The notes beneath the pieces were generated by a model, which saw nothing but the letters and a program-made list of their open reading frames with translations, ran no database searches and had not been told where the DNA came from. The translations under genes were made by a program, and so were the position numbers. This document shows positions 1 to 64,000 of a stretch of 64,000 bases of DNA, in pieces. Origin of the DNA: Sulfurimonas xiamenensis (GTDB lineage Bacteria > Campylobacterota > Campylobacteria > Campylobacterales > Sulfurimonadaceae); NCBI RefSeq assembly GCF_009258045.1, contig NZ_CP041166.1:1-64000 (forward strand). The letters run 5' to 3'. Each line of letters begins with the position of its first letter. The first letter of the stretch is position 1.

Positions 1-46
1 CATAACCCATTTTTCTTGTTCCAGGATCTATTCCTAAAATTGTCAT
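1..46 (-). CDS. ruvC: RuvC Holliday-junction endonuclease, N-terminal fragment (runs off window)
   Basis: Read on the minus strand from an ATG at 46, the sequence gives MTILGIDPGTRKMGY, the conserved RuvC N-terminus with the first catalytic Asp in GIDPGT. An AGGA ribosome site lies a few bases upstream. RuvC resolves Holliday junctions in recombination. Only 15 codons are in the window; the rest lies to the left. It is divergent from dnaA, and a ruvC-dnaA-dnaN order is familiar at Campylobacterota origins. Confidence 0.85.
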   Translation of the reverse strand, partial: MTILGIDPGTRKMGY

Positions 47-195
47 CTCTGTCCTATTTTTTATTATAATTTATATTATAGTGCAACTATTTTAATTTAT
101 TCACCTATTCACAAATTTACTATTCACATAATTTTAACTATATTTATGGAAATAATCGTTATTATTCACATATAAATAATTAAATAGGATTTTAT
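47..195. other. ruvC-dnaA intergenic region, probable part of oriC
   Basis: This AT-rich gap between divergent ruvC and dnaA holds four TTCAC cores in the same orientation, at 100-104, 108-112, 123-127 and 165-169. Most are in a TATTCAC context, which matches the core of DnaA boxes described for Campylobacterota. The stretch around 60-100 is almost pure A/T and could unwind. The AGGA at 186-189 is the dnaA ribosome site. That this is the working origin is an inference from the boxes and gene order. Confidence 0.65.
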
Positions 196-1509
196 GTGAA
201 TATAGGCCAAAAAATTTTACTTTTGTTAAAAGAAGAGATACCTGAAATAGAATACAATAGATATATTAAAAATCTTATTTATGATACAAAAAAATCAACA
301 AATGATATTGCTCTGTTTTATGCCCCTAACTCTTTAGTTTTAAACTGGATAAAAAGCAAATATAGCACAAAAATTAAACATCTTTTTGAGGTATATAATT
401 CTTCTAAAGTAAATGTGAAAATTTTGCTCAAAAATCAAATTGAAAATAAAAAAGCAGAAACAGAAATAAAAAAAGAACAAAAACAGCAACACTCTTTACT
501 TAATCCATCTCATACATTTGATAATTTTATGGTTGGAGGCTCTAATCAATTTGCATATGCTGCAGTAAAAAGTGTAAGTGAAAAACCAGGTATATTATAT
601 AACCCTCTTTTTATTCACGGTGGTGTAGGTTTAGGTAAAACTCACTTAATGCAAGCAGCAGGTAATGTTTTTAAAAATCAGGGAAAAATTGTTATATATA
701 CTACGGTTGAGCAGTTTTTAAATGATTTTATACGACATGTAAGAAATAAAACAATGGAGAGATTTCAAGAAAAATATCGTAAATGCGATGTTCTTTTAAT
801 TGATGATATTCAATTTTTAAGCAATAAAGAGGGTATTCAAGAGGAATTTTTTCATACTTTTGAAGCACTAAAAGGTGTAGGCAAGCAGATTATTTTAACA
901 GCTGATAAACATCCTAAAAAAATAGCCGGATTAGAAAAAAGGCTTCAAAGTCGTTTTGAACATGGTCTTGTTGCAGATATTCAACCGCCTGAACTAGAAA
1001 CTAAAATAGCTATTATTGAAAATAAGTGTAAAATAAATAAAGTTGTTCTTACAAAAGATATTATTAATTATATAGCAACTGTAATTGAGAGTAATGTTCG
1101 TGAAATTGAGGGCATTTTATCAAAATTACATGCCTATTCACAACTTATGCATGTAGATATTGATCTTCAATTTACAAAAAATGTTTTAAAAGATCAACTG
1201 CAAGAAAATCGTGCTAATCTCACTCTTGATATAATTACACAAAATGTAGCAAAAGATTTAAATATTAAACCAAGTGAAATCCGTTCAAAAGGTAGAAGTA
1301 AAAACTTAGTTTATGCTAGAAGAATTGCTATATACCTCTGTCGTGAACTCACACAAAATACAATGCCACAACTTGCTCAATACTTTGGAATGAAAGACCA
1401 TACAGCTATTAGTCATACTCTAAAAAAAATAAATGAACTAATTCAAAATGATGAAGATTTTAAAATAAAAATAGAAGAATTAACAAATAAAATTACATCT
1501 TCTTCTTAA
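196..1509 (+). CDS. dnaA: Chromosomal replication initiator DnaA
   Basis: This is the AAA+ ATPase that binds DnaA boxes, opens oriC and loads DnaB. The protein has 437 residues, a usual length. Domain I is about 1-80, followed by a polar Lys/Glu/Gln-rich linker at about 81-100. Walker A (GGVGLGKT) is at about 142-149 and Walker B (LLIDDIQF) at about 200. The domain IV signature DHTAISHTLKKI near the C-terminus reads DnaA boxes. The start is GTG at 196, seven bases after AGGA; an ATG two bases earlier is out of frame and runs straight into TGA. DnaA-box-like TTCAC repeats flank the gene on both sides, so origin activity and autoregulation may be linked. Confidence 0.97.
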   Translation: MNIGQKILLLLKEEIPEIEYNRYIKNLIYDTKKSTNDIALFYAPNSLVLNWIKSKYSTKIKHLFEVYNSSKVNVKILLKNQIENKKAETEIKKEQKQQHSLLNPSHTFDNFMVGGSNQFAYAAVKSVSEKPGILYNPLFIHGGVGLGKTHLMQAAGNVFKNQGKIVIYTTVEQFLNDFIRHVRNKTMERFQEKYRKCDVLLIDDIQFLSNKEGIQEEFFHTFEALKGVGKQIILTADKHPKKIAGLEKRLQSRFEHGLVADIQPPELETKIAIIENKCKINKVVLTKDIINYIATVIESNVREIEGILSKLHAYSQLMHVDIDLQFTKNVLKDQLQENRANLTLDIITQNVAKDLNIKPSEIRSKGRSKNLVYARRIAIYLCRELTQNTMPQLAQYFGMKDHTAISHTLKKINELIQNDEDFKIKIEELTNKITSSS

Positions 1510-1666
1510 AAAAAGATATAATTACTTAAGTGAATATATGTGAAAGAGATCGTATAGGTTCATCACATCTATACATCTCTTAAAATGGGAGTTAAAGAGT
1601 GATATTCACATTATCACTCCCTCCTACTACTAATACTATAATTTTATATAATAAATAGGAATTTAA
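1510..1666. promoter_or_regulatory. dnaA-dnaN intergenic region with DnaA-box-like sites and a hairpin
   Basis: The gap holds GTGAA (reverse TTCAC) at 1530-1534 and 1540-1544, and a forward TTCAC at 1605-1609. The last is the loop of a perfect 8-bp inverted repeat: GAGTGATA at 1597-1604 and TATCACTC at 1612-1619. No T-run follows, so an intrinsic terminator is unlikely. Putting a DnaA-box core in a hairpin loop suggests a regulatory or origin element (inference). The dnaN ribosome site AGGAA lies at the end. Confidence 0.5.
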
Positions 1667-2734
1667 ATGAAGATAACAGTACAAAAATCTATCATTGAAA
1701 ATATTTTGATTCATACACAACCATTTTTGGAAAAAAAAGATACTTCACAAATAACATCACATGTGTTATTAGACGCTTCTAACTCAAAATTAACTGTTAA
1801 AGCAACAGATTATGAAATAGGTTTGCTTGTATCTACTCCAAATATAAATATAATAGAAAATGGAAGTGTTACTGCTAATGGTAAAAAACTACTAGATATC
1901 ATTAGAATTTTAAAAGATGGAGATATTAATTTAGAAATTAAAAATGATATACTCTATATCTCTCAATCACACTCTAATTTTAAACTACCTACTTTTGCAT
2001 ACAATGAATTTCCAACATTTCCTCTTTATGAAGAAAAACCACGAATTTCAATTGATTCACACTCTCTTATAGAATCTTTAAAAAAAATAACTCCAGCAAT
2101 TGATACTAATAATCCTAAATTTGAATTAAATGGAGCATTAATCGATATAAAAGAAAACAATATTAATTTTGCTTCTACTGATACAAGAAGATTAGCAGTA
2201 GTTACTATAGAAAATCAAAATAATAATCAATTATCTATAATTATTCCAAAAAAAGCAATCATAGAAATACAAAAACTCTTCTTTGATAATATTGAGCTAT
2301 ATTATGATGATACAAATTTAATTATTAATTCTGACCAATATACTTTTTTTACAAAACTTATAAATGGAAAATTTCCCGAATATTCTAGAATTATTCCAAA
2401 AGAAACAGCACACAATTTAACTCTTCCAAAAGCTGTTATGATAGAAGCAATTAAACAAATTACAACTATTTCATCTAATGTTAAAATTACTTTTTTAAAT
2501 AATTCTATTATTTTTGAATCACTAAGTGATGACAATATAGAAGCAAAAACTGAAATTGATTATAAAACAGGTTTTTCATCTTCTTTCACAATTGCTATAA
2601 ACAGTAGATATCTTTTAGATTTTTTAAATAGTATAAATAGTTCAGAATTTGATATTGGACTAAATGAGAGTAATTTACCTTTTATTTTAAATGAAAATAA
2701 TTTTAAAACAGTTGTAATGCCAATAGTTATATAA
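1667..2734 (+). CDS. dnaN: DNA polymerase III beta sliding clamp
   Basis: DnaN forms the dimeric ring clamp that tethers DNA polymerase III and other partners to DNA. The 355-residue protein is the usual length and shows the three-fold clamp layout. It opens with MKITVQKSIIENIL, has the TGKK-like turn (TANGKK), the FELNGALID strand and DTRRLAVV in the middle domain, and ends in VVMPIVI, matching the family C-terminus (VMPMRL-like). AGGAA precedes the ATG. It follows dnaA by 157 bp, as is usual near origins. Codon use is strongly AT-biased, like dnaA. Confidence 0.96.
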   Translation: MKITVQKSIIENILIHTQPFLEKKDTSQITSHVLLDASNSKLTVKATDYEIGLLVSTPNINIIENGSVTANGKKLLDIIRILKDGDINLEIKNDILYISQSHSNFKLPTFAYNEFPTFPLYEEKPRISIDSHSLIESLKKITPAIDTNNPKFELNGALIDIKENNINFASTDTRRLAVVTIENQNNNQLSIIIPKKAIIEIQKLFFDNIELYYDDTNLIINSDQYTFFTKLINGKFPEYSRIIPKETAHNLTLPKAVMIEAIKQITTISSNVKITFLNNSIIFESLSDDNIEAKTEIDYKTGFSSSFTIAINSRYLLDFLNSINSSEFDIGLNESNLPFILNENNFKTVVMPIVI

Positions 2735-2854
2735 ATAAATTATTAATCATAAAAAATAATATAAAATCTTTTATATACTGCCTATAAAACTTACTTTTAG
2801 AATAAATTAGATAGAATGTTTTCAATTATGTCAAAAGTTATAGTGGAGAATTAA

Positions 2855-5195
<2,341 letters not shown>

Positions 5196-5208
5196 CGATA
5201 AATTTTAT

Positions 5209-6609
5209 ATGCTTCTTCCTGAAATAAAAGAGAGAGAGTATCGTTTTAAACTTGCACTTAGAATGGTGCTTCCTGTTTTTGCTCTCGTTTTTGCTCTTAT
5301 TTTTCATACATTTATTACAAGCAGTGAAACTTTAAATAACTCTTTTTATATTGAATCAATTTTAGTTTTAGTATTTAGTATTTATTTTATTTTCTACCTT
5401 ATTTATAAAGGTTTTGATACGAAAATAACTGACAATGTATCAAAAGCTTTTACAAGAGAGTATTTAAATATATATTTAAAAGAAGAGATAAAAAATTCTA
5501 AAGAGTATACGCTTTTACTTTTAAGTATTGATAATCTTTATGAAATTAATAAACGCTATGGATTAAATAACGGTGATAAAGTACTTTTTGAAACAGTAAA
5601 ATGGATAGGTGAATATTTAAAATCCAAAAATATAGTAAATTTTCCTATAGGACACATAAATAGTGGTAACTTCATTATAGGTCTTCATGGAGATAAAAAT
5701 AGATATAAAACAATTTTAGAATTAATATGTTTAAAAAGTGAAGAATTTAAAGTAAATGATATAGAAATTCAGATATCTGGTGCTATTAATGATATAACTT
5801 TTTCAAAAAATATTGATTATTTAATTGAAAATCTTCTTGAACTACAGAGTAGAAATAGAGATTATAAAACAGTTACAAACAGAGATGATGATATAAATCC
5901 AAATGAGTTAGAATCTGATATAATCAGTGCTATAGAGAGAAAAGATTTAGTAATTTTTACACAAGAAGTTTTTGAAAAAGATTTTATTATATTTAAAGAG
6001 TGTTTTATTAAATTAAGAACAGAAAATAAAAAGCTAATTCATCAAAAAAATTATCTAAAAATTTTAGATAAGTTGCGATTGATGAGAGAATATGATTTGA
6101 TTGCTTTAGAAAAAATAGTAGATATATGTAAAAAATCAAAAAATGAAAAATTTGCACTCACTGTCTCTGCTACTTCAATAAGAAATAATCATTTTTTGAC
6201 AAAAATAAAAGAAATTTTTCATAAAAATAAGTGTCTAAATGATAGAATATTACTTATTTTTAGTGAGAGTGAATATTATCCGTTTATAGATAAATTTAAT
6301 ACTATTTTGCAAGAGTTAAAAGATTTAGGAATTATTATAGTTATTGATAGATTTGGCTCTTTACATACAAGTTTTTTATATTTAAGAGATCTAAATATTG
6401 ATATAGTTAGATTTGACTCTTTTTATAGTAAAAAAATTGATGAAAAAAATTATAAAAATATTTTAAAAGGTTTTCATATTATGGCCCATGAAAAAGGGGT
6501 AAAAACCTGGATTAAAATGATAGAAAACAAGGCGCTTTATGCTTTAGCAGAAGAGCTTGAGATTGATTATCTGCAAGGCAGATATTTAGCACTCTTACAA
6601 GAGAATTAA
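5209..6609 (+). CDS. Membrane protein with degenerate GGDEF-like and EAL-like domains
   Basis: This 466-residue protein begins with two hydrophobic helices at about 15-38 and 47-66. The region at about 83-210 resembles a GGDEF fold (LLSIDNLYEINKRYGLNNGD), but the catalytic signature is replaced by HINSGNF. The region at about 230-466 resembles an EAL domain by its final strands (IIIVIDRFGS, DIVRFDS, DYLQGRYLA), yet lacks EAL and the acidic metal ligands. It is therefore probably a c-di-GMP receptor or scaffold, not an enzyme (inference). The start ATG lacks a strong ribosome site and lies just after the gyrB hairpin. It may be co-transcribed with queF, 14 bp downstream. Confidence 0.65.
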   Translation: MLLPEIKEREYRFKLALRMVLPVFALVFALIFHTFITSSETLNNSFYIESILVLVFSIYFIFYLIYKGFDTKITDNVSKAFTREYLNIYLKEEIKNSKEYTLLLLSIDNLYEINKRYGLNNGDKVLFETVKWIGEYLKSKNIVNFPIGHINSGNFIIGLHGDKNRYKTILELICLKSEEFKVNDIEIQISGAINDITFSKNIDYLIENLLELQSRNRDYKTVTNRDDDINPNELESDIISAIERKDLVIFTQEVFEKDFIIFKECFIKLRTENKKLIHQKNYLKILDKLRLMREYDLIALEKIVDICKKSKNEKFALTVSATSIRNNHFLTKIKEIFHKNKCLNDRILLIFSESEYYPFIDKFNTILQELKDLGIIIVIDRFGSLHTSFLYLRDLNIDIVRFDSFYSKKIDEKNYKNILKGFHIMAHEKGVKTWIKMIENKALYALAEELEIDYLQGRYLALLQEN

Positions 6610-6623
6610 AATAAGGAGCTTAT

Positions 6624-7001
6624 ATGAAATACGGTGAAAAAATTATTCAAGAGTTTGATGTAGAAAAAGATTTAGAGATTTGGCCAAATGAACATAAGAG
6701 AAATTATCTTATTAAAATGACACTTCCTGAATTTTCATGTCTATGTCCTAGAAGTGGTTATCCAGATTTTGCAACTATATATCTTGAGTATACGCCTGAT
6801 GAGTGGGTTGTTGAATTAAAAGCAATAAAACTCTATATAAATTCATTTAGAGATAGACATATCTCCCATGAAAATAGTGCAAATGAGATATATGAAGTTT
6901 TAGAAAGAAAACTTAAACCAAAATATATGAAGATAGTGGCTGATTATAATCCAAGAGGGAATGTTCACACTCTTATTGAGATTGACAGCTCAAAGCTTTA
7001 A
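6624..7001 (+). CDS. queF: NADPH-dependent preQ0 reductase QueF
   Basis: QueF reduces the nitrile of 7-cyano-7-deazaguanine to preQ1 in queuosine biosynthesis. The 125-residue protein is the short, YkvM-type form. The catalytic Cys is C41 in CPRSGYPDF, with the partner Asp at 48. The NADPH/substrate segment ELKAIKLYINSFRD and the HENSANEI motif follow. AAGGAG lies seven bases before the ATG. Its stop codon overlaps the stop of the convergent cca gene by 4 bp, so the two ends are interlocked. Confidence 0.94.
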   Translation: MKYGEKIIQEFDVEKDLEIWPNEHKRNYLIKMTLPEFSCLCPRSGYPDFATIYLEYTPDEWVVELKAIKLYINSFRDRHISHENSANEIYEVLERKLKPKYMKIVADYNPRGNVHTLIEIDSSKL

Positions 7002-8245
7002 TTTTTTTTAGAAAACTTTAAATAGTTTTTTAACCACTTTTTAGCATCTATATAGTTATTAAATTTACCATTCATTTGTGCTTCATAAGCAAGATGTAAA
7101 ATTTCTGAAAAAAGAGGTGATGGTTTAAGACCAAGTTCTAAAATATCTTTTCCCATTAGGATAGGAGGAAGTTTGTTATTTAATATATTTAACTTCTTAG
7201 CTCTTTTATAAATTTCTTCGCCTGCTTTGTATATTTTTGAATTGTTATAAGAAAAATATATTGAGCTGCTTAAAATAAGAAGTTCATTTATATTTACTTC
7301 AGTAGCGAGTTTATAAAGCATATAATTATTTATACCATCTTCGTAAATGGTGTCTATCTTCTTATGTTTATTGATTAATGTAGTAACTCTATTTAATATT
7401 TTTTTTTCATTAGTTAATTTAAATATAAAATTTTCTGCCTTTGTTTGTGTGAAGTTATAACAGAGTCCTGATAACATTAAAATCAAGTTTGTTTGTTTGT
7501 TTGTTGTCATCTGTTTTGCTATTTCATCAATAACAGATAAATTATTTGTATAAATATCACTCCCTAACTCTTTTAAAAGTTTAAAACCAATAGATGGTTT
7601 TTTTGAAAATAAAAGAAGTTTTTTTATCTCTTCAAATATTCTCTCTTTTGGCAGTTCATCAAGCATTTTTTTAGAAACCATTTTTTTACATCTATTGTAT
7701 AAATTTTTATCTATTTGAAGATCAAATCTTGTAGAAAATTGAACTGCTCTTAAAACTCTTAAAGGATCTTCACTAAAGCTATTTAAATCTACAGCTTTTA
7801 ATATTTTGTTTTTTAAATCATTTATTCCATTAAAAGGATCTAATATTTTTTTTTCTATAACATCAAAACCAATTGAGTTAATTGTAAAATCTCTTCTTGA
7901 TGTTGCCGTTTTAAAATCAATATTTGATTCTATTTTTATATCAAATCCACGATGTCCTGGTTTAATTTTATTGTCTTTTCTTGGAAAAGAGAAGTCTAAA
8001 TCATAATCTTGGTAATATAATTTGCAAACTCCAAAACTTTTACCGACAATATTAATATTTCCGAATTCTTTTAATATATTTTCTAATTCATTAAAAGATG
8101 AAATTCCATATATTTCAATATCTATATCTTTTGATTCTATATTTAATAAAAAATCTCTAATATAACCACCTACTATTATAGGTTTAATATTGTAATTATT
8201 TAATTTATTGAAAATAGTATTTAATTTTTCCGGATAATGAATCAT
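6998..8245 (-). CDS. cca: CCA tRNA nucleotidyltransferase / poly(A) polymerase family
   Basis: This enzyme adds or repairs the 3' CCA end of tRNAs, or one part of it if a split pair exists. The class II nucleotidyltransferase head shows IIVGGYIRDFLL with the paired glycines at 26-27, then the DxD metal site D40/D42 in KDIDIEIYG. RRDFTINSIGFDV and the neck motif EDPLRVLRAVQF follow, all hallmarks of the family. I place the start at the ATG at 8245, which follows TTTAGGATT; a GTG 24 bases upstream has no good ribosome site. Length is about 415 residues. Very low G+C and runs of Asn/Lys codons are typical of this region. Confidence 0.9.
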   Translation of the reverse strand: MIHYPEKLNTIFNKLNNYNIKPIIVGGYIRDFLLNIESKDIDIEIYGISSFNELENILKEFGNINIVGKSFGVCKLYYQDYDLDFSFPRKDNKIKPGHRGFDIKIESNIDFKTATSRRDFTINSIGFDVIEKKILDPFNGINDLKNKILKAVDLNSFSEDPLRVLRAVQFSTRFDLQIDKNLYNRCKKMVSKKMLDELPKERIFEEIKKLLLFSKKPSIGFKLLKELGSDIYTNNLSVIDEIAKQMTTNKQTNLILMLSGLCYNFTQTKAENFIFKLTNEKKILNRVTTLINKHKKIDTIYEDGINNYMLYKLATEVNINELLILSSSIYFSYNNSKIYKAGEEIYKRAKKLNILNNKLPPILMGKDILELGLKPSPLFSEILHLAYEAQMNGKFNNYIDAKKWLKNYLKFSKKN

Positions 8246-8325
8246 AATAATCCTAAAATTGAGTATCACTTTAGTTTTAAATATATTATAACACTACTTT
8301 TACATAGATATAACATTATTTTAGG

Positions 8326-8331
8326 TATAAT
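8326..8331 (+). promoter_or_regulatory. Probable -10 element of the typA promoter
   Basis: TATAAT in the context TTTAGGTATAATCGCG is a strong sigma70 -10 element with no obvious -35, as is common in Campylobacterota. It gives a leader of about 45 nt before typA. Confidence 0.65.
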
Positions 8332-8347
8332 CGCGAAAATTTTTATC

Positions 8348-8369
8348 TTGGTTATTTTTAAAAAACCAA
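8348..8369 (+). promoter_or_regulatory. Inverted repeat in the typA leader
   Basis: TTGGTT at 8348-8353 and AACCAA at 8364-8369 can pair across an A/T loop, only a few bases before the GAAGGAAG ribosome site. It could be a small leader hairpin that tunes typA translation; this is an inference from position alone. Confidence 0.35.
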
Positions 8370-8382
8370 AGAAGGAAGCCTT

Positions 8383-10185
8383 GTGCAAAAAATTAGAAAT
8401 ATTGCAGTAATTGCCCATGTTGACCATGGAAAAACAACACTGGTAGACGGACTTTTAGAACAATCAGGAACATATGGTGCTCATGAACATCATGATGAGC
8501 GTGCTATGGATAGTAATGATTTGGAAAAAGAGCGTGGTATTACGATTCTTTCAAAAAATACTGCAATCCGTTATAAAGATCATAAAATTAATATTATAGA
8601 TACTCCGGGTCACGCTGACTTTGGCGGTGAAGTTGAACGCGTTTTAAAAATGGTAGATGGTGTTTTGGTACTTGTTGACGCGTATGAGGGTGTTATGCCT
8701 CAAACAAAGTTTGTTGTTAAAAAAATGCTTGCACTTGGTAAAAAACCAATTGTTGTTATAAATAAAATTGACAAACCTTCAGCAGATCCTGATCGTGTTG
8801 TTGATGAGATGTTTGATCTTTTTGCTGATATGGGTGCAACTGATGATCAGCAAGATTTCCCAATTATTTATGCAGCAGCTCGTGATGGTATAGCTAAACT
8901 TGATATGAGTGAAGAAGACGGTGATTTTCAGTGTATTTTTGAAACTATTTTAGAACATGTTCCTGAGCCTGAAGGTGATAGAGAAAATCATACACAAGCA
9001 CAGGTTTTTACACTTGACTACGATAACTATGTCGGTAAAATAGGTATCTCTCGTATATTTAACGGTGTTATAAGAAAAGGTGACAATGTTATGCTTGCAA
9101 AAGCTGATGGCGAACTTGTAAAGGGCCGTATTACTAAACTTATAGGTTTTCACGGTTTAAATCGTATGGAAATTCAAGAAGCTGAAGCAGGTGATATTGT
9201 TGCATTTGCCGGTTTAGAGACCGTTGATGTAGGAGATACTGTATGTGATCCTGTAAATCCGATACCGCTTGATCCAATGCATATTGAAGAGCCGACTTTA
9301 ACAGTTGTATTTTCTGTAAATGATTCTCCGCTTGCAGGACAAGAGGGTAAACATGTAACTTCAAATAAACTAAAAGATCGTTTAGAAGCTGAAATGACTA
9401 CAAATGTTGCTATGAAACTTGAGGTTGTCGGTGAAGGTAAATTTAAAGTTTCAGGTCGTGGAGAGCTTCAAATAACAGTACTTGCTGAAAATATGCGTCG
9501 TGAAAATTTTGAGTTTGGTGTATCTCGTCCAGAAGTTATTGTTAAAGAGATTGAGGGTGTTAAGTGCGAACCTTTTGAACATCTTGTTATTGATGTTCCT
9601 GAAGAGTTTAGCGGCTCAGTTATTGAGCGTCTTGGAAAAAGAAAAGCTGAAATGAAATCTATGGTTCCTATGGGACAGGGATTTCAAAGAATTGAGTTCG
9701 AAATTCCGGCTCGCGCACTTATTGGATTCCGTGGTCAATTTTTAACAGATACAAAAGGAGAGGGTGTTATGAATCACTCTTTCTTGGAGTTTCGTCCATA
9801 CAGCGGCAGTGTTGAATCAAGAAGCTACGGTGCATTAATAAGTATGGAAAACGGTGAAACATTAGCATATTCACTATTTAACATTCAAGATCGTGGAGTT
9901 CTTTTTATAGGACCTCAAACTAAAGTTTATGAGGGAATGATTATCGGTGAACACTCTCGCTCAAATGATTTAGTGGTAAATCCTATCAAAGGAAAAGCTC
10001 AATCAAATGTCCGTTCAAGCGGCGCAGATGAAGCTATTAAACTTGTTCCCCCTCGTGACATGTCATTAGAGCGTGCTTTAGAGTGGATTGAAGATGATGA
10101 ACTTTTAGAAGTAACTCCTCAAAGTATTCGTATTCGTAAAAAATTCTTAACTGAAAACGAAAGAAAAAGACACTCTCGTAAGTAA
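8383..10185 (+). CDS. typA: Ribosome-associated GTPase TypA/BipA
   Basis: TypA is a translational GTPase related to EF-G and LepA that helps 50S assembly and growth under stress or cold. The 600-residue protein has G1 (AHVDHGKTT), G2 in the ERGITI region, G3 (DTPGHADF) and G4 (NKIDKP) in the first 200 residues. A beta-barrel domain 2 follows, then the BipA-specific C-terminal half including [15 protein letters not shown]. Translation starts at GTG 8383, preceded by GAAGGAAG. A strong intrinsic terminator lies just downstream, so the gene is probably monocistronic. Confidence 0.96.
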
Positions 10186-10193
10186 TTTACTAT

Positions 10194-10225
10194 TTTCACA
10201 CATGATAACATGTGTGAAATTTTTA
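10194..10225 (+). terminator. Intrinsic terminator of typA
   Basis: An 11-bp perfect stem, TTTCACACATG at 10194-10204 and CATGTGTGAAA at 10209-10219, has the tetraloop ATAA and is followed by a run of T residues. Confidence 0.9.
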
Positions 10226-10292
10226 TATATAATCTTAATTTTGCTATACTAATTCCAACAAATATCCATTTAAATATTAAAAAGGGCAAATT

Positions 10293-10556
10293 ATGGATGG
10301 ATCGTTATATATAATATCTTTAATTGTAGTTGTTTTACTCGCTTTTGTTTTTTACAGAAGTAACAGTTTTAAGTTGATGTTACTTGTTTTAGCAGTTGGT
10401 ATTTATATTATTTACGCACATAAAAGCGGGAATACACCGTCAAAAGTTAAAAATGAAATTATTGAGTCTATTGATAAATCAGCAAAAGATTTTAGTAAAT
10501 CCCGCGGTGTGGAAAAATATGATGAAGAGAAGATAAAAAAAGAGGTAGCAGATTAA
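10293..10556 (+). CDS. Small membrane protein of unknown function
   Basis: I do not recognise this 87-residue protein. It has two closely spaced hydrophobic segments at about 5-22 and 27-43, then a charged tail rich in Lys, Asp and Glu that ends EEKIKKEVAD. It is most likely anchored in the inner membrane with the tail in the cytoplasm. AAAAGGGC provides a ribosome site 7-8 bases before the ATG. A TATACT-like -10 sits about 45 bases upstream. It stands alone between the typA terminator and the convergent msrAB gene. Confidence 0.7.
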   Translation: MDGSLYIISLIVVVLLAFVFYRSNSFKLMLLVLAVGIYIIYAHKSGNTPSKVKNEIIESIDKSAKDFSKSRGVEKYDEEKIKKEVAD

Positions 10557-10573
10557 AATATTAGTTATTTAAT

Positions 10574-11500
10574 TTAAAATCTCTTTTTATATTCATGACA
10601 GTATGGTTTAGCTCTTTTTTTCTCATAATAATTTTGATGACTCTCATCTGCTGCATAAAATTCTGATTTATCCAATATCTTTGTAGCAACTTTGTATCCG
10701 TTTGCTTTAAGTTTTTTTATTAAATTTTGAATTATTTCTCTCTCTTTTTCATCTTTTACAAAAACAGCAGAAAGATATTGTTCTCCTATATCTGGGCCTT
10801 GACCATTTGTTTGTGTCGGATCATGAATTTCAAAAAATGTTTTAGCTATTTTTTCATAGGATATTTTATTTTTATCATAAACAACTTCAACAGTTTCAAG
10901 ATGCCCGGTATTTGAGCGCACAACCTCATAATAACTTGGATTTTTTATGTGTCCTCCCATAAAACCTGAAGTAACTTCTTTAACTCCCTCTAGTTTTTCC
11001 AGATGATATTCCACACCCCAAAAGCATCCGCCGGCAAAATAGGCATAGGAAAGATTTTCATCTTTAATATCTGTTTTTTTTGTAAGATTTAGCGATAGTG
11101 AATTTACACAGTGTCTTGTGTTTTTAGAAGTAAAACCTTCACCTTCAAAAACATGGCCCAAATGGGCACCACAATTAGCACATACTATCTCTACTCTTTT
11201 GCCGTCTTTATCAGGAACTCTTTTTATGGCACCTTCAATGGCATCATCAAAGCTTGGCCATCCAGAACCTGAATCAAACTTTGAACTTGAATCGTAAAGG
11301 GGAGCATCACAAAGTTTGCATGTGTATAGACCTTTTGATTTTTCATTTGTATATTTACCCGAAAATGGTCTCTCAGTGCCTTTATGCAGCAGTATATATT
11401 TTTCCTCTTCGCTGAGTTTTTCTATTTTATCACTCCAAGGTTTTAAATCAAATGCATTCATAGTTGTAATTAAAAGTATGAAAAGCGTAAAAAATTTCAT
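10574..11500 (-). CDS. msrAB: Secreted MsrB-MsrA fusion, peptide methionine sulfoxide reductase
   Basis: The 308-residue protein repairs both diastereomers of methionine sulfoxide. A signal peptide at 1-16 (MKFFTLFILLITTMNA) points to the periplasm. The MsrB domain, about 17-145, has two CxxC zinc pairs (CKLC, CANC), the GSGWPSF motif and the catalytic Cys in RHCVNS. The MsrA domain, about 150-308, has the catalytic GCFWG, the GHLETVEVVYD strand and the DESHQNYY motif. Domain order B-A is the reverse of the Neisseria PilB layout. GAGGAG precedes the start. It is convergent with the small membrane protein gene. Confidence 0.94.
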   Translation of the reverse strand: MKFFTLFILLITTMNAFDLKPWSDKIEKLSEEEKYILLHKGTERPFSGKYTNEKSKGLYTCKLCDAPLYDSSSKFDSGSGWPSFDDAIEGAIKRVPDKDGKRVEIVCANCGAHLGHVFEGEGFTSKNTRHCVNSLSLNLTKKTDIKDENLSYAYFAGGCFWGVEYHLEKLEGVKEVTSGFMGGHIKNPSYYEVVRSNTGHLETVEVVYDKNKISYEKIAKTFFEIHDPTQTNGQGPDIGEQYLSAVFVKDEKEREIIQNLIKKLKANGYKVATKILDKSEFYAADESHQNYYEKKRAKPYCHEYKKRF

Positions 11501-11652
11501 ACCCTGCTCCTCTTAGATAATATTTTTAAAATAATTATAAGTAAGATATATATATTTGAATATAGAATATTTTTATTAAAATAATTTATAAAGCATATTT
11601 AAAGATATGACAAAATTTTGACTTTTTTATAAAAACAAAATTTTCATAAAGA

Positions 11653-11658
11653 TATAAT
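11653..11658 (+). promoter_or_regulatory. Probable -10 element ahead of nrdB
   Basis: TATAAT in AAGATATAATATC lies about 25 bases before the nrdB start and its CGGAG ribosome site. It is the likely promoter for the nrdB-to-dgt gene run. Confidence 0.5.
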
Positions 11659-11682
11659 ATCATACTAATATTTTCGGAGTAA

Positions 11683-12708
11683 ATGATGAACAGAAAAAAG
11701 ATATATAATCCTGATTCAAATGAAAGTTTAAATGAGAGAATGATATTTGGCGGCAATCCGACTGGCATATTTGAATTAAATGATATCAAGTATCAATGGG
11801 CTTATAATCTTTGGGAGATGATGTTAAACAATACATGGTTTCCAAAAGAGGTTGATATGACCCGGGATGTAAGTGATTATAAGCAAATCACTCAAATGGA
11901 AAAAGATGCTTATGATAAAGCACTTGCGCAGCTTATTTTTATGGATTCACTTCAAACAAACAATATAATGGACAATATTAATCCATTTGTAACAGCTCCG
12001 GAAATAAATCTTATTTTGGTTCGTCAAGCTTTTGAGGAAGCACTTCATTCTCAAAGCTATGCTGTTATGGTTGATAGTATCTCTGCAAACAGCAAAGAGA
12101 TTTATGATCTTTGGAGAAAAGATATGATGTTAAAAAATAAAAATGATTCTATTGCCAAAGTTTATGAAGAACTTGCAAAAAATCCATCAGACCAAAATTT
12201 TGTAAAAGCATGTTTTGCAAATCAAATATTAGAGGGTATTTATTTTTACAGCGGTTTTACATATATTTATACACTTGCAAGAAGCGGAAAGATGTTAGGT
12301 TCTGCACAAATGATTCGATTTATTCAAAGAGATGAAGTTACGCATTTAGTTCTGTTTCAAAATCTTATAAACTCACTTAAAAAAGAGAGACCTGAACTTT
12401 TTACCCAAGAGCTTAAAAATGAAGTGATTGAGATGTTTAAACAAGCAGTAGCACTTGAAGTCGCATGGGGAAAATATATAACCGGTGGACAAATTTTAGG
12501 TTTAACAGATGATATTATAGAGCAGTATATTAAATATCTTGCAGATGACAGACTTGCATCAGTTGGATTTGCTAAACTTTATAATGTAGCAAATCCTATA
12601 AAATGGGTAGATGATTTTTCAAAATTTAATGACCAAAAAACTAACTTTTTTGAGGGAACTGTGGCAAACTACTCAAAAGGAAGCTTAAGCTTTGATGACG
12701 ACTTCTAA
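11683..12708 (+). CDS. nrdB: Class I ribonucleotide reductase beta subunit
   Basis: NrdB carries the metal/radical cofactor that lets NrdA reduce ribonucleotides to deoxyribonucleotides. The 341-residue protein keeps all ligands: D88 (IFMDSLQ), E119 and H122 (FEEALH), E184 (QILEGIY), E218 and H221 (RDEVTH). The radical Tyr is at Y126 (HSQSY), so it should be a tyrosyl-radical type. Two adjacent ATGs (11683 and 11686) follow CGGAG; the second has the more usual spacing. The next gene starts inside nrdB, indicating coupling. No nrdA is in the window. It heads a run with thyX and dgt, both of dNTP metabolism. Confidence 0.95.
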
Positions 12709-13435
12709 GAAGAGTAGATACAAGCTCTGCTCGCTTCTTTTTGAAACCACTGACAACTATAGTACTAATCTGCAAACACTTTTGGATTTGATAAATAAGA
12801 CATCCGAAAAATCTATTATTGTTGCTCCTGAAGTCTGTTTAACCGGTTTTGATTATGAAAATTATGATAAAGCGTTAGAGTTTAGTCTTGAGGCAGATGA
12901 GAAGATCAAAAGTGCTTCAAAAGATAAAATAATAATTCTAACAATGCTTGAAAAAAGAGAAGGCAAAATATTTAATATTACCAAAATCTTTTTTAACGGC
13001 GAAATTGTCCATGAAAGAGCAAAAGCAAAACTTTTTCGTTTTGGAGATGAACATAAATATATGCATGAAGGAAGTAGTGATAATATTAAAATAGTTGAGA
13101 TTGACGGTATAAAGATAGGTATCTTAATCTGTTTTGAACTTCGTTTTAAAGAGTTTTGGAAAAAACTTGAAGGGTGTGATATTATTGCAGTTCCATCTTG
13201 GTGGGGTGTACTTAGAAGTGAACATTTTAAAGTTTTAACCCAGGCATTGGCAATTATAAATCAGTGTTATGTTATAGCAAGCGATTCTCAAAACAATGAG
13301 TGCACAAAAATGAGCGGGATTATAACTCCTCATGGTGAAGATAAGAGAAATAAAAATAAAAGTTGTTTAGAGATTAAATATGATAAAAAAGAGATCACTT
13401 CAATGAGAAGATATATGGATGTTGGAATTGGATAG
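12695..13435 (+). CDS. Carbon-nitrogen hydrolase (nitrilase superfamily)
   Basis: This 246-residue protein has the Glu-Lys-Cys triad of the nitrilase superfamily: E46 in [13 protein letters not shown]110 in RAKAKLF and C146 in [10 protein letters not shown]. Substrate is not evident; relatives include omega-amidases and other amidohydrolases. I chose the ATG at 12695, with AAGGAAG about 15 bases upstream; a TTG codon directly before it is less likely. It overlaps the end of nrdB by 14 bp and the start of pcm by 17 bp, so the three genes are probably translated together. Confidence 0.85.
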
Positions 13436-14066
13436 AATTACTGCAACAAAAACTGCAAAATTGGCTGAGGATTGTCATAAAATATTTTCACTTAGTGATA
13501 ATGTGAAAAATGCAATTGCTAAAACAAACAGAGAGGAGTTTGTACCCTCGGGTTTTAAACACAATGCCTATAAATTAGATGCTCTGCCAATGGGTTCTGC
13601 TCAATGGATAAGTTCGCCTTTGACGGTTGCTAAAATGACTGAGTATCTTAAACCAAAAGGTGCAGACAGAGTTTTGGAGATAGGCTGCGGTAGTGGATAT
13701 CAGGCGGCAGTTTTATCGCACCTTTTTCGCGGTGTATTTACCATAGAGAGAATTGAGCCGTTAATATTAGAGGCAAAATTACGCTTTAGAAAGTTAGGTG
13801 TAAGCAATATTCATACACGGCTTGATGATGGACAAAACGGCTGGATTCAGTATGCTCCATATGACAGAATTCTTTTTTCTGCAACTGCAAATGAGATACC
13901 TGTGAAAATTTTTGAACAACTTTGTGATGGCGGAATTTTAGTAGCACCAATGCAAGTAGGCTCAAAACAGATTATTACTCGTTTTAAAAAAACAGGAACA
14001 ACTTTGCAAAAAGAGGAGCTTGAAGAGTGTGATTTTGTCCCCATTTTAAATGGAATTCAGAAGTAA
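13419..14066 (+). CDS. pcm: Protein-L-isoaspartate O-methyltransferase
   Basis: Pcm methylates isoaspartyl residues in aged proteins with S-adenosylmethionine, starting their repair. The 215-residue protein has the family N-terminal pattern (NREEFVPSG), the substrate-binding region around GSAQWISSPLTVAKMTEYL, the SAM motif VLEIGCGSGYQAAVLSHL and the later motifs YDRILFSAT and LCDGGILVAPM. It begins within the previous gene (17-bp overlap) and has no clear ribosome site of its own, so translation is probably coupled. An internal TTG at 13428 is an alternative start. Confidence 0.93.
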   Translation: MLELDRITATKTAKLAEDCHKIFSLSDNVKNAIAKTNREEFVPSGFKHNAYKLDALPMGSAQWISSPLTVAKMTEYLKPKGADRVLEIGCGSGYQAAVLSHLFRGVFTIERIEPLILEAKLRFRKLGVSNIHTRLDDGQNGWIQYAPYDRILFSATANEIPVKIFEQLCDGGILVAPMQVGSKQIITRFKKTGTTLQKEELEECDFVPILNGIQK

Positions 14067-14129
14067 AAAGCACTAAAACACTTTAAGTTTTTTATTGTAA
14101 AATAGTATTTATCTAAAGTAGGATTGATG

Positions 14130-14963
14130 ATGGAAAATATGTATGGCATAAAGTATTCAAAACCTGAAGTAGTTTTAATGCAAGATACTGGCATAGGCGT
14201 AGCTGAAGCAGCGGCAAGAACTTGTTATGATTCATTTGAAAATAGTGAAAATGAAGTTATAAGATATATTGAAAATCATATGCCTGATAGTTCTGCATGC
14301 CAAAAAATAAATAAGATTGAGGAATCAAGTCTATTAAATGATTTGGCTTGGACATACTTTCATCACTCTATTTTAGAGCATGCAAATTTAAGTTTTTTGA
14401 TAAGAGGAACTTCTAGAGGTGTACTTCAAGAACATGCAAGACATCGTATACAAGCGATTTCTGTTAGAAGTACACGCTATACTATGAGTTCTGTAATAAA
14501 TGCTTTTGTTGCTTCACAAACAACTGAGGACAGAGAATTTTTTATAAAAAAAGTTTTAGGTTTTGATATGTTTGTTACATGTGATGAGGAGTATAACAAA
14601 ATCGAAATTGATGCTATGTATGAGAAATTAAAATATCAATCAAAAATGCTTGAAGATTTCAATAGTATTGCTGTAGCAAAAAGTTCATTGCCTTTTTTAG
14701 AAGAGTTTAAAGGCAATCCGGATGCACTTTTTAAAGCGCTTGAGAGTGGAAAAAAGAAGCGTAATGTTGGAGATGCTTTTAAACATATTATAAGTGATAA
14801 TGTAAAAGTTGATATGATTGTAACATTTAATCTTAGAAGCTTAAAAAACTATTTTACACTTAGAGACAGTGGTGCTGCCTATTTTCAGATAAGATGGCTG
14901 GCTCAGGAGATGATGAGAAAAACACCATCAAAATATTTAGATCTAATAATTAAAAAAGGTTAA
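14130..14963 (+). CDS. thyX: FAD-dependent thymidylate synthase ThyX
   Basis: ThyX makes dTMP from dUMP with methylene-tetrahydrofolate and reduced FAD. The signature RHRIQAISVRSTRY (the RHR-x7-S motif) is intact, and FNLRSLKNYFTLRD with GAAYFQIRWLAQEM form the C-terminal dUMP/FAD site. About 277 residues from the chosen ATG at 14130, six bases after AGGA; TTG 14124 and ATG 14127 lie just before it in frame. With no thyA seen, this may be the only thymidylate synthase, as is usual in Campylobacterota. It sits in the same run as nrdB and dgt. Confidence 0.95.
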   Translation: MENMYGIKYSKPEVVLMQDTGIGVAEAAARTCYDSFENSENEVIRYIENHMPDSSACQKINKIEESSLLNDLAWTYFHHSILEHANLSFLIRGTSRGVLQEHARHRIQAISVRSTRYTMSSVINAFVASQTTEDREFFIKKVLGFDMFVTCDEEYNKIEIDAMYEKLKYQSKMLEDFNSIAVAKSSLPFLEEFKGNPDALFKALESGKKKRNVGDAFKHIISDNVKVDMIVTFNLRSLKNYFTLRDSGAAYFQIRWLAQEMMRKTPSKYLDLIIKKG

Positions 14964-14967
14964 TTTT

Positions 14968-15192
14968 ATGTTGAAACTTAGTTTAATAGCTGCTTTTGTA
15001 TTTAGCGGCTGCTCCTACTTTGAGTTTAATTATGCAATGTGTGAAAGTATTGGGCCCAATGCAGATCCTCAGATAATAGAAAAGTGTAGAAATTATAATG
15101 AAGAAGAGGCGCAAAAAGCGTTTGATAACACAAAAACAGAATCATCCAGTGATGAAGATGTTTTAAAATTTAAAAAAGATTCAGGAGAGTAG
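14968..15192 (+). CDS. Small lipoprotein of unknown function
   Basis: The 74-residue product has a very short lipoprotein signal, MLKLSLIAAFVFSGC, with a lipobox VFSG and the modified Cys at position 15. The mature part is hydrophilic and acidic, with two further Cys (MCES and EKCR) that could form a disulfide, and ends in a Ser/Asp/Lys-rich tail. I do not recognise a family. It lies 4 bp after thyX, and its stop directly abuts the ATG of the phnA-like gene, so it belongs to the same transcription unit. Confidence 0.75.
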   Translation: MLKLSLIAAFVFSGCSYFEFNYAMCESIGPNADPQIIEKCRNYNEEEAQKAFDNTKTESSSDEDVLKFKKDSGE

Positions 15193-15750
15193 ATGAGTGT
15201 AGAAAAAGAGTTAGAGGCTAGAAGCGGCGGTGTTTGTGAGTTATGCGGAAGTAGTGAAGGTCTTAGTGTTTTAGAAGTTGCACCTTCTGATGGAAGTGCA
15301 GAACAATCCATATATGTATGTTCAACCTGCAGAGATCAGATAGAAAATCCTGAAAATATGGATGAGACACATTTTAATTGTCTTAATGACAGTATGTGGA
15401 GCGAAGTTCCTGCTGTTGCAGTTATGTCATATAGAGTGTTAAACGCTCTTGGCAGACAAGATTTGATTGATATGATGTATATGGAAGATGATATAAAAGC
15501 CTGGGCTGACGCCGGTTTAAAAAGTCAATTAAACAGTGCGGTTGTAAAAGATTCTAACGGTGTTGTGCTAAACGCAGGCGACAGCGTTGTTATTATCAAG
15601 GATTTAGAAGTTAAAGGTGCAGGTTTTACTGCAAAAAGAGGAACAACTGTTAAAAACATTACAATTCCTCAGGATGTACCTGATCATGTAGAGGGTCGTG
15701 TGAATGGAACGAAGATTTACTTAAAAACAGAGTTTTTGAAAAAAGTATAA
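15193..15750 (+). CDS. PhnA/YjdM-like zinc-ribbon protein
   Basis: The 185-residue protein has an N-terminal zinc ribbon, CELCGSSE and CSTC, then a central helical part (MWSEVPAVAVMSYRVLNALG). It ends in the PhnA C-terminal SH3-like domain with DSNGVVLNAGDSVVIIKDL, KRGTTVKNI and GTKIYLKTEFLKK. Despite the PhnA name, this family is not shown to break down phosphonates, so its role stays open. AGGAG lies nine bases before the ATG, inside the lipoprotein gene. The next gene, dgt, starts directly after its stop. Confidence 0.87.
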   Translation: MSVEKELEARSGGVCELCGSSEGLSVLEVAPSDGSAEQSIYVCSTCRDQIENPENMDETHFNCLNDSMWSEVPAVAVMSYRVLNALGRQDLIDMMYMEDDIKAWADAGLKSQLNSAVVKDSNGVVLNAGDSVVIIKDLEVKGAGFTAKRGTTVKNITIPQDVPDHVEGRVNGTKIYLKTEFLKKV

Positions 15751-16848
15751 ATGAAACCCGAAAATAGATTTTATCAAATAATTGATGATTTTAGAAATCC
15801 GTATGCAAGGGACAGAGACAGAATAATTCACTCCGGCAGCTTTAGAAAATTAGAGTATAAAACACAGGTTTTTTTAAATCAAGAGGGCGATTTTTTTCGT
15901 ACGCGTCTTACACACTCTATAGAGGTTTCCCAAATTGCCCGCTCTATTACCTCCCATTTGGGACTTAATGAATCATTGGCAGAAGCAATAGCGCTTTCAC
16001 ATGATTTGGGGCATACCCCTTTTGGGCATATTGGCGGAGATACGCTTGATGAGTCTCTTAAAAACGATGGCTATGCAAATGGTTTTGAACATAATTTTCA
16101 AAGCTTTAGAGTCGTATCTTCATTAGAGAAGAGATATAACGGTTTTAACGGTTTAAATCTTACATTTGCCACATTGGAGGGAATCTTAAAACACTCCTAT
16201 CCCTATAAAAAAAGTTTTTTACCACCTATAATTCATGAACAGTTTAATTTAGATACTCATCCAAGCATAGAAGCGATGGTTGTTGATCGTGCCGATGAGA
16301 TAGCTTATGTGACTCATGATATAGATGACGGTATAAATTCAGGTTTAATTACATTTGATGATCTCAAAGAGAGCCAGCTGATACAAGAGATTTTAAATAA
16401 AGTAAATGAAGAGGGTGTGTCAGAACAAGAGGAGGAGATATTTAGGTATCGTTTTGTTTCACATCTTATCAATCATCTAGTTTATTCGCTTATTGAGTAC
16501 TCAAAAGAGAAGGTTGATAACTCTAAAATACTCTGTGCAACTATTGAAAGCAAAACTAAGCTCCCTGTAGGTTTTGATTTAAAACTTGAATCTGAGATAA
16601 AAAAGCTTAAAAAACTGCTTTTTACAAAACTTTATCAACATAAAGATATTATGATTAAAATGTATGCCGGAAAACAAGCTATTAAAGGTCTTTATAATGG
16701 TCTTAAAGAAGAGCCTAAGATGATGCCTTTGTTTTACCGTTCACAGTTAGATAGTAAAAATAAACATAGAGTAATTGCTGATTATATAGCTTCAATGAGC
16801 GATAGACATGCGTTGTCATTTTATAATGAGATGTACGGGAAATTGTAG
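15751..16848 (+). CDS. dgt: dGTPase-like dNTP triphosphohydrolase (HD domain)
   Basis: The family hydrolyses dGTP or other dNTPs to the nucleoside and triphosphate. The HD metal site is complete: RLTHSIEVSQIAR (H), ALSHDLGHTPFGHIGG (HD) and DRADEIAYVTHDIDDG (D). N-terminal SGSFRKLEYKTQVF and the C-terminal KQAIKGLYNGL region fit the family. The 365-residue length matches the shorter dgt-like class. It abuts the phnA-like gene with no spacer and has only a weak ribosome site, so coupling is likely. It is the last host gene before the integrated element; nrdB, thyX and dgt together suggest a dNTP-pool theme. Confidence 0.92.
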   Translation: MKPENRFYQIIDDFRNPYARDRDRIIHSGSFRKLEYKTQVFLNQEGDFFRTRLTHSIEVSQIARSITSHLGLNESLAEAIALSHDLGHTPFGHIGGDTLDESLKNDGYANGFEHNFQSFRVVSSLEKRYNGFNGLNLTFATLEGILKHSYPYKKSFLPPIIHEQFNLDTHPSIEAMVVDRADEIAYVTHDIDDGINSGLITFDDLKESQLIQEILNKVNEEGVSEQEEEIFRYRFVSHLINHLVYSLIEYSKEKVDNSKILCATIESKTKLPVGFDLKLESEIKKLKKLLFTKLYQHKDIMIKMYAGKQAIKGLYNGLKEEPKMMPLFYRSQLDSKNKHRVIADYIASMSDRHALSFYNEMYGKL

Positions 16849-16863
16849 TTAAAGTTGAAGAGT

Positions 16864-16890
16864 AAAAAAATATAAGCCCGAAGGCTTATA
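16864..16890 (-). terminator. Original rpsU terminator, now separated from its gene
   Basis: TATAAGCC (16871-16878) and GGCTTATA (16883-16890) form a perfect 8-bp stem with a CGAA loop (TTCG on the minus strand). Seven A residues at 16864-16870 give a T-run on the minus strand only. It directly follows the old rpsU stop codon at 16891-16893, so it was the rpsU terminator before the 4-kb insertion. Confidence 0.85.
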
Positions 16891-16921
16891 TTAGAGGCGT
16901 GATTCGTAGCGTCTCATCATA
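16891..16921 (-). pseudogene. Displaced original 3' end of rpsU (attL side)
   Basis: Read on the minus strand this stretch encodes MMRRYESRL and TAA, exactly the last residues of ribosomal protein S21 as encoded 4 kb away at 20948-20978. The 18 bp at 16904-16921 are identical to that copy. The last four codons and stop differ at synonymous positions (GAA TCA CGC CTC TAA here, GAG TCA AGA CTG TAA in the present rpsU). It is the former gene end left behind by integration. Confidence 0.88.
16904..16921. repeat. attL core, 18-bp direct repeat
   Basis: TCGTAGCGTCTCATCATA here is identical to 20961-20978. It codes for MMRRYE of S21 on the minus strand. Three bases further out (TGA at 16900-16902 and 20957-20959) also match, with one mismatch between. 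Confidence 0.88.
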
Positions 16922-16992
16922 GGCTTTTTTCAAGTTTCTTAAAGTAGATAAAAACTTCAATCAAACCCCTTTACATAGGGCTTTTAACATTG

Positions 16993-16998
16993 TATAAT
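16993..16998 (+). promoter_or_regulatory. Probable -10 element of the integrase promoter
   Basis: TATAAT in ATTGTATAATAATAAC lies about 80 bases before the integrase ATG. The GTTAGAAAT repeats lie between it and the gene. Confidence 0.45.
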
Positions 16999-17026
16999 AA
17001 TAACTAAGTAAAATCAAGTAAAGTCT

Positions 17027-17062
17027 ATTTCTAACCTCTTGAGTTAGAAATGAGTTAGAAAT
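17027..17062. repeat. GTTAGAAAT repeats in the integrase leader
   Basis: GTTAGAAAT occurs directly at 17043-17051 and 17054-17062 (11-bp period), and inverted (ATTTCTAAC) at 17027-17035. A further copy is at 20877-20885 near the other element end. They could be arm-type integrase/excisionase sites or operators for integrase expression. Confidence 0.6.
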
Positions 17063-17080
17063 ATAAAGGGATTTTTTGCA

Positions 17081-18193
17081 ATGGTTAAAACAAAAAAAAC
17101 GGGTGTTTATTACAATCTCTTAGAAGATAAGGATAAAGTCTTTTATTTCAACTACAAAGATATAAATGATTTAGATAAAAACTCAAAGCCAAAACTCAAA
17201 TGGGTAAAAATAGGAAATTATTCAGAAGGGATAAGAGAGGCTAACGCCGTTACACTTAGAAATGAACAACTATCCAAGATGAAGCACGGGGAAGATATAA
17301 CCATAATTGCAACTAAGAAAAAAAAAGAGATAGTTACCTTTGATGATTTAGCACAAACATACTTCAAAGATAAAAAAAGCACTCCAAACCGAATGAGTCG
17401 TTACAATACTCATATAAAAGGAGCAATCGGTAACAAAGATATACACAAAATAAGCAAAGAGAGCATAGAGAAGCTTTTAAAAGATGTTGAAGCAAAGGGA
17501 TTATCAAACCAGACTCTAAACAGCATTAAAGAGCTTATAAGCACGATATACAATCATCATATAAAAAAGTATGACTTAGTGATAATCAATCCTTGCATAA
17601 AAATAGAGAGATACAATATTGATAACAATAGAGAGAGATATTTATCTTTATCGGAAATCAAACAGCTCAAAGAAATCATAAAAGATGATTTTTTAGTGAG
17701 TCTCTTTGTAGATTTATCATTACAGACGGGCGGTCGCTTTGAAACAATCTTGCATATACAAAAAAAAGATATTAACTTAGCAAGTGAAACGGTTACGCTC
17801 AAAAATCTAAAAACAAAAAGTACCTACACGGGACACTTGCAAAAAGAGTTTTTAGAGTCAATAAAAGAATACTTGCAAAAACTAAGCATAAATGATTATG
17901 TAGTTAGCTTCAAAGATGCACACGATACAAAACTCACACAAAGACAAATACAGCATAGAATCAAGCCGTTGTTAGATAAATTGTTTAACAAAGGACTTGA
18001 TACAAAAGATGCAAAAAATAGAGCAGTAATTCATACTTTTAGACATACCTTTGCTTCACATCTTGCAATCAATGGAGTGCCTATTTTTACAATCAAAGAG
18101 CTTATGAATCACGCAAAAATAGAACAGACTATAAGATACGCAAAACTAAGTCCAGAAAATGGAAAAAATGCGGTGCAGGGGCTTTATAGATGA
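17081..18193 (+). CDS. int: Tyrosine recombinase / phage-type integrase
   Basis: This 370-residue protein should catalyse integration and, with an accessory factor, excision of the element. Catalytic residues are in place: R219 (TGGRFETIL), H318 and R321 (HTFRHTFASH), H344 (LMNHAK) and the nucleophile Y353 (IRYAKL). An N-terminal DUF4102-like arm-binding region (about 1-75) and a SAM-like core-binding domain (about 85-180) precede the catalytic part. GGGA precedes the ATG by about ten bases. It overlaps the next gene by the 4-bp ATGA. Codon use is richer in CAA/AAA and closer to plasmids than neighbouring host genes, a soft sign of transfer. Confidence 0.93.
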   Translation: MVKTKKTGVYYNLLEDKDKVFYFNYKDINDLDKNSKPKLKWVKIGNYSEGIREANAVTLRNEQLSKMKHGEDITIIATKKKKEIVTFDDLAQTYFKDKKSTPNRMSRYNTHIKGAIGNKDIHKISKESIEKLLKDVEAKGLSNQTLNSIKELISTIYNHHIKKYDLVIINPCIKIERYNIDNNRERYLSLSEIKQLKEIIKDDFLVSLFVDLSLQTGGRFETILHIQKKDINLASETVTLKNLKTKSTYTGHLQKEFLESIKEYLQKLSINDYVVSFKDAHDTKLTQRQIQHRIKPLLDKLFNKGLDTKDAKNRAVIHTFRHTFASHLAINGVPIFTIKELMNHAKIEQTIRYAKLSPENGKNAVQGLYR

Positions 18194-18858
18194 GAGATGA
18201 GTATTCAAAAATTGATTATAATGAAATTGAAAATTTTTTAAATGAGAAAACCAAAACCAAAAACTATGAACTCCAAAATATTAAAAAAGAAGACCTTATA
18301 GGATTTATTTTTGATGAGTTTGCAAAGATATTTGAAAGTTCATACATAGAAAAAACAGCTAAACGATACAAAGAAACCACTAATACGCAACAAAGCATAA
18401 AACAAATTATAGAAGAGTCACAAAAAAGAGCAAATAATACTTATTATATTATTTATCAATCAATTTATAAGTATCAGTATTATATTGAAAATAAAGACGC
18501 TGATGCTACAAAGAAATTTTTAAATGAAGAACGAAAAATCAAAAGTAAAGTAAAAAAATTTATTGAAATATTAGAACCTAGTAATAAAGAAAACACTAAA
18601 CAAAAACAGTTACTATTATTATTAGAAGATATGCAAAAAAATCCTTATAATTACGCTCAAGCTCCAGATGTTATACCAATAGCAAAAGTAGAAGTAATTG
18701 ATATAAAAAATCAGATTATACAAGCTTTATCGAATAGATTAATTTGCAGGGTAGAAGATGACGAGTATAAATCTTTACCAATGAAAGAAAAAATCAAAAG
18801 AAGCCATAAGCACGGCTTTAATGCAGTTGATGCAATCTTCCAAAAACTTCCTTTTTAA
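18190..18858 (+). CDS. Element protein of unknown function
   Basis: I do not recognise this 222-residue protein. It is highly charged, rich in Lys, Glu, Asn and Tyr, and is predicted mainly helical (for example IIEESQKRANNTYYIIYQS and EERKIKSKVKKFIEIL). There is no signal peptide, membrane segment or Cys pair. The end, KRSHKHGFNAVDAIFQKLPF, is the most distinctive part. Its ATG overlaps the integrase stop (ATGA), so the two are co-translated and may act together, for example in recombination control or immunity. That is inference from position only. Confidence 0.7.
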   Translation: MRDEYSKIDYNEIENFLNEKTKTKNYELQNIKKEDLIGFIFDEFAKIFESSYIEKTAKRYKETTNTQQSIKQIIEESQKRANNTYYIIYQSIYKYQYYIENKDADATKKFLNEERKIKSKVKKFIEILEPSNKENTKQKQLLLLLEDMQKNPYNYAQAPDVIPIAKVEVIDIKNQIIQALSNRLICRVEDDEYKSLPMKEKIKRSHKHGFNAVDAIFQKLPF

Positions 18859-19029
18859 AGTGTCAAATTTTTATCTTATTTTTTGAGATATTTTTTCGAC
18901 ACCCAAAAAATCACAAATGCGATAATTCTATCATACAAGTAAGAACTTGCAAGGATAAGCTTTTTAGTTTATATCTTATTTGTTTAGAGGTTGCAATCTC
19001 ATAATTTAATCCACAAAGGAAAAAAGATT

Positions 19030-19284
19030 ATGAGTAATAAATTACTTACAGACGAACAGAGAGAGCTTTATAGCTTGATGTTACCACAGTATGGAGCGGT
19101 ACTAAGCCAGAATGATGCTTCAAAGTGCTTAAAGAAGTCGTTAGCGACACTTTACAGAATGAGAGAGCAGGGAATCGGACCGAGTTATAAAAAGCTTGAT
19201 AGTAAGTCTAAAAACGGCACGGTGGTTTATCCACTCCAAGAGATTGTTAGATACTTGACTGAATCTAATATCCAAACGGCTTGA
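19030..19284 (+). CDS. Small HTH protein, AlpA/excisionase-like
   Basis: The 84-residue product has a winged-helix/HTH_17-type pattern: QNDASKCLKKSLATLYRMRE (recognition helix around LATLYRMREQ), then GPSYKKLDSKSKNGTVVYPLQEIVRYL. This layout (helix-turn-helix, G-P-x-Y-x-K wing, then a YPLxEIxxYL strand-helix) is typical of AlpA-like regulators and excisionases. It may bind the GTTAGAAAT repeats and steer excision or element transcription (inference). AAAGGA lies 10 bases before the ATG at 19030. Confidence 0.75.
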   Translation: MSNKLLTDEQRELYSLMLPQYGAVLSQNDASKCLKKSLATLYRMREQGIGPSYKKLDSKSKNGTVVYPLQEIVRYLTESNIQTA

Positions 19285-19293
19285 GGTGGTATT

Positions 19294-19728
19294 ATGAAAA
19301 TTTCAGAATATACAATCATCAACGGTAAGCCCTCAAAGGTTATCTGTAATGAATCAAAAGCCAAAGAGTGGAATTTAGAAGACGCAAATATCGACACATT
19401 AAAGGTTGTAGATGAACTTCTAAAATTTAAAGATAGTAGTTTGAAATATCCAAAAGGCATAACTGTAATCAATGCAGTTGATACAATCAGTTTGGTATCT
19501 AATTTGAATGTAACCCGTCCAAGTAATCACATCGGTATTATAAGAAGTGATTTACCTGCGGATACGCTCATTACTTATAGAACGCCAAACGAGCGTGATA
19601 CATACGGCATAGTCAAAAGTGACGAGAGCATCAAGTGTGTTGAGGCTTTGAGAGAGAGGCTTTTAAAAGTTGTTGAGAGTAAAGATATAAAACTCTCAAA
19701 AGCTTATGAAGATAATCGGACAAATTGA
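19294..19728 (+). CDS. Element protein of unknown function
   Basis: The 144-residue protein has no family I recognise. It has mixed alpha/beta character, no Cys except one (VICNES), and no signal or membrane helix. Notable parts are NVTRPSNHIGIIRSDLPADT and TPNERDTYGIVKSDES. GAGGTGG supplies a strong ribosome site 5 bases before the ATG. It lies 9 bp after the HTH gene and overlaps the start of the Rep-like gene by 23 bp, so it is probably part of the replication module. Confidence 0.65.
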   Translation: MKISEYTIINGKPSKVICNESKAKEWNLEDANIDTLKVVDELLKFKDSSLKYPKGITVINAVDTISLVSNLNVTRPSNHIGIIRSDLPADTLITYRTPNERDTYGIVKSDESIKCVEALRERLLKVVESKDIKLSKAYEDNRTN

Positions 19729-20389
19729 CTCTATAAGCTTGAGAAGTGAGAATTTTGAACAGATGTTTACAAGTGATAATTATATCATAGTAACAGTTAA
19801 AGGCGTGGGAATATTTGAACCAAAGTTATGGAGAGATGCTTTTAAACAGAGGCTTACCAAGAGCATAATAGAGGCGAAAATACTCCACACCTCAACAGGC
19901 TTGACTATTGCACTCAAGAGATACAATAGAAGCCTTACAAAGCAAACTTTAGATATTGCAGGGCTTAGAGGCTATGATGATAAAGCAATGGATTTAAACA
20001 ACTTCTTACAGTCTCACTTCTTAGAGTTTATGGAGTGTGAAATCAAGCGGATAGATATTTGTTTTGATTTTTTGAAAGTACCGAATCGAGTTATAAAAAG
20101 GTTATGCGACAAAAGAGAGCCTTTTAAATTCTGTAACACTACTTACTACAAAACGCCAAAAGAGTTAAAAACAAATGATACGCTTGATATAAAGCGATAC
20201 GACAAACAAAAAGAGGCGAAACTACCCAGACCGATGGAACGGTTAGAATTTTGTTTCAAAGGTGGCTATTTTCCAAAAGGAATGAAGCTTAATAATTTAG
20301 ATAGAAATTTTCTATCCAAGATGGAAAAAACTATAAAGCGATTTAGTGGAATAGATGCGAAAATATTCCCTTTAAGTTACATTGTTTAA
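19706..20389 (+). CDS. Putative replication initiation protein (Rep/phage gpII-like)
   Basis: The 227-residue protein shows features shared by Rep_trans and filamentous-phage gpII/X initiators. RIDICFDF at about 113-120 resembles the catalytic-core strand RxDxxxD. IKRYDKQKEA followed by PMERLEFCFKG resembles their YDK...RxE segment. HTSTGLTIALKRYN precedes. These enzymes nick DNA at an origin for rolling-circle replication. I see no clear family-level match, so the call is tentative. It begins inside the preceding gene with no clear ribosome site of its own. A hairpin and iteron-like repeats follow it. Confidence 0.5.
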   Translation: MKIIGQIDSISLRSENFEQMFTSDNYIIVTVKGVGIFEPKLWRDAFKQRLTKSIIEAKILHTSTGLTIALKRYNRSLTKQTLDIAGLRGYDDKAMDLNNFLQSHFLEFMECEIKRIDICFDFLKVPNRVIKRLCDKREPFKFCNTTYYKTPKELKTNDTLDIKRYDKQKEAKLPRPMERLEFCFKGGYFPKGMKLNNLDRNFLSKMEKTIKRFSGIDAKIFPLSYIV

Positions 20390-20401
20390 ATTTTCCAAAA
20401 C

Positions 20402-20431
20402 AGCCCGTCCAAACTCCACACGGTACGGGCT
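20402..20431. repeat. Inverted repeat just after the Rep-like gene
   Basis: AGCCCGT and ACGGGCT pair around a 16-base loop, starting 12 bases past the Rep-like stop codon. No T-run follows. It may be a terminator-like hairpin or a nick-site hairpin. Confidence 0.45.
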
Positions 20432-20677
20432 TAAACACACTTCTTAAACTTTGCTGAAAGTGAAACTAATTTCAAGCATAAAAAGAGAGCAGTTAATAAC
20501 ACTAATCAGAGCTACCAAGATACGAACATCACACAAAAAAACTCATAGGTACTGTAAGAGCAAATAACAGGCACGGTAGGTGCAAGCCTCAAAAACTCTC
20601 TAATTATCTTGTTTTAAAAGTAAGTTAAGTATTTTATAAATGTTATAATTTTTGCTTATACAACGGTATTTCAAGCC

Positions 20678-20725
20678 ATTAACCAATTAACCTAAAGTAT
20701 ATTAACTAATCAAATATAATTAACC
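20678..20725 (+). repeat. Iteron-like ATTAACC repeats
   Basis: Three ATTAACC and one ATTAACT lie in the same orientation within 48 bases (starts at 20678, 20686, 20701 and 20719), embedded in almost pure A/T sequence. Confidence 0.5.
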
Positions 20726-20947
20726 AAAGGCTTATATCTGTTTTATAAGACACGAACTGTTTTTAAGTGATAGATTGTAGGGTAAAATGATTTTATACGG
20801 TGCTGATGAGGTAGTACTTTTTTATCGGATATAGTAAGGTTAAAAAGTAGAAAATTTGATTAGTGGTTATAAATAGGTTAGAAATGGACTTTAAAAGCAA
20901 TCCTTAAAGACGCCTCTAAAGCCCTATTCTATGAAGTTTAGTGTATG

Positions 20948-21160
20948 TTACAGTCTTGACTCGTAGCGTCTCATCATATAAAGACGCTTAAGCATTTTCT
21001 TACGAGAAGCAATTTTGAATTTTTTACGCTTTTCAGTTTCTGTTTCATGGAAACGGCGAGCACGAGCTTCTGTAACGATTAAGTTACGGTCAGTCTGCTT
21101 TTTGAAACGACGGTAAGCTGCATCAAAATTATCATCACTGCGTAGTACGATACCAGGCAT
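20948..21160 (-). CDS. rpsU: 30S ribosomal protein S21 (3' end supplied by the element)
   Basis: S21 is a small basic 30S protein involved in mRNA engagement. The 70-residue product opens [20 protein letters not shown] and ends MMRRYESRL, the Campylobacterota S21 form. On the minus strand a GGGTGATGTGAT ribosome region precedes the ATG. The element integrated in its last codons, yet the amino-acid sequence matches the displaced original end exactly, so the product is unchanged. Its own terminator is now 4 kb away, so transcripts may run antisense into the element. It is divergent from dnaG. Confidence 0.96.
20961..20978. repeat. attR core, 18-bp direct repeat
   Basis: Identical to 16904-16921 and inside the current rpsU gene. 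Codons to its left (20948-20960) come from the element and restore the S21 C-terminus. Confidence 0.88.
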
Positions 21161-21365
21161 ATCACATCACCCACTTTCTGTAAAAATTTAGAATCGAATT
21201 ATATCATAAATATATTTTATATTAAAAATTATTTTGTAAATTTGTAAATTTATTTTAAATATTGATATGATTTAAATATTTTTATATTAAAAAATATAAA
21301 ATTCCTCTGATACAGATATTTAGTAATACATTTTTCAACCTCTTAAAATTTAACTAACAATCCAG

Positions 21366-21371
21366 TATAAT
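21366..21371 (+). promoter_or_regulatory. -10 element directly ahead of dnaG (leaderless start predicted)
   Basis: TATAAT ends six bases before the dnaG ATG (TATAATTCGCTTATG). Transcription from it would start at or beside the A of the start codon, and no Shine-Dalgarno sequence is present. Confidence 0.6.
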
Positions 21372-21377
21372 TCGCTT

Positions 21378-24146
21378 ATGATTGATAAAGATTCTATAGA
21401 AGCCCTAAAGGCACGCCTTGATATTGTTGATGTTGTAGGTTCGTATATAGAGCTTAGAAAAGCCGGTGCCAACTATAAAGCTCCATGCCCTTTTCATGAT
21501 GAAAAAACGGCTTCATTTGTAGTAAGTCCCGCTAAACAGATATATCACTGTTTTGGTTGCCTTCCTCCATACCAAAAAATAATGACCACACTTGGATACA
21601 AAGAGATAAAGGATGTAATGGTAGGTGATAAAGTTTTTGCTGCAAATGGAGTTTTAACAGAAGTGATTGAGCGAGTGTATCATACAAGTGAGTTTGATAT
21701 TCTAGCTTTTAAAACATCTCTTAGTGCAAAAGAGTCTTGTTTTACGCAAAACCATGATATGTTGGTTATTAAAAAAGAGGATGCAGTTAGCGAACTGCCA
21801 TACTTAAGAGTAGAGAAAAGTAGACCTCTAAAGTTTTATGGACGAATAAAAAAAACGAAAAGAAATTATAGTTTCACGATTAAAAGAGAGTTTGCTAATG
21901 ATGTAAGAGTAGGTGATTACTTTTTATATCCAAAGAATCGTCAAACAGTTACAAAAGAGTATTTAGATGTTTCATCTTTTTGGGAGAAGAATAATTTTGG
22001 ACCAAATGTTCAAAGGATAGAAAAAATAACACTAGATAGAGACTTTATGTGGCTTGCAGGTTTATATGTAGCTGAAGGTAGTACATATAGAGGTGGTATA
22101 AAATTTTCTATTTCATCTACTGAAGAAAAGTATGCTAAAGAGATAATAAGAATAGTAAAAAAATTATTCAACAAAGAAGCAAAACTTTTCTATACAAAAA
22201 ATAGAAAAAACTCCCTCGAAGTTACCATATCTAGTACAAATTTAGAATATATTTTTCTAGAGTTATTTGGTAAAGGTGCCAAAAATAAGCACTATCCATT
22301 TTGGTTTAATTCTTTATCTGATGAACTTAAAGAGTCTTTGTTTATGGGATTAATGGATGGAGATGGATGTTATGCTAGAAATACTTATGACACTATAAGC
22401 CAAACTCTTGCAGATGAAATAATTGACTTAGCAATATCTCTTGGTAAGATACCATCTTGTAGGGTCTCAAAATCATTCGTTGATAAAAAAGGTGTTAATC
22501 ATAAACAATCCTATAAGATATATTTTAAAAAAAGAGAGTCAACAGAGAGTTTTTTTGAGTATATTGATGGAGTAGAATATCTGTTTATAAAAGTTAAAGA
22601 GATAAAAAATATTGGAAAAGAAGATTTAGTATATGATATAACAGTTAAAGATAAAACACATACTTTTCTATCGAACCATTTCGGAGTTGGCAATTGTGGT
22701 GCCGGCGGTGACAGTATAAAATTTATTATGGAGTATGAAAAACTCTCTTATCCCGAAGCATTAGAAAAACTTGCTTCTTCATATAATTTTTCTCTTACTT
22801 ACAGTGACAGCAAAAATAATAAACCTCGCTCACAGCTTATGGACAAAATTAATGAGTGGTATCAATATTTGTTTACTAAAAATCCTCAAGCACGCTCTTA
22901 TATAAAAGAGCGAGGCATTTATGAGAGCAGCATTGAAAAATTTGGTATTGGATATGCACCGGACTCCAACTCAACGATAAACTATATAAAATCTCAACTT
23001 TTCAATATGAGCGAAGCTGTAGAGATGGGTGTTGTAGGTTATGACGGCGGAAGAAATTTTGCAAGATTTATAGAGCGCATAACATTTCCGATTCATTCTG
23101 CAAACGGAACTATTGTCGGTTTTGGCGGCAGAACCATAACCGGGCATCAGGCAAAGTATATAAATTCTCCAGAAACACCGATTTTTAATAAATCCCGTCT
23201 TCTTTATGCTTATCACCATGCAAAACAAACAGTTTACAAAACAAAACAGATAATTATAACAGAAGGATATCTTGATGTTATTATGCTTCATCAAGCCGGT
23301 TTTACAAATGCAGTTGCTACTTTGGGAACAGCGCTGACTCCTGAGCATCTGCCGTTTTTGAGAAAGGGAGAGCCGGAAGTTATTATGGCATATGATGGAG
23401 ATAAAGCAGGACGAGCAGCTGCACTCAAAGCATCAAAACTTTTAAGTGCCAGCGGATTTAACGGCGGCGTTGTTATTTTTAAAGAAGGCTTAGATCCTGC
23501 AGATATGGTAAAAAATGGTGCAGTTGAAGAGTTGGCAGATATGTTTAGAACACCCCAGCCATTTATCGAATTTGTCTTAAATGAGATTTTATCACTCTAT
23601 AATCTTTTTGATCCAAAAGCCAAAGAAGCTTGTATGCAAGAAGCGGTAGGATATCTTAAAACCCTCTCTCCTATACTTCAAGACAAATACAAAACATACT
23701 TAGCACAACGATTAGGAATCAACCCTTCATTTGTTAAATTGACAAATCAAACAAACACTAACAGATCTGTTAGTGATAACAGTCGTCATAGAGATATGTG
23801 GGAGCTTAGTCTTATAAAAACAGTTTTAGAGTATCCGGAATTTATAGATCAGATACTTGATGTTTTAAATCCTTCACTTTTACAGTTTCACTCATCTGAG
23901 TTTGCTTTGGCACTTCAGGGAAAAGTAGATGAGCCTGCTCTTATGGCAATATTGATAGATGAAAAGATACTTCCATTTAAAAATGAAGAGGTACTAAAAT
24001 CAGAACTTATAGCATTTTTAACAAAACATTATGAACGGGAATATAAAAAGATAAATCTGAAAACAGATATCTCTTTTGAAGAAAAAGCTTTTTATATCCG
24101 TAAACTTAGAGGAAAAATTTCACAATTAAAGCGCGGAGAACTTTAA
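21378..24146 (+). CDS. dnaG: DNA primase DnaG, interrupted by an in-frame intein
   Basis: DnaG makes RNA primers at the replication fork. The precursor has 922 residues; removing residues 61-439 leaves 543, a usual primase length. The zinc domain carries C37, H40 and C58, with the fourth ligand provided by the residue after the intein (C440, giving CFGCGAGGDS on splicing). The catalytic TOPRIM part shows YAPDSN, VGFGGRTI, ITEGYLDVIMLHQAG and YDGDKAGRAAALKA. A helicase-interaction tail follows. The start lies six bases after a TATAAT with no ribosome site. Its stop overlaps the convergent gene by 4 bp. Without splicing the zinc finger cannot form normally. Confidence 0.96.
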   Translation: MIDKDSIEALKARLDIVDVVGSYIELRKAGANYKAPCPFHDEKTASFVVSPAKQIYHCFGCLPPYQKIMTTLGYKEIKDVMVGDKVFAANGVLTEVIERVYHTSEFDILAFKTSLSAKESCFTQNHDMLVIKKEDAVSELPYLRVEKSRPLKFYGRIKKTKRNYSFTIKREFANDVRVGDYFLYPKNRQTVTKEYLDVSSFWEKNNFGPNVQRIEKITLDRDFMWLAGLYVAEGSTYRGGIKFSISSTEEKYAKEIIRIVKKLFNKEAKLFYTKNRKNSLEVTISSTNLEYIFLELFGKGAKNKHYPFWFNSLSDELKESLFMGLMDGDGCYARNTYDTISQTLADEIIDLAISLGKIPSCRVSKSFVDKKGVNHKQSYKIYFKKRESTESFFEYIDGVEYLFIKVKEIKNIGKEDLVYDITVKDKTHTFLSNHFGVGNCGAGGDSIKFIMEYEKLSYPEALEKLASSYNFSLTYSDSKNNKPRSQLMDKINEWYQYLFTKNPQARSYIKERGIYESSIEKFGIGYAPDSNSTINYIKSQLFNMSEAVEMGVVGYDGGRNFARFIERITFPIHSANGTIVGFGGRTITGHQAKYINSPETPIFNKSRLLYAYHHAKQTVYKTKQIIITEGYLDVIMLHQAGFTNAVATLGTALTPEHLPFLRKGEPEVIMAYDGDKAGRAAALKASKLLSASGFNGGVVIFKEGLDPADMVKNGAVEELADMFRTPQPFIEFVLNEILSLYNLFDPKAKEACMQEAVGYLKTLSPILQDKYKTYLAQRLGINPSFVKLTNQTNTNRSVSDNSRHRDMWELSLIKTVLEYPEFIDQILDVLNPSLLQFHSSEFALALQGKVDEPALMAILIDEKILPFKNEEVLKSELIAFLTKHYEREYKKINLKTDISFEEKAFYIRKLRGKISQLKRGEL
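21558..22694 (+). mobile_element. Intein with LAGLIDADG homing endonuclease in DnaG
   Basis: The 379-residue insert begins at C61 (CLPPYQKIMTTLGYKEIKDV, block A) and ends at N439, followed by Cys+1. Block B has FTQNHDML with the Thr and His. Two endonuclease motifs are present, WLAGLYVAEG and FMGLMDGDG, each with an acidic catalytic residue. Block F is LVYDITVKDKTHTFLSNHFG. The penultimate residue is Gly, not the usual His, which is tolerated in some inteins. Everything is in frame, so splicing and homing both look possible. It lies exactly at the fourth zinc ligand, a strongly conserved site. Confidence 0.93.
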
Positions 24147-24925
24147 GAAAGAGATTCTTCATTATCTTTTGGTTTGCGGGCTTTTATAGATATTTTTCTT
24201 CCAACTTTTTTTGGCTCATTATATTTATTTTTTGGAGTTCCGTCATAACTATGGTTTCTTTCTCCGCTTTTGCCTGAAAATATCGCTTTGCCGTTTTCAT
24301 CTTTGCCTAAATATTTATTTGTTTTTTTGTCATCTTTTTTAGATTTATCATATTTTGGTTTCTCATAATCTTTGTTTTGAGATTTTTCACTATTTTTCTT
24401 TGGTTTCTCATATTTAGATTTTTCAAAAGGTTTATACTCAGACTTTTTAGCCTCTTTTTTAATTTTATCGTATTTAGGTTTGTCAAAAGATTTTTGCTCT
24501 TTTTTTTCTTTTTGTACAGGTTCATATTCAAAGCCTGTAATTATCTCCTGTTTGATAACTCTTTTTAGAAGTGTCTCTATTGGATATAGCTCTTTTTGTT
24601 CACTGATGTCTAGTAAAATAAGCGCGTTTTGCGTTGTTTTAACCAATCTAGAGATGTATATAACCGGATCAGACGGCAGATCGTAACTAATAAGAAGCTC
24701 ACATTTTAGCTCTGGCAATTCTGCTAGTTCGCTATCGTTAAAAACTTTAACATTATCAGCTTTTATTGCCTCTTTTATAAAAATGTTCTCCTGCGCTGTA
24801 GCTACAATAATGTGGAGATTACTGTTTTGTTCTACAAGAGATTGAAGCAATAAAAGCTTTTTATTGTTAGGACATGGATGAACGCGATGTTTGTTGTGTT
24901 TAATAGTAATTTGGCTGCTTGGCAT
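24143..24925 (-). CDS. Lysine-rich protein with degenerate helicase C-domain-like head
   Basis: Unrecognised as a named family. Residues about 1-130 read like the RecA2 half of a DEAD-box helicase stripped of catalysis. LHIIVATAQENIFIKEAI looks like motif IV; LISYDLPSDPVIYISRLVKT aligns with the usual NYDLPxDPxxYxHRxGRT, but the Arg fingers of motif VI are missing; LILLDISEQKELYPIETLLK resembles the closing strand and helix. Residues about 135-260 are a Lys-rich tail with repeated KPKYDK/EKPKYDKSKK units. It may be an RNA-binding cofactor. It is divergent from a true DEAD-box helicase 97 bp away. AGGA precedes the ATG. Confidence 0.6.
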   Translation of the reverse strand: MPSSQITIKHNKHRVHPCPNNKKLLLLQSLVEQNSNLHIIVATAQENIFIKEAIKADNVKVFNDSELAELPELKCELLISYDLPSDPVIYISRLVKTTQNALILLDISEQKELYPIETLLKRVIKQEIITGFEYEPVQKEKKEQKSFDKPKYDKIKKEAKKSEYKPFEKSKYEKPKKNSEKSQNKDYEKPKYDKSKKDDKKTNKYLGKDENGKAIFSGKSGERNHSYDGTPKNKYNEPKKVGRKISIKARKPKDNEESLS

Positions 24926-25022
24926 ATGCGGTCCTAACTGAGGGTTTTAAATATATTTTAAATTATATCTTATATTAGCATAAATTATGCTATTATGTAT
25001 AAATATTACAATCAGGATAAAG

Positions 25023-26276
25023 ATGTCATTTAACACACTAGGTTTATCAGCTCCTATATTAAAAGCTATTAAAGAACAAGGCTATAGCGAGCCGACACCT
25101 ATTCAAAAAGAGGCAATACCCGTTATTTTAAACGGCAGAGATATTTTAGCCGGAGCTCAGACCGGAACAGGCAAAACAGCAGGTTTTACCCTTCCGCTTC
25201 TTGAGCTCTTAAATAAAACAAAACCAATAAAAACAAAACAGAAAATAAGAGCACTTATTTTAACTCCAACAAGAGAGTTGGCTGCGCAAGTCGGCGAGAG
25301 TGTTGAAGTGTATGGAAAATACCTCCCTTTTAAATCTGCAGTGATTTTTGGAGGAGTGAAAATCAATCCTCAATTAATAAAGCTTAAAAAAGGTGTTGAT
25401 ATTGTTGTGGCTACGCCGGGCAGGCTTTTAGATCATATCTCTCAAAAAAATATAGATTTAAGAGATGTTGAGTTTCTTATTTTGGATGAAGCAGACAGAA
25501 TGCTTGATATGGGTTTTATCAATGATATTAAAAAAATATTGGCAATTCTTCCAAAACAAAAACAGACACTGCTTTTTTCGGCTACATACTCTGATGAAAT
25601 TAAAAAACTCTCAGACAAGCTGCTGAAAACACCTGCTCTTATAGAAGTAGCACGCAGAAATACAACAGGTCAAGCTATAAAACAGAGTGTTTATCCTGTT
25701 GATCAGGTTCGTAAGCGCGAACTTTTAACACACCTTATAAAAGAGGGCAAATGGAAGCAGGTTCTTGTTTTTACAAGAACAAAACATGGAGCAAACCGTT
25801 TATCTGGGCAGCTTGAAAAGGATGGTATAAGTGCCGTTGCCATTCATGGAAACAAGAGTCAAAATGCCAGAACAAAAGCGCTTGCTGATTTTAAAAAAGG
25901 TGAAGTGAGGGTTTTGGTTGCAACGGATATTGCAGCTAGAGGAATAGATATAGATCAGCTTCCTCATGTAATAAACTATGAGCTTCCAAATGTTTCTGAA
26001 GATTATGTTCACAGAATTGGGCGAACAGGACGCGCAGGAAATGAAGGAGAGGCTATATCTCTTGTTTGTATAGATGAGCATGAGTATCTTGCAAGTATAG
26101 AAAAACTTATCAAAAATGATATTCAAAAAGTGTGGTTAAAAGATTTTAAACCAGACCCTTCCATAAAAGCACAACCTATCAATAAAGGTAACACAAGAAA
26201 CTCAAGCGCAAGAAGCAGATCTAATAACAAGCCGGCTCAAAAGCCATCTGGAAGAAAAAACAGAAATAGTATATAA
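25023..26276 (+). CDS. DEAD-box RNA helicase, RhlE-like
   Basis: This ATP-dependent RNA helicase has all motifs in order over 417 residues: Q motif (GYSEPTPIQ), Walker A (AQTGTGKT), PTRELA, TPGR, DEAD (LDEADRML), SAT (LFSATYS), [10 protein letters not shown] and [10 protein letters not shown]. It ends in a basic Ser/Arg/Asn-rich tail of about 40 residues typical of RhlE-like proteins. Such enzymes remodel rRNA and mRNA at low temperature. I use the ATG at 25023 after CAGGATAAAG; an upstream in-frame ATG at 24987 would add an unlikely 12-residue extension. It is divergent from the helicase-relic-like gene. Confidence 0.93.
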
Positions 26277-26313
26277 TTATATATTTTAAATTATCAATTT
26301 TACAAGGAAGAAG

Positions 26314-27291
26314 ATGAAAGCAATCGCACTATTTAGCGGTGGATTAGATTCAACTTTAGCAATGAAACTTATAATAGACCAAGGCATAGATGTTTTGGCC
26401 CTAAATATTAATACAGGTTTTGGAAGTACCAAAGACAGACTTGAACATATGCAAAGAATGTGTGAACAGGTAGGCGCAGAACTCAAAATTATAGATATTG
26501 AGAGTGAGTTTTTGCAAGATGTTCTTTTTGATCCTAAGCATGGATATGGAAAAAATTTCAATCCCTGCATAGATTGTCATGCAAAGATGTTCACTGTTGC
26601 AAAAAGAGTTATGGAAGCAGAAGGTGCTTCCTTCTTAATCAGCGGTGAGGTTTTGGGACAGCGACCAATGAGCCAAAATAAAGATGCTTTAAAAACAGTT
26701 TTAAATGAGAGCAGCTGCGACGGCTTGCTTCTTCGTCCTCTATCTGCGAAAGCGCTTGATCCGACAATTGCAGAAATAGAGGGTTGGGTAAATAGAGAAA
26801 AACTTGAAGGCATTACGGGAAGAAGCCGTGACAGACAGCTTGAACTTGTAAAAGAGATAGGTCTTGAAGATTTTGAGAGTCCAGGCGGAGGATGTCTTCT
26901 TACTGATGAGAATTTTGCAAAAAAGATGTTTGATTTTATAAAATATGATATATTTGAAGTAAAAGATATACCTGTTATGAAATTTGGGCGTCATCTAAGA
27001 CTTCCTGATGGAGCTAAACTTGTTGTCGGAAGAAACAAAGATGAGAATGAACATCTGCAAAACATAGTTAATGATAAATATTATCATATCAAAACTCTTG
27101 GTTTGCCTGGACCACACTCTCTTTTAAGCAAAAGCGCAAGTAGAGCAGATAAAGAGCTTGCGGCAAAGATAATTCTTACATATTGTAAAACAAAAGAGGA
27201 CAAAGTTTATACTTTGGCATTTGATAATGAAGAGCTTCAAGCTCTCCCTTTTGATTCTAGAGAAGAGATAAAACCTTACACCATAATGTAG
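26314..27291 (+). CDS. PP-loop ATPase, ThiI/MnmA-like tRNA thiolation family
   Basis: The 325-residue protein opens with the PP-loop FSGGLDSTLAMKL, which binds ATP and adenylates a substrate. NPCIDCHAKMF gives a CxxC pair, and SPGGGCLLTDENF another conserved Cys, together a likely persulfide/cluster site. The C-terminal region (VMKFGRHLRLPDGAKLVVGRNKDEN) resembles the NFACT-R-like domain fused to PP-loop proteins. The likely role is sulfur insertion into tRNA, but the exact base is not readable from sequence. GGAAGAAG precedes the ATG. A hairpin with T-run follows the gene. Confidence 0.8.
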   Translation: MKAIALFSGGLDSTLAMKLIIDQGIDVLALNINTGFGSTKDRLEHMQRMCEQVGAELKIIDIESEFLQDVLFDPKHGYGKNFNPCIDCHAKMFTVAKRVMEAEGASFLISGEVLGQRPMSQNKDALKTVLNESSCDGLLLRPLSAKALDPTIAEIEGWVNREKLEGITGRSRDRQLELVKEIGLEDFESPGGGCLLTDENFAKKMFDFIKYDIFEVKDIPVMKFGRHLRLPDGAKLVVGRNKDENEHLQNIVNDKYYHIKTLGLPGPHSLLSKSASRADKELAAKIILTYCKTKEDKVYTLAFDNEELQALPFDSREEIKPYTIM

Positions 27292-27313
27292 AAATTTTAA
27301 TGTATTTTTAGAG

Positions 27314-27334
27314 AGTTTATTTAGATAAACTTTT
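27314..27334 (+). terminator. Probable intrinsic terminator after the PP-loop gene
   Basis: AGTTTAT and ATAAACT form a 7-bp stem around TTAG (27314-27331), followed by TTTT. The stem is AT-rich, hence moderate confidence. Confidence 0.55.
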
Positions 27335-27432
27335 AACCAATTTTGATATAATCATATATTAGATTTTTTCACTACTCCAAATTTTTTCACTTTACTTGAG
27401 TGAGAAATTTTATTATCAGATAAGGAATTTTC

Positions 27433-28596
27433 ATGCAATTTAGTGCTCCGCTAAAATCAAACTCAAAAAAAATCATGCTTTTAGGTTCGGGCGAACTTGG
27501 TAAAGAAGTTGCCATCGAAGCACAAAGACTTGGTCTTGAAGTTATTGCAGTTGATAGATATCAAAATGCGCCGGCACACCATGTCGCACATCGTGCATAT
27601 GTTGTAAATATGCAAGACAAAGATGCTGTTTTAGAGATTATCCATCGTGAGAAGCCGGATTATATACTTCCTGAGATAGAGGCCATTAGCATAGATGCTC
27701 TTTTTGCAGCGGAGGATAAGGGGTACAATGTTATTCCAAATGCAAGTGCTGTAAGTAAAACAATGAATAGAAAAAATATTCGTACATTTGCAGCTGAAGT
27801 TTTAGGCTTAAAAACAGGTCCTTACAAGTTTGTTACAACAAAAGAGGGTTTAAAAGAAGCCGCAGAGCGCATGGGTTTTCCATGTGTTATCAAACCTGTT
27901 ATGAGCAGCTCCGGACATGGTCAAAGTATCGCAAAAAGCGCAGATGATATTGACGCTTCATGGGAGATCGCAAAAGAGGCGCGCGGTGATTCAAGCGAAT
28001 TGATTGTCGAAGCATTTGTTGATTTTGATTATGAGATAACAATGCTCACGGCCAGAAACGGCAAAGAGACAGTTTTTTGTGAGCCTATCGGTCATGAACA
28101 AAAGGACGGTGATTATGTTTTCTCATGGCAGCCTATGCAGATGAGTCCGCTTGCAAAAGAGCGCTCACAAGAGATTGCTAAAAAAATCACAGATGGTCTT
28201 GGCGGTCGCGGTCTTTTTGGCGTTGAACTTTTTATCAAAGGTGATGAGGTCTATTTTTCTGAAGTTTCCCCGCGTCCGCATGATACTGGGATGGTAACAC
28301 TTATTACACAGTCTCAGAGTGAGTTCGCTCTTCACTTAAGAGCTGTTTTGGGACTTCCTTTGGGCTTTACATTTTACGGCGAGGGCGCTTCAGCAGCATT
28401 TAAATCAGATGTTCATAGCTATGCTCCTGCGGTGGATGTGGATGAATCTCTCTTTAGCGAAGATAGTTTTGTCAGAGTCTTTTCAAAGCCAGAAGCTCAT
28501 AAAGGAAGACGCCTTGCGGTAGCGCTTGTGTTTGATAAGGCAGAAGATGCACTTAAAAAAGCAAGAGATCTGATTACAAAGATCAAAGACGCGTAG
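27433..28596 (+). CDS. purT: Formate-dependent GAR transformylase PurT
   Basis: PurT formylates glycinamide ribonucleotide with formate and ATP in purine synthesis. The 387-residue ATP-grasp protein begins [20 protein letters not shown], has the [11 protein letters not shown] segment, the ATP-binding [17 protein letters not shown] and the metal-ligand strand [20 protein letters not shown] followed by PHDTGMVTL. Those match PurT rather than PurK. A TAAGGAATTTTC ribosome region precedes the ATG. The 140-bp gap upstream has a terminator and a TATAAT-like element at about 27350. It lies 10 bp before the dehydrogenase gene and is probably co-transcribed with it. Confidence 0.95.
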
Positions 28597-28606
28597 TTTT
28601 AGAAAA

Positions 28607-29533
28607 ATGAAAATAGTTTTACTTGACACTCTGACTTTTGGGGATACTGATTTAAGCGCTTTTTTTGAACTTGGCGATGTGGAGATTTTTAAGACCACTT
28701 CTGCAGAGCAGACGCAGGAGCGTATAACAAACGCGAATATTATAGTAACAAACAAAGTTGTTATAACTGATGAACATATGCAAAATACGCCTACAATCAA
28801 ACTTATTTGTGTTGCTGCAACCGGAATGAACAATGTAGATTTAAAAGCTGCAAAAGAAAGAAGAATTGAGGTTAAAAATGTTTCAGGCTACTCAACGGAT
28901 TCGGTTATTCAGCATACATTTTCTATGCTCTTTTATCTTATAGGCCACTCAAAATATTATGATGAGTGCGTAAAATCCGGCGAATATGCAAAAAGTCCTA
29001 TCTTTACCGATGTATCAAAACCTTTCTTTGAGATAAAAAATAAAAAGTGGGGAATTATTGGACTGGGTGAAATTGGCCGCGGAGTCGCAAGAGTGGCAAG
29101 AGCTTTTGGCGCAGAGGTATCTTACTTTTCAACAAGCGCTCAAAACAGCTCAAATGAGTTTAACCGAGTAGAGTTGGAAGAGCTTTTACAAACATCTGAT
29201 ATTATTTCCATTCATGCGCCTTTAAATGAAAAAACACTCAATTTACTGGGATATGAACAGTTGTTAATATGCAAAGATGGAGTTGTCGTTTTAAATCTAG
29301 GACGCGGCGGAATCATCGATGAGGATGCGGTTGCAGAGATAATTGATAAAAAAAACATCTCTTTTGGATTGGATGTTTTAAGCAAGGAGCCAATGAAGCA
29401 AAATCATCCCTTGCTTAATGTGAAAAATCAAGAAAATCTCTATATAACACCCCATATTGCATGGACAAGTATTGAAGCAAGAGAGTTGCTGATAGCCGGT
29501 GTTATTGAAAATATAAAAACATTTCTAAAGTAG
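28607..29533 (+). CDS. D-2-hydroxyacid dehydrogenase (hydroxypyruvate/glycerate type)
   Basis: This NAD-dependent oxidoreductase of 308 residues probably interconverts hydroxypyruvate and glycerate or a similar 2-hydroxyacid. The nucleotide-binding motif is WGIIGLGEIGRGVARVARAFG. Catalytic Arg is in NLGRGGIIDEDAV, Glu in LDVLSKEPM and His in ITPHIAW. The ATG follows the purT stop by 10 bp, with TAGAAAAATG as the only weak ribosome-like site, so it may rely on coupling. Its end runs closely into a YqaA-like gene. HprA-type names are used for close relatives; substrate was not determined. Confidence 0.88.
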   Translation: MKIVLLDTLTFGDTDLSAFFELGDVEIFKTTSAEQTQERITNANIIVTNKVVITDEHMQNTPTIKLICVAATGMNNVDLKAAKERRIEVKNVSGYSTDSVIQHTFSMLFYLIGHSKYYDECVKSGEYAKSPIFTDVSKPFFEIKNKKWGIIGLGEIGRGVARVARAFGAEVSYFSTSAQNSSNEFNRVELEELLQTSDIISIHAPLNEKTLNLLGYEQLLICKDGVVVLNLGRGGIIDEDAVAEIIDKKNISFGLDVLSKEPMKQNHPLLNVKNQENLYITPHIAWTSIEARELLIAGVIENIKTFLK

Positions 29534-29538
29534 GCACT

Positions 29539-29943
29539 ATCGCAGAACTTGCCCTTTTTTTATCTGCTTTTTTAGCAGCAACAATTTTTCCATTTAGTTC
29601 AGAAGTAGCATTTGTTGCGGCTTTAACTGAGGGTATGCCAAAAATAAACGCACTTCTATTTGCTTCAAGCGGCAATATTCTTGCTATTATCGTAAATTAT
29701 TTTTTAGGTTTTTGGCTCTATGAGAAGACAAAAACAAAGCTTCTTGCATCAAAAACCGGAACAAAAGCATATCTTTTTGGACATAATTACGGTTATTATG
29801 CATTGATTTTTTCATGGCTGCCAATTATTGGAGATCCCATAACATTAGTTGCGGGAGTGCTTAGACTTAAGTTTGTTTGGTTTGTTATAATTGCCGGAAT
29901 CTTGAGGATTGCAAGATATTTTGCATTAGCCCTTATGGTATAA
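29539..29943 (+). CDS. YqaA-like membrane protein with unclear start codon
   Basis: Translating from just after the dehydrogenase stop gives a full small YqaA-type (DedA-related) membrane protein: AELALFLSAFLAATIFPFSS, then SSGNILAIIVNYFLGFWL, FSWLPIIGDPITLVAGVLRL and a last helix. The expected N-terminus has no ATG, GTG or TTG in frame. The first ATG, at 29635, would cut off the conserved first helix. AGTAGG lies four bases before ATC at 29539, so I place the start there; ATT at 29521 is an alternative. The function of this family is not settled; it is thought to act in membrane homeostasis. Confidence 0.6.
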   Translation: MAELALFLSAFLAATIFPFSSEVAFVAALTEGMPKINALLFASSGNILAIIVNYFLGFWLYEKTKTKLLASKTGTKAYLFGHNYGYYALIFSWLPIIGDPITLVAGVLRLKFVWFVIIAGILRIARYFALALMV

Positions 29944-29971
29944 TCAAAAAAAAGATAAAGCAGAGAAGATA

Positions 29972-31582
29972 ATGAGTAAAAATAGTGTGATTGTAGTAGG
30001 AGGCGGCGGTGCAGGGCTTGTTGCTGCACTTAGTGCTAAAGAGAGCGGAGCCGATGTTATAGTTATAACAAAAGAGTATCCGACAAGAAGTCAAACCTGC
30101 ATGGCTCAAGGCGGTATCAATGCAGTTTTATCCGAACAAGAGGATGACAGCATAGAGACACATGTCCAAAATACACTTAAATCCGCAAAAGGCTTGGCAA
30201 ATGAGCAAGCTGTAAGATATATGTGTCAAGAAGCGCCAAATGCGATCAAGTGGCTTGATGGTATCGGTGTGCCTTTTAGCAGAGACAGCAAGTCAAAAAT
30301 TGCCCAGAGAAAATTGGGGGGCACTTATGCTGCACGAGCTTGCTATGCGCAAGATTATACAGGACTTAAAATTCTTCATACACTTTATGACAGATGTCTG
30401 GCTGAGGGAATTGAGATTTTAAATGAACGACATTTGCTTGAGTTTATAACAGCTGCGGACAAAAATAACAGAAGTTATGTTTGTGGCGTGAGTGTTTTAA
30501 ACAAAAGAAGCGGTGAAGTAGAGATATATGAGGCTCCGAGCATAATAGTTGCTACCGGCGGATACAGCAGGGTTTTTCATAAATATTCTACAAACTCTGT
30601 TGCATCAACTGGTGATGGAGTGGCTGCTGCTCTAAGAGCCGGAGCGCGAGTAAGTGATATGGAGTTTGTGCAATTTCACCCAACAGCTCTTAAAGAGTCA
30701 TCTATACTTATATCTGAAAGCGCAAGAGGTGCGGGCGGATATCTTTTGAACTCTAAAGGAGAGCGGTTTGTTAATGAGTTGGCTCCTCGTGATGAGGTCT
30801 CAAAAGCTATTGATGATGAGATGGACAAAGGCGAAGATATTTATCTTGATATTCGCCATTTGGGAGCAGAGTTTATAGAAAAAGAGCTGCCTCAAGAGTC
30901 AAAATTGGCAAAATTGTATGAAAATGTTGATCCGGTAAGTGATTTGCTGCCAATAAAACCTGCGGCGCATTATACTATGGGCGGTATAGAAGTTGATGCA
31001 AATTCATCTACATTCATAAATGGACTTTTTGCAGTAGGAGAGTGTGCAAATCATCAAGTTCATGGAGCAAACAGACTTGGCGGCAACTCTCTTTTAGAGT
31101 TGGCGGTATTTGGTAAACAAGCTGGAAAAAATGCTGCAGACTATGCTCAAAATTTTGATAATAAAATAGATGCTGCAGGGCAAAAAGCTTTTTTTGAAAA
31201 TCAAATAGCAGAGATAAAAAAACTTCCAAATAAAATAAGTTTTTATGAAGAGTATGCGAAGCTTGGAGAGTTGTTTTATAAAAATGTGGGAATAAAGAGA
31301 GAGAAATCTGCTTTGCAGAGTGCTTTAGAAAAAGTAAAAGAGATGAAAAGCAGTATATCGCAAATGGGCGTAAATGATAAAACAAAGGTATATAACACAA
31401 ATCTTTTAGAGTTTTTAGAGTTTAAAAATATGCTCGAACTCAGTGAAACTATCTTAATTTCCGCACTTTATAGAGCTGAAAGCAGAGGAGCTCATTTTAG
31501 AGTTGATGCTCCAAATAGAGATGAAAAATTTACATCGCATACTATAATAGACAGGGATGGAGTTGTAAAAGATGAAAATTAA
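29972..31582 (+). CDS. Fumarate reductase/succinate dehydrogenase flavoprotein subunit
   Basis: The 536-residue protein has the Rossmann motif VVGGGGAGLVAALSAKESG, the active-site region FHPTAL, ARGAGGYLLNSKGERF with NELAPRDEVSKAI, and HQVHGANRLGGNSLLE. This is the FrdA/SdhA family that interconverts fumarate and succinate. The His that links FAD covalently in SdhA/FrdA (RSHT) is Gln41 here (TRSQTCMAQGG), so FAD should be non-covalent. No Tat signal is present, so it is cytoplasmic. The iron-sulfur subunit overlaps its end by 11 bp. No membrane anchor gene follows. L-aspartate oxidase is an alternative but does not fit the partner. Confidence 0.85.
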   Translation: MSKNSVIVVGGGGAGLVAALSAKESGADVIVITKEYPTRSQTCMAQGGINAVLSEQEDDSIETHVQNTLKSAKGLANEQAVRYMCQEAPNAIKWLDGIGVPFSRDSKSKIAQRKLGGTYAARACYAQDYTGLKILHTLYDRCLAEGIEILNERHLLEFITAADKNNRSYVCGVSVLNKRSGEVEIYEAPSIIVATGGYSRVFHKYSTNSVASTGDGVAAALRAGARVSDMEFVQFHPTALKESSILISESARGAGGYLLNSKGERFVNELAPRDEVSKAIDDEMDKGEDIYLDIRHLGAEFIEKELPQESKLAKLYENVDPVSDLLPIKPAAHYTMGGIEVDANSSTFINGLFAVGECANHQVHGANRLGGNSLLELAVFGKQAGKNAADYAQNFDNKIDAAGQKAFFENQIAEIKKLPNKISFYEEYAKLGELFYKNVGIKREKSALQSALEKVKEMKSSISQMGVNDKTKVYNTNLLEFLEFKNMLELSETILISALYRAESRGAHFRVDAPNRDEKFTSHTIIDRDGVVKDEN

Positions 31583-32273
31583 TATTAAAAGAGATACTGT
31601 AGTAGAGTATGAAGTGCAAATGCAAAACAGAACACTTTTGGAAGTGCTTAATGAGATAAAAACAAAAATCGATCCCACCCTTGCATATAACAGCGGATGT
31701 CGAAGCAGCGTTTGCGGAAGCTGTGCTGTGAGAGTAAACGGCAAAGAGGTTTTGGCATGTGCATATCATGTCCAAGAGGGGGATTTGATCGAACCTTTGA
31801 AAAATAGTGAAGTTGTCCGTGATTTAGTTGTAAATATGGATAAAGCTTACAGTTTTAATACAAAAGCAAAGGCGTGGCAAAGTACATGTACGGAAAATGT
31901 TTCGCTTTCATATGAAGAGCAAAAATTAAACGAACTTCAGAGCAATTGTATACTGTGCGGTTTGTGCTATAGTGCTTGTCCGGTATATGCAGTAAATAGT
32001 GAATTTTTAGGACCCTTTACGCTAACAAGAGTTTGGAGATATGTTAGTGATAAAAGAGAAACAAAGGTAGAAGAAAAAATTGATTCCATTCAAACAAATG
32101 GAGTTTGGGATTGTACTCTATGCAATGAGTGTACGCTTGTCTGTCCACAGGGAATTTCAAGCAAGGCAGATATAGAAAAACTAAGAGCAAAAAGTGCAAT
32201 GTTAGGTTATATGGATCCAAATTTTGGCAATTTTGGTGGGGGATTCGGATTTGATGGGAGCCCCAGTTTTTAA
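31572..32273 (+). CDS. Fumarate reductase/succinate dehydrogenase iron-sulfur subunit
   Basis: The 233-residue protein has a plant-type [2Fe-2S] site at C43, C48, C51 and C63, and a [4Fe-4S] site at C126, C129, C132 with C136 in CILCGLCYSACP. The third site reads CTLCNECTLVCP (C181, C184, C187, C191). The extra C184 sits where classical FrdB/SdhB have a non-Cys residue and a [3Fe-4S] cluster, so a second [4Fe-4S] is predicted, as in E-type enzymes. A Gly/Phe-rich tail ends the protein. It overlaps the flavoprotein gene by 11 bp. A heterodisulfide-like anchor subunit would be expected but is not here. Confidence 0.88.
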   Translation: MKINIKRDTVVEYEVQMQNRTLLEVLNEIKTKIDPTLAYNSGCRSSVCGSCAVRVNGKEVLACAYHVQEGDLIEPLKNSEVVRDLVVNMDKAYSFNTKAKAWQSTCTENVSLSYEEQKLNELQSNCILCGLCYSACPVYAVNSEFLGPFTLTRVWRYVSDKRETKVEEKIDSIQTNGVWDCTLCNECTLVCPQGISSKADIEKLRAKSAMLGYMDPNFGNFGGGFGFDGSPSF

Positions 32274-32331
32274 GTTGTTTAAGACATTTTTTGTTATATA
32301 ATAAAAACTATTTGTTATAGGAGCGTTAGTG

Positions 32332-32829
32332 ATGGCAAAAGAGCACTCATTTGATATAACTGCAAAGATTGATATGCAGAATTTTAAAAATGCTATAAAT
32401 CTTGTTGATAGAGAGATAGCGAATCGTTATGATTTTAAAGGTACTTCTTATGAAATTAATTTTAAAGAGAAAGAGAAACTTTTAATTCTTATAGCATCAA
32501 GTGATAACAAACTTGACACACTTAAAGATATTGTTATAGCGAAGCTTTTAAAACAAAATCTTAGTTCAAAAGTGCTTGAAGAGCTAAAAATTGAAGATTC
32601 AAGCGGCAATAATAGAAAAATGACTTTTAAAATTGTTGATTATATTGAATCAAAAGAGGCAAAAAAAATAGTAGCTGAGATAAAAAATTTAAAATTAAAA
32701 GTTACGGCGCAAATAGAGGGTGATTCCATAAGAGTCAAAGGAAAAAATCTCGATGATTTGCAAAAAGTTATTTCAACTATTCGTTCAATGGAGTGGGAAG
32801 CTCCGCTTATTTTTGAAAACATGAGATAA
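32332..32829 (+). CDS. YajQ family nucleotide-binding protein
   Basis: This 165-residue protein belongs to the YajQ (UPF0234) family: EHSFDITAKIDMQNFKNAIN at the start, YDFKGTSYEINF, and VKGKNLDDLQKVISTIRS near the end. The fold is two ferredoxin-like domains, and some members bind c-di-GMP or RNA. I use the ATG at 32332, eight bases after AGGAG; a GTG directly before it is also possible. The organism has other c-di-GMP-linked genes in this window, but a link is only speculative. A DNA-binding protein gene follows after 12 bp. Confidence 0.9.
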   Translation: MAKEHSFDITAKIDMQNFKNAINLVDREIANRYDFKGTSYEINFKEKEKLLILIASSDNKLDTLKDIVIAKLLKQNLSSKVLEELKIEDSSGNNRKMTFKIVDYIESKEAKKIVAEIKNLKLKVTAQIEGDSIRVKGKNLDDLQKVISTIRSMEWEAPLIFENMR

Positions 32830-32841
32830 GGGAATATTTGT

Positions 32842-33507
32842 ATGACAAAACTAACTATATCTGATGCTGCAAACAAGCTTGGCATATCAAAAGAGGCGAT
32901 TCATAATCGCATAAGGAGAGGTTCTTTGCAAAGCGTAATAGAAGATGGAGTAAAGTTAGTTATTATGAGTAGTAGTGAAACTCTCCAAATATCTCCAAGA
33001 AAAAAAGATAACAAAAAAGTACCAACTTACGCAGATGAAAGATACTACAAGCTTTTAGAAGAGCAAAATGCAAAGCTTCAACAAAAAGTCGAAAATCTTG
33101 AAAACGAAACAAGAACACTAAGAGATCAAAAAGAGCAGATGTTAATTAAAGAGAGAGAAAAAATAGAGCAGATATATAAAGAAAAAGATGAACAGTTAAA
33201 AAATATAATCAATGCAATTTCTTCAAATCTTATGTTAAATAATCCTCAAAACAAGCTTCATATCCAAGATGACTCTTTTGAAGCCGAAATAGAAGAGAGC
33301 CTAAAAGAAGAAGAAAACCTTGAAGAAAACAGCAGATTAATATCTCTGAATAAATATTTGAAAAATGGAAATTTTTCGAAGAAAAAGATATCTAAAATAA
33401 AAGAGAAATTTAAAGAGCATGCAAAAGATGATTCAAGAGTTGTTATGGTCGGCAAAAAGTATTATATAGATTTACAAAAATATGACTATAGTGATTTTTC
33501 ATTATAA
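32842..33507 (+). CDS. HTH protein with long coiled coil, unknown role
   Basis: The 221-residue protein starts with a MerR/HTH-like domain (LTISDAANKLGISKEAIHNR, then IRRGSLQSVIEDG wing). A strong coiled coil follows at about 72-130 (LEEQNAKLQQKVENLENET and on). After an acidic stretch (EEENLEENS), the C-terminal part KDDSRVVMVGKKYYIDLQKYDYS looks like a small folded module. I do not know a named family; the shape resembles KfrA-type DNA-binding filaments. It lies 12 bp after yajQ, with AAGGGAATATT as ribosome site, and 68 bp before tRNA-Ser. Confidence 0.75.
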   Translation: MTKLTISDAANKLGISKEAIHNRIRRGSLQSVIEDGVKLVIMSSSETLQISPRKKDNKKVPTYADERYYKLLEEQNAKLQQKVENLENETRTLRDQKEQMLIKEREKIEQIYKEKDEQLKNIINAISSNLMLNNPQNKLHIQDDSFEAEIEESLKEEENLEENSRLISLNKYLKNGNFSKKKISKIKEKFKEHAKDDSRVVMVGKKYYIDLQKYDYSDFSL

Positions 33508-33575
33508 ATAAGCAATAATTCAAAATATAATAGAAGGAATTAAGGCTTTAGTATGTAAAATTGCACTTCTGCAAA

Positions 33576-33663
33576 GGACAGCTGGCCGAGTGGTCGAAGG
33601 CGCACGCCTGGAACGCGTGTATAGGGCAACCTATCGAGGGTTCGAATCCCTCGCTGTCCACCA
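33576..33663 (+). tRNA. tRNA-Ser (anticodon GGA)
   Basis: A 7-bp acceptor stem (GGACAGC/GCTGTCC) with discriminator A and encoded CCA (33661-33663). The anticodon stem CACGC/GCGTG has the loop CTGGAAC, so the anticodon is GGA, reading UCU/UCC. A long variable arm (TATAGGGCAACCTATC region) is typical of tRNA-Ser, and the T arm GAGGGTTCGAATCCCTC is standard. No integration signs are seen beside it. Confidence 0.97.
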
Positions 33664-33701
33664 TAAATCAATTTTTTGAAATAAAATAATGTAAAAATCT
33701 T

Positions 33702-35624
33702 TCAAATTAAAATATGTTCTGTAATTTCTCCTTGAACAATATATATACCTTTTTCTTTTAGCTTCTCTAGTGTCTGTATATCACTAACACCTACAGCTAT
33801 AAGTGAAATACCGATACTGTCTGTAATTAGTCTCAAAGATGATAAAGATTGATCACTTTGATTTAAGAAATAATTGCTTTCACATTTTATATATACAGGC
33901 CTTAAATCTTGTAAATATTGGTAATCCTCACCCTCACCGATAAACTCAAATATGCCTATTTCTATATTATATTTTCTAAATAACTCTATATATTTTCTAA
34001 TATTTTTTGAATCTTGGCGAACAAGTTCGTCTGGAAGTTCTATAATAAGTTTAAAAGGAAGTCTTGCAGCATTTGCGTGCATAATTTTGCTTATATCACT
34101 GTAAGTTTCTTGATCTTGAAGATACTCTTGCGGCAGTCTTAGAGAGTAGGTTGATGCAGAGGGAAGTATATGAGAATTTTTAAAAAGCATAGTAAAAACT
34201 TTTTTATAAATATGGCTGCATAAGCCTGAGTGAATTGTTGGTGCCATAAATTGAGCATAACTGTAAGATCTGTTTCTATCCAAATCAAGATGTATACTAA
34301 GAATATGATGCGCTAGTGTATTCACCTTTGTATCTATAACACTCCATGAAACAAAACTGAATTTATCTTTTTCTATCGCTTCGTTTATAGTATCTCTCCA
34401 AGCATCTTTGCCCATGATTTCAAGGGCATTAGCGGTTTCTTCTATATGTATATTTTCATGATTGAATTTTGCCTGAGCAAGAGCATTATCGGAGTGTGAC
34501 AAGAGTTCGGATATGGTGTCTTTATGATTATATGCATAGAGCCCTATTGTAATAGATGTTTCATTTAAATCAAGTCCTGAGGATAGAATCATATCCTGAG
34601 AATCTTTTTGTAAGGATTTTGCTAGTTTCAGTGCATTGTCAATTGAGTAGTTAGGCAGAAGAAGTGAAAATTCTGTACCGTTTAATCGAGAGACAATAGA
34701 GTCATTAATATTTTTTGTATAGGTTTTAAAGTTATTTGCAATATTTACAAAAAGTTTATCTACATTTTTATGACCTATTTTTTCATTTGCTTCAATAACT
34801 CCGCTAAATGCAATAATTATATTGACACCGCCTTCATAAGAGGCATCAATTTTGAGATAAGCTGGAAGTTTATCCATAAGATATTTACGGTTTTTTAGTT
34901 GTGTGATTTCATCAGTATACTCTATCTCTTTATGTGCTTTTAACTCCTCATTTCCTTTTTCAAACATAGTTTTTACTTTTAAAACCATGCTGTTCATTCC
35001 TAAAACAACATCTGCCAACTCTTTTGTGCATGGAAGTTTATCTTGGATTATAAACTCATTTCTTGTAATTGCTGCTGCCTGTTTTTGTACCAGTTTTAAA
35101 GGTTTTAAAACTGCATGCAGTAAAAAGTTAAGAATCGCAAGACTTATTGTTGCAATAAGTGCAAAAGATAAAAGCAAATCTATAAAAATTTCGTAAAGTT
35201 GCTTATAGGCATATGTTGCATCGCTCTGTACGCTTAGTATTCCGACTTGGCTCCATCCCGCAGAGACATTTGCATATGCAACGGGTGCTTTTAAATTTAT
35301 CAGTTTTCTAAACCACTCTGGAATAATTCGTATATCGCTTTCGGCAACTCTTTCATAAAGAGTGTTTTTTTCAGTATCAACAAGAGTAATATTATGATAA
35401 TTTCCGCTGTCAAAATTTGCATTAATCATAGTTGAGATCATTGAAAGGTCGCCGTTAGCGCTTCCAAGCGAAAAACTTAGTGATGTTGCGGTATTTTTAG
35501 CGTCTTCATAGAGTCTATCCTGAACGCTCTTGTTTGCACTATGAAAATTGAGTATCAAAACTGTTGATAAAATAATAAGTAAAAAGAGTGATAAAATTAA
35601 AGCTGTCTGTTTGTAGAGTGTCAT
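33702..35624 (-). CDS. lapD: LapD-like c-di-GMP receptor with degenerate GGDEF and EAL
   Basis: The 640-residue inner-membrane protein has a first helix at about 7-27, a periplasmic LapD/MoxY-type domain to about 145, a second helix at about 146-168 and a HAMP region. A GGDEF domain at about 240-395 has the altered signature LNGTEF, and the EAL domain at about 415-640 lacks catalytic acids. LapD-type proteins bind c-di-GMP and hold the protease LapG, protecting surface adhesins. lapG lies directly upstream and overlaps by 4 bp (ATGA), which supports the call. The adhesin itself is not in the window. Confidence 0.9.
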   Translation of the reverse strand: MTLYKQTALILSLFLLIILSTVLILNFHSANKSVQDRLYEDAKNTATSLSFSLGSANGDLSMISTMINANFDSGNYHNITLVDTEKNTLYERVAESDIRIIPEWFRKLINLKAPVAYANVSAGWSQVGILSVQSDATYAYKQLYEIFIDLLLSFALIATISLAILNFLLHAVLKPLKLVQKQAAAITRNEFIIQDKLPCTKELADVVLGMNSMVLKVKTMFEKGNEELKAHKEIEYTDEITQLKNRKYLMDKLPAYLKIDASYEGGVNIIIAFSGVIEANEKIGHKNVDKLFVNIANNFKTYTKNINDSIVSRLNGTEFSLLLPNYSIDNALKLAKSLQKDSQDMILSSGLDLNETSITIGLYAYNHKDTISELLSHSDNALAQAKFNHENIHIEETANALEIMGKDAWRDTINEAIEKDKFSFVSWSVIDTKVNTLAHHILSIHLDLDRNRSYSYAQFMAPTIHSGLCSHIYKKVFTMLFKNSHILPSASTYSLRLPQEYLQDQETYSDISKIMHANAARLPFKLIIELPDELVRQDSKNIRKYIELFRKYNIEIGIFEFIGEGEDYQYLQDLRPVYIKCESNYFLNQSDQSLSSLRLITDSIGISLIAVGVSDIQTLEKLKEKGIYIVQGEITEHILI

Positions 35625-36241
35625 ATTTTTTCCCTTTGCATATTTAGTTTTAATTCATCCCATTTTTTATGAGATTTTTTATTGTTTTTGTCTGCTTCAT
35701 CAAGCAGATCTCCATTAAAGTTGTAGATTGGAGTTAAATCTTCTCTTTGCGATGCAGGAAATATTTTACGATTATAATTATCTAAAATAAGCGGTTCGCT
35801 TTTTGTTGTTTTAAAGTATGTTAAAACCATATGCGGCTCCTTAAATCTTGTGGAGCGAACATATGTAAAAAAAAGTTTTTTATAGTCAATCCCAAGATAT
35901 TTAAGAGCAAAATATTTGCTTATCACGAAATCTTCGCAATCTCCTCTGTCTTTGGCCAAAAATTCCCATGGAGTGGCCCAATAATCTTTTTTACCATATA
36001 TCTTCATATCGCTCGCATATCTTACATCGTTAAAAAAATTATTTACCGCTTCAAGTTTTTCCATTTCACTCCTGTTTTTTACAGAATCAAGAGTTTCTTG
36101 AAGAGCTAAAAATCTTTTTTTCGCGTATATTTTGTATTTTTTGTCAATTTTTTTTAATATTTTTTTATCTACATAAGGCGTATCTGCAGAAGCTATATTT
36201 ATAAAAAATATTGATAATATAAGCACTCTTAAGATAAACAT
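35621..36241 (-). CDS. lapG: LapG-like periplasmic cysteine protease
   Basis: A signal peptide (about 1-19, MFILRVLILSIFFINIASA) leads a 206-residue bacterial transglutaminase-like cysteine protease (BTLCP). The triad is visible: C102 in KDRGDCEDFVISKY, H137 in EPHMVLTY and D154 in LILDNYN. The preceding region has NDVRYASDMKIYGKKDYWAT, also typical. LapG cleaves the N-terminus of LapA-type adhesins when LapD lacks c-di-GMP. A TATAAT ends six bases before the ATG, with no ribosome site, so a leaderless mRNA is predicted. It overlaps lapD by 4 bp. Confidence 0.91.
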   Translation of the reverse strand: MFILRVLILSIFFINIASADTPYVDKKILKKIDKKYKIYAKKRFLALQETLDSVKNRSEMEKLEAVNNFFNDVRYASDMKIYGKKDYWATPWEFLAKDRGDCEDFVISKYFALKYLGIDYKKLFFTYVRSTRFKEPHMVLTYFKTTKSEPLILDNYNRKIFPASQREDLTPIYNFNGDLLDEADKNNKKSHKKWDELKLNMQREKI

Positions 36242-36247
36242 GAAATG

Positions 36248-36253
36248 ATTATA
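36248..36253 (-). promoter_or_regulatory. -10 element directly ahead of lapG (leaderless start predicted)
   Basis: On the minus strand TATAATCATTTCATG places the -10 hexamer six bases from the start codon. No Shine-Dalgarno sequence is visible. Confidence 0.55.
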
Positions 36254-36271
36254 TCCAAAAAATATACGATA

Positions 36272-37771
36272 TTAATGCTGTCTTTTGTTAAAACCAGAGG
36301 TTCCATCTTTACTCTTTGAGGTGAAGTTTTTAGCATATGGTTTTAGATAGTTTGGAATCGCTCTGCCTTTTATCTTCATTATATCTTCAAGCATATTTTT
36401 TGCAATAAGTTTTGCATCTGTTTTTTTAACTTCACAAAGGTATTTAAATAGGAGTTCACCCAGTCTTTGCAGTGAAATATGCCATGTGGAATCGGTTTGC
36501 GCATATATCCATAAACTAAAAGCATAAAAGTTTTTATATACACTTTCATTGTGCCAAAGAAGTTTTATGCTTTTTTTAAAATTGCCGCTGTTGTAAAAAA
36601 GATCCCAAAATCTTGAAAATCTTTTCATTATTTGAATATCCATAAAAGAGAGTGTAGAAGTTTGCAATACATCATAAGGAGGTATATTGCTATAGATCAT
36701 GCCATGTTCTATATCATGACGATTGATGGAAGTGCCTGAGAGTTTTTTCAGTATTCCAATTTGTATCTCTGAATTGCTAAGAGAAATCAATTCATCAAGA
36801 TTTGCTCCAAAACTCTCTAAATGTTCGCCCGGAAGACCTACTATGAGATCAAGATGCAGATGTGCATTGGTATTTTCTTCTAAAAATCGTATATTTTCTT
36901 TTATTTTGTCCAATTTTAGAGATCTTGAAATGTTTTTTGCAATCTGAGGGTTTAGAGTCTGTATTCCTATCTCAAGCTGAAGCGCACCGGGAGGAAATTT
37001 TGAAATTTTTTCTTTGAGCAATTGCGGAAAATGATCAGGTACAACTTCAAAATGTGCAAAATAGGGAGGTTTTTTTTGTAAAAAGAAATTAAGCAGGACA
37101 TTTGCCGTTTTAATGTTGAGGTTAAAAGTCCTGTCAATAAATTTAAAGTTTCGAGCGCCTCTTTGCCAAAGCAGTTCAAACTCTTCTAAAAGTTTTTCCA
37201 AGTCAAATGCTCTTACTTTTTCATCTATAGATGAGAGACAAAATTCGCACTCAAAAGGGCAGCCTCTTGAAGCTTCTACATAGATATATCTGTTTTTTAT
37301 ATCATCATCCGTATAAAATCTGTATGGAAGAGAAATATCTTTGAGTGAAGGCATACTCATTTTTATAACTCTTTGAGAAGTTTTGCCATTTAGTATATTT
37401 TTACATAATTTATAAAATGCTTCGTCACCTTCACCCTGAATAATAAAATCGGCATCATCTAAATTTACTCGAAACGGTTCATGAGACACTTCCGGTCCCC
37501 CTAGAACAATCTTTATAGAGGGAGATATCTTTTTAATGATATGTATAAGTTCGTTCACTTGAGAGACATTCCAAATATAAACGCCTATGCCTATAATATC
37601 AGGAGTGTGAATAAGAAGTTTTTCTACAATAGTCTGTGTTGCATCGTTAATGCTAAATTCCAAGATTTTTGCATCATCTTGCAGCTCTTTGAGATTAGCA
37701 TAGAGATATCTAAGCGCAATAGAAGTGTGTGCAAATCGAGAATTTAAAGTTGTTAATAAGATTTTTGCCAT
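36272..37771 (-). CDS. B12-binding-domain radical SAM protein
   Basis: The protein begins with a cobalamin-binding-like Rossmann domain (AKILLTTLNSRFAHTSIALR, GIGVYIWNV, VLGGPEVSHEP), about residues 1-135. A radical SAM core follows with the cluster motif CPFECEFC in ASRGCPFECEFCLSS, then LIVGLPGE. The B12 domain lacks a clear DxHxxG, so cobalamin may be bound base-off or not at all. The last part (about 370-499) is a DUF4080-type helical region. The reaction is unknown. ATG 37771 begins the conserved core; ATG 37789, preceded by GGAT, is an alternative start. Confidence 0.82.
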   Translation of the reverse strand: MAKILLTTLNSRFAHTSIALRYLYANLKELQDDAKILEFSINDATQTIVEKLLIHTPDIIGIGVYIWNVSQVNELIHIIKKISPSIKIVLGGPEVSHEPFRVNLDDADFIIQGEGDEAFYKLCKNILNGKTSQRVIKMSMPSLKDISLPYRFYTDDDIKNRYIYVEASRGCPFECEFCLSSIDEKVRAFDLEKLLEEFELLWQRGARNFKFIDRTFNLNIKTANVLLNFFLQKKPPYFAHFEVVPDHFPQLLKEKISKFPPGALQLEIGIQTLNPQIAKNISRSLKLDKIKENIRFLEENTNAHLHLDLIVGLPGEHLESFGANLDELISLSNSEIQIGILKKLSGTSINRHDIEHGMIYSNIPPYDVLQTSTLSFMDIQIMKRFSRFWDLFYNSGNFKKSIKLLWHNESVYKNFYAFSLWIYAQTDSTWHISLQRLGELLFKYLCEVKKTDAKLIAKNMLEDIMKIKGRAIPNYLKPYAKNFTSKSKDGTSGFNKRQH

Positions 37772-37980
37772 AATATGAAAGTGTAACATAATTATCCAAC
37801 TCAAAAGGGGAGAAGGAGTGGATAATTAAAATAATTTATAAGTTATATATATCTCAAGTACGAAAGGGGTTAAACATAATTGAGATTTAAAATTATATTA
37901 ATTATAAGTAAATAATAAGTAAATAATAAATTTTTACTATTTTTAATTTACTTGCTTGTCAGTTAAATCTATAATTAGGT

Positions 37981-37986
37981 TATAAT
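37981..37986 (+). promoter_or_regulatory. -10 element directly ahead of the MFS gene (leaderless start predicted)
   Basis: TATAATCGCGTATG places the hexamer five bases from the start codon. The context AGGTTATAATCGCG resembles the typA promoter (AGGTATAATCGCG). No ribosome site is present. Confidence 0.55.
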
Positions 37987-37991
37987 CGCGT

Positions 37992-39113
37992 ATGTCATTA
38001 CTTTTAGCAGTTTTTTACTTTTTTTATTTTTCTATCATCGGTGTTTATGTAATATTTTTGCCGAAGGTTTTGTCTATAGCAGGCTATGGTGCAAGCGATA
38101 TCGGCATCATATTTGCGGCGGCTCCGCTTGTGCGTTTTGTTGTCCCGTTTGCATTTATAAAAGGTCTTAAAATAAATGTAAAGAGCTTCAATGTTTCGCT
38201 TCTTATTATGTGTCTTAGTGCTGTTTCATTTTACTTTTCACTGGATAGTTTTTATAAACTTCTTTTTTCAAACATTACTCTTGGAGTTGGGCTTAGCATC
38301 GTTCTTCCTTATGTTGAGGTTATATCGCTTAAGCATTTAGGTAAAGAGGATTATGGCAAAATAAGACTTTTTGGTTCTGTGGGGTTTGTCTTGGTTGCTT
38401 TGGTGCTGGTAAAGTTTTTAAGTTCTCCTAGTGTCGCGCTTATTTATCTGCTTGTTTTAACATTTATTACATCGATTTTTGCTTATGTAATTGCAAAGAG
38501 GGCGGATGCTCTTTTACAGAGGAGCGAAGAGGTAACCAATGATATAAATCTTTTAAAAGATTGGAGATTGTGGGCGGGGCTTACGCTTATGCAGGTGAGT
38601 TTCGGCTCATTTTACAACTTTTTTACCATCTATGTTACCGACCATGGAATAACGCTGGATATTGCAGTGTATCTATGGAGCTTTGGAGTTGTTGTCGAGA
38701 TTTTTATGCTCTATTTTCAAGGTGCGCTTCTTCGCAGAAACCTTCTTTTTATACTTCAATTTACTACATTTGCAACCGCTTTAAGATGGTTTATACTTTT
38801 TATATTTCCCGATAATGTGACCATGCTTTTTATATCTCAAGCTCTGCATGCACTCAGTTTTGCGCTATTTCACTCCGCAGCGATTAGCTATCTCTTTTAT
38901 CTTTATAAGCATAAATCTTTGGCACAACAGCTTTTTTCAGGTATAACTTACGGTTTTGGGGCATTTGCCGGAGCTCTTATAGCCGGGTATGTATATGAGC
39001 TATATCCAAGCTATCTCTTCTTAAGTGCGACTCTCATCGCACTTATTGCAACATACTCTTTATATTTGTGGGGAATTAATTCAAAAAAGATTAATAATCT
39101 GCAATCAAATTAA
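37992..39113 (+). CDS. MFS permease (HcaT/LacY-like)
   Basis: The 373-residue protein has about 11-12 hydrophobic helices and an MFS cytoplasmic signature in the first half (GKIRLFGSVGFVLVAL, the GRxRxxGSxG motif of the MFS_1-like/HcaT group). Substrate cannot be told; the group includes aromatic-acid and nucleoside transporters. The next Met is far downstream, so the start is well fixed, and it lies directly after a -10 element. The 3' end overlaps the convergent DUF481 gene by 23 bp. The 180-bp gap upstream has AT-rich sequence with GGGG motifs but no gene. Confidence 0.83.
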   Translation: MSLLLAVFYFFYFSIIGVYVIFLPKVLSIAGYGASDIGIIFAAAPLVRFVVPFAFIKGLKINVKSFNVSLLIMCLSAVSFYFSLDSFYKLLFSNITLGVGLSIVLPYVEVISLKHLGKEDYGKIRLFGSVGFVLVALVLVKFLSSPSVALIYLLVLTFITSIFAYVIAKRADALLQRSEEVTNDINLLKDWRLWAGLTLMQVSFGSFYNFFTIYVTDHGITLDIAVYLWSFGVVVEIFMLYFQGALLRRNLLFILQFTTFATALRWFILFIFPDNVTMLFISQALHALSFALFHSAAISYLFYLYKHKSLAQQLFSGITYGFGAFAGALIAGYVYELYPSYLFLSATLIALIATYSLYLWGINSKKINNLQSN

Positions 39114-39963
39114 AAGAAAACACTCTATCTGTAGAAGTTTTACCGGCTGCCGGTTCATTTATATAGTCAACATAGTAGTTTACACCTGCGGAAAAAATAT
39201 CAGATATTTTAACTGCGAGAGAACTTTTTGAGTAGACGAAAAAATTGTCTGCATCAGAAAATTCTGATCTATAGCTAAGTGTTTGATTAAATTTTAGATT
39301 TTCTCTTATTTTTGCACTATAAACTGCTTGTACTCTGTATGCAGCATAAGAGTCGCTATATCCATCATTTTGATTGATGCTTCCCGCAGGAAATGGATAT
39401 GAAACAGTATTGCCAAGCGTATCTTTGTATGTATCTTCAATATCATCATATGCATATAAAATATTTCCATCAAATGCCAACTCCTGTGTCTGAGTTTTCA
39501 TAACTTTATATTTAGCACCCGGACCCGTATAAAACTGATAGTTAAAACCGGAAAATTTATCATCTTTATAGCCGGCTAGATAGTTAAAGGAAAATCTATC
39601 ATTTATCATATAGTCATAGAGAAGTTCGCTTAAAAATTTGTTTTTGCTCTCGATACTGTTCTCTTCACCATATTGATAGAGCAGAGATAACTCTAGTGAG
39701 TGTTTGTCAAAACTGTTTTTAACTTTGGCATCAAGGTTAAAAGCTTCTGTATCTGTATTTCCTGAATTGACAATGTAGCCAAGCTCCGCATGTGCATTTA
39801 GAGTATAGCTTGGTTTTGGAAGTTGCGATTCAAGAGTTTTAATCTCTTCATTGATCTTTGCAACTTTTGCTTTTGCATTTGCTATTTCGTTTTTAATCTC
39901 TGCTTCACTTGCTGCTAAAGTACAAGCAGCAACAATAGATAGGCTTAATACCAGTTTTTTCAT
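39091..39963 (-). CDS. DUF481 outer-membrane beta-barrel protein (first copy)
   Basis: A signal peptide (about 1-18) leads a short coiled coil (AEIKNEIANAKAKVAKINEE) and then a beta-barrel of alternating aromatic/polar strands. AELGYIVNSGNTDTEAFNLD is the DUF481 signature, seen in salt-induced YdiY-like outer-membrane proteins. The protein ends VFSFNLIADY with the C-terminal aromatic of outer-membrane proteins. AGGACAAAA precedes the ATG. It overlaps mscS by 4 bp, so it follows mscS in one transcript. A second DUF481 protein lies on the other side of mscS. Function is unknown but osmotic or envelope roles fit the context. Confidence 0.8.
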   Translation of the reverse strand: MKKLVLSLSIVAACTLAASEAEIKNEIANAKAKVAKINEEIKTLESQLPKPSYTLNAHAELGYIVNSGNTDTEAFNLDAKVKNSFDKHSLELSLLYQYGEENSIESKNKFLSELLYDYMINDRFSFNYLAGYKDDKFSGFNYQFYTGPGAKYKVMKTQTQELAFDGNILYAYDDIEDTYKDTLGNTVSYPFPAGSINQNDGYSDSYAAYRVQAVYSAKIRENLKFNQTLSYRSEFSDADNFFVYSKSSLAVKISDIFSAGVNYYVDYINEPAAGKTSTDRVFSFNLIADY

Positions 39964-40790
39964 TTTTGTCCTTCTGTTTTTTGTTCTTGTAAGTGTATGC
40001 TCATTTGTGGGAAAGGAATCGAGATGCCTTTATCATCAAATGCCAGTTTTACCTTTTCTAACATATCAAAGTGAACATCCCAATACTCTTCTGTTTTTAC
40101 CCAGACACGAAATACAAAATTTACACTATTGTCTGCCAATTCACCTACTGCCACAAAAGGAGCGGGTTCTTGCAAGACTCTTTTATCCTCTTTTATGATT
40201 TGCATTAAAGTCTCTTTTGCAAGTTTTAAATCATCATTATAGTCAATTCCAAAAACAAGACTTACTCTGCGCGTAGGCTTGTTTGAGTAATTTATTATGT
40301 TTGAACCGATGACTGAAGCGTTTGGAATCATTATTGTTTTATTATCCGGAGTCACCATTATGGTTGAGAAAAGATTTATCTCCTCTATCGTACCAGAAGC
40401 CCCGGCAGCATCTATATAGTCTCCAACATTAAATGGACGAAATATAATTATAAGTACTGCTGCACCGATATTTGATAGTGAATCTTTAAGTGCCAGACCG
40501 ATAGCCAAAGATGCAGCACCAAATACAGCCAAAAATGATGTTGTGTTTATGCCAAGCGTATTTAATGAAGCCAAAATCACTACAATTAAGAGTGTAAAGT
40601 AGATAACATTTGCTAAAAATTCAGCCAATGTGCGATCAACATTTGCCTTTGTCATTATATTTTTCATAATTGTCATAATTTTTTTAACTATAAACTTACC
40701 GATAAAAAATATAGCTATAGCAACAATGATCTTTAATCCATACTCACTAGCATACATTATAGCCAAGTCAGTGTATTTTGATATATCCAT
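39960..40790 (-). CDS. Small-conductance mechanosensitive channel, MscS family
   Basis: The 276-residue protein has three N-terminal helices, with TM3 in the Gly/Ala-rich form FLAVFGAASLAIGLALKDSLSN, then the beta domain (FRPFNVGDYIDAAGASGTIEEINLF) and PNASVIGSNIINYSNKPTRR. This is the minimal E. coli MscS layout. The channel releases ions and small solutes on sudden hypo-osmotic stress. GGGAG lies six bases before the ATG. It sits between two DUF481 outer-membrane proteins in the same direction, which suggests an osmotic-stress cluster. Confidence 0.94.
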   Translation of the reverse strand: MDISKYTDLAIMYASEYGLKIIVAIAIFFIGKFIVKKIMTIMKNIMTKANVDRTLAEFLANVIYFTLLIVVILASLNTLGINTTSFLAVFGAASLAIGLALKDSLSNIGAAVLIIIFRPFNVGDYIDAAGASGTIEEINLFSTIMVTPDNKTIMIPNASVIGSNIINYSNKPTRRVSLVFGIDYNDDLKLAKETLMQIIKEDKRVLQEPAPFVAVGELADNSVNFVFRVWVKTEEYWDVHFDMLEKVKLAFDDKGISIPFPQMSIHLQEQKTEGQK

Positions 40791-40824
40791 TTTTAACTCC
40801 CTGTGTTTTTTAAATTATAGCGAA

Positions 40825-41577
40825 TTAAAAATTAAAAATAAAAGATGTGTTTTGGGTGAAATCATATTTTTTTACGCCCAGAGGAGGCTCGCTGTCTGTG
40901 TTATAAGAGAGGCTGAATTTTAAAAATAGATTTTGATATATATTTAACTTTAGCTCTAGTTCGTGTGATTGTACATTGTCACTAAAATCATCAACTTTAG
41001 GTTGATAGTAAAGAGTATATGCGGCTGATGAAGTTTTATTGAACTCAATTGCATAAGAAAAATAGGAGTTTACTCTTACATTATCTTCTGTTGGGTCAAT
41101 AATAGGATTCTCGTATCTTATATTTTCATAGAATATGCCGGCTCCAAAATAACCTTTGCCGTTTTTGAGAAGGTCAAAAAGTTTAAATCTTAGCCCAGCT
41201 CCGCCTAGTGCTCTACTGTTAATTTGTCTAAATTTATCATTTTGAAGTTGCGCAAATAGTTCAGCTCTAAGAGTTTCATCTGTAAGAGCATGAATATATC
41301 TTATATGTGAGAAGAGTTTATTTGTATTTTCTTCTCCACTCGCTTTGCCATAGGCTCCCGATACTTCAGCCCAAACAACATAGCTTGTATTGTTATCATA
41401 TGTTGTTCGAAGAGATGCTTTGTAGCTGTCTGTATCTGTATTGCCTCTTGTTGTTTCCAAAGAAGTTTCAATGCTGTTTGAAAAGCCCGGTTTTTCTCCA
41501 ATCTCTACGGGAGCAATTGATACCAATGCAAAGAGATATTGTGTTGTTATAAGTGTAATTAGTAGGTAAAATTTCAT
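40825..41577 (-). CDS. DUF481 outer-membrane beta-barrel protein (second copy)
   Basis: The 250-residue protein has a signal peptide (about 1-17) and the DUF481 signature FSNSIETSLETTRGNTDTD (compare GYIVNSGNTDTE in the first copy). Alternating beta strands follow, and it ends NTSFIFNF with a terminal Phe. The barrel is shorter than the first copy and lacks its coiled coil, so it is a paralogue rather than a recent duplicate. On the minus strand TAAAAT lies seven bases before the ATG, with no ribosome site. mscS follows after 34 bp. Confidence 0.8.
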   Translation of the reverse strand: MKFYLLITLITTQYLFALVSIAPVEIGEKPGFSNSIETSLETTRGNTDTDSYKASLRTTYDNNTSYVVWAEVSGAYGKASGEENTNKLFSHIRYIHALTDETLRAELFAQLQNDKFRQINSRALGGAGLRFKLFDLLKNGKGYFGAGIFYENIRYENPIIDPTEDNVRVNSYFSYAIEFNKTSSAAYTLYYQPKVDDFSDNVQSHELELKLNIYQNLFLKFSLSYNTDSEPPLGVKKYDFTQNTSFIFNF

Positions 41578-41594
41578 AACGCGAATTTTACCTG

Positions 41595-41918
41595 CTACTT
41601 TATAAAACTCTTCTTGATTTTCTCTATTTCATCTATGATTAGGCGGTATTTTTCTACATAAGGGGAGTTTATATGTTCAATCAAATCTCTGTACTTCAAG
41701 TAGTTATTCCAAACTTTTTTAGAGGCTTCTATTCTATTTTTTTTGTGAAGCTCAAAGCAGACGGAAGCGTTGATAAATCCTTTGAGAAGCCTTACTTCAT
41801 CAGAGTCTTCGAACCTTCTCTCAAACCACAGAACCTCTAAATCTTCATGAGCATTGTAAAAGTTCTCGCTTCGCAGGTTTTTTATAAAGCTCTCTAGCTG
41901 TTTTTTATGTCTGCTCAT
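41595..41918 (-). CDS. DUF309 family protein
   Basis: The 107-residue helical protein carries the DUF309 motif FYNAHEDLEVLWFE, with the HE pair, then LLKGFINASVCFELHKKNR. The family has no firm function; a metal or nucleotide role has been suggested by its His/Glu/Trp core. Its start overlaps the rhodanese-like gene by 14 bp, making it the last gene of the zinc-uptake operon. Confidence 0.82.
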   Translation of the reverse strand: MSRHKKQLESFIKNLRSENFYNAHEDLEVLWFERRFEDSDEVRLLKGFINASVCFELHKKNRIEASKKVWNNYLKYRDLIEHINSPYVEKYRLIIDEIEKIKKSFIK

Positions 41919-42234
41919 CAGAAACCGTCATGTTCTTGCGCCAATATCCTCTTCCTCCATGAAGCGAAATGCAGTGATGTTTTGGAAACTTTTTTTTGTA
42001 CTCTTCAAGTCTGTTAAGGGTTGCCTTTCCGGTGTCGCAATAAAATACAAAAACGCTTCCTTGCGGCTCCTCTTTTAGCTCAAAAGGGTTATAGATGAGA
42101 GTATCCGCATTTTCAATCGGTGAGAGAATAGTATCTATCAGCAATACTTTTACCCCCTCTGCTTCAAGCTTTTTTTTATTTTCTAAAAACTCTTTTTGCG
42201 TCCATTCGTTTGGAAATTTCATATTAACTTTCAT
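41905..42234 (-). CDS. Rhodanese-like domain protein
   Basis: The 109-residue protein fits a single rhodanese domain: VFVFYCDTGKATLNRLEEY holds a Cys in a CxxGxxT loop at the place of the active-site loop, and HCISLHGGRGYWRK resembles the closing strand-turn (LxGGxxxW). Its N-terminal half is divergent, so the family call is moderate. A sulfurtransferase role cannot be shown. It overlaps the permease gene by 11 bp and DUF309 by 14 bp. Confidence 0.65.
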   Translation of the reverse strand: MKVNMKFPNEWTQKEFLENKKKLEAEGVKVLLIDTILSPIENADTLIYNPFELKEEPQGSVFVFYCDTGKATLNRLEEYKKKFPKHHCISLHGGRGYWRKNMTVSDEQT

Positions 42235-42973
42235 ATGCTTTTTTTGATGTTACTAAAACTGCAACCGCGGTTAAAAATGCGCCTAAAAAAACGATGCCAT
42301 AGCCGGTCGGCAAGTCATAAAAATATGATAGTATAATCGCGCTTATACTAAAAAACCATCCAAAAAAGAAACTTCCGAGTAAAGGTTTTTTAAAGTTTAG
42401 TGAGAGTGCTACAAACGGCGGTGCAATAAGAAGCACAAAAACGACAAAAACTCCTGCAAGTGAAACAGATGAGGTGACGGTAATGGCAAGAAGCGAAAAG
42501 AATAGAAGCTCTTTTAAAAAGCCGCTGAGTTTCGGGTAGATAAAGTAGAGTCCAAGAGCGATAAATGCGTATATAACTCCGCTTTTTGCAACTTCAATGG
42601 GAGGAGTAAAGAGTATATCGCTGGCAAGCAGAGACTTGAAGTGCTCCATCCCCTCTGCAGAGTGGGAGAGAACCATCATGATGCCGCTTGCACCTAAAAC
42701 ATAAAGTATTCCGATAAACGCCTCTAAATGGAGTTTGCGCGTAGAAGCAAATGCTATAAGAAATGCACTCAAAAGAGCAAAACTAAGCGTTAGGAGGTAG
42801 AAATATTCTTCATGAAAATAGCCAAGACTTATAGATGAGCCAAGAGCTGCAAACTGCGCAATTGCAAGGTCGGTAAAGATGATACCGCGCTTTAATATCT
42901 CCATCCCGAAATAGGAGTGAAGCATCACCAGAATAATAACAAGAGCAATTGGTACAAGAAGAATATCTGTCAT
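42224..42973 (-). CDS. Metal ABC transporter permease, ZnuB-like
   Basis: The 249-residue integral membrane protein has about 7-8 helices with the ABC-3 family features: MEILKRGIIFTDLAIAQFAALG near the start and SVSLAGVFVVFVLLIAPPFVALSL in the second half. It should form the channel for zinc (or manganese) brought by the binding protein encoded directly upstream, with a 4-bp overlap. No ATPase gene (znuC) occurs in this operon or the rest of the window, so it must come from elsewhere. Confidence 0.88.
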   Translation of the reverse strand: MTDILLVPIALVIILVMLHSYFGMEILKRGIIFTDLAIAQFAALGSSISLGYFHEEYFYLLTLSFALLSAFLIAFASTRKLHLEAFIGILYVLGASGIMMVLSHSAEGMEHFKSLLASDILFTPPIEVAKSGVIYAFIALGLYFIYPKLSGFLKELLFFSLLAITVTSSVSLAGVFVVFVLLIAPPFVALSLNFKKPLLGSFFFGWFFSISAIILSYFYDLPTGYGIVFLGAFLTAVAVLVTSKKAYES

Positions 42974-43848
42974 TTTATTGCACTTGTTAGATGATCAAAA
43001 AGCGCACTTAAGCTGTTTATGTTGTCCAGCGCTTCTATATCATGCGGCATTAAAACTATATTTATGCCTGTTTTTTGGCTTATAAAATCTGCTGTTTTTG
43101 TTGAGTGATAAACATCATGGAGTATGCAGCAAGGATTCTCTTTTTTTATAAGCTCAATCGTTTCTATGGTATGTCTTGATGAGGGAGGAATACCGGGAAG
43201 AGGCTCGATAGTGCCTATATTTATAAGTCCGTAGGCTTTGTTAAAGTAAGCTAAATTGTCATGAAATTGGATAACCTTTAAGCCTTTTTTATCGCTCATT
43301 TTTTGGCTCCACTCACTCATCTTTTGGTTCCACATCTTAGAAAAATCAGCATAGTTTTTTTCGTAAACCTCATAGTGTTTTTTATCTATAGAGATTAAAA
43401 AATTTTTTATGGTCTGTGCCAAAAACAGAATGTTTTGCGGGCTTAGATGAAAGTGCGGATTGCCATCGGGATGAATGTCGCCGTCTTTTCTATCTACTTC
43501 GCTTGGCTTGTTTATAAGCTCTATATGATGGGAAAGATTTAAAAATGTTGCAGAGGAGGGTGAAGTTTTTGGATTCCCCGCACGGTTTATAAGTGGAGGC
43601 AGCCAGCCGATCTCAAGCTGAGCTCCGTTCATGATAAGTGCATCGGCATTTCTCACTTTTGTAATAAGCGAAGGACGGGGAATAATAAAGTGCGGATCCC
43701 AGTTTCCCTTTGCCAAAACAGTAGTCGTAATATGCTCCCCGCCTATTGTTTTAGTAAGCGCCCCTATATAAGGGTAGCTTACCGCTATATTTAGATGAGC
43801 TAAGAGTGTTAGCGGCAGAAGCGTTAGCAGTGTTAGTAGTTTTTTCAT
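42970..43848 (-). CDS. Zinc ABC transporter substrate-binding protein, ZnuA-like
   Basis: A signal peptide (about 1-16) leads the 292-residue cluster A-I binding protein. Likely metal His ligands are in NWDPHFIIPRPS, GNPHFHLSPQN and IQFHDNLAYFNKAYG, with a final acidic ligand near the DIEALDNINSL region. The His-rich acidic loop of ZnuA is short here (DGDIHPDGNPHFH). It captures Zn2+ in the periplasm for the permease. The ATG lies 2 bp after the outer-membrane protein stop, and the gene overlaps the permease by 4 bp. Confidence 0.88.
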   Translation of the reverse strand: MKKLLTLLTLLPLTLLAHLNIAVSYPYIGALTKTIGGEHITTTVLAKGNWDPHFIIPRPSLITKVRNADALIMNGAQLEIGWLPPLINRAGNPKTSPSSATFLNLSHHIELINKPSEVDRKDGDIHPDGNPHFHLSPQNILFLAQTIKNFLISIDKKHYEVYEKNYADFSKMWNQKMSEWSQKMSDKKGLKVIQFHDNLAYFNKAYGLINIGTIEPLPGIPPSSRHTIETIELIKKENPCCILHDVYHSTKTADFISQKTGINIVLMPHDIEALDNINSLSALFDHLTSAIK

Positions 43849-43850
43849 GC

Positions 43851-45125
43851 TTAAAAACTATGTGCCGCGTGTGCGCCGATAGAGATATTTGCTTGAAGAA
43901 TGAGAGTGTCGATTTTTTCTCTTTGACCATCTTCATTAAACATAGAGTTGTCGCGGCTGTACTGCAGTCTAAATCTTGCAAACTCGCTTGTATGGTACTC
44001 TACCATCGCTGTGTATTTGTCGAGCCCGTCTGGCTGTGGTTTATCTATATTGTCCGCTGTAACATCATTTTTTAATATTGCATCGTATCTAACACCCATT
44101 CTCCAGTTTTTATTGTGTGTGTAGATAAGCTGTGAGTAGAGACCGCTCTGTTTTTTATTGATATGAGGGGAGGTAAATGTGCCGTATAGATTGTACTGTG
44201 TACCGTCTAGCTCTCTTTGAAGATACTCTGTCTGCCACTTGATAGATTTGTAAGAGTCAATAGCATGCAAAACAACCAAATCGGCACCGTAAAGTTTTGA
44301 GTCGCCGCTAAACACATGTGGAGCTTCATGATCGCTGCTGTGATCTATCATTGAATCACCTTGAGCATAAGAAATTCCACCGAGCAAGGTTGTGTTGTCT
44401 ATATCATGAGAAGCTTTTATATATCCAATGTAAAGTGAAGGTGCAGAAGTTCCCTCTATTTTATCTTCTTCTATAGTTGTGAATTCTTCTATATCAACTG
44501 ATTCATTGCCGAACATCTGTTCGTTTTCTCCTTGAAGCACTTCAAATCCTGCCATAAGGTAAAAAGGAGTCGGAGCAGTCCACTGAATTTGCGCACCTGT
44601 TTCATTTATACCGTGCATTCCTAAAAATGCCTCATATACTAAAGGCATATCTGCAAAATCCCATGCATGGTGGTGTTGCTCATTTAGATAACCAAAGTTT
44701 GAGTTAAATTTTCCGCCTTTTACTTTTGTGCCGTGTCCTAAAGCGTTAGATGTAAAGTATAGCTCCTCTATCTCAACACCATTTTCTGAAAAGTGAAATA
44801 CGCCATCCACCGTAAAAAATGGATCAGCGCTGCTTGAGAGCACAAGCTCTGCATAATTGAGGTTAAATCCGTTTTTTGCATTGTAAGTGGCATGTTCCGA
44901 ATCTCCGTGAGAGTGCTCTCCCAAAAGGCCGTGGGCAATACCTGGAAGCTCTAAATGGGGCGCCTCGTCATCTTTTACACTTCTATCAACATATGAAGCG
45001 TCTAAGACCAAAGAGATATCTGGAATGAATTTTGACTGATCAAATGTTCTTTTTTCAACAGGAAGCACATCTGCCCCATAAACCAATGTTGCGCAGAGTA
45101 CGCTTGATAATACTATTTTTTTCAT
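43851..45125 (-). CDS. Zinc-linked outer-membrane porin-like protein
   Basis: The 424-residue protein has a signal peptide (about 1-17), a His/Asp/Glu-rich early segment (HGLLGEHSHGDSEHATYN) and beta strands through to the end, SIGAHAAHSF with a terminal Phe. GGKFNSNFGYLNEQHHHAWD is a second His cluster. This fits the zinc-regulated outer-membrane proteins often found next to znu genes; it is not a TonB receptor, since no plug domain is seen. AGGAT precedes the ATG. It heads the operon with the binding protein 2 bp downstream. Zinc-dependent regulation is expected but no Zur site was recognised. Confidence 0.78.
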   Translation of the reverse strand: MKKIVLSSVLCATLVYGADVLPVEKRTFDQSKFIPDISLVLDASYVDRSVKDDEAPHLELPGIAHGLLGEHSHGDSEHATYNAKNGFNLNYAELVLSSSADPFFTVDGVFHFSENGVEIEELYFTSNALGHGTKVKGGKFNSNFGYLNEQHHHAWDFADMPLVYEAFLGMHGINETGAQIQWTAPTPFYLMAGFEVLQGENEQMFGNESVDIEEFTTIEEDKIEGTSAPSLYIGYIKASHDIDNTTLLGGISYAQGDSMIDHSSDHEAPHVFSGDSKLYGADLVVLHAIDSYKSIKWQTEYLQRELDGTQYNLYGTFTSPHINKKQSGLYSQLIYTHNKNWRMGVRYDAILKNDVTADNIDKPQPDGLDKYTAMVEYHTSEFARFRLQYSRDNSMFNEDGQREKIDTLILQANISIGAHAAHSF

Positions 45126-45185
45126 AATTTTCTATCCTAATTATTTATAATTTTTTATTTTTGTAAGATTTTTTATTTTATTTTT

Positions 45186-45458
45186 TTAAGTTATGATAGT
45201 AGATGGAGGAGCGCGGTTTTGGTTTGAGTTTATTTTGGTAAATATATAAGAAAGCAGATTGTTTTGTGTGATTTTTTCAAAGTGAAAAAGTTCGATATCT
45301 GTTAATAATTGAACTGAATCGTCAGAAATTAAATTTTGGCTTACCGTACATATAAGACATGACGCGCTGTCGTTATGCTGAATGTGTTCCACTTCATGAA
45401 CAGCGGCAAAGCTTGTGACAACAGCAAAAAGTAGAGATATAAGTATATTTAATTTCAT
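45186..45458 (-). CDS. Small secreted His/Cys protein, HEVEH/NRAPP family (copy A)
   Basis: The 90-residue product has a signal peptide (about 1-18) followed by HEVEHIQHNDSASCLICTVS, a cluster of His, Glu, Asp and a CxxC pair. Near the end are the string NQNRAPP and a short tail. It is a clear paralogue of the protein at 51561-51827 and resembles DUF2946-type small proteins in its layout. It lies 60 bp upstream of the zinc porin operon. A periplasmic metal sensor or chaperone is a reasonable guess. The start is the ATG at 45458, seven bases after TAAAAT and without a ribosome site. Confidence 0.72.
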   Translation of the reverse strand: MKLNILISLLFAVVTSFAAVHEVEHIQHNDSASCLICTVSQNLISDDSVQLLTDIELFHFEKITQNNLLSYIFTKINSNQNRAPPSTIIT

Positions 45459-45463
45459 CGACA

Positions 45464-45476
45464 AAATTTTATCATA
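45464..45476 (-). promoter_or_regulatory. 13-bp motif shared upstream of both small HEVEH genes
   Basis: TATGATAAAATTT (minus strand) is identical to 51833-51845 at the same place before the other copy. The TAAAAT part lies seven bases before the ATG and could be a -10 element. On the minus strand GATAATTTTATC lies just upstream. Confidence 0.5.
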
Positions 45477-45521
45477 TTTTTGATAAAATTATCAAATTTT
45501 TATATATATTAAAAAATTATA

Positions 45522-46022
45522 TTACTCAAATTTTTTAATGCTCTTATACTTGGAACCTTCGGGGGATAGGCAGTTTTGCATAAGTTCTAAAGTCGTTTCA
45601 ATTTTTCCTATTTTCCTATTTTTATATCTATTTAAAACCTCTTTAAAAGCTTTAGTGTCATCTATTTTTTTCATTCTCATCAGTGTTACATGGGGAGTAA
45701 ACGATGCAGTTGATTTTAGTGGAAAAAGAGTGCAAAGAGATGCATGAAGTTTATCGAGTGCATAGCCTTCAGGTTTAGCATAAAGTATTTTGTTATGAGA
45801 AAAAAAGTCTAAAGATGTCAGAGCTGAAGGTTGTGTTTTTTCGATAGAACGGGGCAGCATGTTTAATAGTTCTTCAATAGTATATATAGTCCCAAAATAA
45901 CAAATTGTTACATGCAAATCTTCATCTCTAGCCCATTTACCTTTTATAATGCCAGAAAATTCTGATTTTAAAGTATCGTAATCATCAAGTTTTGCTTTTA
46001 CAGCCAAAAATAGAGTATTCAT
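45522..46022 (-). CDS. thpR: 2H phosphoesterase, ThpR/2'-5' RNA ligase-like
   Basis: The 166-residue protein has the paired HxT motifs of the 2H phosphoesterase family, HVTICYFG and HVTLMRM, and the typical N-terminus MNTLFLAVKAK. Such enzymes act as RNA 2',3'-cyclic phosphodiesterases. I use the ATG at 46022; a longer frame upstream would run into the divergent gene. TATACT ends seven bases before this ATG and there is no ribosome site, so a leaderless mRNA is predicted. The divergent Mut7-C gene begins 52 bp away with the same arrangement. Confidence 0.85.
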   Translation of the reverse strand: MNTLFLAVKAKLDDYDTLKSEFSGIIKGKWARDEDLHVTICYFGTIYTIEELLNMLPRSIEKTQPSALTSLDFFSHNKILYAKPEGYALDKLHASLCTLFPLKSTASFTPHVTLMRMKKIDDTKAFKEVLNRYKNRKIGKIETTLELMQNCLSPEGSKYKSIKKFE

Positions 46023-46029
46023 AAGAATA

Positions 46030-46067
46030 AGTATAGCATAGTCTGCCGGATTGAGATAGGGTATAAT
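46030..46067. promoter_or_regulatory. Divergent promoters for thpR and the Mut7-C gene
   Basis: On the minus strand TATACT (46030-46035) lies seven bases from the thpR ATG. On the plus strand TATAAT (46062-46067) lies six bases from the Mut7-C ATG. The two hexamers are 26 bp apart, so polymerases would compete. Confidence 0.5.
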
Positions 46068-46073
46068 ATTTGT

Positions 46074-46532
46074 ATGAAAATAGAAAATCCGCCTAAGTTT
46101 ATCGCTGATTGTCATCTTGGAAAACTTACAAAATATCTTAGAATAATGGGTTTTGATACGCTCTATTTTAATACGATTGACGATAATGATCTTATTGAAC
46201 TTGCAAATAGTGAGGATAGGATTATTTTAACGCGTGATAAAGGATTGCATGAACGAACGAAAGCGCCGACTTTTTATCTTGATGCAATAGATAATTTAAA
46301 ACAGCTTCAAGAACTTCAAAGAGAGTTTGGAATAAAAGATTACTCTCTTGTACCCCGCTGCATTGTATGTAATACAGAGTTGCAAAAAGTGCAAAAAAGT
46401 GACATTGAAGCGCAGCTTCCGCCAAAAGTAAAAAAGTATTTTTCAGAGTTTGAAATATGCCCTACATGCAAACGCATATATTGGCATGGGGACCATTACA
46501 AAAGAATGATAGCTACTATTGATTCTATTTAG
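46074..46532 (+). CDS. Mut7-C RNase-fold protein with zinc ribbon
   Basis: The 152-residue protein has a PIN-like N-terminal part (KFIADCHLGKLTKYLRIMGFD with acidic residues D13 and DRIILTRDKGL) and a C-terminal zinc ribbon (CIVCNTE and CPTCKRIYWHGDHY). This is the Mut7-C family, thought to be an RNase. It is divergent from thpR, another RNA-end enzyme, which suggests shared RNA-repair roles (inference). Its -10 element lies six bases before the ATG and no ribosome site is present. Confidence 0.85.
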   Translation: MKIENPPKFIADCHLGKLTKYLRIMGFDTLYFNTIDDNDLIELANSEDRIILTRDKGLHERTKAPTFYLDAIDNLKQLQELQREFGIKDYSLVPRCIVCNTELQKVQKSDIEAQLPPKVKKYFSEFEICPTCKRIYWHGDHYKRMIATIDSI

Positions 46533-46597
46533 AGGATATAGTTTAAATTAAGCTAATACGCATTATCATATGAGTTATTGAAATTAAAGGATTTAAG

Positions 46598-46744
46598 ATG
46601 GTTGATAAGAAAAAAGTTAAAAAAATTGTAAAAAAAGAGCTTAATGCTATGCTCAAAAAAGAGCTCAAACAAGAGATTAAAAAAAATATAAAAGATTTTA
46701 AAAAGAAAGAAAAAGCAGAAAAAAGTTCTAAGAAAAAAAAGTAA
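46598..46744 (+). CDS. Lysine-rich 48-residue small protein
   Basis: This short frame encodes 48 residues, 22 of them Lys, starting MVDKKKVKKIVKKEL. The spaced Ile, Val, Leu and Phe residues between Lys/Glu pairs give a long amphipathic helix. AAAGGATTTAAG supplies a good ribosome site. The stop is followed by AGAGGTG and the P-type ATPase 36 bp later. It may be a nucleic-acid- or membrane-associated peptide. I do not know a family. The codon start, ribosome site and clean frame make it a likely real gene. Confidence 0.65.
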   Translation: MVDKKKVKKIVKKELNAMLKKELKQEIKKNIKDFKKKEKAEKSSKKKK

Positions 46745-46779
46745 AGAGGTGTGTTTACCTTTTTTATAAATAGTATTTT

Positions 46780-49362
46780 ATGTTTCACACAAAAAGCATA
46801 GAAGAGACTCTTGAAGATTTAGAGTGTAGTGTTGATGGCCTCAGCAAAGAAGAGGCTCGCTCTCGTACAAAGCATTATGGAAAAAATGTTTTAGCAGAGG
46901 GTAAAAAACGCACCCTGCTTAATATATTTATTGAGCAGTTTAAGAGTCCTGTTATCTATGTTTTACTTATAGCTACTGTTATATCGCTGGTCATCAAGGA
47001 GTTTAGTGATGCCGGTTTTATTATGGCGGCACTTCTCGTGAACGCCGTAGTCGGAACTTATCAAGAGTATAATGCCGGCGAGAGAGCTGACGCTCTGAAA
47101 AAAGTAATCAAGACTTATGCAAATGTCTTAAGAGATGGCAAAAAAGTTGAGATACTAAGCGAAGATGTCACTCTCGGCGATATAGTATTTTTCGAATCAG
47201 GTGTAAAAGTTCCTGCTGATATACGCCTTATAGAAGCAAATGATCTGCAAGTAAACGAATCGCTTCTTACCGGCGAATCTATCGAAGTAAGTAAAAATCC
47301 GCAATATATATCCAAAGATGAAAATGAACCAATAGGCGAGAGAAAAAACATGCTCTATGGCGGCTCTTTAGTTACAAAAGGGCGGGCAATCGGAGTTGTG
47401 GTGGCAATAGCCGAGATGACGGAAGTCGGTAAAATAGCCTCTCTTTTAGCAGAGGTAAAGATTGCAAAACCACCGCTAATGCTGCGCATGGAGAAGTTCT
47501 CTTTCAACATTTCCAAAATCATAAGCGGTGTCGCGCTGCTTATCATTATGCTCGGCGTTTATCAGGATATGCCGCTAAAAGATATCTTTTTCCTCACAGT
47601 AGCTCTTGCGGTATCTGCTATTCCGGAGGGGCTCCCCGTTGCTATTACAGTTGCACTGAGCGTCGCAAGCAGTGTTATGAGTAAGAGAAATGTCATTGTA
47701 CGCAAGCTATCTGCTATTGAGGGGCTTGGTTCATGTACATTTATAGCAAGCGACAAGACCGGAACGATGACGCAAAACCGCCTAAGCGTTGAGCACTTTA
47801 TCAGTCCCGATAAAACATATAACAGCAGTGAGGCAGTAGATGAGCATGTAGTTCTGAGTGCTCTTTTGTGTAATGAGTCAACTCATCGAAAAGAGGGTGA
47901 TGAGTTTGTTTTCTTAGGCGATCAGGTAGATATAGCTTTAGCTAGGTATGCACTTGCTATTAATGAGACTCTTGTTAAAAAGTATGAAAAAGCAAAAGCA
48001 ATCGCACTAACTCCTTATGAACCGGTCAATAAGTATTCAGCAGCAAGTTATGAGATTGAGGGCAAAAAAGTTGATTTTATCAAAGGCTCACCGGAGGTTA
48101 TACTTGCAAAAAGCACACTTGGCGAGGATGAAAAAGAGTACACTTTAAAACAGGTTGATGAGTGGGCTGCTAACGGATTTAGAAATATAGCTTTGGCATA
48201 CAGAATTAACGATAATAGCGCTATTGCGGAGGATGGATACACCTATCTTGGATTTGCAGCTATAACAGATCCTCTTAGAGAAGGGGTCAAAGAGGCTCTT
48301 CGCACTGCAGAAGAGGCGGGAATTGAAGTAGTTATGGTAACGGGTGATCATCCAAACACCGCATTTTATATAGCAAGAGAACTCGGCATCGCCATAAGCA
48401 AAGATGAGATAATAGACGGAGTGGCAATCGCTCATTGGATGGAGCGTGGAGCGCCAAAAGAGGAGATTGCTCATAAGCGTGTTTTTGCGAGAGTTTCTCC
48501 TCAGCAAAAACAGCTTATAGTAAAAACATTTCAAGAACTCGGTCACTTTGTGGCAGTTACGGGAGACGGTGTCAATGACGCGCCTGCACTCAAGTTTGCA
48601 AACATCGGTATAGCTATGGGTAAAAGCGGTACAGATGTTGCGCGCGAATCAAGCGACCTGATACTAACGGATGACCACTTCGGCTCCATCGTAAACGGTG
48701 TAGAAGAGGGGCGCGTAGCGTATGACAATATCCGCAAAGTCATCCATCTTCTTATAGCTACAGGATTTGCCGAGATAGTGCTTGTGCTTCTCTCAATCAT
48801 ATTTTTTATACCTATTCCGCTTCTGCCTGTGCAGATACTCTGGCTTAACCTTGTTGCAAACGGCATACAAGATGTAGCACTGGCTGTGGAAAAAGCGGAA
48901 CCCGGAGTGCTAAAACGCAAGCCGCGCGATCCCAAAGAGCCTATATTTAACAAAACCATGATTAGCAGAGTAGTTGTAGGCGGTTTATACATGGGCATCT
49001 CGGCATTTGCTCTTTTTTATACGCTGCTTGAGTTTGGATATCAAGAGGAAGCGGCAAGAAATATTACACTGCTTATGATGGTGCTCTTTGAGAATGTACA
49101 TACTTTTAATTCACGCAGTGAAAACAGCTCCATCTTTAAAATCAATCATGCCAGAAATATGCTTTTATGGATATCTGTTATCTCTGCACAGGGTATTCAT
49201 ATGATAGCTATGTATACACCTTTTATGCAGCCTATACTTAGCGTTGAGCCGGTTAGTTTGCAAATGTGGGCGACACTCCTTTTTATAGCTTTAACACTCA
49301 CGGTGGTTATGGAGTTAGAGAAATTTTTCAGAGTCAAATTAACAGCGTCTAAAAGCTGTTAA
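46780..49362 (+). CDS. P-type cation-transporting ATPase (P2, Ca2+/Na+-like)
   Basis: The 860-residue pump has the P-type order: an N-terminal cation-ATPase domain (DLECSVDGLSKEEARSRTKH), the actuator motif LLTGESIEV, the M4 PEGLP motif (VSAIPEGLPVAI), the phosphorylated Asp in SDKTGTMTQN, KGSPE in the nucleotide domain and VTGDGVNDAPALK. PEGLP and length fit P2 ATPases (SERCA/PMA1-like), so Ca2+ or a related cation is likely. It follows the lysine-rich small gene and is convergent with the TonB receptor gene 4 bp away. There is no clear ribosome site at the ATG. Confidence 0.92.
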   Translation: MFHTKSIEETLEDLECSVDGLSKEEARSRTKHYGKNVLAEGKKRTLLNIFIEQFKSPVIYVLLIATVISLVIKEFSDAGFIMAALLVNAVVGTYQEYNAGERADALKKVIKTYANVLRDGKKVEILSEDVTLGDIVFFESGVKVPADIRLIEANDLQVNESLLTGESIEVSKNPQYISKDENEPIGERKNMLYGGSLVTKGRAIGVVVAIAEMTEVGKIASLLAEVKIAKPPLMLRMEKFSFNISKIISGVALLIIMLGVYQDMPLKDIFFLTVALAVSAIPEGLPVAITVALSVASSVMSKRNVIVRKLSAIEGLGSCTFIASDKTGTMTQNRLSVEHFISPDKTYNSSEAVDEHVVLSALLCNESTHRKEGDEFVFLGDQVDIALARYALAINETLVKKYEKAKAIALTPYEPVNKYSAASYEIEGKKVDFIKGSPEVILAKSTLGEDEKEYTLKQVDEWAANGFRNIALAYRINDNSAIAEDGYTYLGFAAITDPLREGVKEALRTAEEAGIEVVMVTGDHPNTAFYIARELGIAISKDEIIDGVAIAHWMERGAPKEEIAHKRVFARVSPQQKQLIVKTFQELGHFVAVTGDGVNDAPALKFANIGIAMGKSGTDVARESSDLILTDDHFGSIVNGVEEGRVAYDNIRKVIHLLIATGFAEIVLVLLSIIFFIPIPLLPVQILWLNLVANGIQDVALAVEKAEPGVLKRKPRDPKEPIFNKTMISRVVVGGLYMGISAFALFYTLLEFGYQEEAARNITLLMMVLFENVHTFNSRSENSSIFKINHARNMLLWISVISAQGIHMIAMYTPFMQPILSVEPVSLQMWATLLFIALTLTVVMELEKFFRVKLTASKSC

Positions 49363-49366
49363 TTTT

Positions 49367-51505
49367 TCAACTCTCAAAAGGCACTCTAAGGGAAAATGAG
49401 ATATTTCTTCCCATGCCAAGAGCATATCCTTTGTATGTGTCTAAAAAGTCTCTATACTCTTTATCAAAGAGATTGGATATTTTGATGCTCAATTGTGGCT
49501 TATATTCAAATATATCAATATCAGATGTGTATCCAACTCCCCATAATGAGTAGCTTTGTGTATCGGCTGTTCCAAATGGAGTGTTGTTGTACTGCGCAAA
49601 TGGTTCATATGCGCCACCTACTTGCTGATCATCAATATATTTATAATCTATAAAGAGAGTTGAGTTTTGCATCGCTCCTAAATTTCCAAGATTTTGATAA
49701 ATTGCCAGTTTTAGGTTGTTTGCAGGAATGAGAGGCAGACTTCTATCGTTTTTCGTGTCACGCCCCTTTATAACCTCAAAAGTTCCCGTTGCGCGTGTTT
49801 TATCGCTTAGCATTGTATCAACTGAAAACTCAATACCTTGCATTGTCGCATCAGTCTGCTCATTTTTCATCTCAGGAAGTGTCATGCTCCCAACCGTTAC
49901 GCTATTTCCGGTATTTTGCAAAAAGATATAGTTGTCTATATAGGTATGATAGAGAGCTATGCTTGCTTTTGTCTTTTCATCTTTATATCGCAGCGCTATA
50001 TCAGCGCCCATACTTATCTCCTCTTCAAGGTTTGGGTTTCCAAGCTGATATGCTTGTACGCCTCCGTGAACCCCGCCCGCATAGAGCTCAAAAATGCTAG
50101 GCGCCCGAAAACCTCTGCTTATATTTACCGCGATATTGAAGTTTGTGTTAAGCTTGTATGTGGCTCCTATAGATCCCGCAATGGCAGAAAATTTTTTGCT
50201 GTTGTTTGACGCATCAAAGATACCGCTGGCAACAAAAGGTGCATTATTTCCATCTGTTGGCGCATTTATCTCGATTTTGCTGTATCTTAGGCCGCCTTGA
50301 AAAATCCACTCTCCAATATCCGCCTCTTCAAAAATATAGAGCCCTAAACCTTTCTCTTTTGCGCTTGGTGAGAGTTTTCCGCTCTTTAGCGTTTGATCTT
50401 TATCATATCCCTCTATGCCTATTTCACCATCAAAAATGGAAAATATCGGATGTATAAAAGCTAGTTTTGCATCTGTTCTATCTACATTTAAATCAACATA
50501 CGCATTTGTTCCTTTTACGCTCTCCATAATCTCATACGGTGTATTTGTAGCTGCTTCTCTGGTGTTGATGGTGTGGGATATCATCGGTTTTATAATCCAC
50601 TCGCCCGCAAAAATTTCGGCTTTTAGCTGTGTTTCATTGTTAGAGAGATCCTGTCCCGCGGAGGATACAGGAGTTAAATCAGGTAGATGCCCTAAAAAGT
50701 TCTGGTAACTTTGCCAATAGGTGTGCCCAAGCGATACTTCACCCCACTCATCTCTATATCCCAGAGCTATATATGCCGATGTGTTTTCAAAGTTTGTATA
50801 GGGGAGTTCACCTGAGAAAAGCGGAAGCGTACCGGCAGGATCTCCGCTTTTATAGGTAGGGCTTGAAGCTGTTTTATAATTGTCGGCTTCTCTTTTTGAG
50901 ACTCCTACATTAAGACCAAACTTACCTTTTGCCATTTGTGCTTTTACGCTGCTCATCCACTCATTGTTGTTTGTGTTGTATTCACCGGCTAGTTCGCCTT
51001 TATACACTACGGAATCATCTGATGTGGAAAGTAGTTCCGGCGACAGTACATTTACGACTCCTCCTAGAGCGTCAGAGCCGTAAAGAACTCCTTGTGCACC
51101 GCGGATAACTTCTATATTTTGAGCGAAAAACGGATCAATGTTTGCCAAATGGCGGATTCCGTAAGTTTGAAAATCTGTAGCACTGCCGTTTGAGACTATT
51201 TTTACTCTCTCTCCGCTCATGCCGCGAATCACCGGTTTGCCCGATTGAGAACCTGTAGCAATGTTATTTACTCCCGGAATGTCTTCTAAAATTTTTCCAA
51301 GAGAAGCAGTAGATTTTTTTGTTATTTCATTGGAGCTAATAGCATCTATTTGAGCAGGAACTTCAAAAGTTTCATGTTCGTGAATAGGTGAAGCGGACAC
51401 GGTAAGCGCGTCTAAAGAGATAGATTGTGTATCACTGCTGTCTGCATATAGAGATATTGCTGAGAATAAAGCAAGTAGCAGCGAGTTGTGTAAAGTTTTA
51501 TGCAT
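49367..51505 (-). CDS. TonB-dependent outer-membrane receptor, metal-type
   Basis: The 712-residue receptor has a signal peptide (about 1-21), a TonB-box-like stretch (LDALTVSASP), and a plug domain with LGKILEDIPGVNNI, SGKPVIRGMSGERVKIVSNG and GVLYGSDALGGVVNV. The barrel ends NISFSLRVPFES. The motif set (RGMSG, GSDALGG) is that of ZnuD/BtuB-like receptors, and the SPIHEHETFEVPAQ segment has local His residues. Zinc or copper complexes are plausible. GGAT lies before the ATG. A small HEVEH protein gene is directly upstream, 56 bp away, the same pattern as at 45 kb. Confidence 0.86.
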   Translation of the reverse strand: MHKTLHNSLLLALFSAISLYADSSDTQSISLDALTVSASPIHEHETFEVPAQIDAISSNEITKKSTASLGKILEDIPGVNNIATGSQSGKPVIRGMSGERVKIVSNGSATDFQTYGIRHLANIDPFFAQNIEVIRGAQGVLYGSDALGGVVNVLSPELLSTSDDSVVYKGELAGEYNTNNNEWMSSVKAQMAKGKFGLNVGVSKREADNYKTASSPTYKSGDPAGTLPLFSGELPYTNFENTSAYIALGYRDEWGEVSLGHTYWQSYQNFLGHLPDLTPVSSAGQDLSNNETQLKAEIFAGEWIIKPMISHTINTREAATNTPYEIMESVKGTNAYVDLNVDRTDAKLAFIHPIFSIFDGEIGIEGYDKDQTLKSGKLSPSAKEKGLGLYIFEEADIGEWIFQGGLRYSKIEINAPTDGNNAPFVASGIFDASNNSKKFSAIAGSIGATYKLNTNFNIAVNISRGFRAPSIFELYAGGVHGGVQAYQLGNPNLEEEISMGADIALRYKDEKTKASIALYHTYIDNYIFLQNTGNSVTVGSMTLPEMKNEQTDATMQGIEFSVDTMLSDKTRATGTFEVIKGRDTKNDRSLPLIPANNLKLAIYQNLGNLGAMQNSTLFIDYKYIDDQQVGGAYEPFAQYNNTPFGTADTQSYSLWGVGYTSDIDIFEYKPQLSIKISNLFDKEYRDFLDTYKGYALGMGRNISFSLRVPFES

Positions 51506-51560
51506 ATTTTTATCCTAAAATATATATTTTTAATTTTTTGTGCTGATAATTTTTTTTGTT

Positions 51561-51827
51561 TTAGGATATTTTAGGAGGTGCGCGGTTTTGATATGTTGCT
51601 GTTTTTATATATAAATAGGAGAGAAGAGTGTTTTGTATAATTTTTTCAAAATGAAAAACTTCTATCTCCGCAGCAAATTCAACAGCATCTGCAGACACCA
51701 GATTTTGACTTACTGTACATATAAAGCATGAAGAGTCATCATGATGCTTTATATGCTCTACTTCATGTATAGAAGCAAAACTCGCGGCAATAAAAAAGAG
51801 CAGAGATAGAATTAGATGCAGTTTCAT
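51561..51827 (-). CDS. Small secreted His/Cys protein, HEVEH/NRAPP family (copy B)
   Basis: The 88-residue paralogue of copy A has a signal peptide (about 1-18), the cluster HEVEHIKHHDDSSCFICTVS, and QNRAPPK at the end. Most conserved between the copies are HEVEHI, the CxICTVSQNL string, FHFEKI and NRAPP. Here the His count is higher (KHHDD). It starts 20 bp after ppsA and 56 bp before the TonB receptor gene. The identical 13-bp motif lies before its ATG, and there is no ribosome site. A linked metal-uptake role is inferred. Confidence 0.72.
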   Translation of the reverse strand: MKLHLILSLLFFIAASFASIHEVEHIKHHDDSSCFICTVSQNLVSADAVEFAAEIEVFHFEKIIQNTLLSYLYIKTATYQNRAPPKIS

Positions 51828-51832
51828 TAGTG

Positions 51833-51845
51833 AAATTTTATCATA
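51833..51845 (-). promoter_or_regulatory. 13-bp motif shared with the copy A gene
   Basis: TATGATAAAATTT on the minus strand, same distance to the ATG as at 45464-45476. TAAAAT may serve as a -10 element directly at the gene start. Confidence 0.5.
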
Positions 51846-51847
51846 AA

Positions 51848-54223
51848 TTATCTGTTTTCTAAATCAGTTACAACCTGACGCATTTTAAAAAGCGAATCTG
51901 GATTAAGAGAGATGGAGTCTATGCCCTCTTGTACCAAAAACTGTGTAATTTCAGGGTAATCTGATGGCGCCTGCCCGCAGATGCCTATATATTTGCCTCT
52001 CTCCTTGCATGCTTTTATTGCCATCTGAAGCATTCTTTTTACTGCCTCATTTCTCTCATCAAAGATATGAGAAATTTTTGCACTCTCTCTGTCAACGCCA
52101 AGCGTAAGCTGTGTCAAGTCGTTTGAACCTATGGAGTAGCCGTCAAAAACTTCTAAAAATTTATCGGCTAAAATAACATTTGCTGGTATTTCGCACATTG
52201 CGTATATTTCAAGCCCGTTTTCGCCTTGATGCAACTCTTTTTTATTTATAATTTCTATAACTTTTTTGCCCTCTTCAGGTGTGCGCACAAATGGAATCAT
52301 TATTTTAATATTCTCAAGCCCCATCTCATCACGCACTCTCTTTAGCGCTTCGCACTCCCACTCAAAGGCTTCGCGGTAACTTTCGTCATAGTATCGGCTG
52401 GCACCTCTAAAGCCTATCATCGGATTTTCTTCAACGGCTTCATACTTTAGACCGCCTAACATATTGCGGTATTCGTTGCTTTTAAAGTCGCTTGTTCTTA
52501 TAATTACAGGTTTTGGGTAAAAAGCCGCTGCAATCATCCCAATGCCTTCACTCAATTTTTGCAAAAAGAACTCTTTTGTATCGGTACAAGGAGTCATAAG
52601 TGAGTGAATCTCCTCTTCATCTTTAACTTTTTGGTTCTTGTGCATAGCAACAAGAGCCATTGGATGAGCTTTGATGGAGTTACTCATAATAAACTCCATC
52701 CTTGCAAGCCCGACACCGTCATTTGGAAGTTTTGCAAAGTGAAAAGCTTCGGCAGGATTTCCTACATTTACATAGAGTTTGGTTTTAGTAGGTTTGAGAT
52801 TTTTTATATCCAATGTTTTAACAGAGAAGGGAATCTCACCCTCATAAACATACCCCTCGTCGCCCTGCGCACAGCTAACAGTAACTTTTTGCCTATCACG
52901 CAGCACTTCAGTAGCATTCGTACATCCGACAACAGCAGGAACGCCTATCTCTCTTGCTACGATAGCCGCATGACATGTGCGGCTTCCGCGGTTAGTGATT
53001 ACGGCAGAGGCTTTTTTCATGATGGGTTCCCAGTCGGGATTTGTAGAGTCTGCAACTAAAATATCACCATCATTAAAGCGTTGAAATTCAGATGTTTTGT
53101 TTATAATACTTACTTTTCCGCTGCCTATTTTATCGCCGATTGCTCGTCCTGATGTTAAAATTTTTGCATCTTTGATACCATCAAGCGAGTAGCGCCGGCT
53201 TGTCATACTTTTGTTTTCTCTGTTTTTTACAGTTTCAGGTCTTGCCTGAACGATGTAGAGTTTGCCATCATCCCCATCTTTTGCCCACTCAATATCCATA
53301 GGCCGGTTGTAAAGATTTTCTATAATAACGGCTATTTTTGCCAATTCAATAACCTCATTATCAGTTATAGAGAAACTGTTTTGCTCCTCTTTTGTAGTGG
53401 CAATATCTATAGTGCGTGATTTTTCATCGTAAAGCATCTTCTCTTTTTTGCTTCCCAAAGAGCGTTTGATTATGGCTTTTTTACCCTCTTTGAGCGTAGG
53501 TTTAAAGATAAAAAACTCATCCGCATTGACGCGTCCGCTCACCACATTTTCGCCCAGACCCCAGATGGAGTTTATAAGTATAAGATTTTCAGATCCGCTC
53601 TCCGTATCAATGCTAAACATAATTCCGCTTGATGAGATATCGCTTCGCACCATCTTCTGCACACCGACTGATAGAGCTACTTTGAAGTGGTCAAATCCTC
53701 GGCTTGTGCGGTAGCTGATGGCTCTGTCGGTAAAGAGTGAAGCAAAACATTTTAAAACGCACTCAAGAAGTTCCTCTTTTGTGCTTACATTTAAAAAAGT
53801 CTCTTGTTGCCCTGCAAAAGAGGCGTCAGGCAGATCTTCCGCTGTTCCCGATGATCGCACAGCCACATCAACAGCATTTTTTTTATATTCACCAGAGAGA
53901 GTTTTATATGCTTCAATAAGTTCATCTGCGAGCACCTTTGGAAGATGAGAGTTTAAGATAAGAGTACGCACCTTTAGTCCGCGCTCTTGAAGATTGTTTG
54001 TGTCATTTATGTTTAAATCACTCAAAATAGAGGCTATCTTGTTTTTTATTCCGTTTTCTTCTAGAAGCAGCCAGTAGGCATCGCTTGTTGTCGCGAAGCC
54101 GTTTGGAATATTTACCCCTTTTGGAGTAAGATTTTGGTACATCTCCCCAAGTGAAGCATTTTTGCCGCCAACGATTGAAATATCATCAATATTTAGTTCA
54201 TTAAAAAATCGTATATATTTCAT
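51848..54223 (-). CDS. ppsA: Phosphoenolpyruvate synthase
   Basis: PpsA converts pyruvate and ATP to phosphoenolpyruvate, AMP and phosphate. The 791-residue protein has the N-terminal ATP-binding domain ([35 protein letters not shown]), the swivelling phosphohistidine [22 protein letters not shown] and the C-terminal PEP/pyruvate barrel with [29 protein letters not shown] and [21 protein letters not shown] lies upstream of the ATG. It directly follows pyruvate kinase in the same direction, so the two opposed PEP/pyruvate enzymes are neighbours. An autotroph needs PpsA for gluconeogenesis from acetyl-CoA-derived pyruvate. Confidence 0.96.
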
Positions 54224-54277
54224 AAAATAACCTTTTTGTAAAAATTATATATTTATAGTAGCATAAATATATATTTA

Positions 54278-55726
54278 TTATGTATTTAGATTTTTAAAAA
54301 ATCCTATACCATCTGAAGTAAGTACCCGAATTACATTTGTAGAGCCGCTTACTCCCATAGGACTTCCTGCTGTAAGAATATATGTTTTTTTCTCATCTAA
54401 AATACTCTTTTTTAACCCTTTGTTTATAACATCTTTAAGAGTTTGGCTGATAGAGCTTTTTTTAATGCTAAAAGCGGGAACAACGCCCCATGAAAGAGTA
54501 AGTTGTCTATGCACTTTATCATTATGGGTAATAGCATAAATAGGTTTGCTTGGACGATATTTTGCTAATTCTCTTGCAGAATTACCGGAGTTTGTAAGAG
54601 AGATAAGAGCTGCTGCATTCAAATCTTTTGAGAGTCTGACGGCTGATTCATCTATTGCAGTTGTAATTTCCTTATGTTTGTGTTCATAAAATTTATGATA
54701 AGGATACTCTTTTTCCGCCTCTTTTATAGTTTCATACATTGTTTTAACTGCCAAAACCGGGTAGTCACCAATTGCACTCTCTTCAGAGAGCATAACAGCA
54801 TCAGTCCCATCTAAGACGGCATTTGCAATGTCGCTTATCTCAGCTCTTGAGGCTCTTTGACTCTTTGTCATAGAGAGCAGCATCTGGGTTGCAGTGATAA
54901 CAGGTTTTGAAACTTCATTCGCTTTTTTAATAAGCATTTTTTGTATATTTGGAACTTCATAAAATGGTACTTCAATGCCCAAATCTCCGCGTGCAACCAT
55001 AAGACCGTCACTTACTCTTAAGATATCATCTATATTCTCAATTGCATCAAATTTTTCAATTTTTGCAATAAGCATCTGTTTTCCACCGTGTTCATCCACA
55101 ATTTTTCTTGCATTAAGCATATCTTGGGCATTTTGTACGAAAGAGATAGCCATAAAATCAACACCGTTTTTAACGCCCCATGCTATATCTTTTCTGTCTT
55201 TTGGCGTTAAAACATCGATATTAATATAGCTGTTTGGAAAATTAACTCCCTTTTTACTGCTTAAAATACCGTCATTTTCTATGGTTGTAAAAACAGAGCC
55301 GTTTTTGATCTCAGTGACTTTGGCACGAATAATGCCATCATACAGATAAATAAATTGACCAATATGCAGCTTCTGTAAAATCTCTTTTTTGTTTAGGGTT
55401 AATCTATAGTGGGCATCTTCTACTCTGCAGCCTACAATATCTTCTTGGGTAAATTCTAAAATATCTCCGCTTCGTAGTTCAAAACTTTGCTTAAGTTCCC
55501 CTACACGAATCTTTGGGCCACTAATATCCTGTAGGACTCCAACAATTAAGCCTGTTTTTTTTATGGCTTCTCTGATGTGTTTAAGTACCATTTTATGGTA
55601 TGCATAATCTCCATGGGAAAAATTGAGTCTAAAAACATTTACACCGGCTCTTATAAGTTCTTCAAGTTTTTCTGTACTATCACAAGAAGGACCTACAGTT
55701 GCTACTATTTTTGTTCTTTTTTTCAT
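54278..55726 (-). CDS. pyk: Pyruvate kinase
   Basis: Pyk turns PEP and ADP into pyruvate and ATP. The 482-residue protein has TKIVATVGPSCDS at the start, the FRLNFSHGDY motif, the B domain (about 70-165), and the active-site helix IEKFDAIENIDDILRVSDG with VARGDLGIEVPF and ATQMLLSM. The C-terminal domain with GNSARELAKYRPSKPIYAIT is complete. An AAGG site precedes the ATG. ppsA follows after 54 bp. Their joint presence allows both directions of PEP/pyruvate exchange, so opposite regulation would be expected. Confidence 0.95.
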   Translation of the reverse strand: MKKRTKIVATVGPSCDSTEKLEELIRAGVNVFRLNFSHGDYAYHKMVLKHIREAIKKTGLIVGVLQDISGPKIRVGELKQSFELRSGDILEFTQEDIVGCRVEDAHYRLTLNKKEILQKLHIGQFIYLYDGIIRAKVTEIKNGSVFTTIENDGILSSKKGVNFPNSYINIDVLTPKDRKDIAWGVKNGVDFMAISFVQNAQDMLNARKIVDEHGGKQMLIAKIEKFDAIENIDDILRVSDGLMVARGDLGIEVPFYEVPNIQKMLIKKANEVSKPVITATQMLLSMTKSQRASRAEISDIANAVLDGTDAVMLSEESAIGDYPVLAVKTMYETIKEAEKEYPYHKFYEHKHKEITTAIDESAVRLSKDLNAAALISLTNSGNSARELAKYRPSKPIYAITHNDKVHRQLTLSWGVVPAFSIKKSSISQTLKDVINKGLKKSILDEKKTYILTAGSPMGVSGSTNVIRVLTSDGIGFFKNLNT

Positions 55727-55772
55727 AAAAGGAACCTTTTTATGCAGATTTTTTATATGATATCAAAAAAGT

Positions 55773-57002
55773 TTAAAGGTTATCCTGTCTAGGGTCAAGG
55801 TGTGGAAACTCTGCTCCCGCGACACTTGGCATATTTACAAAAACACTCATATCCTCATCAGCTACTCTTTCACTTGAGAGTGAGTAAAATCCTAAAAACA
55901 AGCTTAGAATTAAAAAAGATAAAAAGATAAAATGATCAAAAAAATATGATCCCAAACCAATTATAAGAGGGGATGCAAAAGAGCCCAAACCATAAGCAAA
56001 AAGGAGTGTTCTGCTTATTTCAAGTATATTTTTGTTTTCATCAACAATATCATTTGCTCTTGCTACAGCTAAGGGGTAGAGACAAAATATGCCAAAACCC
56101 AGAAGTGCCCCAAAGAGATAAAAAAGAGACTCATGATAGGGGGCTAAAATAAAGCAAACAGAGACAAAAGCGATAAAAAAACTGCTATATGCAATAACCT
56201 TTCTTCTTCCAAGCCTATCAGATAGCATTCCAATTGGCCACTGAGAGATCAATCCGCCTATAAGTGCAACGGTCATAAAGATAGAGACTATCTCAATTGA
56301 GTTAAAATTTTCAACTATATATACCGGTATCATAGTAAAAAAACCTCCGACAAAAAACCCTCCTATAAAACTGCTGGCAAGCGCAAGAGGGGCAATGTTA
56401 AATATTTTTGGTAGACTGTATCTTTCAAAGGGTTGCAAAATAGGCTCTTTTATCTTTGTCATAGAGATAAAAACAATAGAAAAAAGAACCAAAATGGAAC
56501 CCATGATAAAAAAGATATGACTCTCTTTTTCTCCAATATTAAGGATTAACTGACCGATAGCTGTTGCCAAATAAAATATGATAGTATAAACAGCAAGAAT
56601 TTTTCCTCTATGCGATTCAGTGCTTTTTTCATTAAGCCAACTCTCTAAAATAATAAGTAGTCCATAATAGGCAAAACCCGAGAGAAGTCTAAGAACAGCC
56701 CAAAATATTTCATTGAAATAAAGACTATGTCCTAAAAATCCTATAATCATAACAGAAGCAAAAGTGGCAAAACTTCTTATATGTCCGACTGTTGCAATAA
56801 TCTTTTGGCTAAAGATAGAAGCACCGATAGCTCCTAGAAAAAATGCGGCATTTATAACGCCTATTGCTATATTGCTAGAGTCGCTCTCTTTGAGATAAAC
56901 TCCGATAAAAGTTAAAATCATTCCATAGCCTACAGCTAAAAAAGCTATAGCAAAAAAGAGGGATGATATGGGAATAATTGAGAATCTGTCTTTGGAAGTC
57001 AT
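55773..57002 (-). CDS. MFS transporter (YcaD-like)
   Basis: The 409-residue protein has 12 predicted helices and the MFS motif GMLSDRLGRRKVIAY in loop 6-7, with RGKILAVYTI in the first half. The layout resembles YcaD-type permeases. Substrate is unknown. On the minus strand TAAAAT lies seven bases before the ATG, with no ribosome site, a possible leaderless start. The tail is acidic. It is 15 bp from the aldo/keto reductase gene, so the two may share an operon. Confidence 0.82.
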   Translation of the reverse strand: MTSKDRFSIIPISSLFFAIAFLAVGYGMILTFIGVYLKESDSSNIAIGVINAAFFLGAIGASIFSQKIIATVGHIRSFATFASVMIIGFLGHSLYFNEIFWAVLRLLSGFAYYGLLIILESWLNEKSTESHRGKILAVYTIIFYLATAIGQLILNIGEKESHIFFIMGSILVLFSIVFISMTKIKEPILQPFERYSLPKIFNIAPLALASSFIGGFFVGGFFTMIPVYIVENFNSIEIVSIFMTVALIGGLISQWPIGMLSDRLGRRKVIAYSSFFIAFVSVCFILAPYHESLFYLFGALLGFGIFCLYPLAVARANDIVDENKNILEISRTLLFAYGLGSFASPLIIGLGSYFFDHFIFLSFLILSLFLGFYSLSSERVADEDMSVFVNMPSVAGAEFPHLDPRQDNL

Positions 57003-57017
57003 ATTTGATATTTTACA

Positions 57018-58037
57018 CTATCCCATCGGATAGAGTATCTCCTGATGCACAGCATCGCATGCTTTAAGAATTTCATCGCTTAAAACAAGATCCATTGCAG
57101 CCAAAGATGCATCTAACTGCGCCGCGTTTGTAGCGCCTATTATTGTAGAAGCAACAAAGTCAAACTGTTTTGACCATGCGATAGCCAGCGTTACAGGGTG
57201 AATCTCGTGATCATATGCTATTTTTAGATATTTTTGTGTTGAAGCGAGTGTTTTGTCGTTCATAAATCTTTGTGCCATAACACGCTGACGCTTATTTGGA
57301 GATTGTAGATATTCGCTAAAACGACCTTGCATATCCGCATTTTGATTGTACTTACCGCTAAGAACTCCACCAGCAAGCGGTGAATAGGAGAGGAGTGAAA
57401 TTTGTTCTTTTTTTGCTACTGCTGCAAGCTCATCTAAAAAGCGTCTGTTTAAAAGTGAAAAGTTGTTTTGAATCGATTCAAATCTTGCATACCCCTTTGC
57501 TTCTGATGTCATTAACGCTTTTGTAGTCCCATAAGCGGTATCATTGGAAGTTCCTATATAACGAACTTTCCCCTCTTGCACAAGTTTGTCAAATGCTTTT
57601 AAGCTCTCCTCAATCGGTACTATAGTGTCTGGCCAATGCATCTGATAAAGATCTATATAATCAGTTTTTAATCTTTTTAAACTTCCCTCAACCGCTCTTT
57701 GGATGTGAAAACTGTCAATTGCCGTAAGCCCGTGTCTTACAGGTGGAACATACCATCCTGAAGCCGCTCCCGCAACTTTTGTTGCTAAAATAATGCTCTC
57801 TCTTGGTTTGGTTTTTAACCATTTGCCTATTATCTCTTCGGTTATTCCAGCAAGTTTTGCAGTCGGAGGAACGGGATAGAGTTCTGCTGTGTCATAAAAG
57901 TTCACACCGGCTTCGTAGGCTTTATCCATGATCTCAAAAGCCTCTTTTTGGCTGGGTGTTTGTGTTCCAAATGTCATTGTCCCCATGCAGATAGGGCTTA
58001 CTCTTAAGCCGCTTTTGCCTATATACCTATATGTCAT
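57018..58037 (-). CDS. Aldo/keto reductase
   Basis: The 339-residue NADPH-dependent oxidoreductase has the TIM-barrel motif order of the family: MTFGTQTP, the catalytic Asp/Tyr in NFYDTAELYP, Lys in ILATKVAG, then YIDLYQMHWPD and IIGATNAAQLDASL near the NADP site. It is Tas-like in length and sequence (VPPTAKLAGITEEIIG). The natural substrate is unknown. An AAGGAC site lies upstream of the ATG. The gene precedes the MFS gene, with 15 bp between. Confidence 0.88.
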   Translation of the reverse strand: MTYRYIGKSGLRVSPICMGTMTFGTQTPSQKEAFEIMDKAYEAGVNFYDTAELYPVPPTAKLAGITEEIIGKWLKTKPRESIILATKVAGAASGWYVPPVRHGLTAIDSFHIQRAVEGSLKRLKTDYIDLYQMHWPDTIVPIEESLKAFDKLVQEGKVRYIGTSNDTAYGTTKALMTSEAKGYARFESIQNNFSLLNRRFLDELAAVAKKEQISLLSYSPLAGGVLSGKYNQNADMQGRFSEYLQSPNKRQRVMAQRFMNDKTLASTQKYLKIAYDHEIHPVTLAIAWSKQFDFVASTIIGATNAAQLDASLAAMDLVLSDEILKACDAVHQEILYPMG

Positions 58038-58064
58038 TTAGTATTGTCCTTCAAAATATTTAAA

Positions 58065-58634
58065 TTATTTTTCACTGTTTTGAAGTTTTTCAAATCCATC
58101 TTTCAATAAAATAGAGACTTGTTTAACGGCATTTTTTAGTACTGTTTCACTATCTTCAGCGCTATCTTTTTGTGTTGTAAAACCTAAGATTTTTGTTTTG
58201 TCTATAAAGAGTTCACTTGTTGTGTTTGCATTGATTTTTTTACTCTCATTATGTGCATAAAGCGCAATAGTCATAGAGAGACGCTCTTTCTCCTCTTTTT
58301 TAAAGATATTTTTCTCAATTATCTCTTGTTCCTGAAAAAGAGAAACTTTAGTCTCTACGAGGTATTCGTTTTCTGATTTTAGAGGCTCAGCTTTTTTGTT
58401 AAAAACATAAAAACAGTTTGTCTCTTTTAGTGAATCAGCAAGAGCTTTTCTGATTTCATCAGGAGATATATTAAATGTTTTTGCACTATTTTGTATCTCG
58501 AGAGTATTTAAATAGAGTGTTGCAGAAGGAGCCGAACACAAACCTCTATTTTCGATATTTAAAACTCTTTTTTTATCGGCACATCCGGCAATAAAGAGAA
58601 TCACAAACAGAGTAAATAAAATTTTTTTCATCAT
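58065..58634 (-). CDS. Lipoprotein of unknown function
   Basis: The 189-residue product has a lipoprotein signal with lipobox FIAGC (Cys at about 19). The mature part is a mix of helices and strands (LNTLEIQNSAKTFNISPDEI, ETKVSLFQEQEIIEKNIFKK), similar in feel to small outer-membrane-assembly or ABC-type lipoproteins. I do not recognise a family. I use the first of two adjacent ATGs, at 58634 with GAGGAG nearby, instead of an ATG 24 bases upstream. It lies 27 bp from the aldo/keto reductase gene. Confidence 0.7.
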   Translation of the reverse strand: MMKKILFTLFVILFIAGCADKKRVLNIENRGLCSAPSATLYLNTLEIQNSAKTFNISPDEIRKALADSLKETNCFYVFNKKAEPLKSENEYLVETKVSLFQEQEIIEKNIFKKEEKERLSMTIALYAHNESKKINANTTSELFIDKTKILGFTTQKDSAEDSETVLKNAVKQVSILLKDGFEKLQNSEK

Positions 58635-58708
58635 AACACATCTCCTCTTTTTATACAAAAGTATAACATATATTTAGACTCGAAACTTAGGCAGTTTTTA
58701 TAAATGAT

Positions 58709-59881
58709 TTATTGATTTTTTAAAAATTCTTCGCTCTGTTTTGCTATCTCAAACTCTTCATCTGTTTTTATAACAAAAATTTTTACTTTACTAGACTCTT
58801 TTGATATTAACGCAGCGTTTTGCCTGTTTGCTTTTTTATCAAGTTCAATTCCAAATATCTCTAAATTTTGTAAAATTTTCTCTCTGATTGTGTATGAATT
58901 TTCTCCGATACCCGCAGTAAATACAAGTGCATCCACTCTGCCGAGTATAGCAGCATAAGCTCCTATGTATTTTTTAACTCTTCTCACCATCATCTCGATT
59001 GCCACTTTAGATAGCTCGTCCTCTCTTTTTTCTATCTCTCTGAGGTCTTTATCTTTGCAGATTCCTAGAAGTCCTGAGTGTTTATTTAAAAGTGCATCTA
59101 CTTCATCTACGCTCATTCCAAGCTCTCTTTGCATATAAAGAGGGATGGCGGGGTCAATGTCTCCGCATCTGCTTCCCATAACAAGCCCTTCCAGCGGGGT
59201 AAAGCCCATAGATGTATCTATACTTAAACCATTTTTGACGGCACATGCGCTTGAGCCGTTTCCAAGATGAAGTGTTATCATATTTAATTTTTTTGCATCC
59301 GTACCCATATTTTTAGCTGTCTCTTTCATTATATAGGAGTGCGAAGTTCCATGAAAACCGTATCTTCTGATTTTGTGTTGTTTATACATCTCATACGGTA
59401 AAGCATAAAGATAAGCCTCTTTGGGCATGGTCTCATGAAATGCCGTATCAAAAACAGCAATTTGTACAACATCGGGAGCTTTTTTTCTGCTTACTAAAAT
59501 TCCCTCCAGATTTGCTCCATTATGAAGCGGTGCAAGCGGTATCAACTCTTTTATCTTCTCTATTACCTCTTCGTCTATAATCGTAACATCTTTAAAATAC
59601 TCTCCGCCATGTACAACTCTGTGCGCTATAGCGTCAAGTACACAAAAATGTTCTACAATCTCATGCTTTTTTAAAAGAGCATTTATCTCTTTTAGTCCTT
59701 CATGATGTGTTTTTATAACAGAAGGTATAACATGTTTGTTAGTGTCATACTTAAATGTTATAGTTGAATTTGTCTCACCTATCTTTTCAACTAAAGCGTG
59801 TGCTAAAACTTTTCCTTGGGGCATAAGAAAGAGTTTGAATTTTATGGAAGAGCTTCCCGAGTTTATGACCGCTATTTTCAT
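58709..59881 (-). CDS. ackA: Acetate kinase
   Basis: AckA converts acetyl phosphate and ADP to acetate and ATP. The 390-residue ASKHA-fold protein shows VINSGSSSIKFKLF at the start, HRVVHGGEYF, the active-site FDTAFHETMP, RRYGFHGTSHSY, HLGNGSSACAV and FTAGIGENSYTIRE. I use the ATG at 59881, which overlaps the pta stop in ATGA; a longer frame upstream lies within pta. It is the second gene of the pta-ackA pair. Confidence 0.96.
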   Translation of the reverse strand: MKIAVINSGSSSIKFKLFLMPQGKVLAHALVEKIGETNSTITFKYDTNKHVIPSVIKTHHEGLKEINALLKKHEIVEHFCVLDAIAHRVVHGGEYFKDVTIIDEEVIEKIKELIPLAPLHNGANLEGILVSRKKAPDVVQIAVFDTAFHETMPKEAYLYALPYEMYKQHKIRRYGFHGTSHSYIMKETAKNMGTDAKKLNMITLHLGNGSSACAVKNGLSIDTSMGFTPLEGLVMGSRCGDIDPAIPLYMQRELGMSVDEVDALLNKHSGLLGICKDKDLREIEKREDELSKVAIEMMVRRVKKYIGAYAAILGRVDALVFTAGIGENSYTIREKILQNLEIFGIELDKKANRQNAALISKESSKVKIFVIKTDEEFEIAKQSEEFLKNQ

Positions 59882-61959
59882 TTTTGCTCCGCTTGAATCG
59901 CCGTAATAAGGATAGTATTTACTATATCTTTTACACTGCATCCGCGGCTTAAATCATTAACCGGTTTTTTGAGTCCTTGCAAAATAGGTCCTATGGCAAT
60001 TGCGCCGCCTGAGCGCTGAAGAGCTTTATATGTATTATTGCCGGTATTTAAATCTGGAAAAACAAAGACACTTGCTTCCCCCGCCACTTCTGAGTTTGGA
60101 AGTTTAAGAGATGCTACACTTTTGTCTATGGCCGCATCATACTGGATAGGTCCGTCAATTTTTAAATCTGGTTGAAGTGATTTTACTATTTGTGCAGCTT
60201 CTCTTACTTTGTCTACATCAGCTCCCTCTCCGCTTTGGCCTGTTGAATATGAGAGCATTGCTACTTTTGGTTCAATTCCAAAAGCGCGAGATGTTTTTGC
60301 ACATGAAATAGCTATTTGAGCAAGCTCTTTAGCATTTGGGTTTTGATTTAGCGCACAATCTCCATAAACTAAAACTTTTGTTTTTAAACACATAAAAAAG
60401 AGGCTTGAAGCTATGCTTACGCCCGGTGAAGTTTTTATAATTTGCAGAGCAGGTCTTATAGTGTCTGCGGTTGTATGAATGGCACCGCTAACCATGCCGT
60501 CGGCGTGTTCTAAATGGACCATCATTGTTGCAAAGTAGTTTATATGGGCCATTGCATCTTTTGCACCTTGAAGACTTAACCCTTTCTCTTTTCTTATACT
60601 ATAAAAAACATCCGCAAACTCTTCTAAAAGCTCAGATGTAAAAGGATTTATTATGGTTGCTTCGCTTAAATTAAGCCCAAATTTTTGTGCACTCTCTTGT
60701 ATCTCATTTTCATCTCCCAGGAGTATGATATCTGCAACATTACGGCGCAGAACTATTTCAGCAGCTCTTAAAATTCTCTCATCACCGCTCTCGGGCAAAA
60801 CAATCTTTTTTCTCTTTTTTGCAGCCATCTCAAAGAGTTTATACTCAAACATTATAGGAGTTATAACTTCGGTTTTTTGTGTTACTATCTTCTCTTCAAT
60901 GACTTTTATATCTATGCTTGCATTAAAAAGTCCAAGAGCCAAAGCTATTTTTCTCTCGCTGTTTACTCTTAATCTAGAGTATACTTGAGTTAATTTTTTT
61001 GCAATTTGATATGTATCTGCTGCAACGGATAAAACGGGAAGATTAAACTCTTTTAGTCCTAAGAGAATCTTTTGTATATTTGGATGGATTTGCGTATCCG
61101 AAGAGAAGATAATTCCACTTATTTTTGGGTACTCTTTTGAGTAAAATGCTGCAATAATTGCTGTAACAATATCTGATCTATCTGCACACAGAACAACCAA
61201 ATCATCTTCTTGCATCTGGTTTAAAAAGTTCTCAATACTTTGTGCGGCTATCTTAAAATTTCTTGTAACTCTGGAGTTGTCATTTGGCGAAAATAGTATC
61301 GGCTTGGCATCAAGCGCTTCTTTTACATCTTCAAGAGTCGGAATATCCAACTCTTTCACCTCTTTTAAAAGATAAATAGCAAAATCATGATTTTTTAATC
61401 TCTTTTTTAATTCAAGATATTTTTTGTCGCTGAGCCTGCTTACAAATGTAGCAAAATGGGTACAGTCGTGCGCACTTATATTTTCATTTTCTATCAATAT
61501 GTTTTCATATATATCTTGCACGGATATCTCTTTTGCACCCAATATATTGATAATGGACGAACCGAAATTTTGTGCCAAAAGCATATTGAAGTCATACTCT
61601 ATAGTAGATGTTAAAGATGAATGTCTGATCCCTTCACAAAGAACAAAATCGTAACTGTTTTCGAGTTTTTTAAACTTTTGTATAAGCTGATTTATCAGCT
61701 CATCCAGGCGTTTTGATGCAATCATATTTTCAACATAGTCTATATCAAAGCCATAAGCATCTTGATACTCCATATCAAGGTTATAGCGCTTTAAAATAAA
61801 GTCAATATCATTATCACGAATATTTTTTGAAAATATGACAGGGCGAAAAAAAGCAACTCTGTGTAGATTTCTTTTAAGTATATCCATCATGCCCATAGAT
61901 ACAAAAAGAGTACCGACATTCTTCTGCCCCGCAGATATGTAAAGTGATTTTATTTTCAT
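59878..61959 (-). CDS. pta: Phosphate acetyltransferase (long form)
   Basis: Pta exchanges acetyl-CoA and acetyl phosphate. The 693-residue long form has an N-terminal AAA_26/dethiobiotin-synthetase-like domain (SLYISAGQKNVGTLFVS), a DRTGG domain at about 210-320, and the catalytic PTA domain in the last 330 residues (KKIVLPESGDERILRAAEIV, MVHLEHADGMVSGAIHTTAD, SSLFFMCLKTKVLVYGDCAL, NSEVAGEASVFVFPDLNTGN). AGG lies before the ATG. ackA overlaps its end by 4 bp. Acetyl-CoA can thus be converted to acetate with ATP gain, or acetate taken up. Confidence 0.95.
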   Translation of the reverse strand: MKIKSLYISAGQKNVGTLFVSMGMMDILKRNLHRVAFFRPVIFSKNIRDNDIDFILKRYNLDMEYQDAYGFDIDYVENMIASKRLDELINQLIQKFKKLENSYDFVLCEGIRHSSLTSTIEYDFNMLLAQNFGSSIINILGAKEISVQDIYENILIENENISAHDCTHFATFVSRLSDKKYLELKKRLKNHDFAIYLLKEVKELDIPTLEDVKEALDAKPILFSPNDNSRVTRNFKIAAQSIENFLNQMQEDDLVVLCADRSDIVTAIIAAFYSKEYPKISGIIFSSDTQIHPNIQKILLGLKEFNLPVLSVAADTYQIAKKLTQVYSRLRVNSERKIALALGLFNASIDIKVIEEKIVTQKTEVITPIMFEYKLFEMAAKKRKKIVLPESGDERILRAAEIVLRRNVADIILLGDENEIQESAQKFGLNLSEATIINPFTSELLEEFADVFYSIRKEKGLSLQGAKDAMAHINYFATMMVHLEHADGMVSGAIHTTADTIRPALQIIKTSPGVSIASSLFFMCLKTKVLVYGDCALNQNPNAKELAQIAISCAKTSRAFGIEPKVAMLSYSTGQSGEGADVDKVREAAQIVKSLQPDLKIDGPIQYDAAIDKSVASLKLPNSEVAGEASVFVFPDLNTGNNTYKALQRSGGAIAIGPILQGLKKPVNDLSRGCSVKDIVNTILITAIQAEQK

Positions 61960-62131
61960 ATATTTACCTAAAAATCAATATGCTAAATCTTAGAATGTTT
62001 TTTGTTAAAAGCTGCTGTAATAGTAACTATAAAAAAATAAAATATAAGAAGTCATTATTAATGTGATATAATTTTATATCTACTAATTGATATGTGTTAT
62101 CAATTTAAAAAATAAAATGCAGAAGTGAATT

Positions 62132-62461
62132 TTGAAAACAATATTACTAATTATAATGATTTGTGCCAGTTTTGTATATGCTGATATAAAAAATGGAATT
62201 TATGTGTATAAAACACACTGTGCGAATTGTCACAGTGTAAAGATGGAAGGAGGGATGGGTAGAGACTTTAATCTGGTTTCGTATGATAGAAGAAAAGAGC
62301 AGATTGTTTCATATATACAAAATCCGTCCATGAATTTTAGAGAGTTTGGCTACTCGGCAAATGCAATGCCAAAAATAGCGCTAGATGAAGAAGATATATA
62401 TGATGTTGCAGAGTATATAGACAGTCTTCAAAAATTTAAAAAATGGATGAAAAAACAGTAG
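62132..62461 (+). CDS. Small periplasmic c-type cytochrome
   Basis: The 109-residue product has a signal peptide (about 1-17, cut near VYA) and one haem site, CANCH (C30, C33, H34). The distal Met is in SANAMPKI, and the tail DVAEYIDSLQKFKKWMKKQ has the class I cytochrome c helix. It likely carries electrons in the periplasm. The start is TTG at 62132; an upstream in-frame ATG meets a stop at once. The downstream GTTAAT/ATTAAC pair with a T-run at about 62463-62501 is a possible terminator. Confidence 0.85.
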   Translation: MKTILLIIMICASFVYADIKNGIYVYKTHCANCHSVKMEGGMGRDFNLVSYDRRKEQIVSYIQNPSMNFREFGYSANAMPKIALDEEDIYDVAEYIDSLQKFKKWMKKQ

Positions 62462-62516
62462 TGGTTAATACTCTTTAGAGGAAATATCATTAACTGTTTT
62501 TTAGTACAATAATATA

Positions 62517-62828
62517 ATGAATTCGAAAAAAATATGGCTGTTTTTACTTTTATTTGCGATAAGTTTCTCAGCAACGCATGATTATGCTTTTGTTGTTTTG
62601 GAAGATAATCACTGCTCCGTAAATAGCTGTATCAGTGAAATTCAGAATGCGTCAAATGAAACAGCAGACACTTTGTGTGAAATTCATGCAGAATATCATG
62701 CGTCATATCTTTTTACAGAAAAATCAGCTTATATTGCAATTATTCAAAAAAGAGATACTCTTTTTAAATACAATAAAATGTTTCTTTCTTTGGACTATTT
62801 CAACTTCTTTAAACCCCCTATAGCATAA
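62517..62828 (+). CDS. Small secreted protein ahead of a metal-efflux-like operon
   Basis: I do not recognise this 103-residue product. It has a signal peptide (about 1-18), then HDYAFVVLEDNHCSVNSCIS with several Cys/His/Asp, LCEIHAEYHASY with His residues, and ends FFKPPIA. The layout, secreted His/Cys then a PP-containing end, echoes the HEVEH proteins, but the sequence is not clearly homologous. It precedes a PepSY-like protein and a TolC/CzcC-type gene, so metal response is plausible. TACAAT ends six bases before the ATG and no ribosome site is present. Confidence 0.65.
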   Translation: MNSKKIWLFLLLFAISFSATHDYAFVVLEDNHCSVNSCISEIQNASNETADTLCEIHAEYHASYLFTEKSAYIAIIQKRDTLFKYNKMFLSLDYFNFFKPPIA

Positions 62829-62901
62829 TCCTTTTTACCAAATACAATTTATAAATTTTAAAATAGATAAGCATGCTCCTATGCATAAAAAAAGGATAAT
62901 T

Positions 62902-63225
62902 ATGAAAATTTTTATATTATGGATGATACCGTTTGTTCTCTTTGCTTCGGGTCAGACTATGAGTGTTTTAGATACTCTATATTTTAACAAAGCAGACAAG
63001 CAGCTTTTTAAACTTAAATATCAACAAAAAGCCAGAATGAATCAACTCTCTAACATAGATAAAGAAGAGGCAAGAGCTATTATAAAAGAGTCAACACAGC
63101 AGGAGACTCAAGGTATCAAACTGACAACATCGGGTAAATATTTGATCTATAGAGCTTCTACAAAGGACTACAACCTTGTTATCAATGCGCTTGATGGCAC
63201 ACTGATGCAGAAGGAGCCTAAGTGA
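62902..63225 (+). CDS. Secreted protein with PepSY-like C-terminal part
   Basis: The 107-residue product has a signal peptide (about 1-16, cut near FASG) and a mature domain with DKEEARAIIKES, then GKYLIYRASTKDYNLVINAL and a final DGTLMQKEPK. This strand-loop-strand shape with IDxxDGxxxxK near the end resembles the PepSY fold, often found with metal-efflux systems. AAGGATAATT lies before the ATG at 62902; an ATG 21 bases earlier has no ribosome site. It overlaps the TolC-like gene by 4 bp (GTGA). Confidence 0.68.
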   Translation: MKIFILWMIPFVLFASGQTMSVLDTLYFNKADKQLFKLKYQQKARMNQLSNIDKEEARAIIKESTQQETQGIKLTTSGKYLIYRASTKDYNLVINALDGTLMQKEPK

Positions 63226-64000
63226 AAATTATACTCTCCCTTTTAATGGCTGTTTTTTCTTTGAGTGCAGCGCCAATCTCGTTAGATGAGATATTGCTAA
63301 GAGTAAAAGATGAACATCCGCTCTCAAAATCGATCAAATCGCTCAAAGAGGCGCACTCTTCACAAAACAGAGCCTCAGAACTAAATGAGCCGCTTGAGTT
63401 TTTAGCAGCAGGTGCGTACGCAAAGCCAGATGCAGAGAAAGCCGGTTACGAGTACAGCGTTGGTTTGGAGCAAAATATCATGCATCCTGGCGCTAAAAAA
63501 GGTGCGGCGCGCTCTGTGAAATACCAAAACGAATCAGAGATCTTGGAACTACAGAATGATCTATTTCTTTTAAGACAAGAGATAAAGCTTCTCTACCACA
63601 TCAACTGTTTAAACCAAAAAAGCACGCTGCAGTACAGGGACTCTTTTTTGGCTTTTGAGAAGTTTTATGAGAAAAAAAAGAGAGCCTACGAACATGGCGA
63701 GATCTCCAAAAAAGATCTTTTAGCGCTTCAAATAGAGCTTGATAGGATCAGAGCCGAGTATAAACTTTATGAGAATGCGGTTGCTATCTCTCGCAAAAAT
63801 CTGGAGTCTAAAACTCTTCTGCCCTCTTTGAGAGAAGATGAACTCTCCTGCAAAGATACCATCCCAATCACAAAAGAGCTGCAGTTTAACTATGAAGATG
63901 AGACGCTTTTAGAGCAATCGATTGAAAAAAAGATATTGACATACCAGAGTGATTATGAGAGGTACAATGCCTCTTTTGACTCTTTTACTCTTGGAGCTGC
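63222..64000 (+). CDS. TolC-family outer-membrane efflux protein, CzcC/CusC-like (partial)
   Basis: Translation from GTG 63222 gives a signal peptide (about 1-17), then PISLDEILLRVKDEHPLSKS and long amphipathic helices (RQEIKLLYHINCLNQKSTLQ, EKKKRAYEHGEISKKDLLAL) that match outer-membrane factors of the TolC family. The frame is open to the window end, so at least 259 codons are present. Such proteins pair with RND pumps and periplasmic adaptors, here probably a metal efflux system continuing to the right. Its start overlaps the PepSY-like gene in GTGA. Confidence 0.85.
   Translation, partial: MKIILSLLMAVFSLSAAPISLDEILLRVKDEHPLSKSIKSLKEAHSSQNRASELNEPLEFLAAGAYAKPDAEKAGYEYSVGLEQNIMHPGAKKGAARSVKYQNESEILELQNDLFLLRQEIKLLYHINCLNQKSTLQYRDSFLAFEKFYEKKKRAYEHGEISKKDLLALQIELDRIRAEYKLYENAVAISRKNLESKTLLPSLREDELSCKDTIPITKELQFNYEDETLLEQSIEKKILTYQSDYERYNASFDSFTLGA

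Follow-up and report, generated by a model that had tools for sequence, protein, structure and literature searches.

The 64,000-nucleotide stretch analysed here, referred to as the window (Sulfurimonas xiamenensis, NZ_CP041166.1, positions 1 to 64,000), contains an element of 4,057 bp that lies in rpsU, the gene for ribosomal protein S21, between two copies of a repeat of 18 bp. An earlier note, made from the sequence alone, had described five open reading frames in an element that carries an integrase and sits within the coding end of rpsU. Both statements are upheld: the repeat is exact, the target gene and the integrase match PF01165 and PF00589, and INT, ORF2, HTH, ORF4 and REP are all present. 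The features of the locus are:

16869..16892, minus strand: native terminator of rpsU, now displaced to the left end; found by terminator scan, with a stem of 10 pairs and a T run
16891..16905, minus strand: displaced native rpsU end, GAA TCA CGC CTC TAA (GAATCACGCCTCTAA), adjoining the left repeat copy; the native form in relatives
16904..16921, no strand: attL core, 18 bp, exact repeat
16970..16998, plus strand: putative int-ORF2 promoter, TTTACA-17-TATAAT, 11/12 consensus positions
17043..17062, plus strand: left arm-type repeat, a putative arm site of INT; 85% identical to its direct-repeat partner at 20866-20885
17081..18193, plus strand: INT, rpsU-type tyrosine integrase, 370 aa; PF00589 E=9e-23
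18190..18858, plus strand: ORF2, 222 aa, integrase-coupled and exchangeable, at the iolg position; overlaps the INT stop by ATGA (4 nt)
19030..19284, plus strand: HTH, AlpA/excisionase-like, 84 aa; PF12728 (HTH_17) E=8e-7, PHROG 66 (excisionase/regulator) E=0.001
19294..19728, plus strand: ORF4, 144 aa, small gene 5' of REP
19706..20389, plus strand: REP, 227 aa, predicted pT181-type rolling-circle initiator fold (AF2 model, pLDDT 79.6)
20402..20462, plus strand: hairpins directly 3' of REP, candidate origin or terminator; similar sequence in four close relatives
20534..20809, no strand: noncoding block of 276 bp, candidate packaging or other cis site; 80% identical to a second satellite of the genome
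20678..20724, plus strand: four ATTAAC iterons inside the 276-bp block, with near-equal spacing in the second satellite
20866..20885, plus strand: right arm-type repeat, pairing with 17043-17062
20948..20962, minus strand: element-borne synonymous rpsU end, GAG TCA AGA CTG TAA (GAGTCAAGACTGTAA); the same kind in relatives
20961..20978, no strand: attR core, 18 bp, exact repeat, within rpsU
20948..21160, minus strand: rpsU, host target gene, with the right repeat copy in its coding sequence; PF01165 E=4e-14

With their flanks, the two repeat copies form a 35-nt repeat of 86% identity, and the window holds no further copy of the 18-bp core at up to two mismatches. In many relatives, the native terminator sequence lies directly 3' of rpsU. 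The element's right end brings a different but synonymous gene end, so that the C-terminus of S21 stays ESRL and the element, as read from its sequence, keeps the protein intact; the rpsU end in a related genome, G217, is of the same element-borne kind. Arm-type repeats similar to those of the window were recognized by eye in relatives. In the literature searched, the coverage of which was incomplete, we found no relevant report of rpsU as an integration site.

The earlier note had staked its reading on empty sites and on the presence of the repeats in relatives, and both are found. The uninterrupted rpsU-terminator-dgt junction occurs in 30 of 60 related genomes, a sample of our own choosing, and the element's rpsU end in 5 of the 60; all three relatives with both ends readable (L059, L064 and G058, the last read from L061 and L251) carry the repeat at either end, with one to three mismatches to the window core. 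G091 retains nothing but a right end of the element type beside dgt, which we regard as a relic. The rpsU-type integrase is present in eight genomes, namely 7 of 200 (three genera) and G217, and its identity to that of the window is 72-91% in the six others of the 200 and 76% in G217. At the DNA level, INT is 89% identical between G144 and G076, which belong to different genera, compared with 81% between the window and G144, which belong to the same genus; this points to transfer. Across Campylobacterota, related elements repeat the gene order INT, ORF2, HTH, small gene, REP, and their genes are tightly spaced.

All five genes are intact, and dN/dS is 0.07-0.29 for INT, HTH, ORF4 and REP (0.07-0.13 for INT in five comparisons and 0.13-0.25 for ORF4 in three); judged by these ratios, the four genes are under purifying selection. 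A sequence like the putative int promoter was seen by eye in seven of the seven left arms compared. The promoter scan as a whole yielded 23 candidates against 18.0 (sd 3.7) expected from shuffles, which is near chance level, so the case for this promoter rests on the by-eye conservation. The matches of HTH agree with its earlier description as excisionase-like; the label 'AlpA-like' stands for the PF12728 and PHROG 66 matches. HTH is 80-90% identical in six other rpsU elements, and the IMG/VR phage contig L223 carries a copy of the gene.

REP had been called Rep-like, and its predicted structure bears this out. It has no match in Pfam or NCBIfam and a single one in PHROG, at E=0.056. When its model was compared with 999 chains using VIA-align, the best three were rolling-circle initiators (Z 9.0-8.4; next row 4.8), and the Foldseek TM-scores of 0.38/0.33 correspond to a moderate fold match. 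REP shares the predicted fold with the pT181-type initiators RepDE (4cwe/4cwc) and a RepSTK1-like protein (4cij), but at 9-12% identity and with about 40 residues fewer than those chains. Its conserved motifs TTYYK, YxK and RxE in A1/A3 resemble the pT181-type Rep catalytic motif. On this modelling, we assign REP a pT181-type rolling-circle initiator fold. TBP rows below the Rep rows in the structure searches were ascribed to a common strand arrangement, and two matches of the REP profile to solved structures at E ~0.9, both biosensor constructs, were rejected. Searches of 50,697 phage and 72,556 plasmid records returned nothing for either REP or HTH; viral contigs contained one REP locus and no INT. 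Among the points that we counted against the satellite reading developed below are the lack of REP and HTH matches in phage and plasmid records, the moderate REP fold match and the fact that proteins of the REP family would suit a plasmid or a mobilisable element as well. Covariation in the hairpins behind REP is weak (0/17 pairs; 2/8 in a second group; 0/3 in the joint set).

The earlier note had considered the two unknown proteins the likeliest place for a new function. ORF4 has indeed no family match, and it is ORF2 that has become the most interesting part of the element. ORF2 matches no family above cut-off in Pfam, NCBIfam, PHROG or PADLOC and has no match in phage records. A search of 228 genomes returned its own gene and four matches at E 0.003-0.005 alone; since the related ORF2 in the second satellite escaped this search, it does not prove absence. 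A single-sequence fold model (pLDDT 38.6) was unusable. Among rpsU relatives, DNA identity stops at the INT stop codon in six of six comparisons, and among 25 pairs of elements alike in INT, none is alike in ORF2. Integrase-coupled genes of the iolg type are highly variable. In phage-inducible chromosomal minimalist islands (PICMI) of the Vibrionaceae, complete ones being reported only from Vibrio, a gene of this type overlaps int in 21 of 35 subfamilies, mostly by ATGA (PMC10803314). We liken ORF2 to iolg by position, as both have the same place and the same ATGA overlap. ORF2 might instead be ordinary exchangeable cargo, for example for phage defence, that rides behind INT by chance, a minority possibility to which we give some weight: a hypervariable single gene in a fixed slot is typical of defence cargo, and the lack of family matches would suit it. 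However, nine ORF2-type proteins gave nothing in PADLOC beyond one match at E=0.023, the slot is filled in 29 of the 29 elements where it is readable, unlike optional cargo, and iolg at the same place is required for excision of PICMI115 (PMC10803314).

The right arm, described earlier as gene-free, does lack genes (its open stretches are all of 40 codons or fewer), but it holds an INT arm-type repeat, the hairpins behind REP and the 276-bp block, whose ATTAAC iterons are the sole cluster of at least four within 60 bp across the window. A second satellite, resident in the same genome, is unlike the window element in INT, HTH and, by BLAST, REP; a related ORF2 and the 276-bp block are common to both. 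Among 149 related genomes, the block turned up twice in this genome and, as a match of 56 bp whose surroundings show no satellite gene, in G213. Viral contigs gave no match to an exact 25-mer and 19-mer of the block, a weak test since it is exact-only, and a 33-bp match in a Campylobacter phage (E=0.08) was taken as chance. Rfam has no match to the right arm up to E=1, and a structured RNA is unsupported by folding z-scores (0.30, 0.48 and -0.24); the two-sequence consensus has 1 and 3 compensatory pairs. Co-resident satellites have ORF2 and right arm in common in one of three genomes examined, and we rejected this as a general rule: in G058, they have REP DNA, the stretch after REP and small-gene parts in common, with unrelated ORF2, and in G189, REP DNA alone, with one ORF2 outside the available sequence. 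Neither of these pairs shows the helper-matching module considered below.

Packaging genes are found in relatives. At least 11 loci have TerS beside REP (L066, L073, L077, L069, L074, L169, L070, L178, L180, L185 and L213), and TerL is found in L073, L077, L178 and L169. Capsid, portal and terminase genes occur on the IMG/VR contig L169 and the Sulfurimonas contig L178, without tail genes in the stretch covered. One REP locus with TerS, that of G217, is integrated in rpsU; TerS is its last gene before the right end, and that end is 89% identical to that of the window over 132 bp. The genes downstream of REP in L059, L067, L062, L186 and L071 gave no terminase match, and L064 gave a weak one. 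The window element itself lacks TerS, TerL and capsid genes; this, together with the REP loci without a terminase match, was also counted against a satellite. A search of the genome for one large-terminase family returned a 38-residue match alone.

Relatives with the same gene order encode TerS, TerL or a set of capsid proteins, and one such relative sits in rpsU and shares its right end with the window element. On these grounds, we think that the element is probably a minimal, PICMI-like phage satellite, and that it most likely spreads in virus particles. The earlier wording, a self-replicating integrative unit, is better replaced by phage satellite. The predicted initiator fold and the lack of a packaging gene would also be in keeping with an integrative mobilisable element or an integrative rolling-circle plasmid, in which REP would initiate replication or act as relaxase and transfer would depend on a conjugative element, and relaxases of the pT181-type Rep superfamily occur in Gram-positive mobile elements. 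We regard this as unlikely, since terminase or capsid genes adjoin REP in those 11 or more loci, HTH and the position of ORF2 are as in PICMI, and inspection of the ORF lists of related loci, done without profiles, revealed no coupling-protein or transfer gene. It seems quite improbable, too, that the element is a decayed satellite that has lost TerS, is no longer packaged by redirection and is inherited as a resident only. Relics such as G091 exist in the family and G217 has TerS where the window has noncoding DNA alone, but the five genes are intact and four have low dN/dS, no TerS remnant was found in the right arm (11 query proteins; the best, at E=0.14, was rejected), the 276-bp block is kept, and satellites without TerS can be mobile, as is PICMI115 (PMC10803314).

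PICMI consist of int, iolg (with the ATGA overlap), alpA, up1 and prim, without terS, and are replicated and packaged as a concatemer (PMC10803314). The window element is likewise small, with int, an overlapping gene of a kind that comprises many unrelated families, an alpA-type regulator or excisionase, a small gene and a replication gene, and without terS or capsid. It differs in its replication gene, a primase in PICMI and here a pT181-type REP without sequence relation to any library family, in its site (rpsU rather than fis) and in its host (Campylobacterota rather than Vibrio). The tandem concatemer of PICMI suits headful packaging. Gram-negative PICI have an integration zone (int, AlpA), variable and replication zones and then late genes, with the origin stated to lie downstream of the replication gene, and a 258-bp sequence common to satellite and helper was interpreted as cos (PMC10111431). 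The window element resembles them in the order int, alpA, replication gene in one direction, and many relatives have TerS, but it has no late zone and no terS or packaging-redirecting gene, and REP replaces the primase. Capsid-forming PICI (cfPICI) have their own capsid and terminase genes. L169 and L178 have such genes and a portal gene behind the same core, whereas the window element has none.

As the sequence shows, INT recombines the 18-bp core at the end of rpsU, where the synonymous gene end of the element keeps S21 intact. All steps after integration are outlined by analogy with PICMI115 and with the terminase- and capsid-encoding relatives. INT and ORF2 would probably be expressed constitutively, from the promoter at the left end. 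A helper phage would trigger excision by INT, HTH and ORF2, either directly or via raised HTH. REP would then nick an origin near its own gene, and rolling-circle replication of the circle would yield a concatemer, which the helper would package through a signal in the right arm. The particle would deliver the element to a new cell, where it could re-enter rpsU.

Tentatively, and as a reading that we ourselves find doubtful, ORF2 and the 276-bp block may form a helper-matching module that is exchanged independently of integrase, excisionase and Rep. The helper's machinery would read the block as a packaging or other cis site, and ORF2 would sense or recruit that helper; co-resident satellites would come to share the module through their reliance on the same phage. 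Phages might also carry the satellite's excision switch: on infection, the HTH copy of L223 could set off excision.

Gamma-proteobacteria and Firmicutes are the groups in which phage satellites are best known. The present set points to a broad satellite family in Campylobacterota that combines a Rep of the rolling-circle type with a target in a protein gene and whose members span a five-gene minimum to capsid-bearing forms. The exchange of ORF2 among otherwise similar relatives hints at how satellites are matched to their phage. While integrase, excisionase and attachment site stay constant, ORF2 varies freely, and it agrees between the two satellites of one genome, which makes satellite-helper matching directly testable.

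The element, integrated in rpsU, measures 4,057 bp and has all five of its genes on one strand:

17081-18193, plus strand: INT, a tyrosine integrase
18190-18858, plus strand: ORF2, overlapping the INT stop
19030-19284, plus strand: HTH, AlpA/excisionase-like
19294-19728, plus strand: ORF4
19706-20389, plus strand: REP, a putative rolling-circle initiator

The earlier note had described a block bounded by an 18-bp repeat in the coding end of rpsU, and this holds: the direct repeats (16904-16921 and 20961-20978) are exact, the right copy lies inside rpsU, and the 64-kb window contains no further copies at up to two mismatches. The left side of the element has the native last codons and native terminator of rpsU. 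On the right side the gene ends in GAG TCA AGA CTG TAA, with four base changes that keep ESRL; since these synonymous codons differ from the native left-side end, the element carries its own rpsU end. Beyond it, dnaG (21378-24146) has an apparent intein, with a TIGR01443 C-terminal region at residues 418-440 and DnaG split into two stretches.

An INT 72-91% identical was found in six other genomes among 200, giving three genera in all, and a further genome, G217, has an INT of the rpsU type. Both element ends can be read in G156 and G076 (single contig each) and in G058 (across two contigs). In G105 and G217, one contig has INT near dgt, the gene beyond rpsU, and a different contig has rpsU with an element-type right end; in G144 and G189 the left end alone is assembled, with an altered core in G189. 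Right ends are of two types. Those of the window, G105 and G217 have a synonymous rpsU end and lack the native terminator; those of G156, G076 and G058 have a native-like end together with the terminator. Arm-type repeats are again present at both ends, and HTH is 80-90% identical across the seven rpsU elements. In G058 (L061 11300-13800), REP is split by an insertion resembling IS21, its transposase and ATPase recognised by eye, and the rest of the element is on another contig.

Behind this constant integrase, ORF2 is exchanged. DNA identity with the window stops at 18193-18198 in all six rpsU-element comparisons, the INT stop being at 18193. In the five comparisons that extend far enough it resumes at 18931-19038, ahead of HTH or within it. 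We defined the ORF2-position gene by position and its start by the longest ORF; across 29 elements, leaving out L068, L071, L073, L178, L180 and L216 (INT or ORF2 cut, absent or unclear), it begins -35 to +29 nt from the INT stop, and at -4 in 13 of the 29, counting the second satellite of the source genome, E2. INTs were at least 65% identical in 25 of 406 element pairs, 21 of which fall among the seven rpsU elements and are hence not independent, and none of the 25 had similar ORF2 proteins (E<=1e-3). Conversely, the four of 406 pairs with similar ORF2, two strong (window-E2, L070-L169) and two weak (L060-L076, L061-L176), included none with similar INT (best 26%). Between L070 and L169 the DNA match begins at ORF2 and leaves out HTH. 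HTH, at its 80-90% identity among the rpsU elements, goes with INT, unlike ORF2.

This recalls the PICMIs, minimalist phage satellites of Vibrionaceae. In PMC10803314, excision of PICMI115 requires int, iolg and alpA, with alpA in trans enough to start it, and the iolg/icg genes comprise 13 unrelated families. ORF2 resembles iolg in fixed position and high turnover. The element is probably a minimal PICMI-like phage satellite of Campylobacterota in rpsU; we do not class it as a PICMI because it lacks the PICMI primase and is integrated at rpsU instead of fis. Literature searches, which covered open-licence papers, found neither rpsU described as a target of satellites nor any satellite reported from Sulfurimonas. 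A Sulfurimonas prophage, SNW-1, is on record and is a natural candidate for a helper.

E2 (L241; G000:C1, ~1,497,866-1,502,640) is bounded by 14-bp repeats that match the ssrA end, and has INT, a gene at -4, HTH, two small genes and a second REP; a further integrase gene (1496305-1497597) adjoins it. Its ORF2-position protein matches window ORF2 by BLASTP (E=1e-9, 65.5 bits; 100 shuffles gave at most 27.3 bits). The other E2 proteins show no likeness to the window element's by BLASTP at E<=0.1, the two REPs being related by profile only (13 bits). A noncoding stretch of 276 bp 3' of REP (20534-20809) nevertheless matches E2 1501983-1502267 at 80%. It holds four ATTAAC repeats, near-equally spaced in E2; the window has no other cluster of this kind.

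That noncoding DNA is more alike than the neighbouring proteins hints at selection on a cis site. In PMC10111431 a PICI and its helper have a 258-bp sequence in common, interpreted there as cos. Our preferred guess for the 276-bp block is a packaging site; it may instead be an origin, a regulatory site or a product of recombination between resident elements. Co-resident satellites had ORF2 and the noncoding block in common in one of the three two-satellite genomes compared.

REP has matches in 19 of 200 family genomes (E<=0.01), 18 of 397 class genomes (E<=1e-5) and one viral contig, and none in phage and plasmid records. Around it the order INT, ORF2-position gene, short HTH, small gene, REP is repeated with differing integrases, the small gene overlapping REP by 20-26 nt in many loci, and the genes 3' of REP differ. 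At least 11 loci have a terminase small subunit, TerS (L066, L069, L070, L073, L074, L077, L169, L178, L180, L185, L213), and four of these the large subunit, TerL (L073, L077, L169, L178). Capsid, portal and terminase genes occur with the same core in L169 (IMG/VR, 9.3 kb) and L178 (a Sulfurimonas contig), with no tail genes in the stretches examined. Among chosen downstream proteins, a subset of the downstream ORFs, L059, L062, L067, L071 and L186 gave no terminase match and L064 a weak one. The key case is G217, ordered HTH, small gene, REP, 148-aa gene, TerS (PHROG 51, E=5e-12), right end (89% identical to the window's over 132 bp) and rpsU with the exact core.

In L071 and L176 a Gp157 gene (PF05565 in L071) follows REP; by eye, single-strand annealing protein-like and VRR-NUC nuclease-like genes come next. 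Also by eye, a KilA-N/Bro-N-like gene lies between HTH and REP in L066 (7262-8041) and L067 (8850-9629), resembling what has been called the dynamic zone in Gram-negative PICIs. Viral contig L223 (IMG/VR; 13.7 of 17.5 kb examined), with primase, RecE, methylase, TerL and portal genes, has a 79% identical copy of the rpsU-type HTH gene (7995-8234) at a divergent switch between two gene blocks. DNA similarity is restricted to this gene and its start, and we treat this single case as a lead.

The REP model (16 homologues; pLDDT 79.6, pTM 0.79) is weak at residues 32-54. The best Foldseek match is a rolling-circle initiator of staphylococcal origin (E=1e-5, TM 0.38/0.33), followed by TBP (E=6.5e-4); in VIA-align three rolling-circle initiators lead (Z 9.0, 8.7, 8.4), with TBP next (4.8). 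Viral models matching at E<=1e-3 were two named Inoviridae proteins plus unnamed and TBP-like ones. We take REP to be a predicted pT181-type initiator. Close relatives have a hairpin 3' of REP; its covariation is weak, and it may serve as origin or terminator.

The comparison of rpsU-dgt junctions proposed in the earlier note did reveal uninterrupted sites. A search of 200 family genomes located rpsU in 185, and its downstream side was read in 60 chosen genomes, mostly same-genus and of high completeness, plus known carriers. A native rpsU end had dgt less than 300 bp away in 30 of the 60, at 300-5,000 bp in 19, and not seen in six, some of them contig ends, including carriers G144 and G189. 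The empty junction of G146 is close, by eye, to that predicted after excision in the window. No INT match (E<=1e-5) was found in the 60 downstream stretches. Five genomes (G091, G105, G119, G159, G165) have an element-type rpsU end. G105 is a carrier with the other half of its element on a separate contig, and the G119 stretch is broken off at a contig end. In G091 (L127), dgt follows 212 bp past rpsU with the remainder of the element gone, a relic of the element's right end. Between rpsU and dgt, G159 (L162) has a gene for a 414-aa protein, presumably ATPase-like, and G165 (L165) a 135-aa and 94-aa gene pair that resembles a PIN toxin and its partner.

Follow-up and report, generated by a model that had tools for sequence, protein, structure and literature searches.

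uORFs that end in RAPP and lie ahead of TonB receptors and copper genes are already known (PMC9426467, PMC9973294, PMC12992588). Among the closest described systems is CruR (bp2923) of Bordetella pertussis, a DUF2946 (PF11162) protein encoded by a copper-responsive arrest uORF located before a TonB receptor, which acts through Rho and responded to Cu but hardly to Zn (PMC9426467). Arrest at the RAPP motif of CruR was demonstrated in vitro by toeprinting (PMC12992588). The CruR authors pointed to the lack of any known riboswitch for Cu or Zn and described CruR as the first transition-metal-responsive uORF (PMC9426467). In a second system, CutF of Rhodobacter capsulatus, metal prolongs stalling and a detoxifying oxidase is turned on (PMC9973294). 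Neither CruR nor CutF was complemented in trans, and their protein products were not detected (PMC9426467, PMC9973294). Arrest at RAPP or RAGP is also a feature of SecM, the RAPP arrest peptides ApdA/ApdP, and uDF, in which stalling opens up a hairpin that covers the Shine-Dalgarno (SD) sequence of the next gene, much as we propose below; these peptides differ from the family described here in that what they monitor is protein export, not metal, and in having sec or yidC downstream (PMC10951233, PMC10987492).

Here, we analyzed a window of 64,000 nt from Sulfurimonas xiamenensis (contig NZ_CP041166.1, positions 1 to 64,000) that contains two paralogous small ORFs on the minus strand, P1 (45186-45458, 90 aa) and P2 (51561-51827, 88 aa). 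The initial annotation had pointed out that the two copies have strings in common, and this is real: the proteins are 60% identical, and both contain a signal peptide, HEVEHIxHxD, CxICTVSQNL, FHFEKI, and NRAPP. The CxxC motif is CLIC in P1 (45348-45359, minus strand) and CFIC in P2 (51717-51728, minus strand), and in each protein it is separated by 44 residues from RAPP, the predicted arrest motif (45204-45215 in P1 and 51573-51584 in P2, both minus strand), behind which there is a tail of five residues in P1 (STIIT) and three in P2 (KIS). A third copy was not found in the S. xiamenensis genome (1.92 Mb, one contig).

Uptake genes follow both copies on the minus strand, as had also been claimed. 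Behind P1 are a His-rich outer-membrane porin of 424 aa (43851-45125), a ZnuA-type zinc-binding protein (42970-43848; PF01297, E 7e-42), and a ZnuB-type permease of the ABC-3 family (42224-42973; PF00950), and behind P2 is a TonB-dependent receptor of 712 aa (49367-51505). Layout, spacing, promoter position and start, neighbors, and a hairpin with covariation were all established by sequence analysis of these two loci and their relatives.

A search with a single sequence placed the uORF family in 39 of 397 genomes sampled from the phylum, and a single-sequence scan of public genomes returned two loci only, one of them in Sulfurimonas crateris. With a profile built from 25 members, the family was found in 51 of 397 genomes at the phylum level and, within the taxonomic family, in 158 of 228. 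We fetched 80 loci, one of which had no usable start, so that 79 relatives together with P1 and P2 gave a set of 81 uORFs. All 81 encode short proteins ending in RAPP, the form present in most, or in a close variant (NAPP, RSPP, TAPP, QAPP), and nearly all family members have a signal peptide. The distance from CxxC to RAPP is tightly held, with 44 residues in 50 members, 45 in 11, and 46 in 14 (75/81 at 44-46), and 42-43 residues in four others; an intact CxxC is missing in two members (L075 and L097). In every member that has CxxC, two to six His residues occur within the 18 residues before it, and the tail behind PP is three residues long in 73/81 uORFs. Residues H21, C34, P84, and P85 are invariant in an 80-row alignment, and C37 (90% or more), R82, and A83 are nearly so. 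The uORF was always the first gene of its operon in the members analyzed, and the gap to the next gene is mostly 45-62 nt across the family (60 nt behind P1 and 55 nt behind P2).

The likeness to CruR is close. Both have a signal peptide, CxxC, a similar spacing (44-46 residues here, 45 in CruR), and RAPP three residues before the end, and CruR, like P2, is the first gene before a TonB receptor, an uptake gene that is expected to be on at metal scarcity. In contrast, CruR responds to copper, its 5' leader measures 45 nt and its intergenic region 162 nt, and termination depends on Rho, whereas the P1/P2 family has a predicted leaderless start, a short gap, a hairpin that would mask the SD, and zinc-type genes; neither gap in the window is a long intergenic region of the CruR type. 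CutF resembles the family in that its nascent chain is exported and bears a Cys metal site some 45 residues ahead of a Pro motif at the C terminus, and in that a stem-loop covers the SD of the gene behind it, but it senses copper, its Pro motif is unlike the RAPP of CruR, and it works in the opposite direction.

The layout had been likened to that of DUF2946-type proteins, and this likeness stands, although it reaches Pfam only through the wider family. DUF2946 was the Pfam family most often matched by the relatives (24/80, best E 1.3e-5), with most of them below the Pfam cut-off, which suggests a remote but objective link. P1 and P2 themselves matched no family in Pfam or NCBIfam above cut-off, DUF2946 included, and because the window proteins show no match we did not file them as DUF2946 members, and liken them to CruR in their working only. 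The role of such proteins, described as not settled, has been settled in part by CruR (PMC9426467) and CutF (PMC9973294).

The window contains a 13-mer, TATGATAAAATTT, at exactly two places (0.01 expected by chance), 45464-45476 and 51833-51845 on the minus strand. It is identical at both copies, as first reported; its placement directly before each ATG was a slightly loose description, as it ends 5 nt upstream. The 13-mer includes TAAAAT, a predicted -10 box (45466-45471 for P1 and 51835-51840 for P2, both minus strand) 7 nt before the ATG, an arrangement that predicts leaderless transcripts. Across the family, TAnAAT is found 5-8 nt before the start, usually at 7 nt, in 64/81 uORFs compared with 16/358 downstream genes; the choice of start partly favored this box, and with only the first in-frame ATG allowed the count is still 55/81. 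An SD-like sequence precedes 4/81 uORFs as against 74/79 first downstream genes. In Campylobacter jejuni, TAnAaT before an ATG that has no SD marks leaderless mRNA, as mapped by dRNA-seq (PMC3847290). Taken together, this makes an extended promoter -10 element, rather than a metal operator, the best reading of the 13-bp motif, and the uORFs are predicted to be leaderless. A Fur/Zur operator was considered for the motif and set aside: the distance from box to ATG is fixed at 7 nt (5-8) across divergent relatives, and the box fits TAnAAT. An operator may nevertheless overlap the -10 box.

A further feature lies at the other end of the uORF. Inspection by eye revealed complementarity between the uORF end, ..TATCCTAA, and the SD of the following gene, TTAGGATA. 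The duplex formed by the two has an energy of -9.35 kcal/mol for native partners versus -6.75 when partners are swapped between loci (z -11.6, 0/5000), and the difference persists with 37 representatives below 60% identity (z -9.4) and with 18 below 45% identity (z -8.0, 0/20000). Segments of the same uORFs displaced upstream gave z -3.1 at 24 nt and -1.8 at 48 nt, and those displaced by 72 and 96 nt showed no such effect (z +0.6).

Covariation was scored on an alignment in which the stop codon and the SD served as anchors for the two arms. In this alignment, 72.3% of cells pair compared with 28-47% in slid registers, and the covariation score is 0.146 versus 0.098 (sd 0.011; 0/500 shuffles), with slid registers at 0.044-0.080, for 49 loci chosen without duplicates and most other-register loci, a selection that leans toward structure; the partner-swap test is free of it. 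RNAalifold returned no structure for a MAFFT alignment of whole intergenic regions, in which the hairpin arms had been put out of place by gaps. Stop codons are matched in the SD arm, UAA by UUA, UGA by UCA (L107, L112, L113), and UAG by CUA (L127), and this covariation with all three stop codons leaves a record of selection on an arrest leader that is unusually clear. Codon choice is also skewed. TCC encodes the C-terminal Ser in 52/68 but makes up 7% of Ser codons in neighboring genes, and the uORF stops number 77 TAA, 4 TGA, and 0 TAG versus 170, 92, and 86. When a ribosome is placed on the RAPP prolines, the computed probability of an unpaired SD goes up from 0.09 to 0.49 (68 loci).

In the window, the hairpin is clear at P2, where it exceeds shuffled sequence (z -3.06). 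Its 5' arm (51559-51576, minus strand) can be drawn in two registers, UCCUAAAAUAU (51566-51576) and UAUCCUAAAA (51559-51568), and its 3' arm, AUAUUUUAGGAUA (51511-51523, minus strand), contains AGGA (51513-51516), the SD of the TonB receptor. The register conserved in the family is UAUCCUAAAA, which takes in the Ser codon and the stop. The P1 hairpin is no better than shuffled sequence (z +1.24). The P1 reading frame extends two codons beyond the usual end, and all that is left is a weak remnant (45132-45199, minus strand) in which CUAUC (45195-45199) pairs with GAUAG (45132-45136) over the porin SD AGGA (45135-45138). The hairpin is nearly gone from the 45-kb copy, and P1 may be leaky or may rely on something else.

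A rival reading involves Rho. As in CruR, arrest could act on termination of transcription by Rho within the leader, instead of or besides masking of the SD, and this would suit both the weak hairpin of P1, which keeps all other features, and the composition of the intergenic loop (59% A, 15% C, 1% G), an unstructured stretch with more C than G that could serve as a rut site. We nonetheless consider termination by Rho unlikely, given that the gap is far shorter than the 162 nt of CruR and that a Rho model has no need of a covarying hairpin.

The same hairpin bears on what the uORF products do. According to the initial annotation, they formed a small secreted metal-binding or sensing module reused at separate uptake genes. 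The metal-linked module and its reuse hold up, but a secreted protein acting as the sensor is not supported: the conserved RAPP end, the fixed CxxC-RAPP spacing, the leaderless start, and the covarying hairpin point to a leader that arrests translation in cis. Secreted proteins working in trans in the periplasm, as metal binders or chaperones, would explain the signal peptide and the conserved His and Cys residues. They would not explain why the last codons and the stop are constrained at the nucleotide level and coupled to the SD of the next gene, or why RAPP sits at the extreme C terminus of a protein whose gene is always first in the operon, and the absence of trans complementation and of detectable protein for CruR and CutF points the same way; we regard function in trans as highly improbable. 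Almost as hard to sustain is SecM-like export monitoring, in which the pull of translocation on the chain, not metal, would set downstream expression. Nearly all members do have a signal peptide, and RAPP peptides are known to regulate Sec/YidC genes (PMC10987492, PMC10951233). Here, however, the downstream neighbors are uptake genes, with no sec, yidC, or secDF among them, and H21, C34, and C37 are conserved; we judge export monitoring very unlikely.

We think it likely that P1 and P2 are instead leader peptides of the RAPP (CruR/CutF) type, which arrest translation in response to metal and so switch the downstream uptake genes. Points counted against the arrest model are the weak P1 hairpin, the Rho-based and Cu-responsive action of CruR, the opposite direction of CutF, the broken CxxC of L075 and L097, the failure of most members to reach the DUF2946 cut-off, and the two to five Fur-family genes of many relatives.

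The identity of the metal has to be read from the downstream genes. The first gene behind the uORF is the same porin in 68/81 cases (66 by clustering; L094 and L095 by sequence reading), and in the stretches read, the order porin-ZnuA-ZnuB was seen for 60 uORFs. The remaining first genes are a second barrel-like protein (8), a TonB receptor (3), and another small barrel-like protein (2), so that 10 uORFs head other outer-membrane genes, mostly barrel-like. The homologues are therefore not mostly beside non-metal genes, in agreement with the link to metal first suggested. Two close orthologues of the P2 receptor in the genus also follow divergent RSPP or RAPP uORFs, one behind L127 in genome G326 and the other behind L137 in G506, where the receptor is the second of a tandem. 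Among solved structures, the best match of the P2 receptor is ZnuD (4rdr; E 2.7e-23, first 207 residues), and the best solved relatives of the window ZnuA are zinc-binding proteins, with which its three His ligands align.

In other Gram-negative bacteria, znuABC and znuD are under the DNA-binding repressor Zur. The likely targets here are the same (ZnuA, ZnuB, and a ZnuD-type receptor), but this genome shows only one Fur-family gene, Fur-like by sequence. One Fur-family gene was also found in four of the other uORF genomes checked, and two to five in most; Zur is thus not generally absent from genomes that carry the uORF. From ZnuA, the ZnuD-like receptor, and the single Fur-family gene, the sensed metal is probably zinc. 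The same arrest uORF could sense copper or another metal, with the porin/ZnuAB context reflecting broader metal uptake: CxxC is the copper motif of CruR and CutF-like proteins, the family is linked to DUF2946, and a subgroup with an extra Cys (L069, L076, L077, L080, L081) heads a barrel gene of unassigned substrate. Such a reading is unlikely, since it sits poorly with the prevalence of the porin and usually ZnuA-ZnuB as downstream genes, with the structural matches of ZnuA and the receptor, and with the His residues that accompany the Cys pair in all CxxC members.

For the arrest leader we propose the following sequence of events, in which we infer stalling, metal binding, release on metal, the identity of the metal, and the direction of the response. 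Transcription would start at or beside the ATG, and the first ribosome would load on the leaderless 5' end. The nascent chain would expose the signal peptide and then the HExEH...CxxC metal site, which would be just out of the exit tunnel by the time RAPP, about 47 residues past the second Cys, is being translated. At low metal, the ribosome would be held on the two prolines, covering the last uORF codons and leaving the next SD free, so that the porin, ZnuA, and ZnuB or the TonB receptor are made. Metal, most likely Zn(II), would bind the chain at HExEH/CxxC and relieve stalling; the ribosome would then terminate at the stop codon and depart, the uORF end would pair with the SD, and uptake would be off. 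We chose release by metal as the direction because uptake genes must be on at metal shortage, as in CruR. In the reading of the nascent chain as a zinc sensor, the stop codon of a leaderless RAPP uORF would double as the anti-SD arm of the switch hairpin.

What appears to be new is the pairing of the last uORF codons and stop with the SD of the next gene, for which the covariation is strong. A literature search, with most subscription papers outside its reach, found no zinc arrest uORF or leader. The words zinc and Znu are absent from PMC12992588, and zinc is absent from PMC9973294; the data sets behind these papers may contain some of the uORF sequences. So far, a metal-sensing arrest leader of this arrangement has been worked out for copper only. 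If the zinc version is true, nascent-chain metal sensing would no longer be confined to one metal and one phylum, and control of zinc uptake would be accounted for in a genome in which only one Fur-family gene was found. From the covariation with the stop codon, point mutations can be predicted that probe each step of the model, and the leaderless start would add a further twist, in that the regulatory ribosome would load directly on the 5' end. That zinc uptake in many Campylobacterota is governed by a nascent polypeptide as the zinc sensor, and not by a DNA-binding Zur repressor, is a broader proposition whose chances we put at about even.

In P1, the short exported uORF that precedes the porin-ZnuA-ZnuB operon, masking of the Shine-Dalgarno (SD) sequence of the next gene is almost gone, because the end of the uORF is displaced (window 45186-45209; the tail is STIIT where xxS is usual) and the hairpin arm is TATCATAA in place of TATCCTAA. 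The RAPP motif, the CxxC and the -10 are all retained. In window 41595-43848, the ATPase gene znuC is absent beside the ZnuA-ZnuB operon; the genes that come after the operon encode a DUF309 protein and a protein with weak rhodanese similarity.

Between the operons of P1 and P2, the uORF before the TonB receptor gene, lie several small genes as well as one for a P-type ATPase of the calcium type (window 46780-49362), and P2 is flanked by a PEP synthase gene. In several relatives, a gene of ~800 aa adjoins the porin uORF; this is perhaps the same PEP synthase, in which case local duplication and rearrangement would be suggested.

G is almost absent (1%) from the intergenic loops between uORF and next gene, for example, at L076:2768-2829, in L043, and at window 45126-45185. 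The loops contain a repeated element, CTTTACAAAAAT or ATTATTACAAA, about 25-35 nt 3' of the uORF stop, which is possibly a rut site, a hidden promoter or a standby site.

One subgroup of relatives' uORFs (L069, L076, L077, L080 and L081) precedes a 340-aa barrel-like gene, followed in four of the five loci by a 149-aa gene (ybeY in L076). Two members, L069 and L076, have an additional Cys (CLVC..SCGD), and the subgroup may sense a different metal from the rest.

In genome G326, a leaderless-looking 10-codon frame lies ahead of the RSPP uORF L127, about 60 nt upstream, and its stop overlaps the uORF start (ATGA). Two remoter RAPP uORFs, L130 and L137, have only one Cys (CSVYVL); in genome G310, L130 lies upstream of a porin-like gene, and in G506, L137 precedes a tandem TonB operon. 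Here, too, the uORF end and the SD are complementary, and these two loci show that the leader class extends beyond the reach of the 25-member sequence profile.
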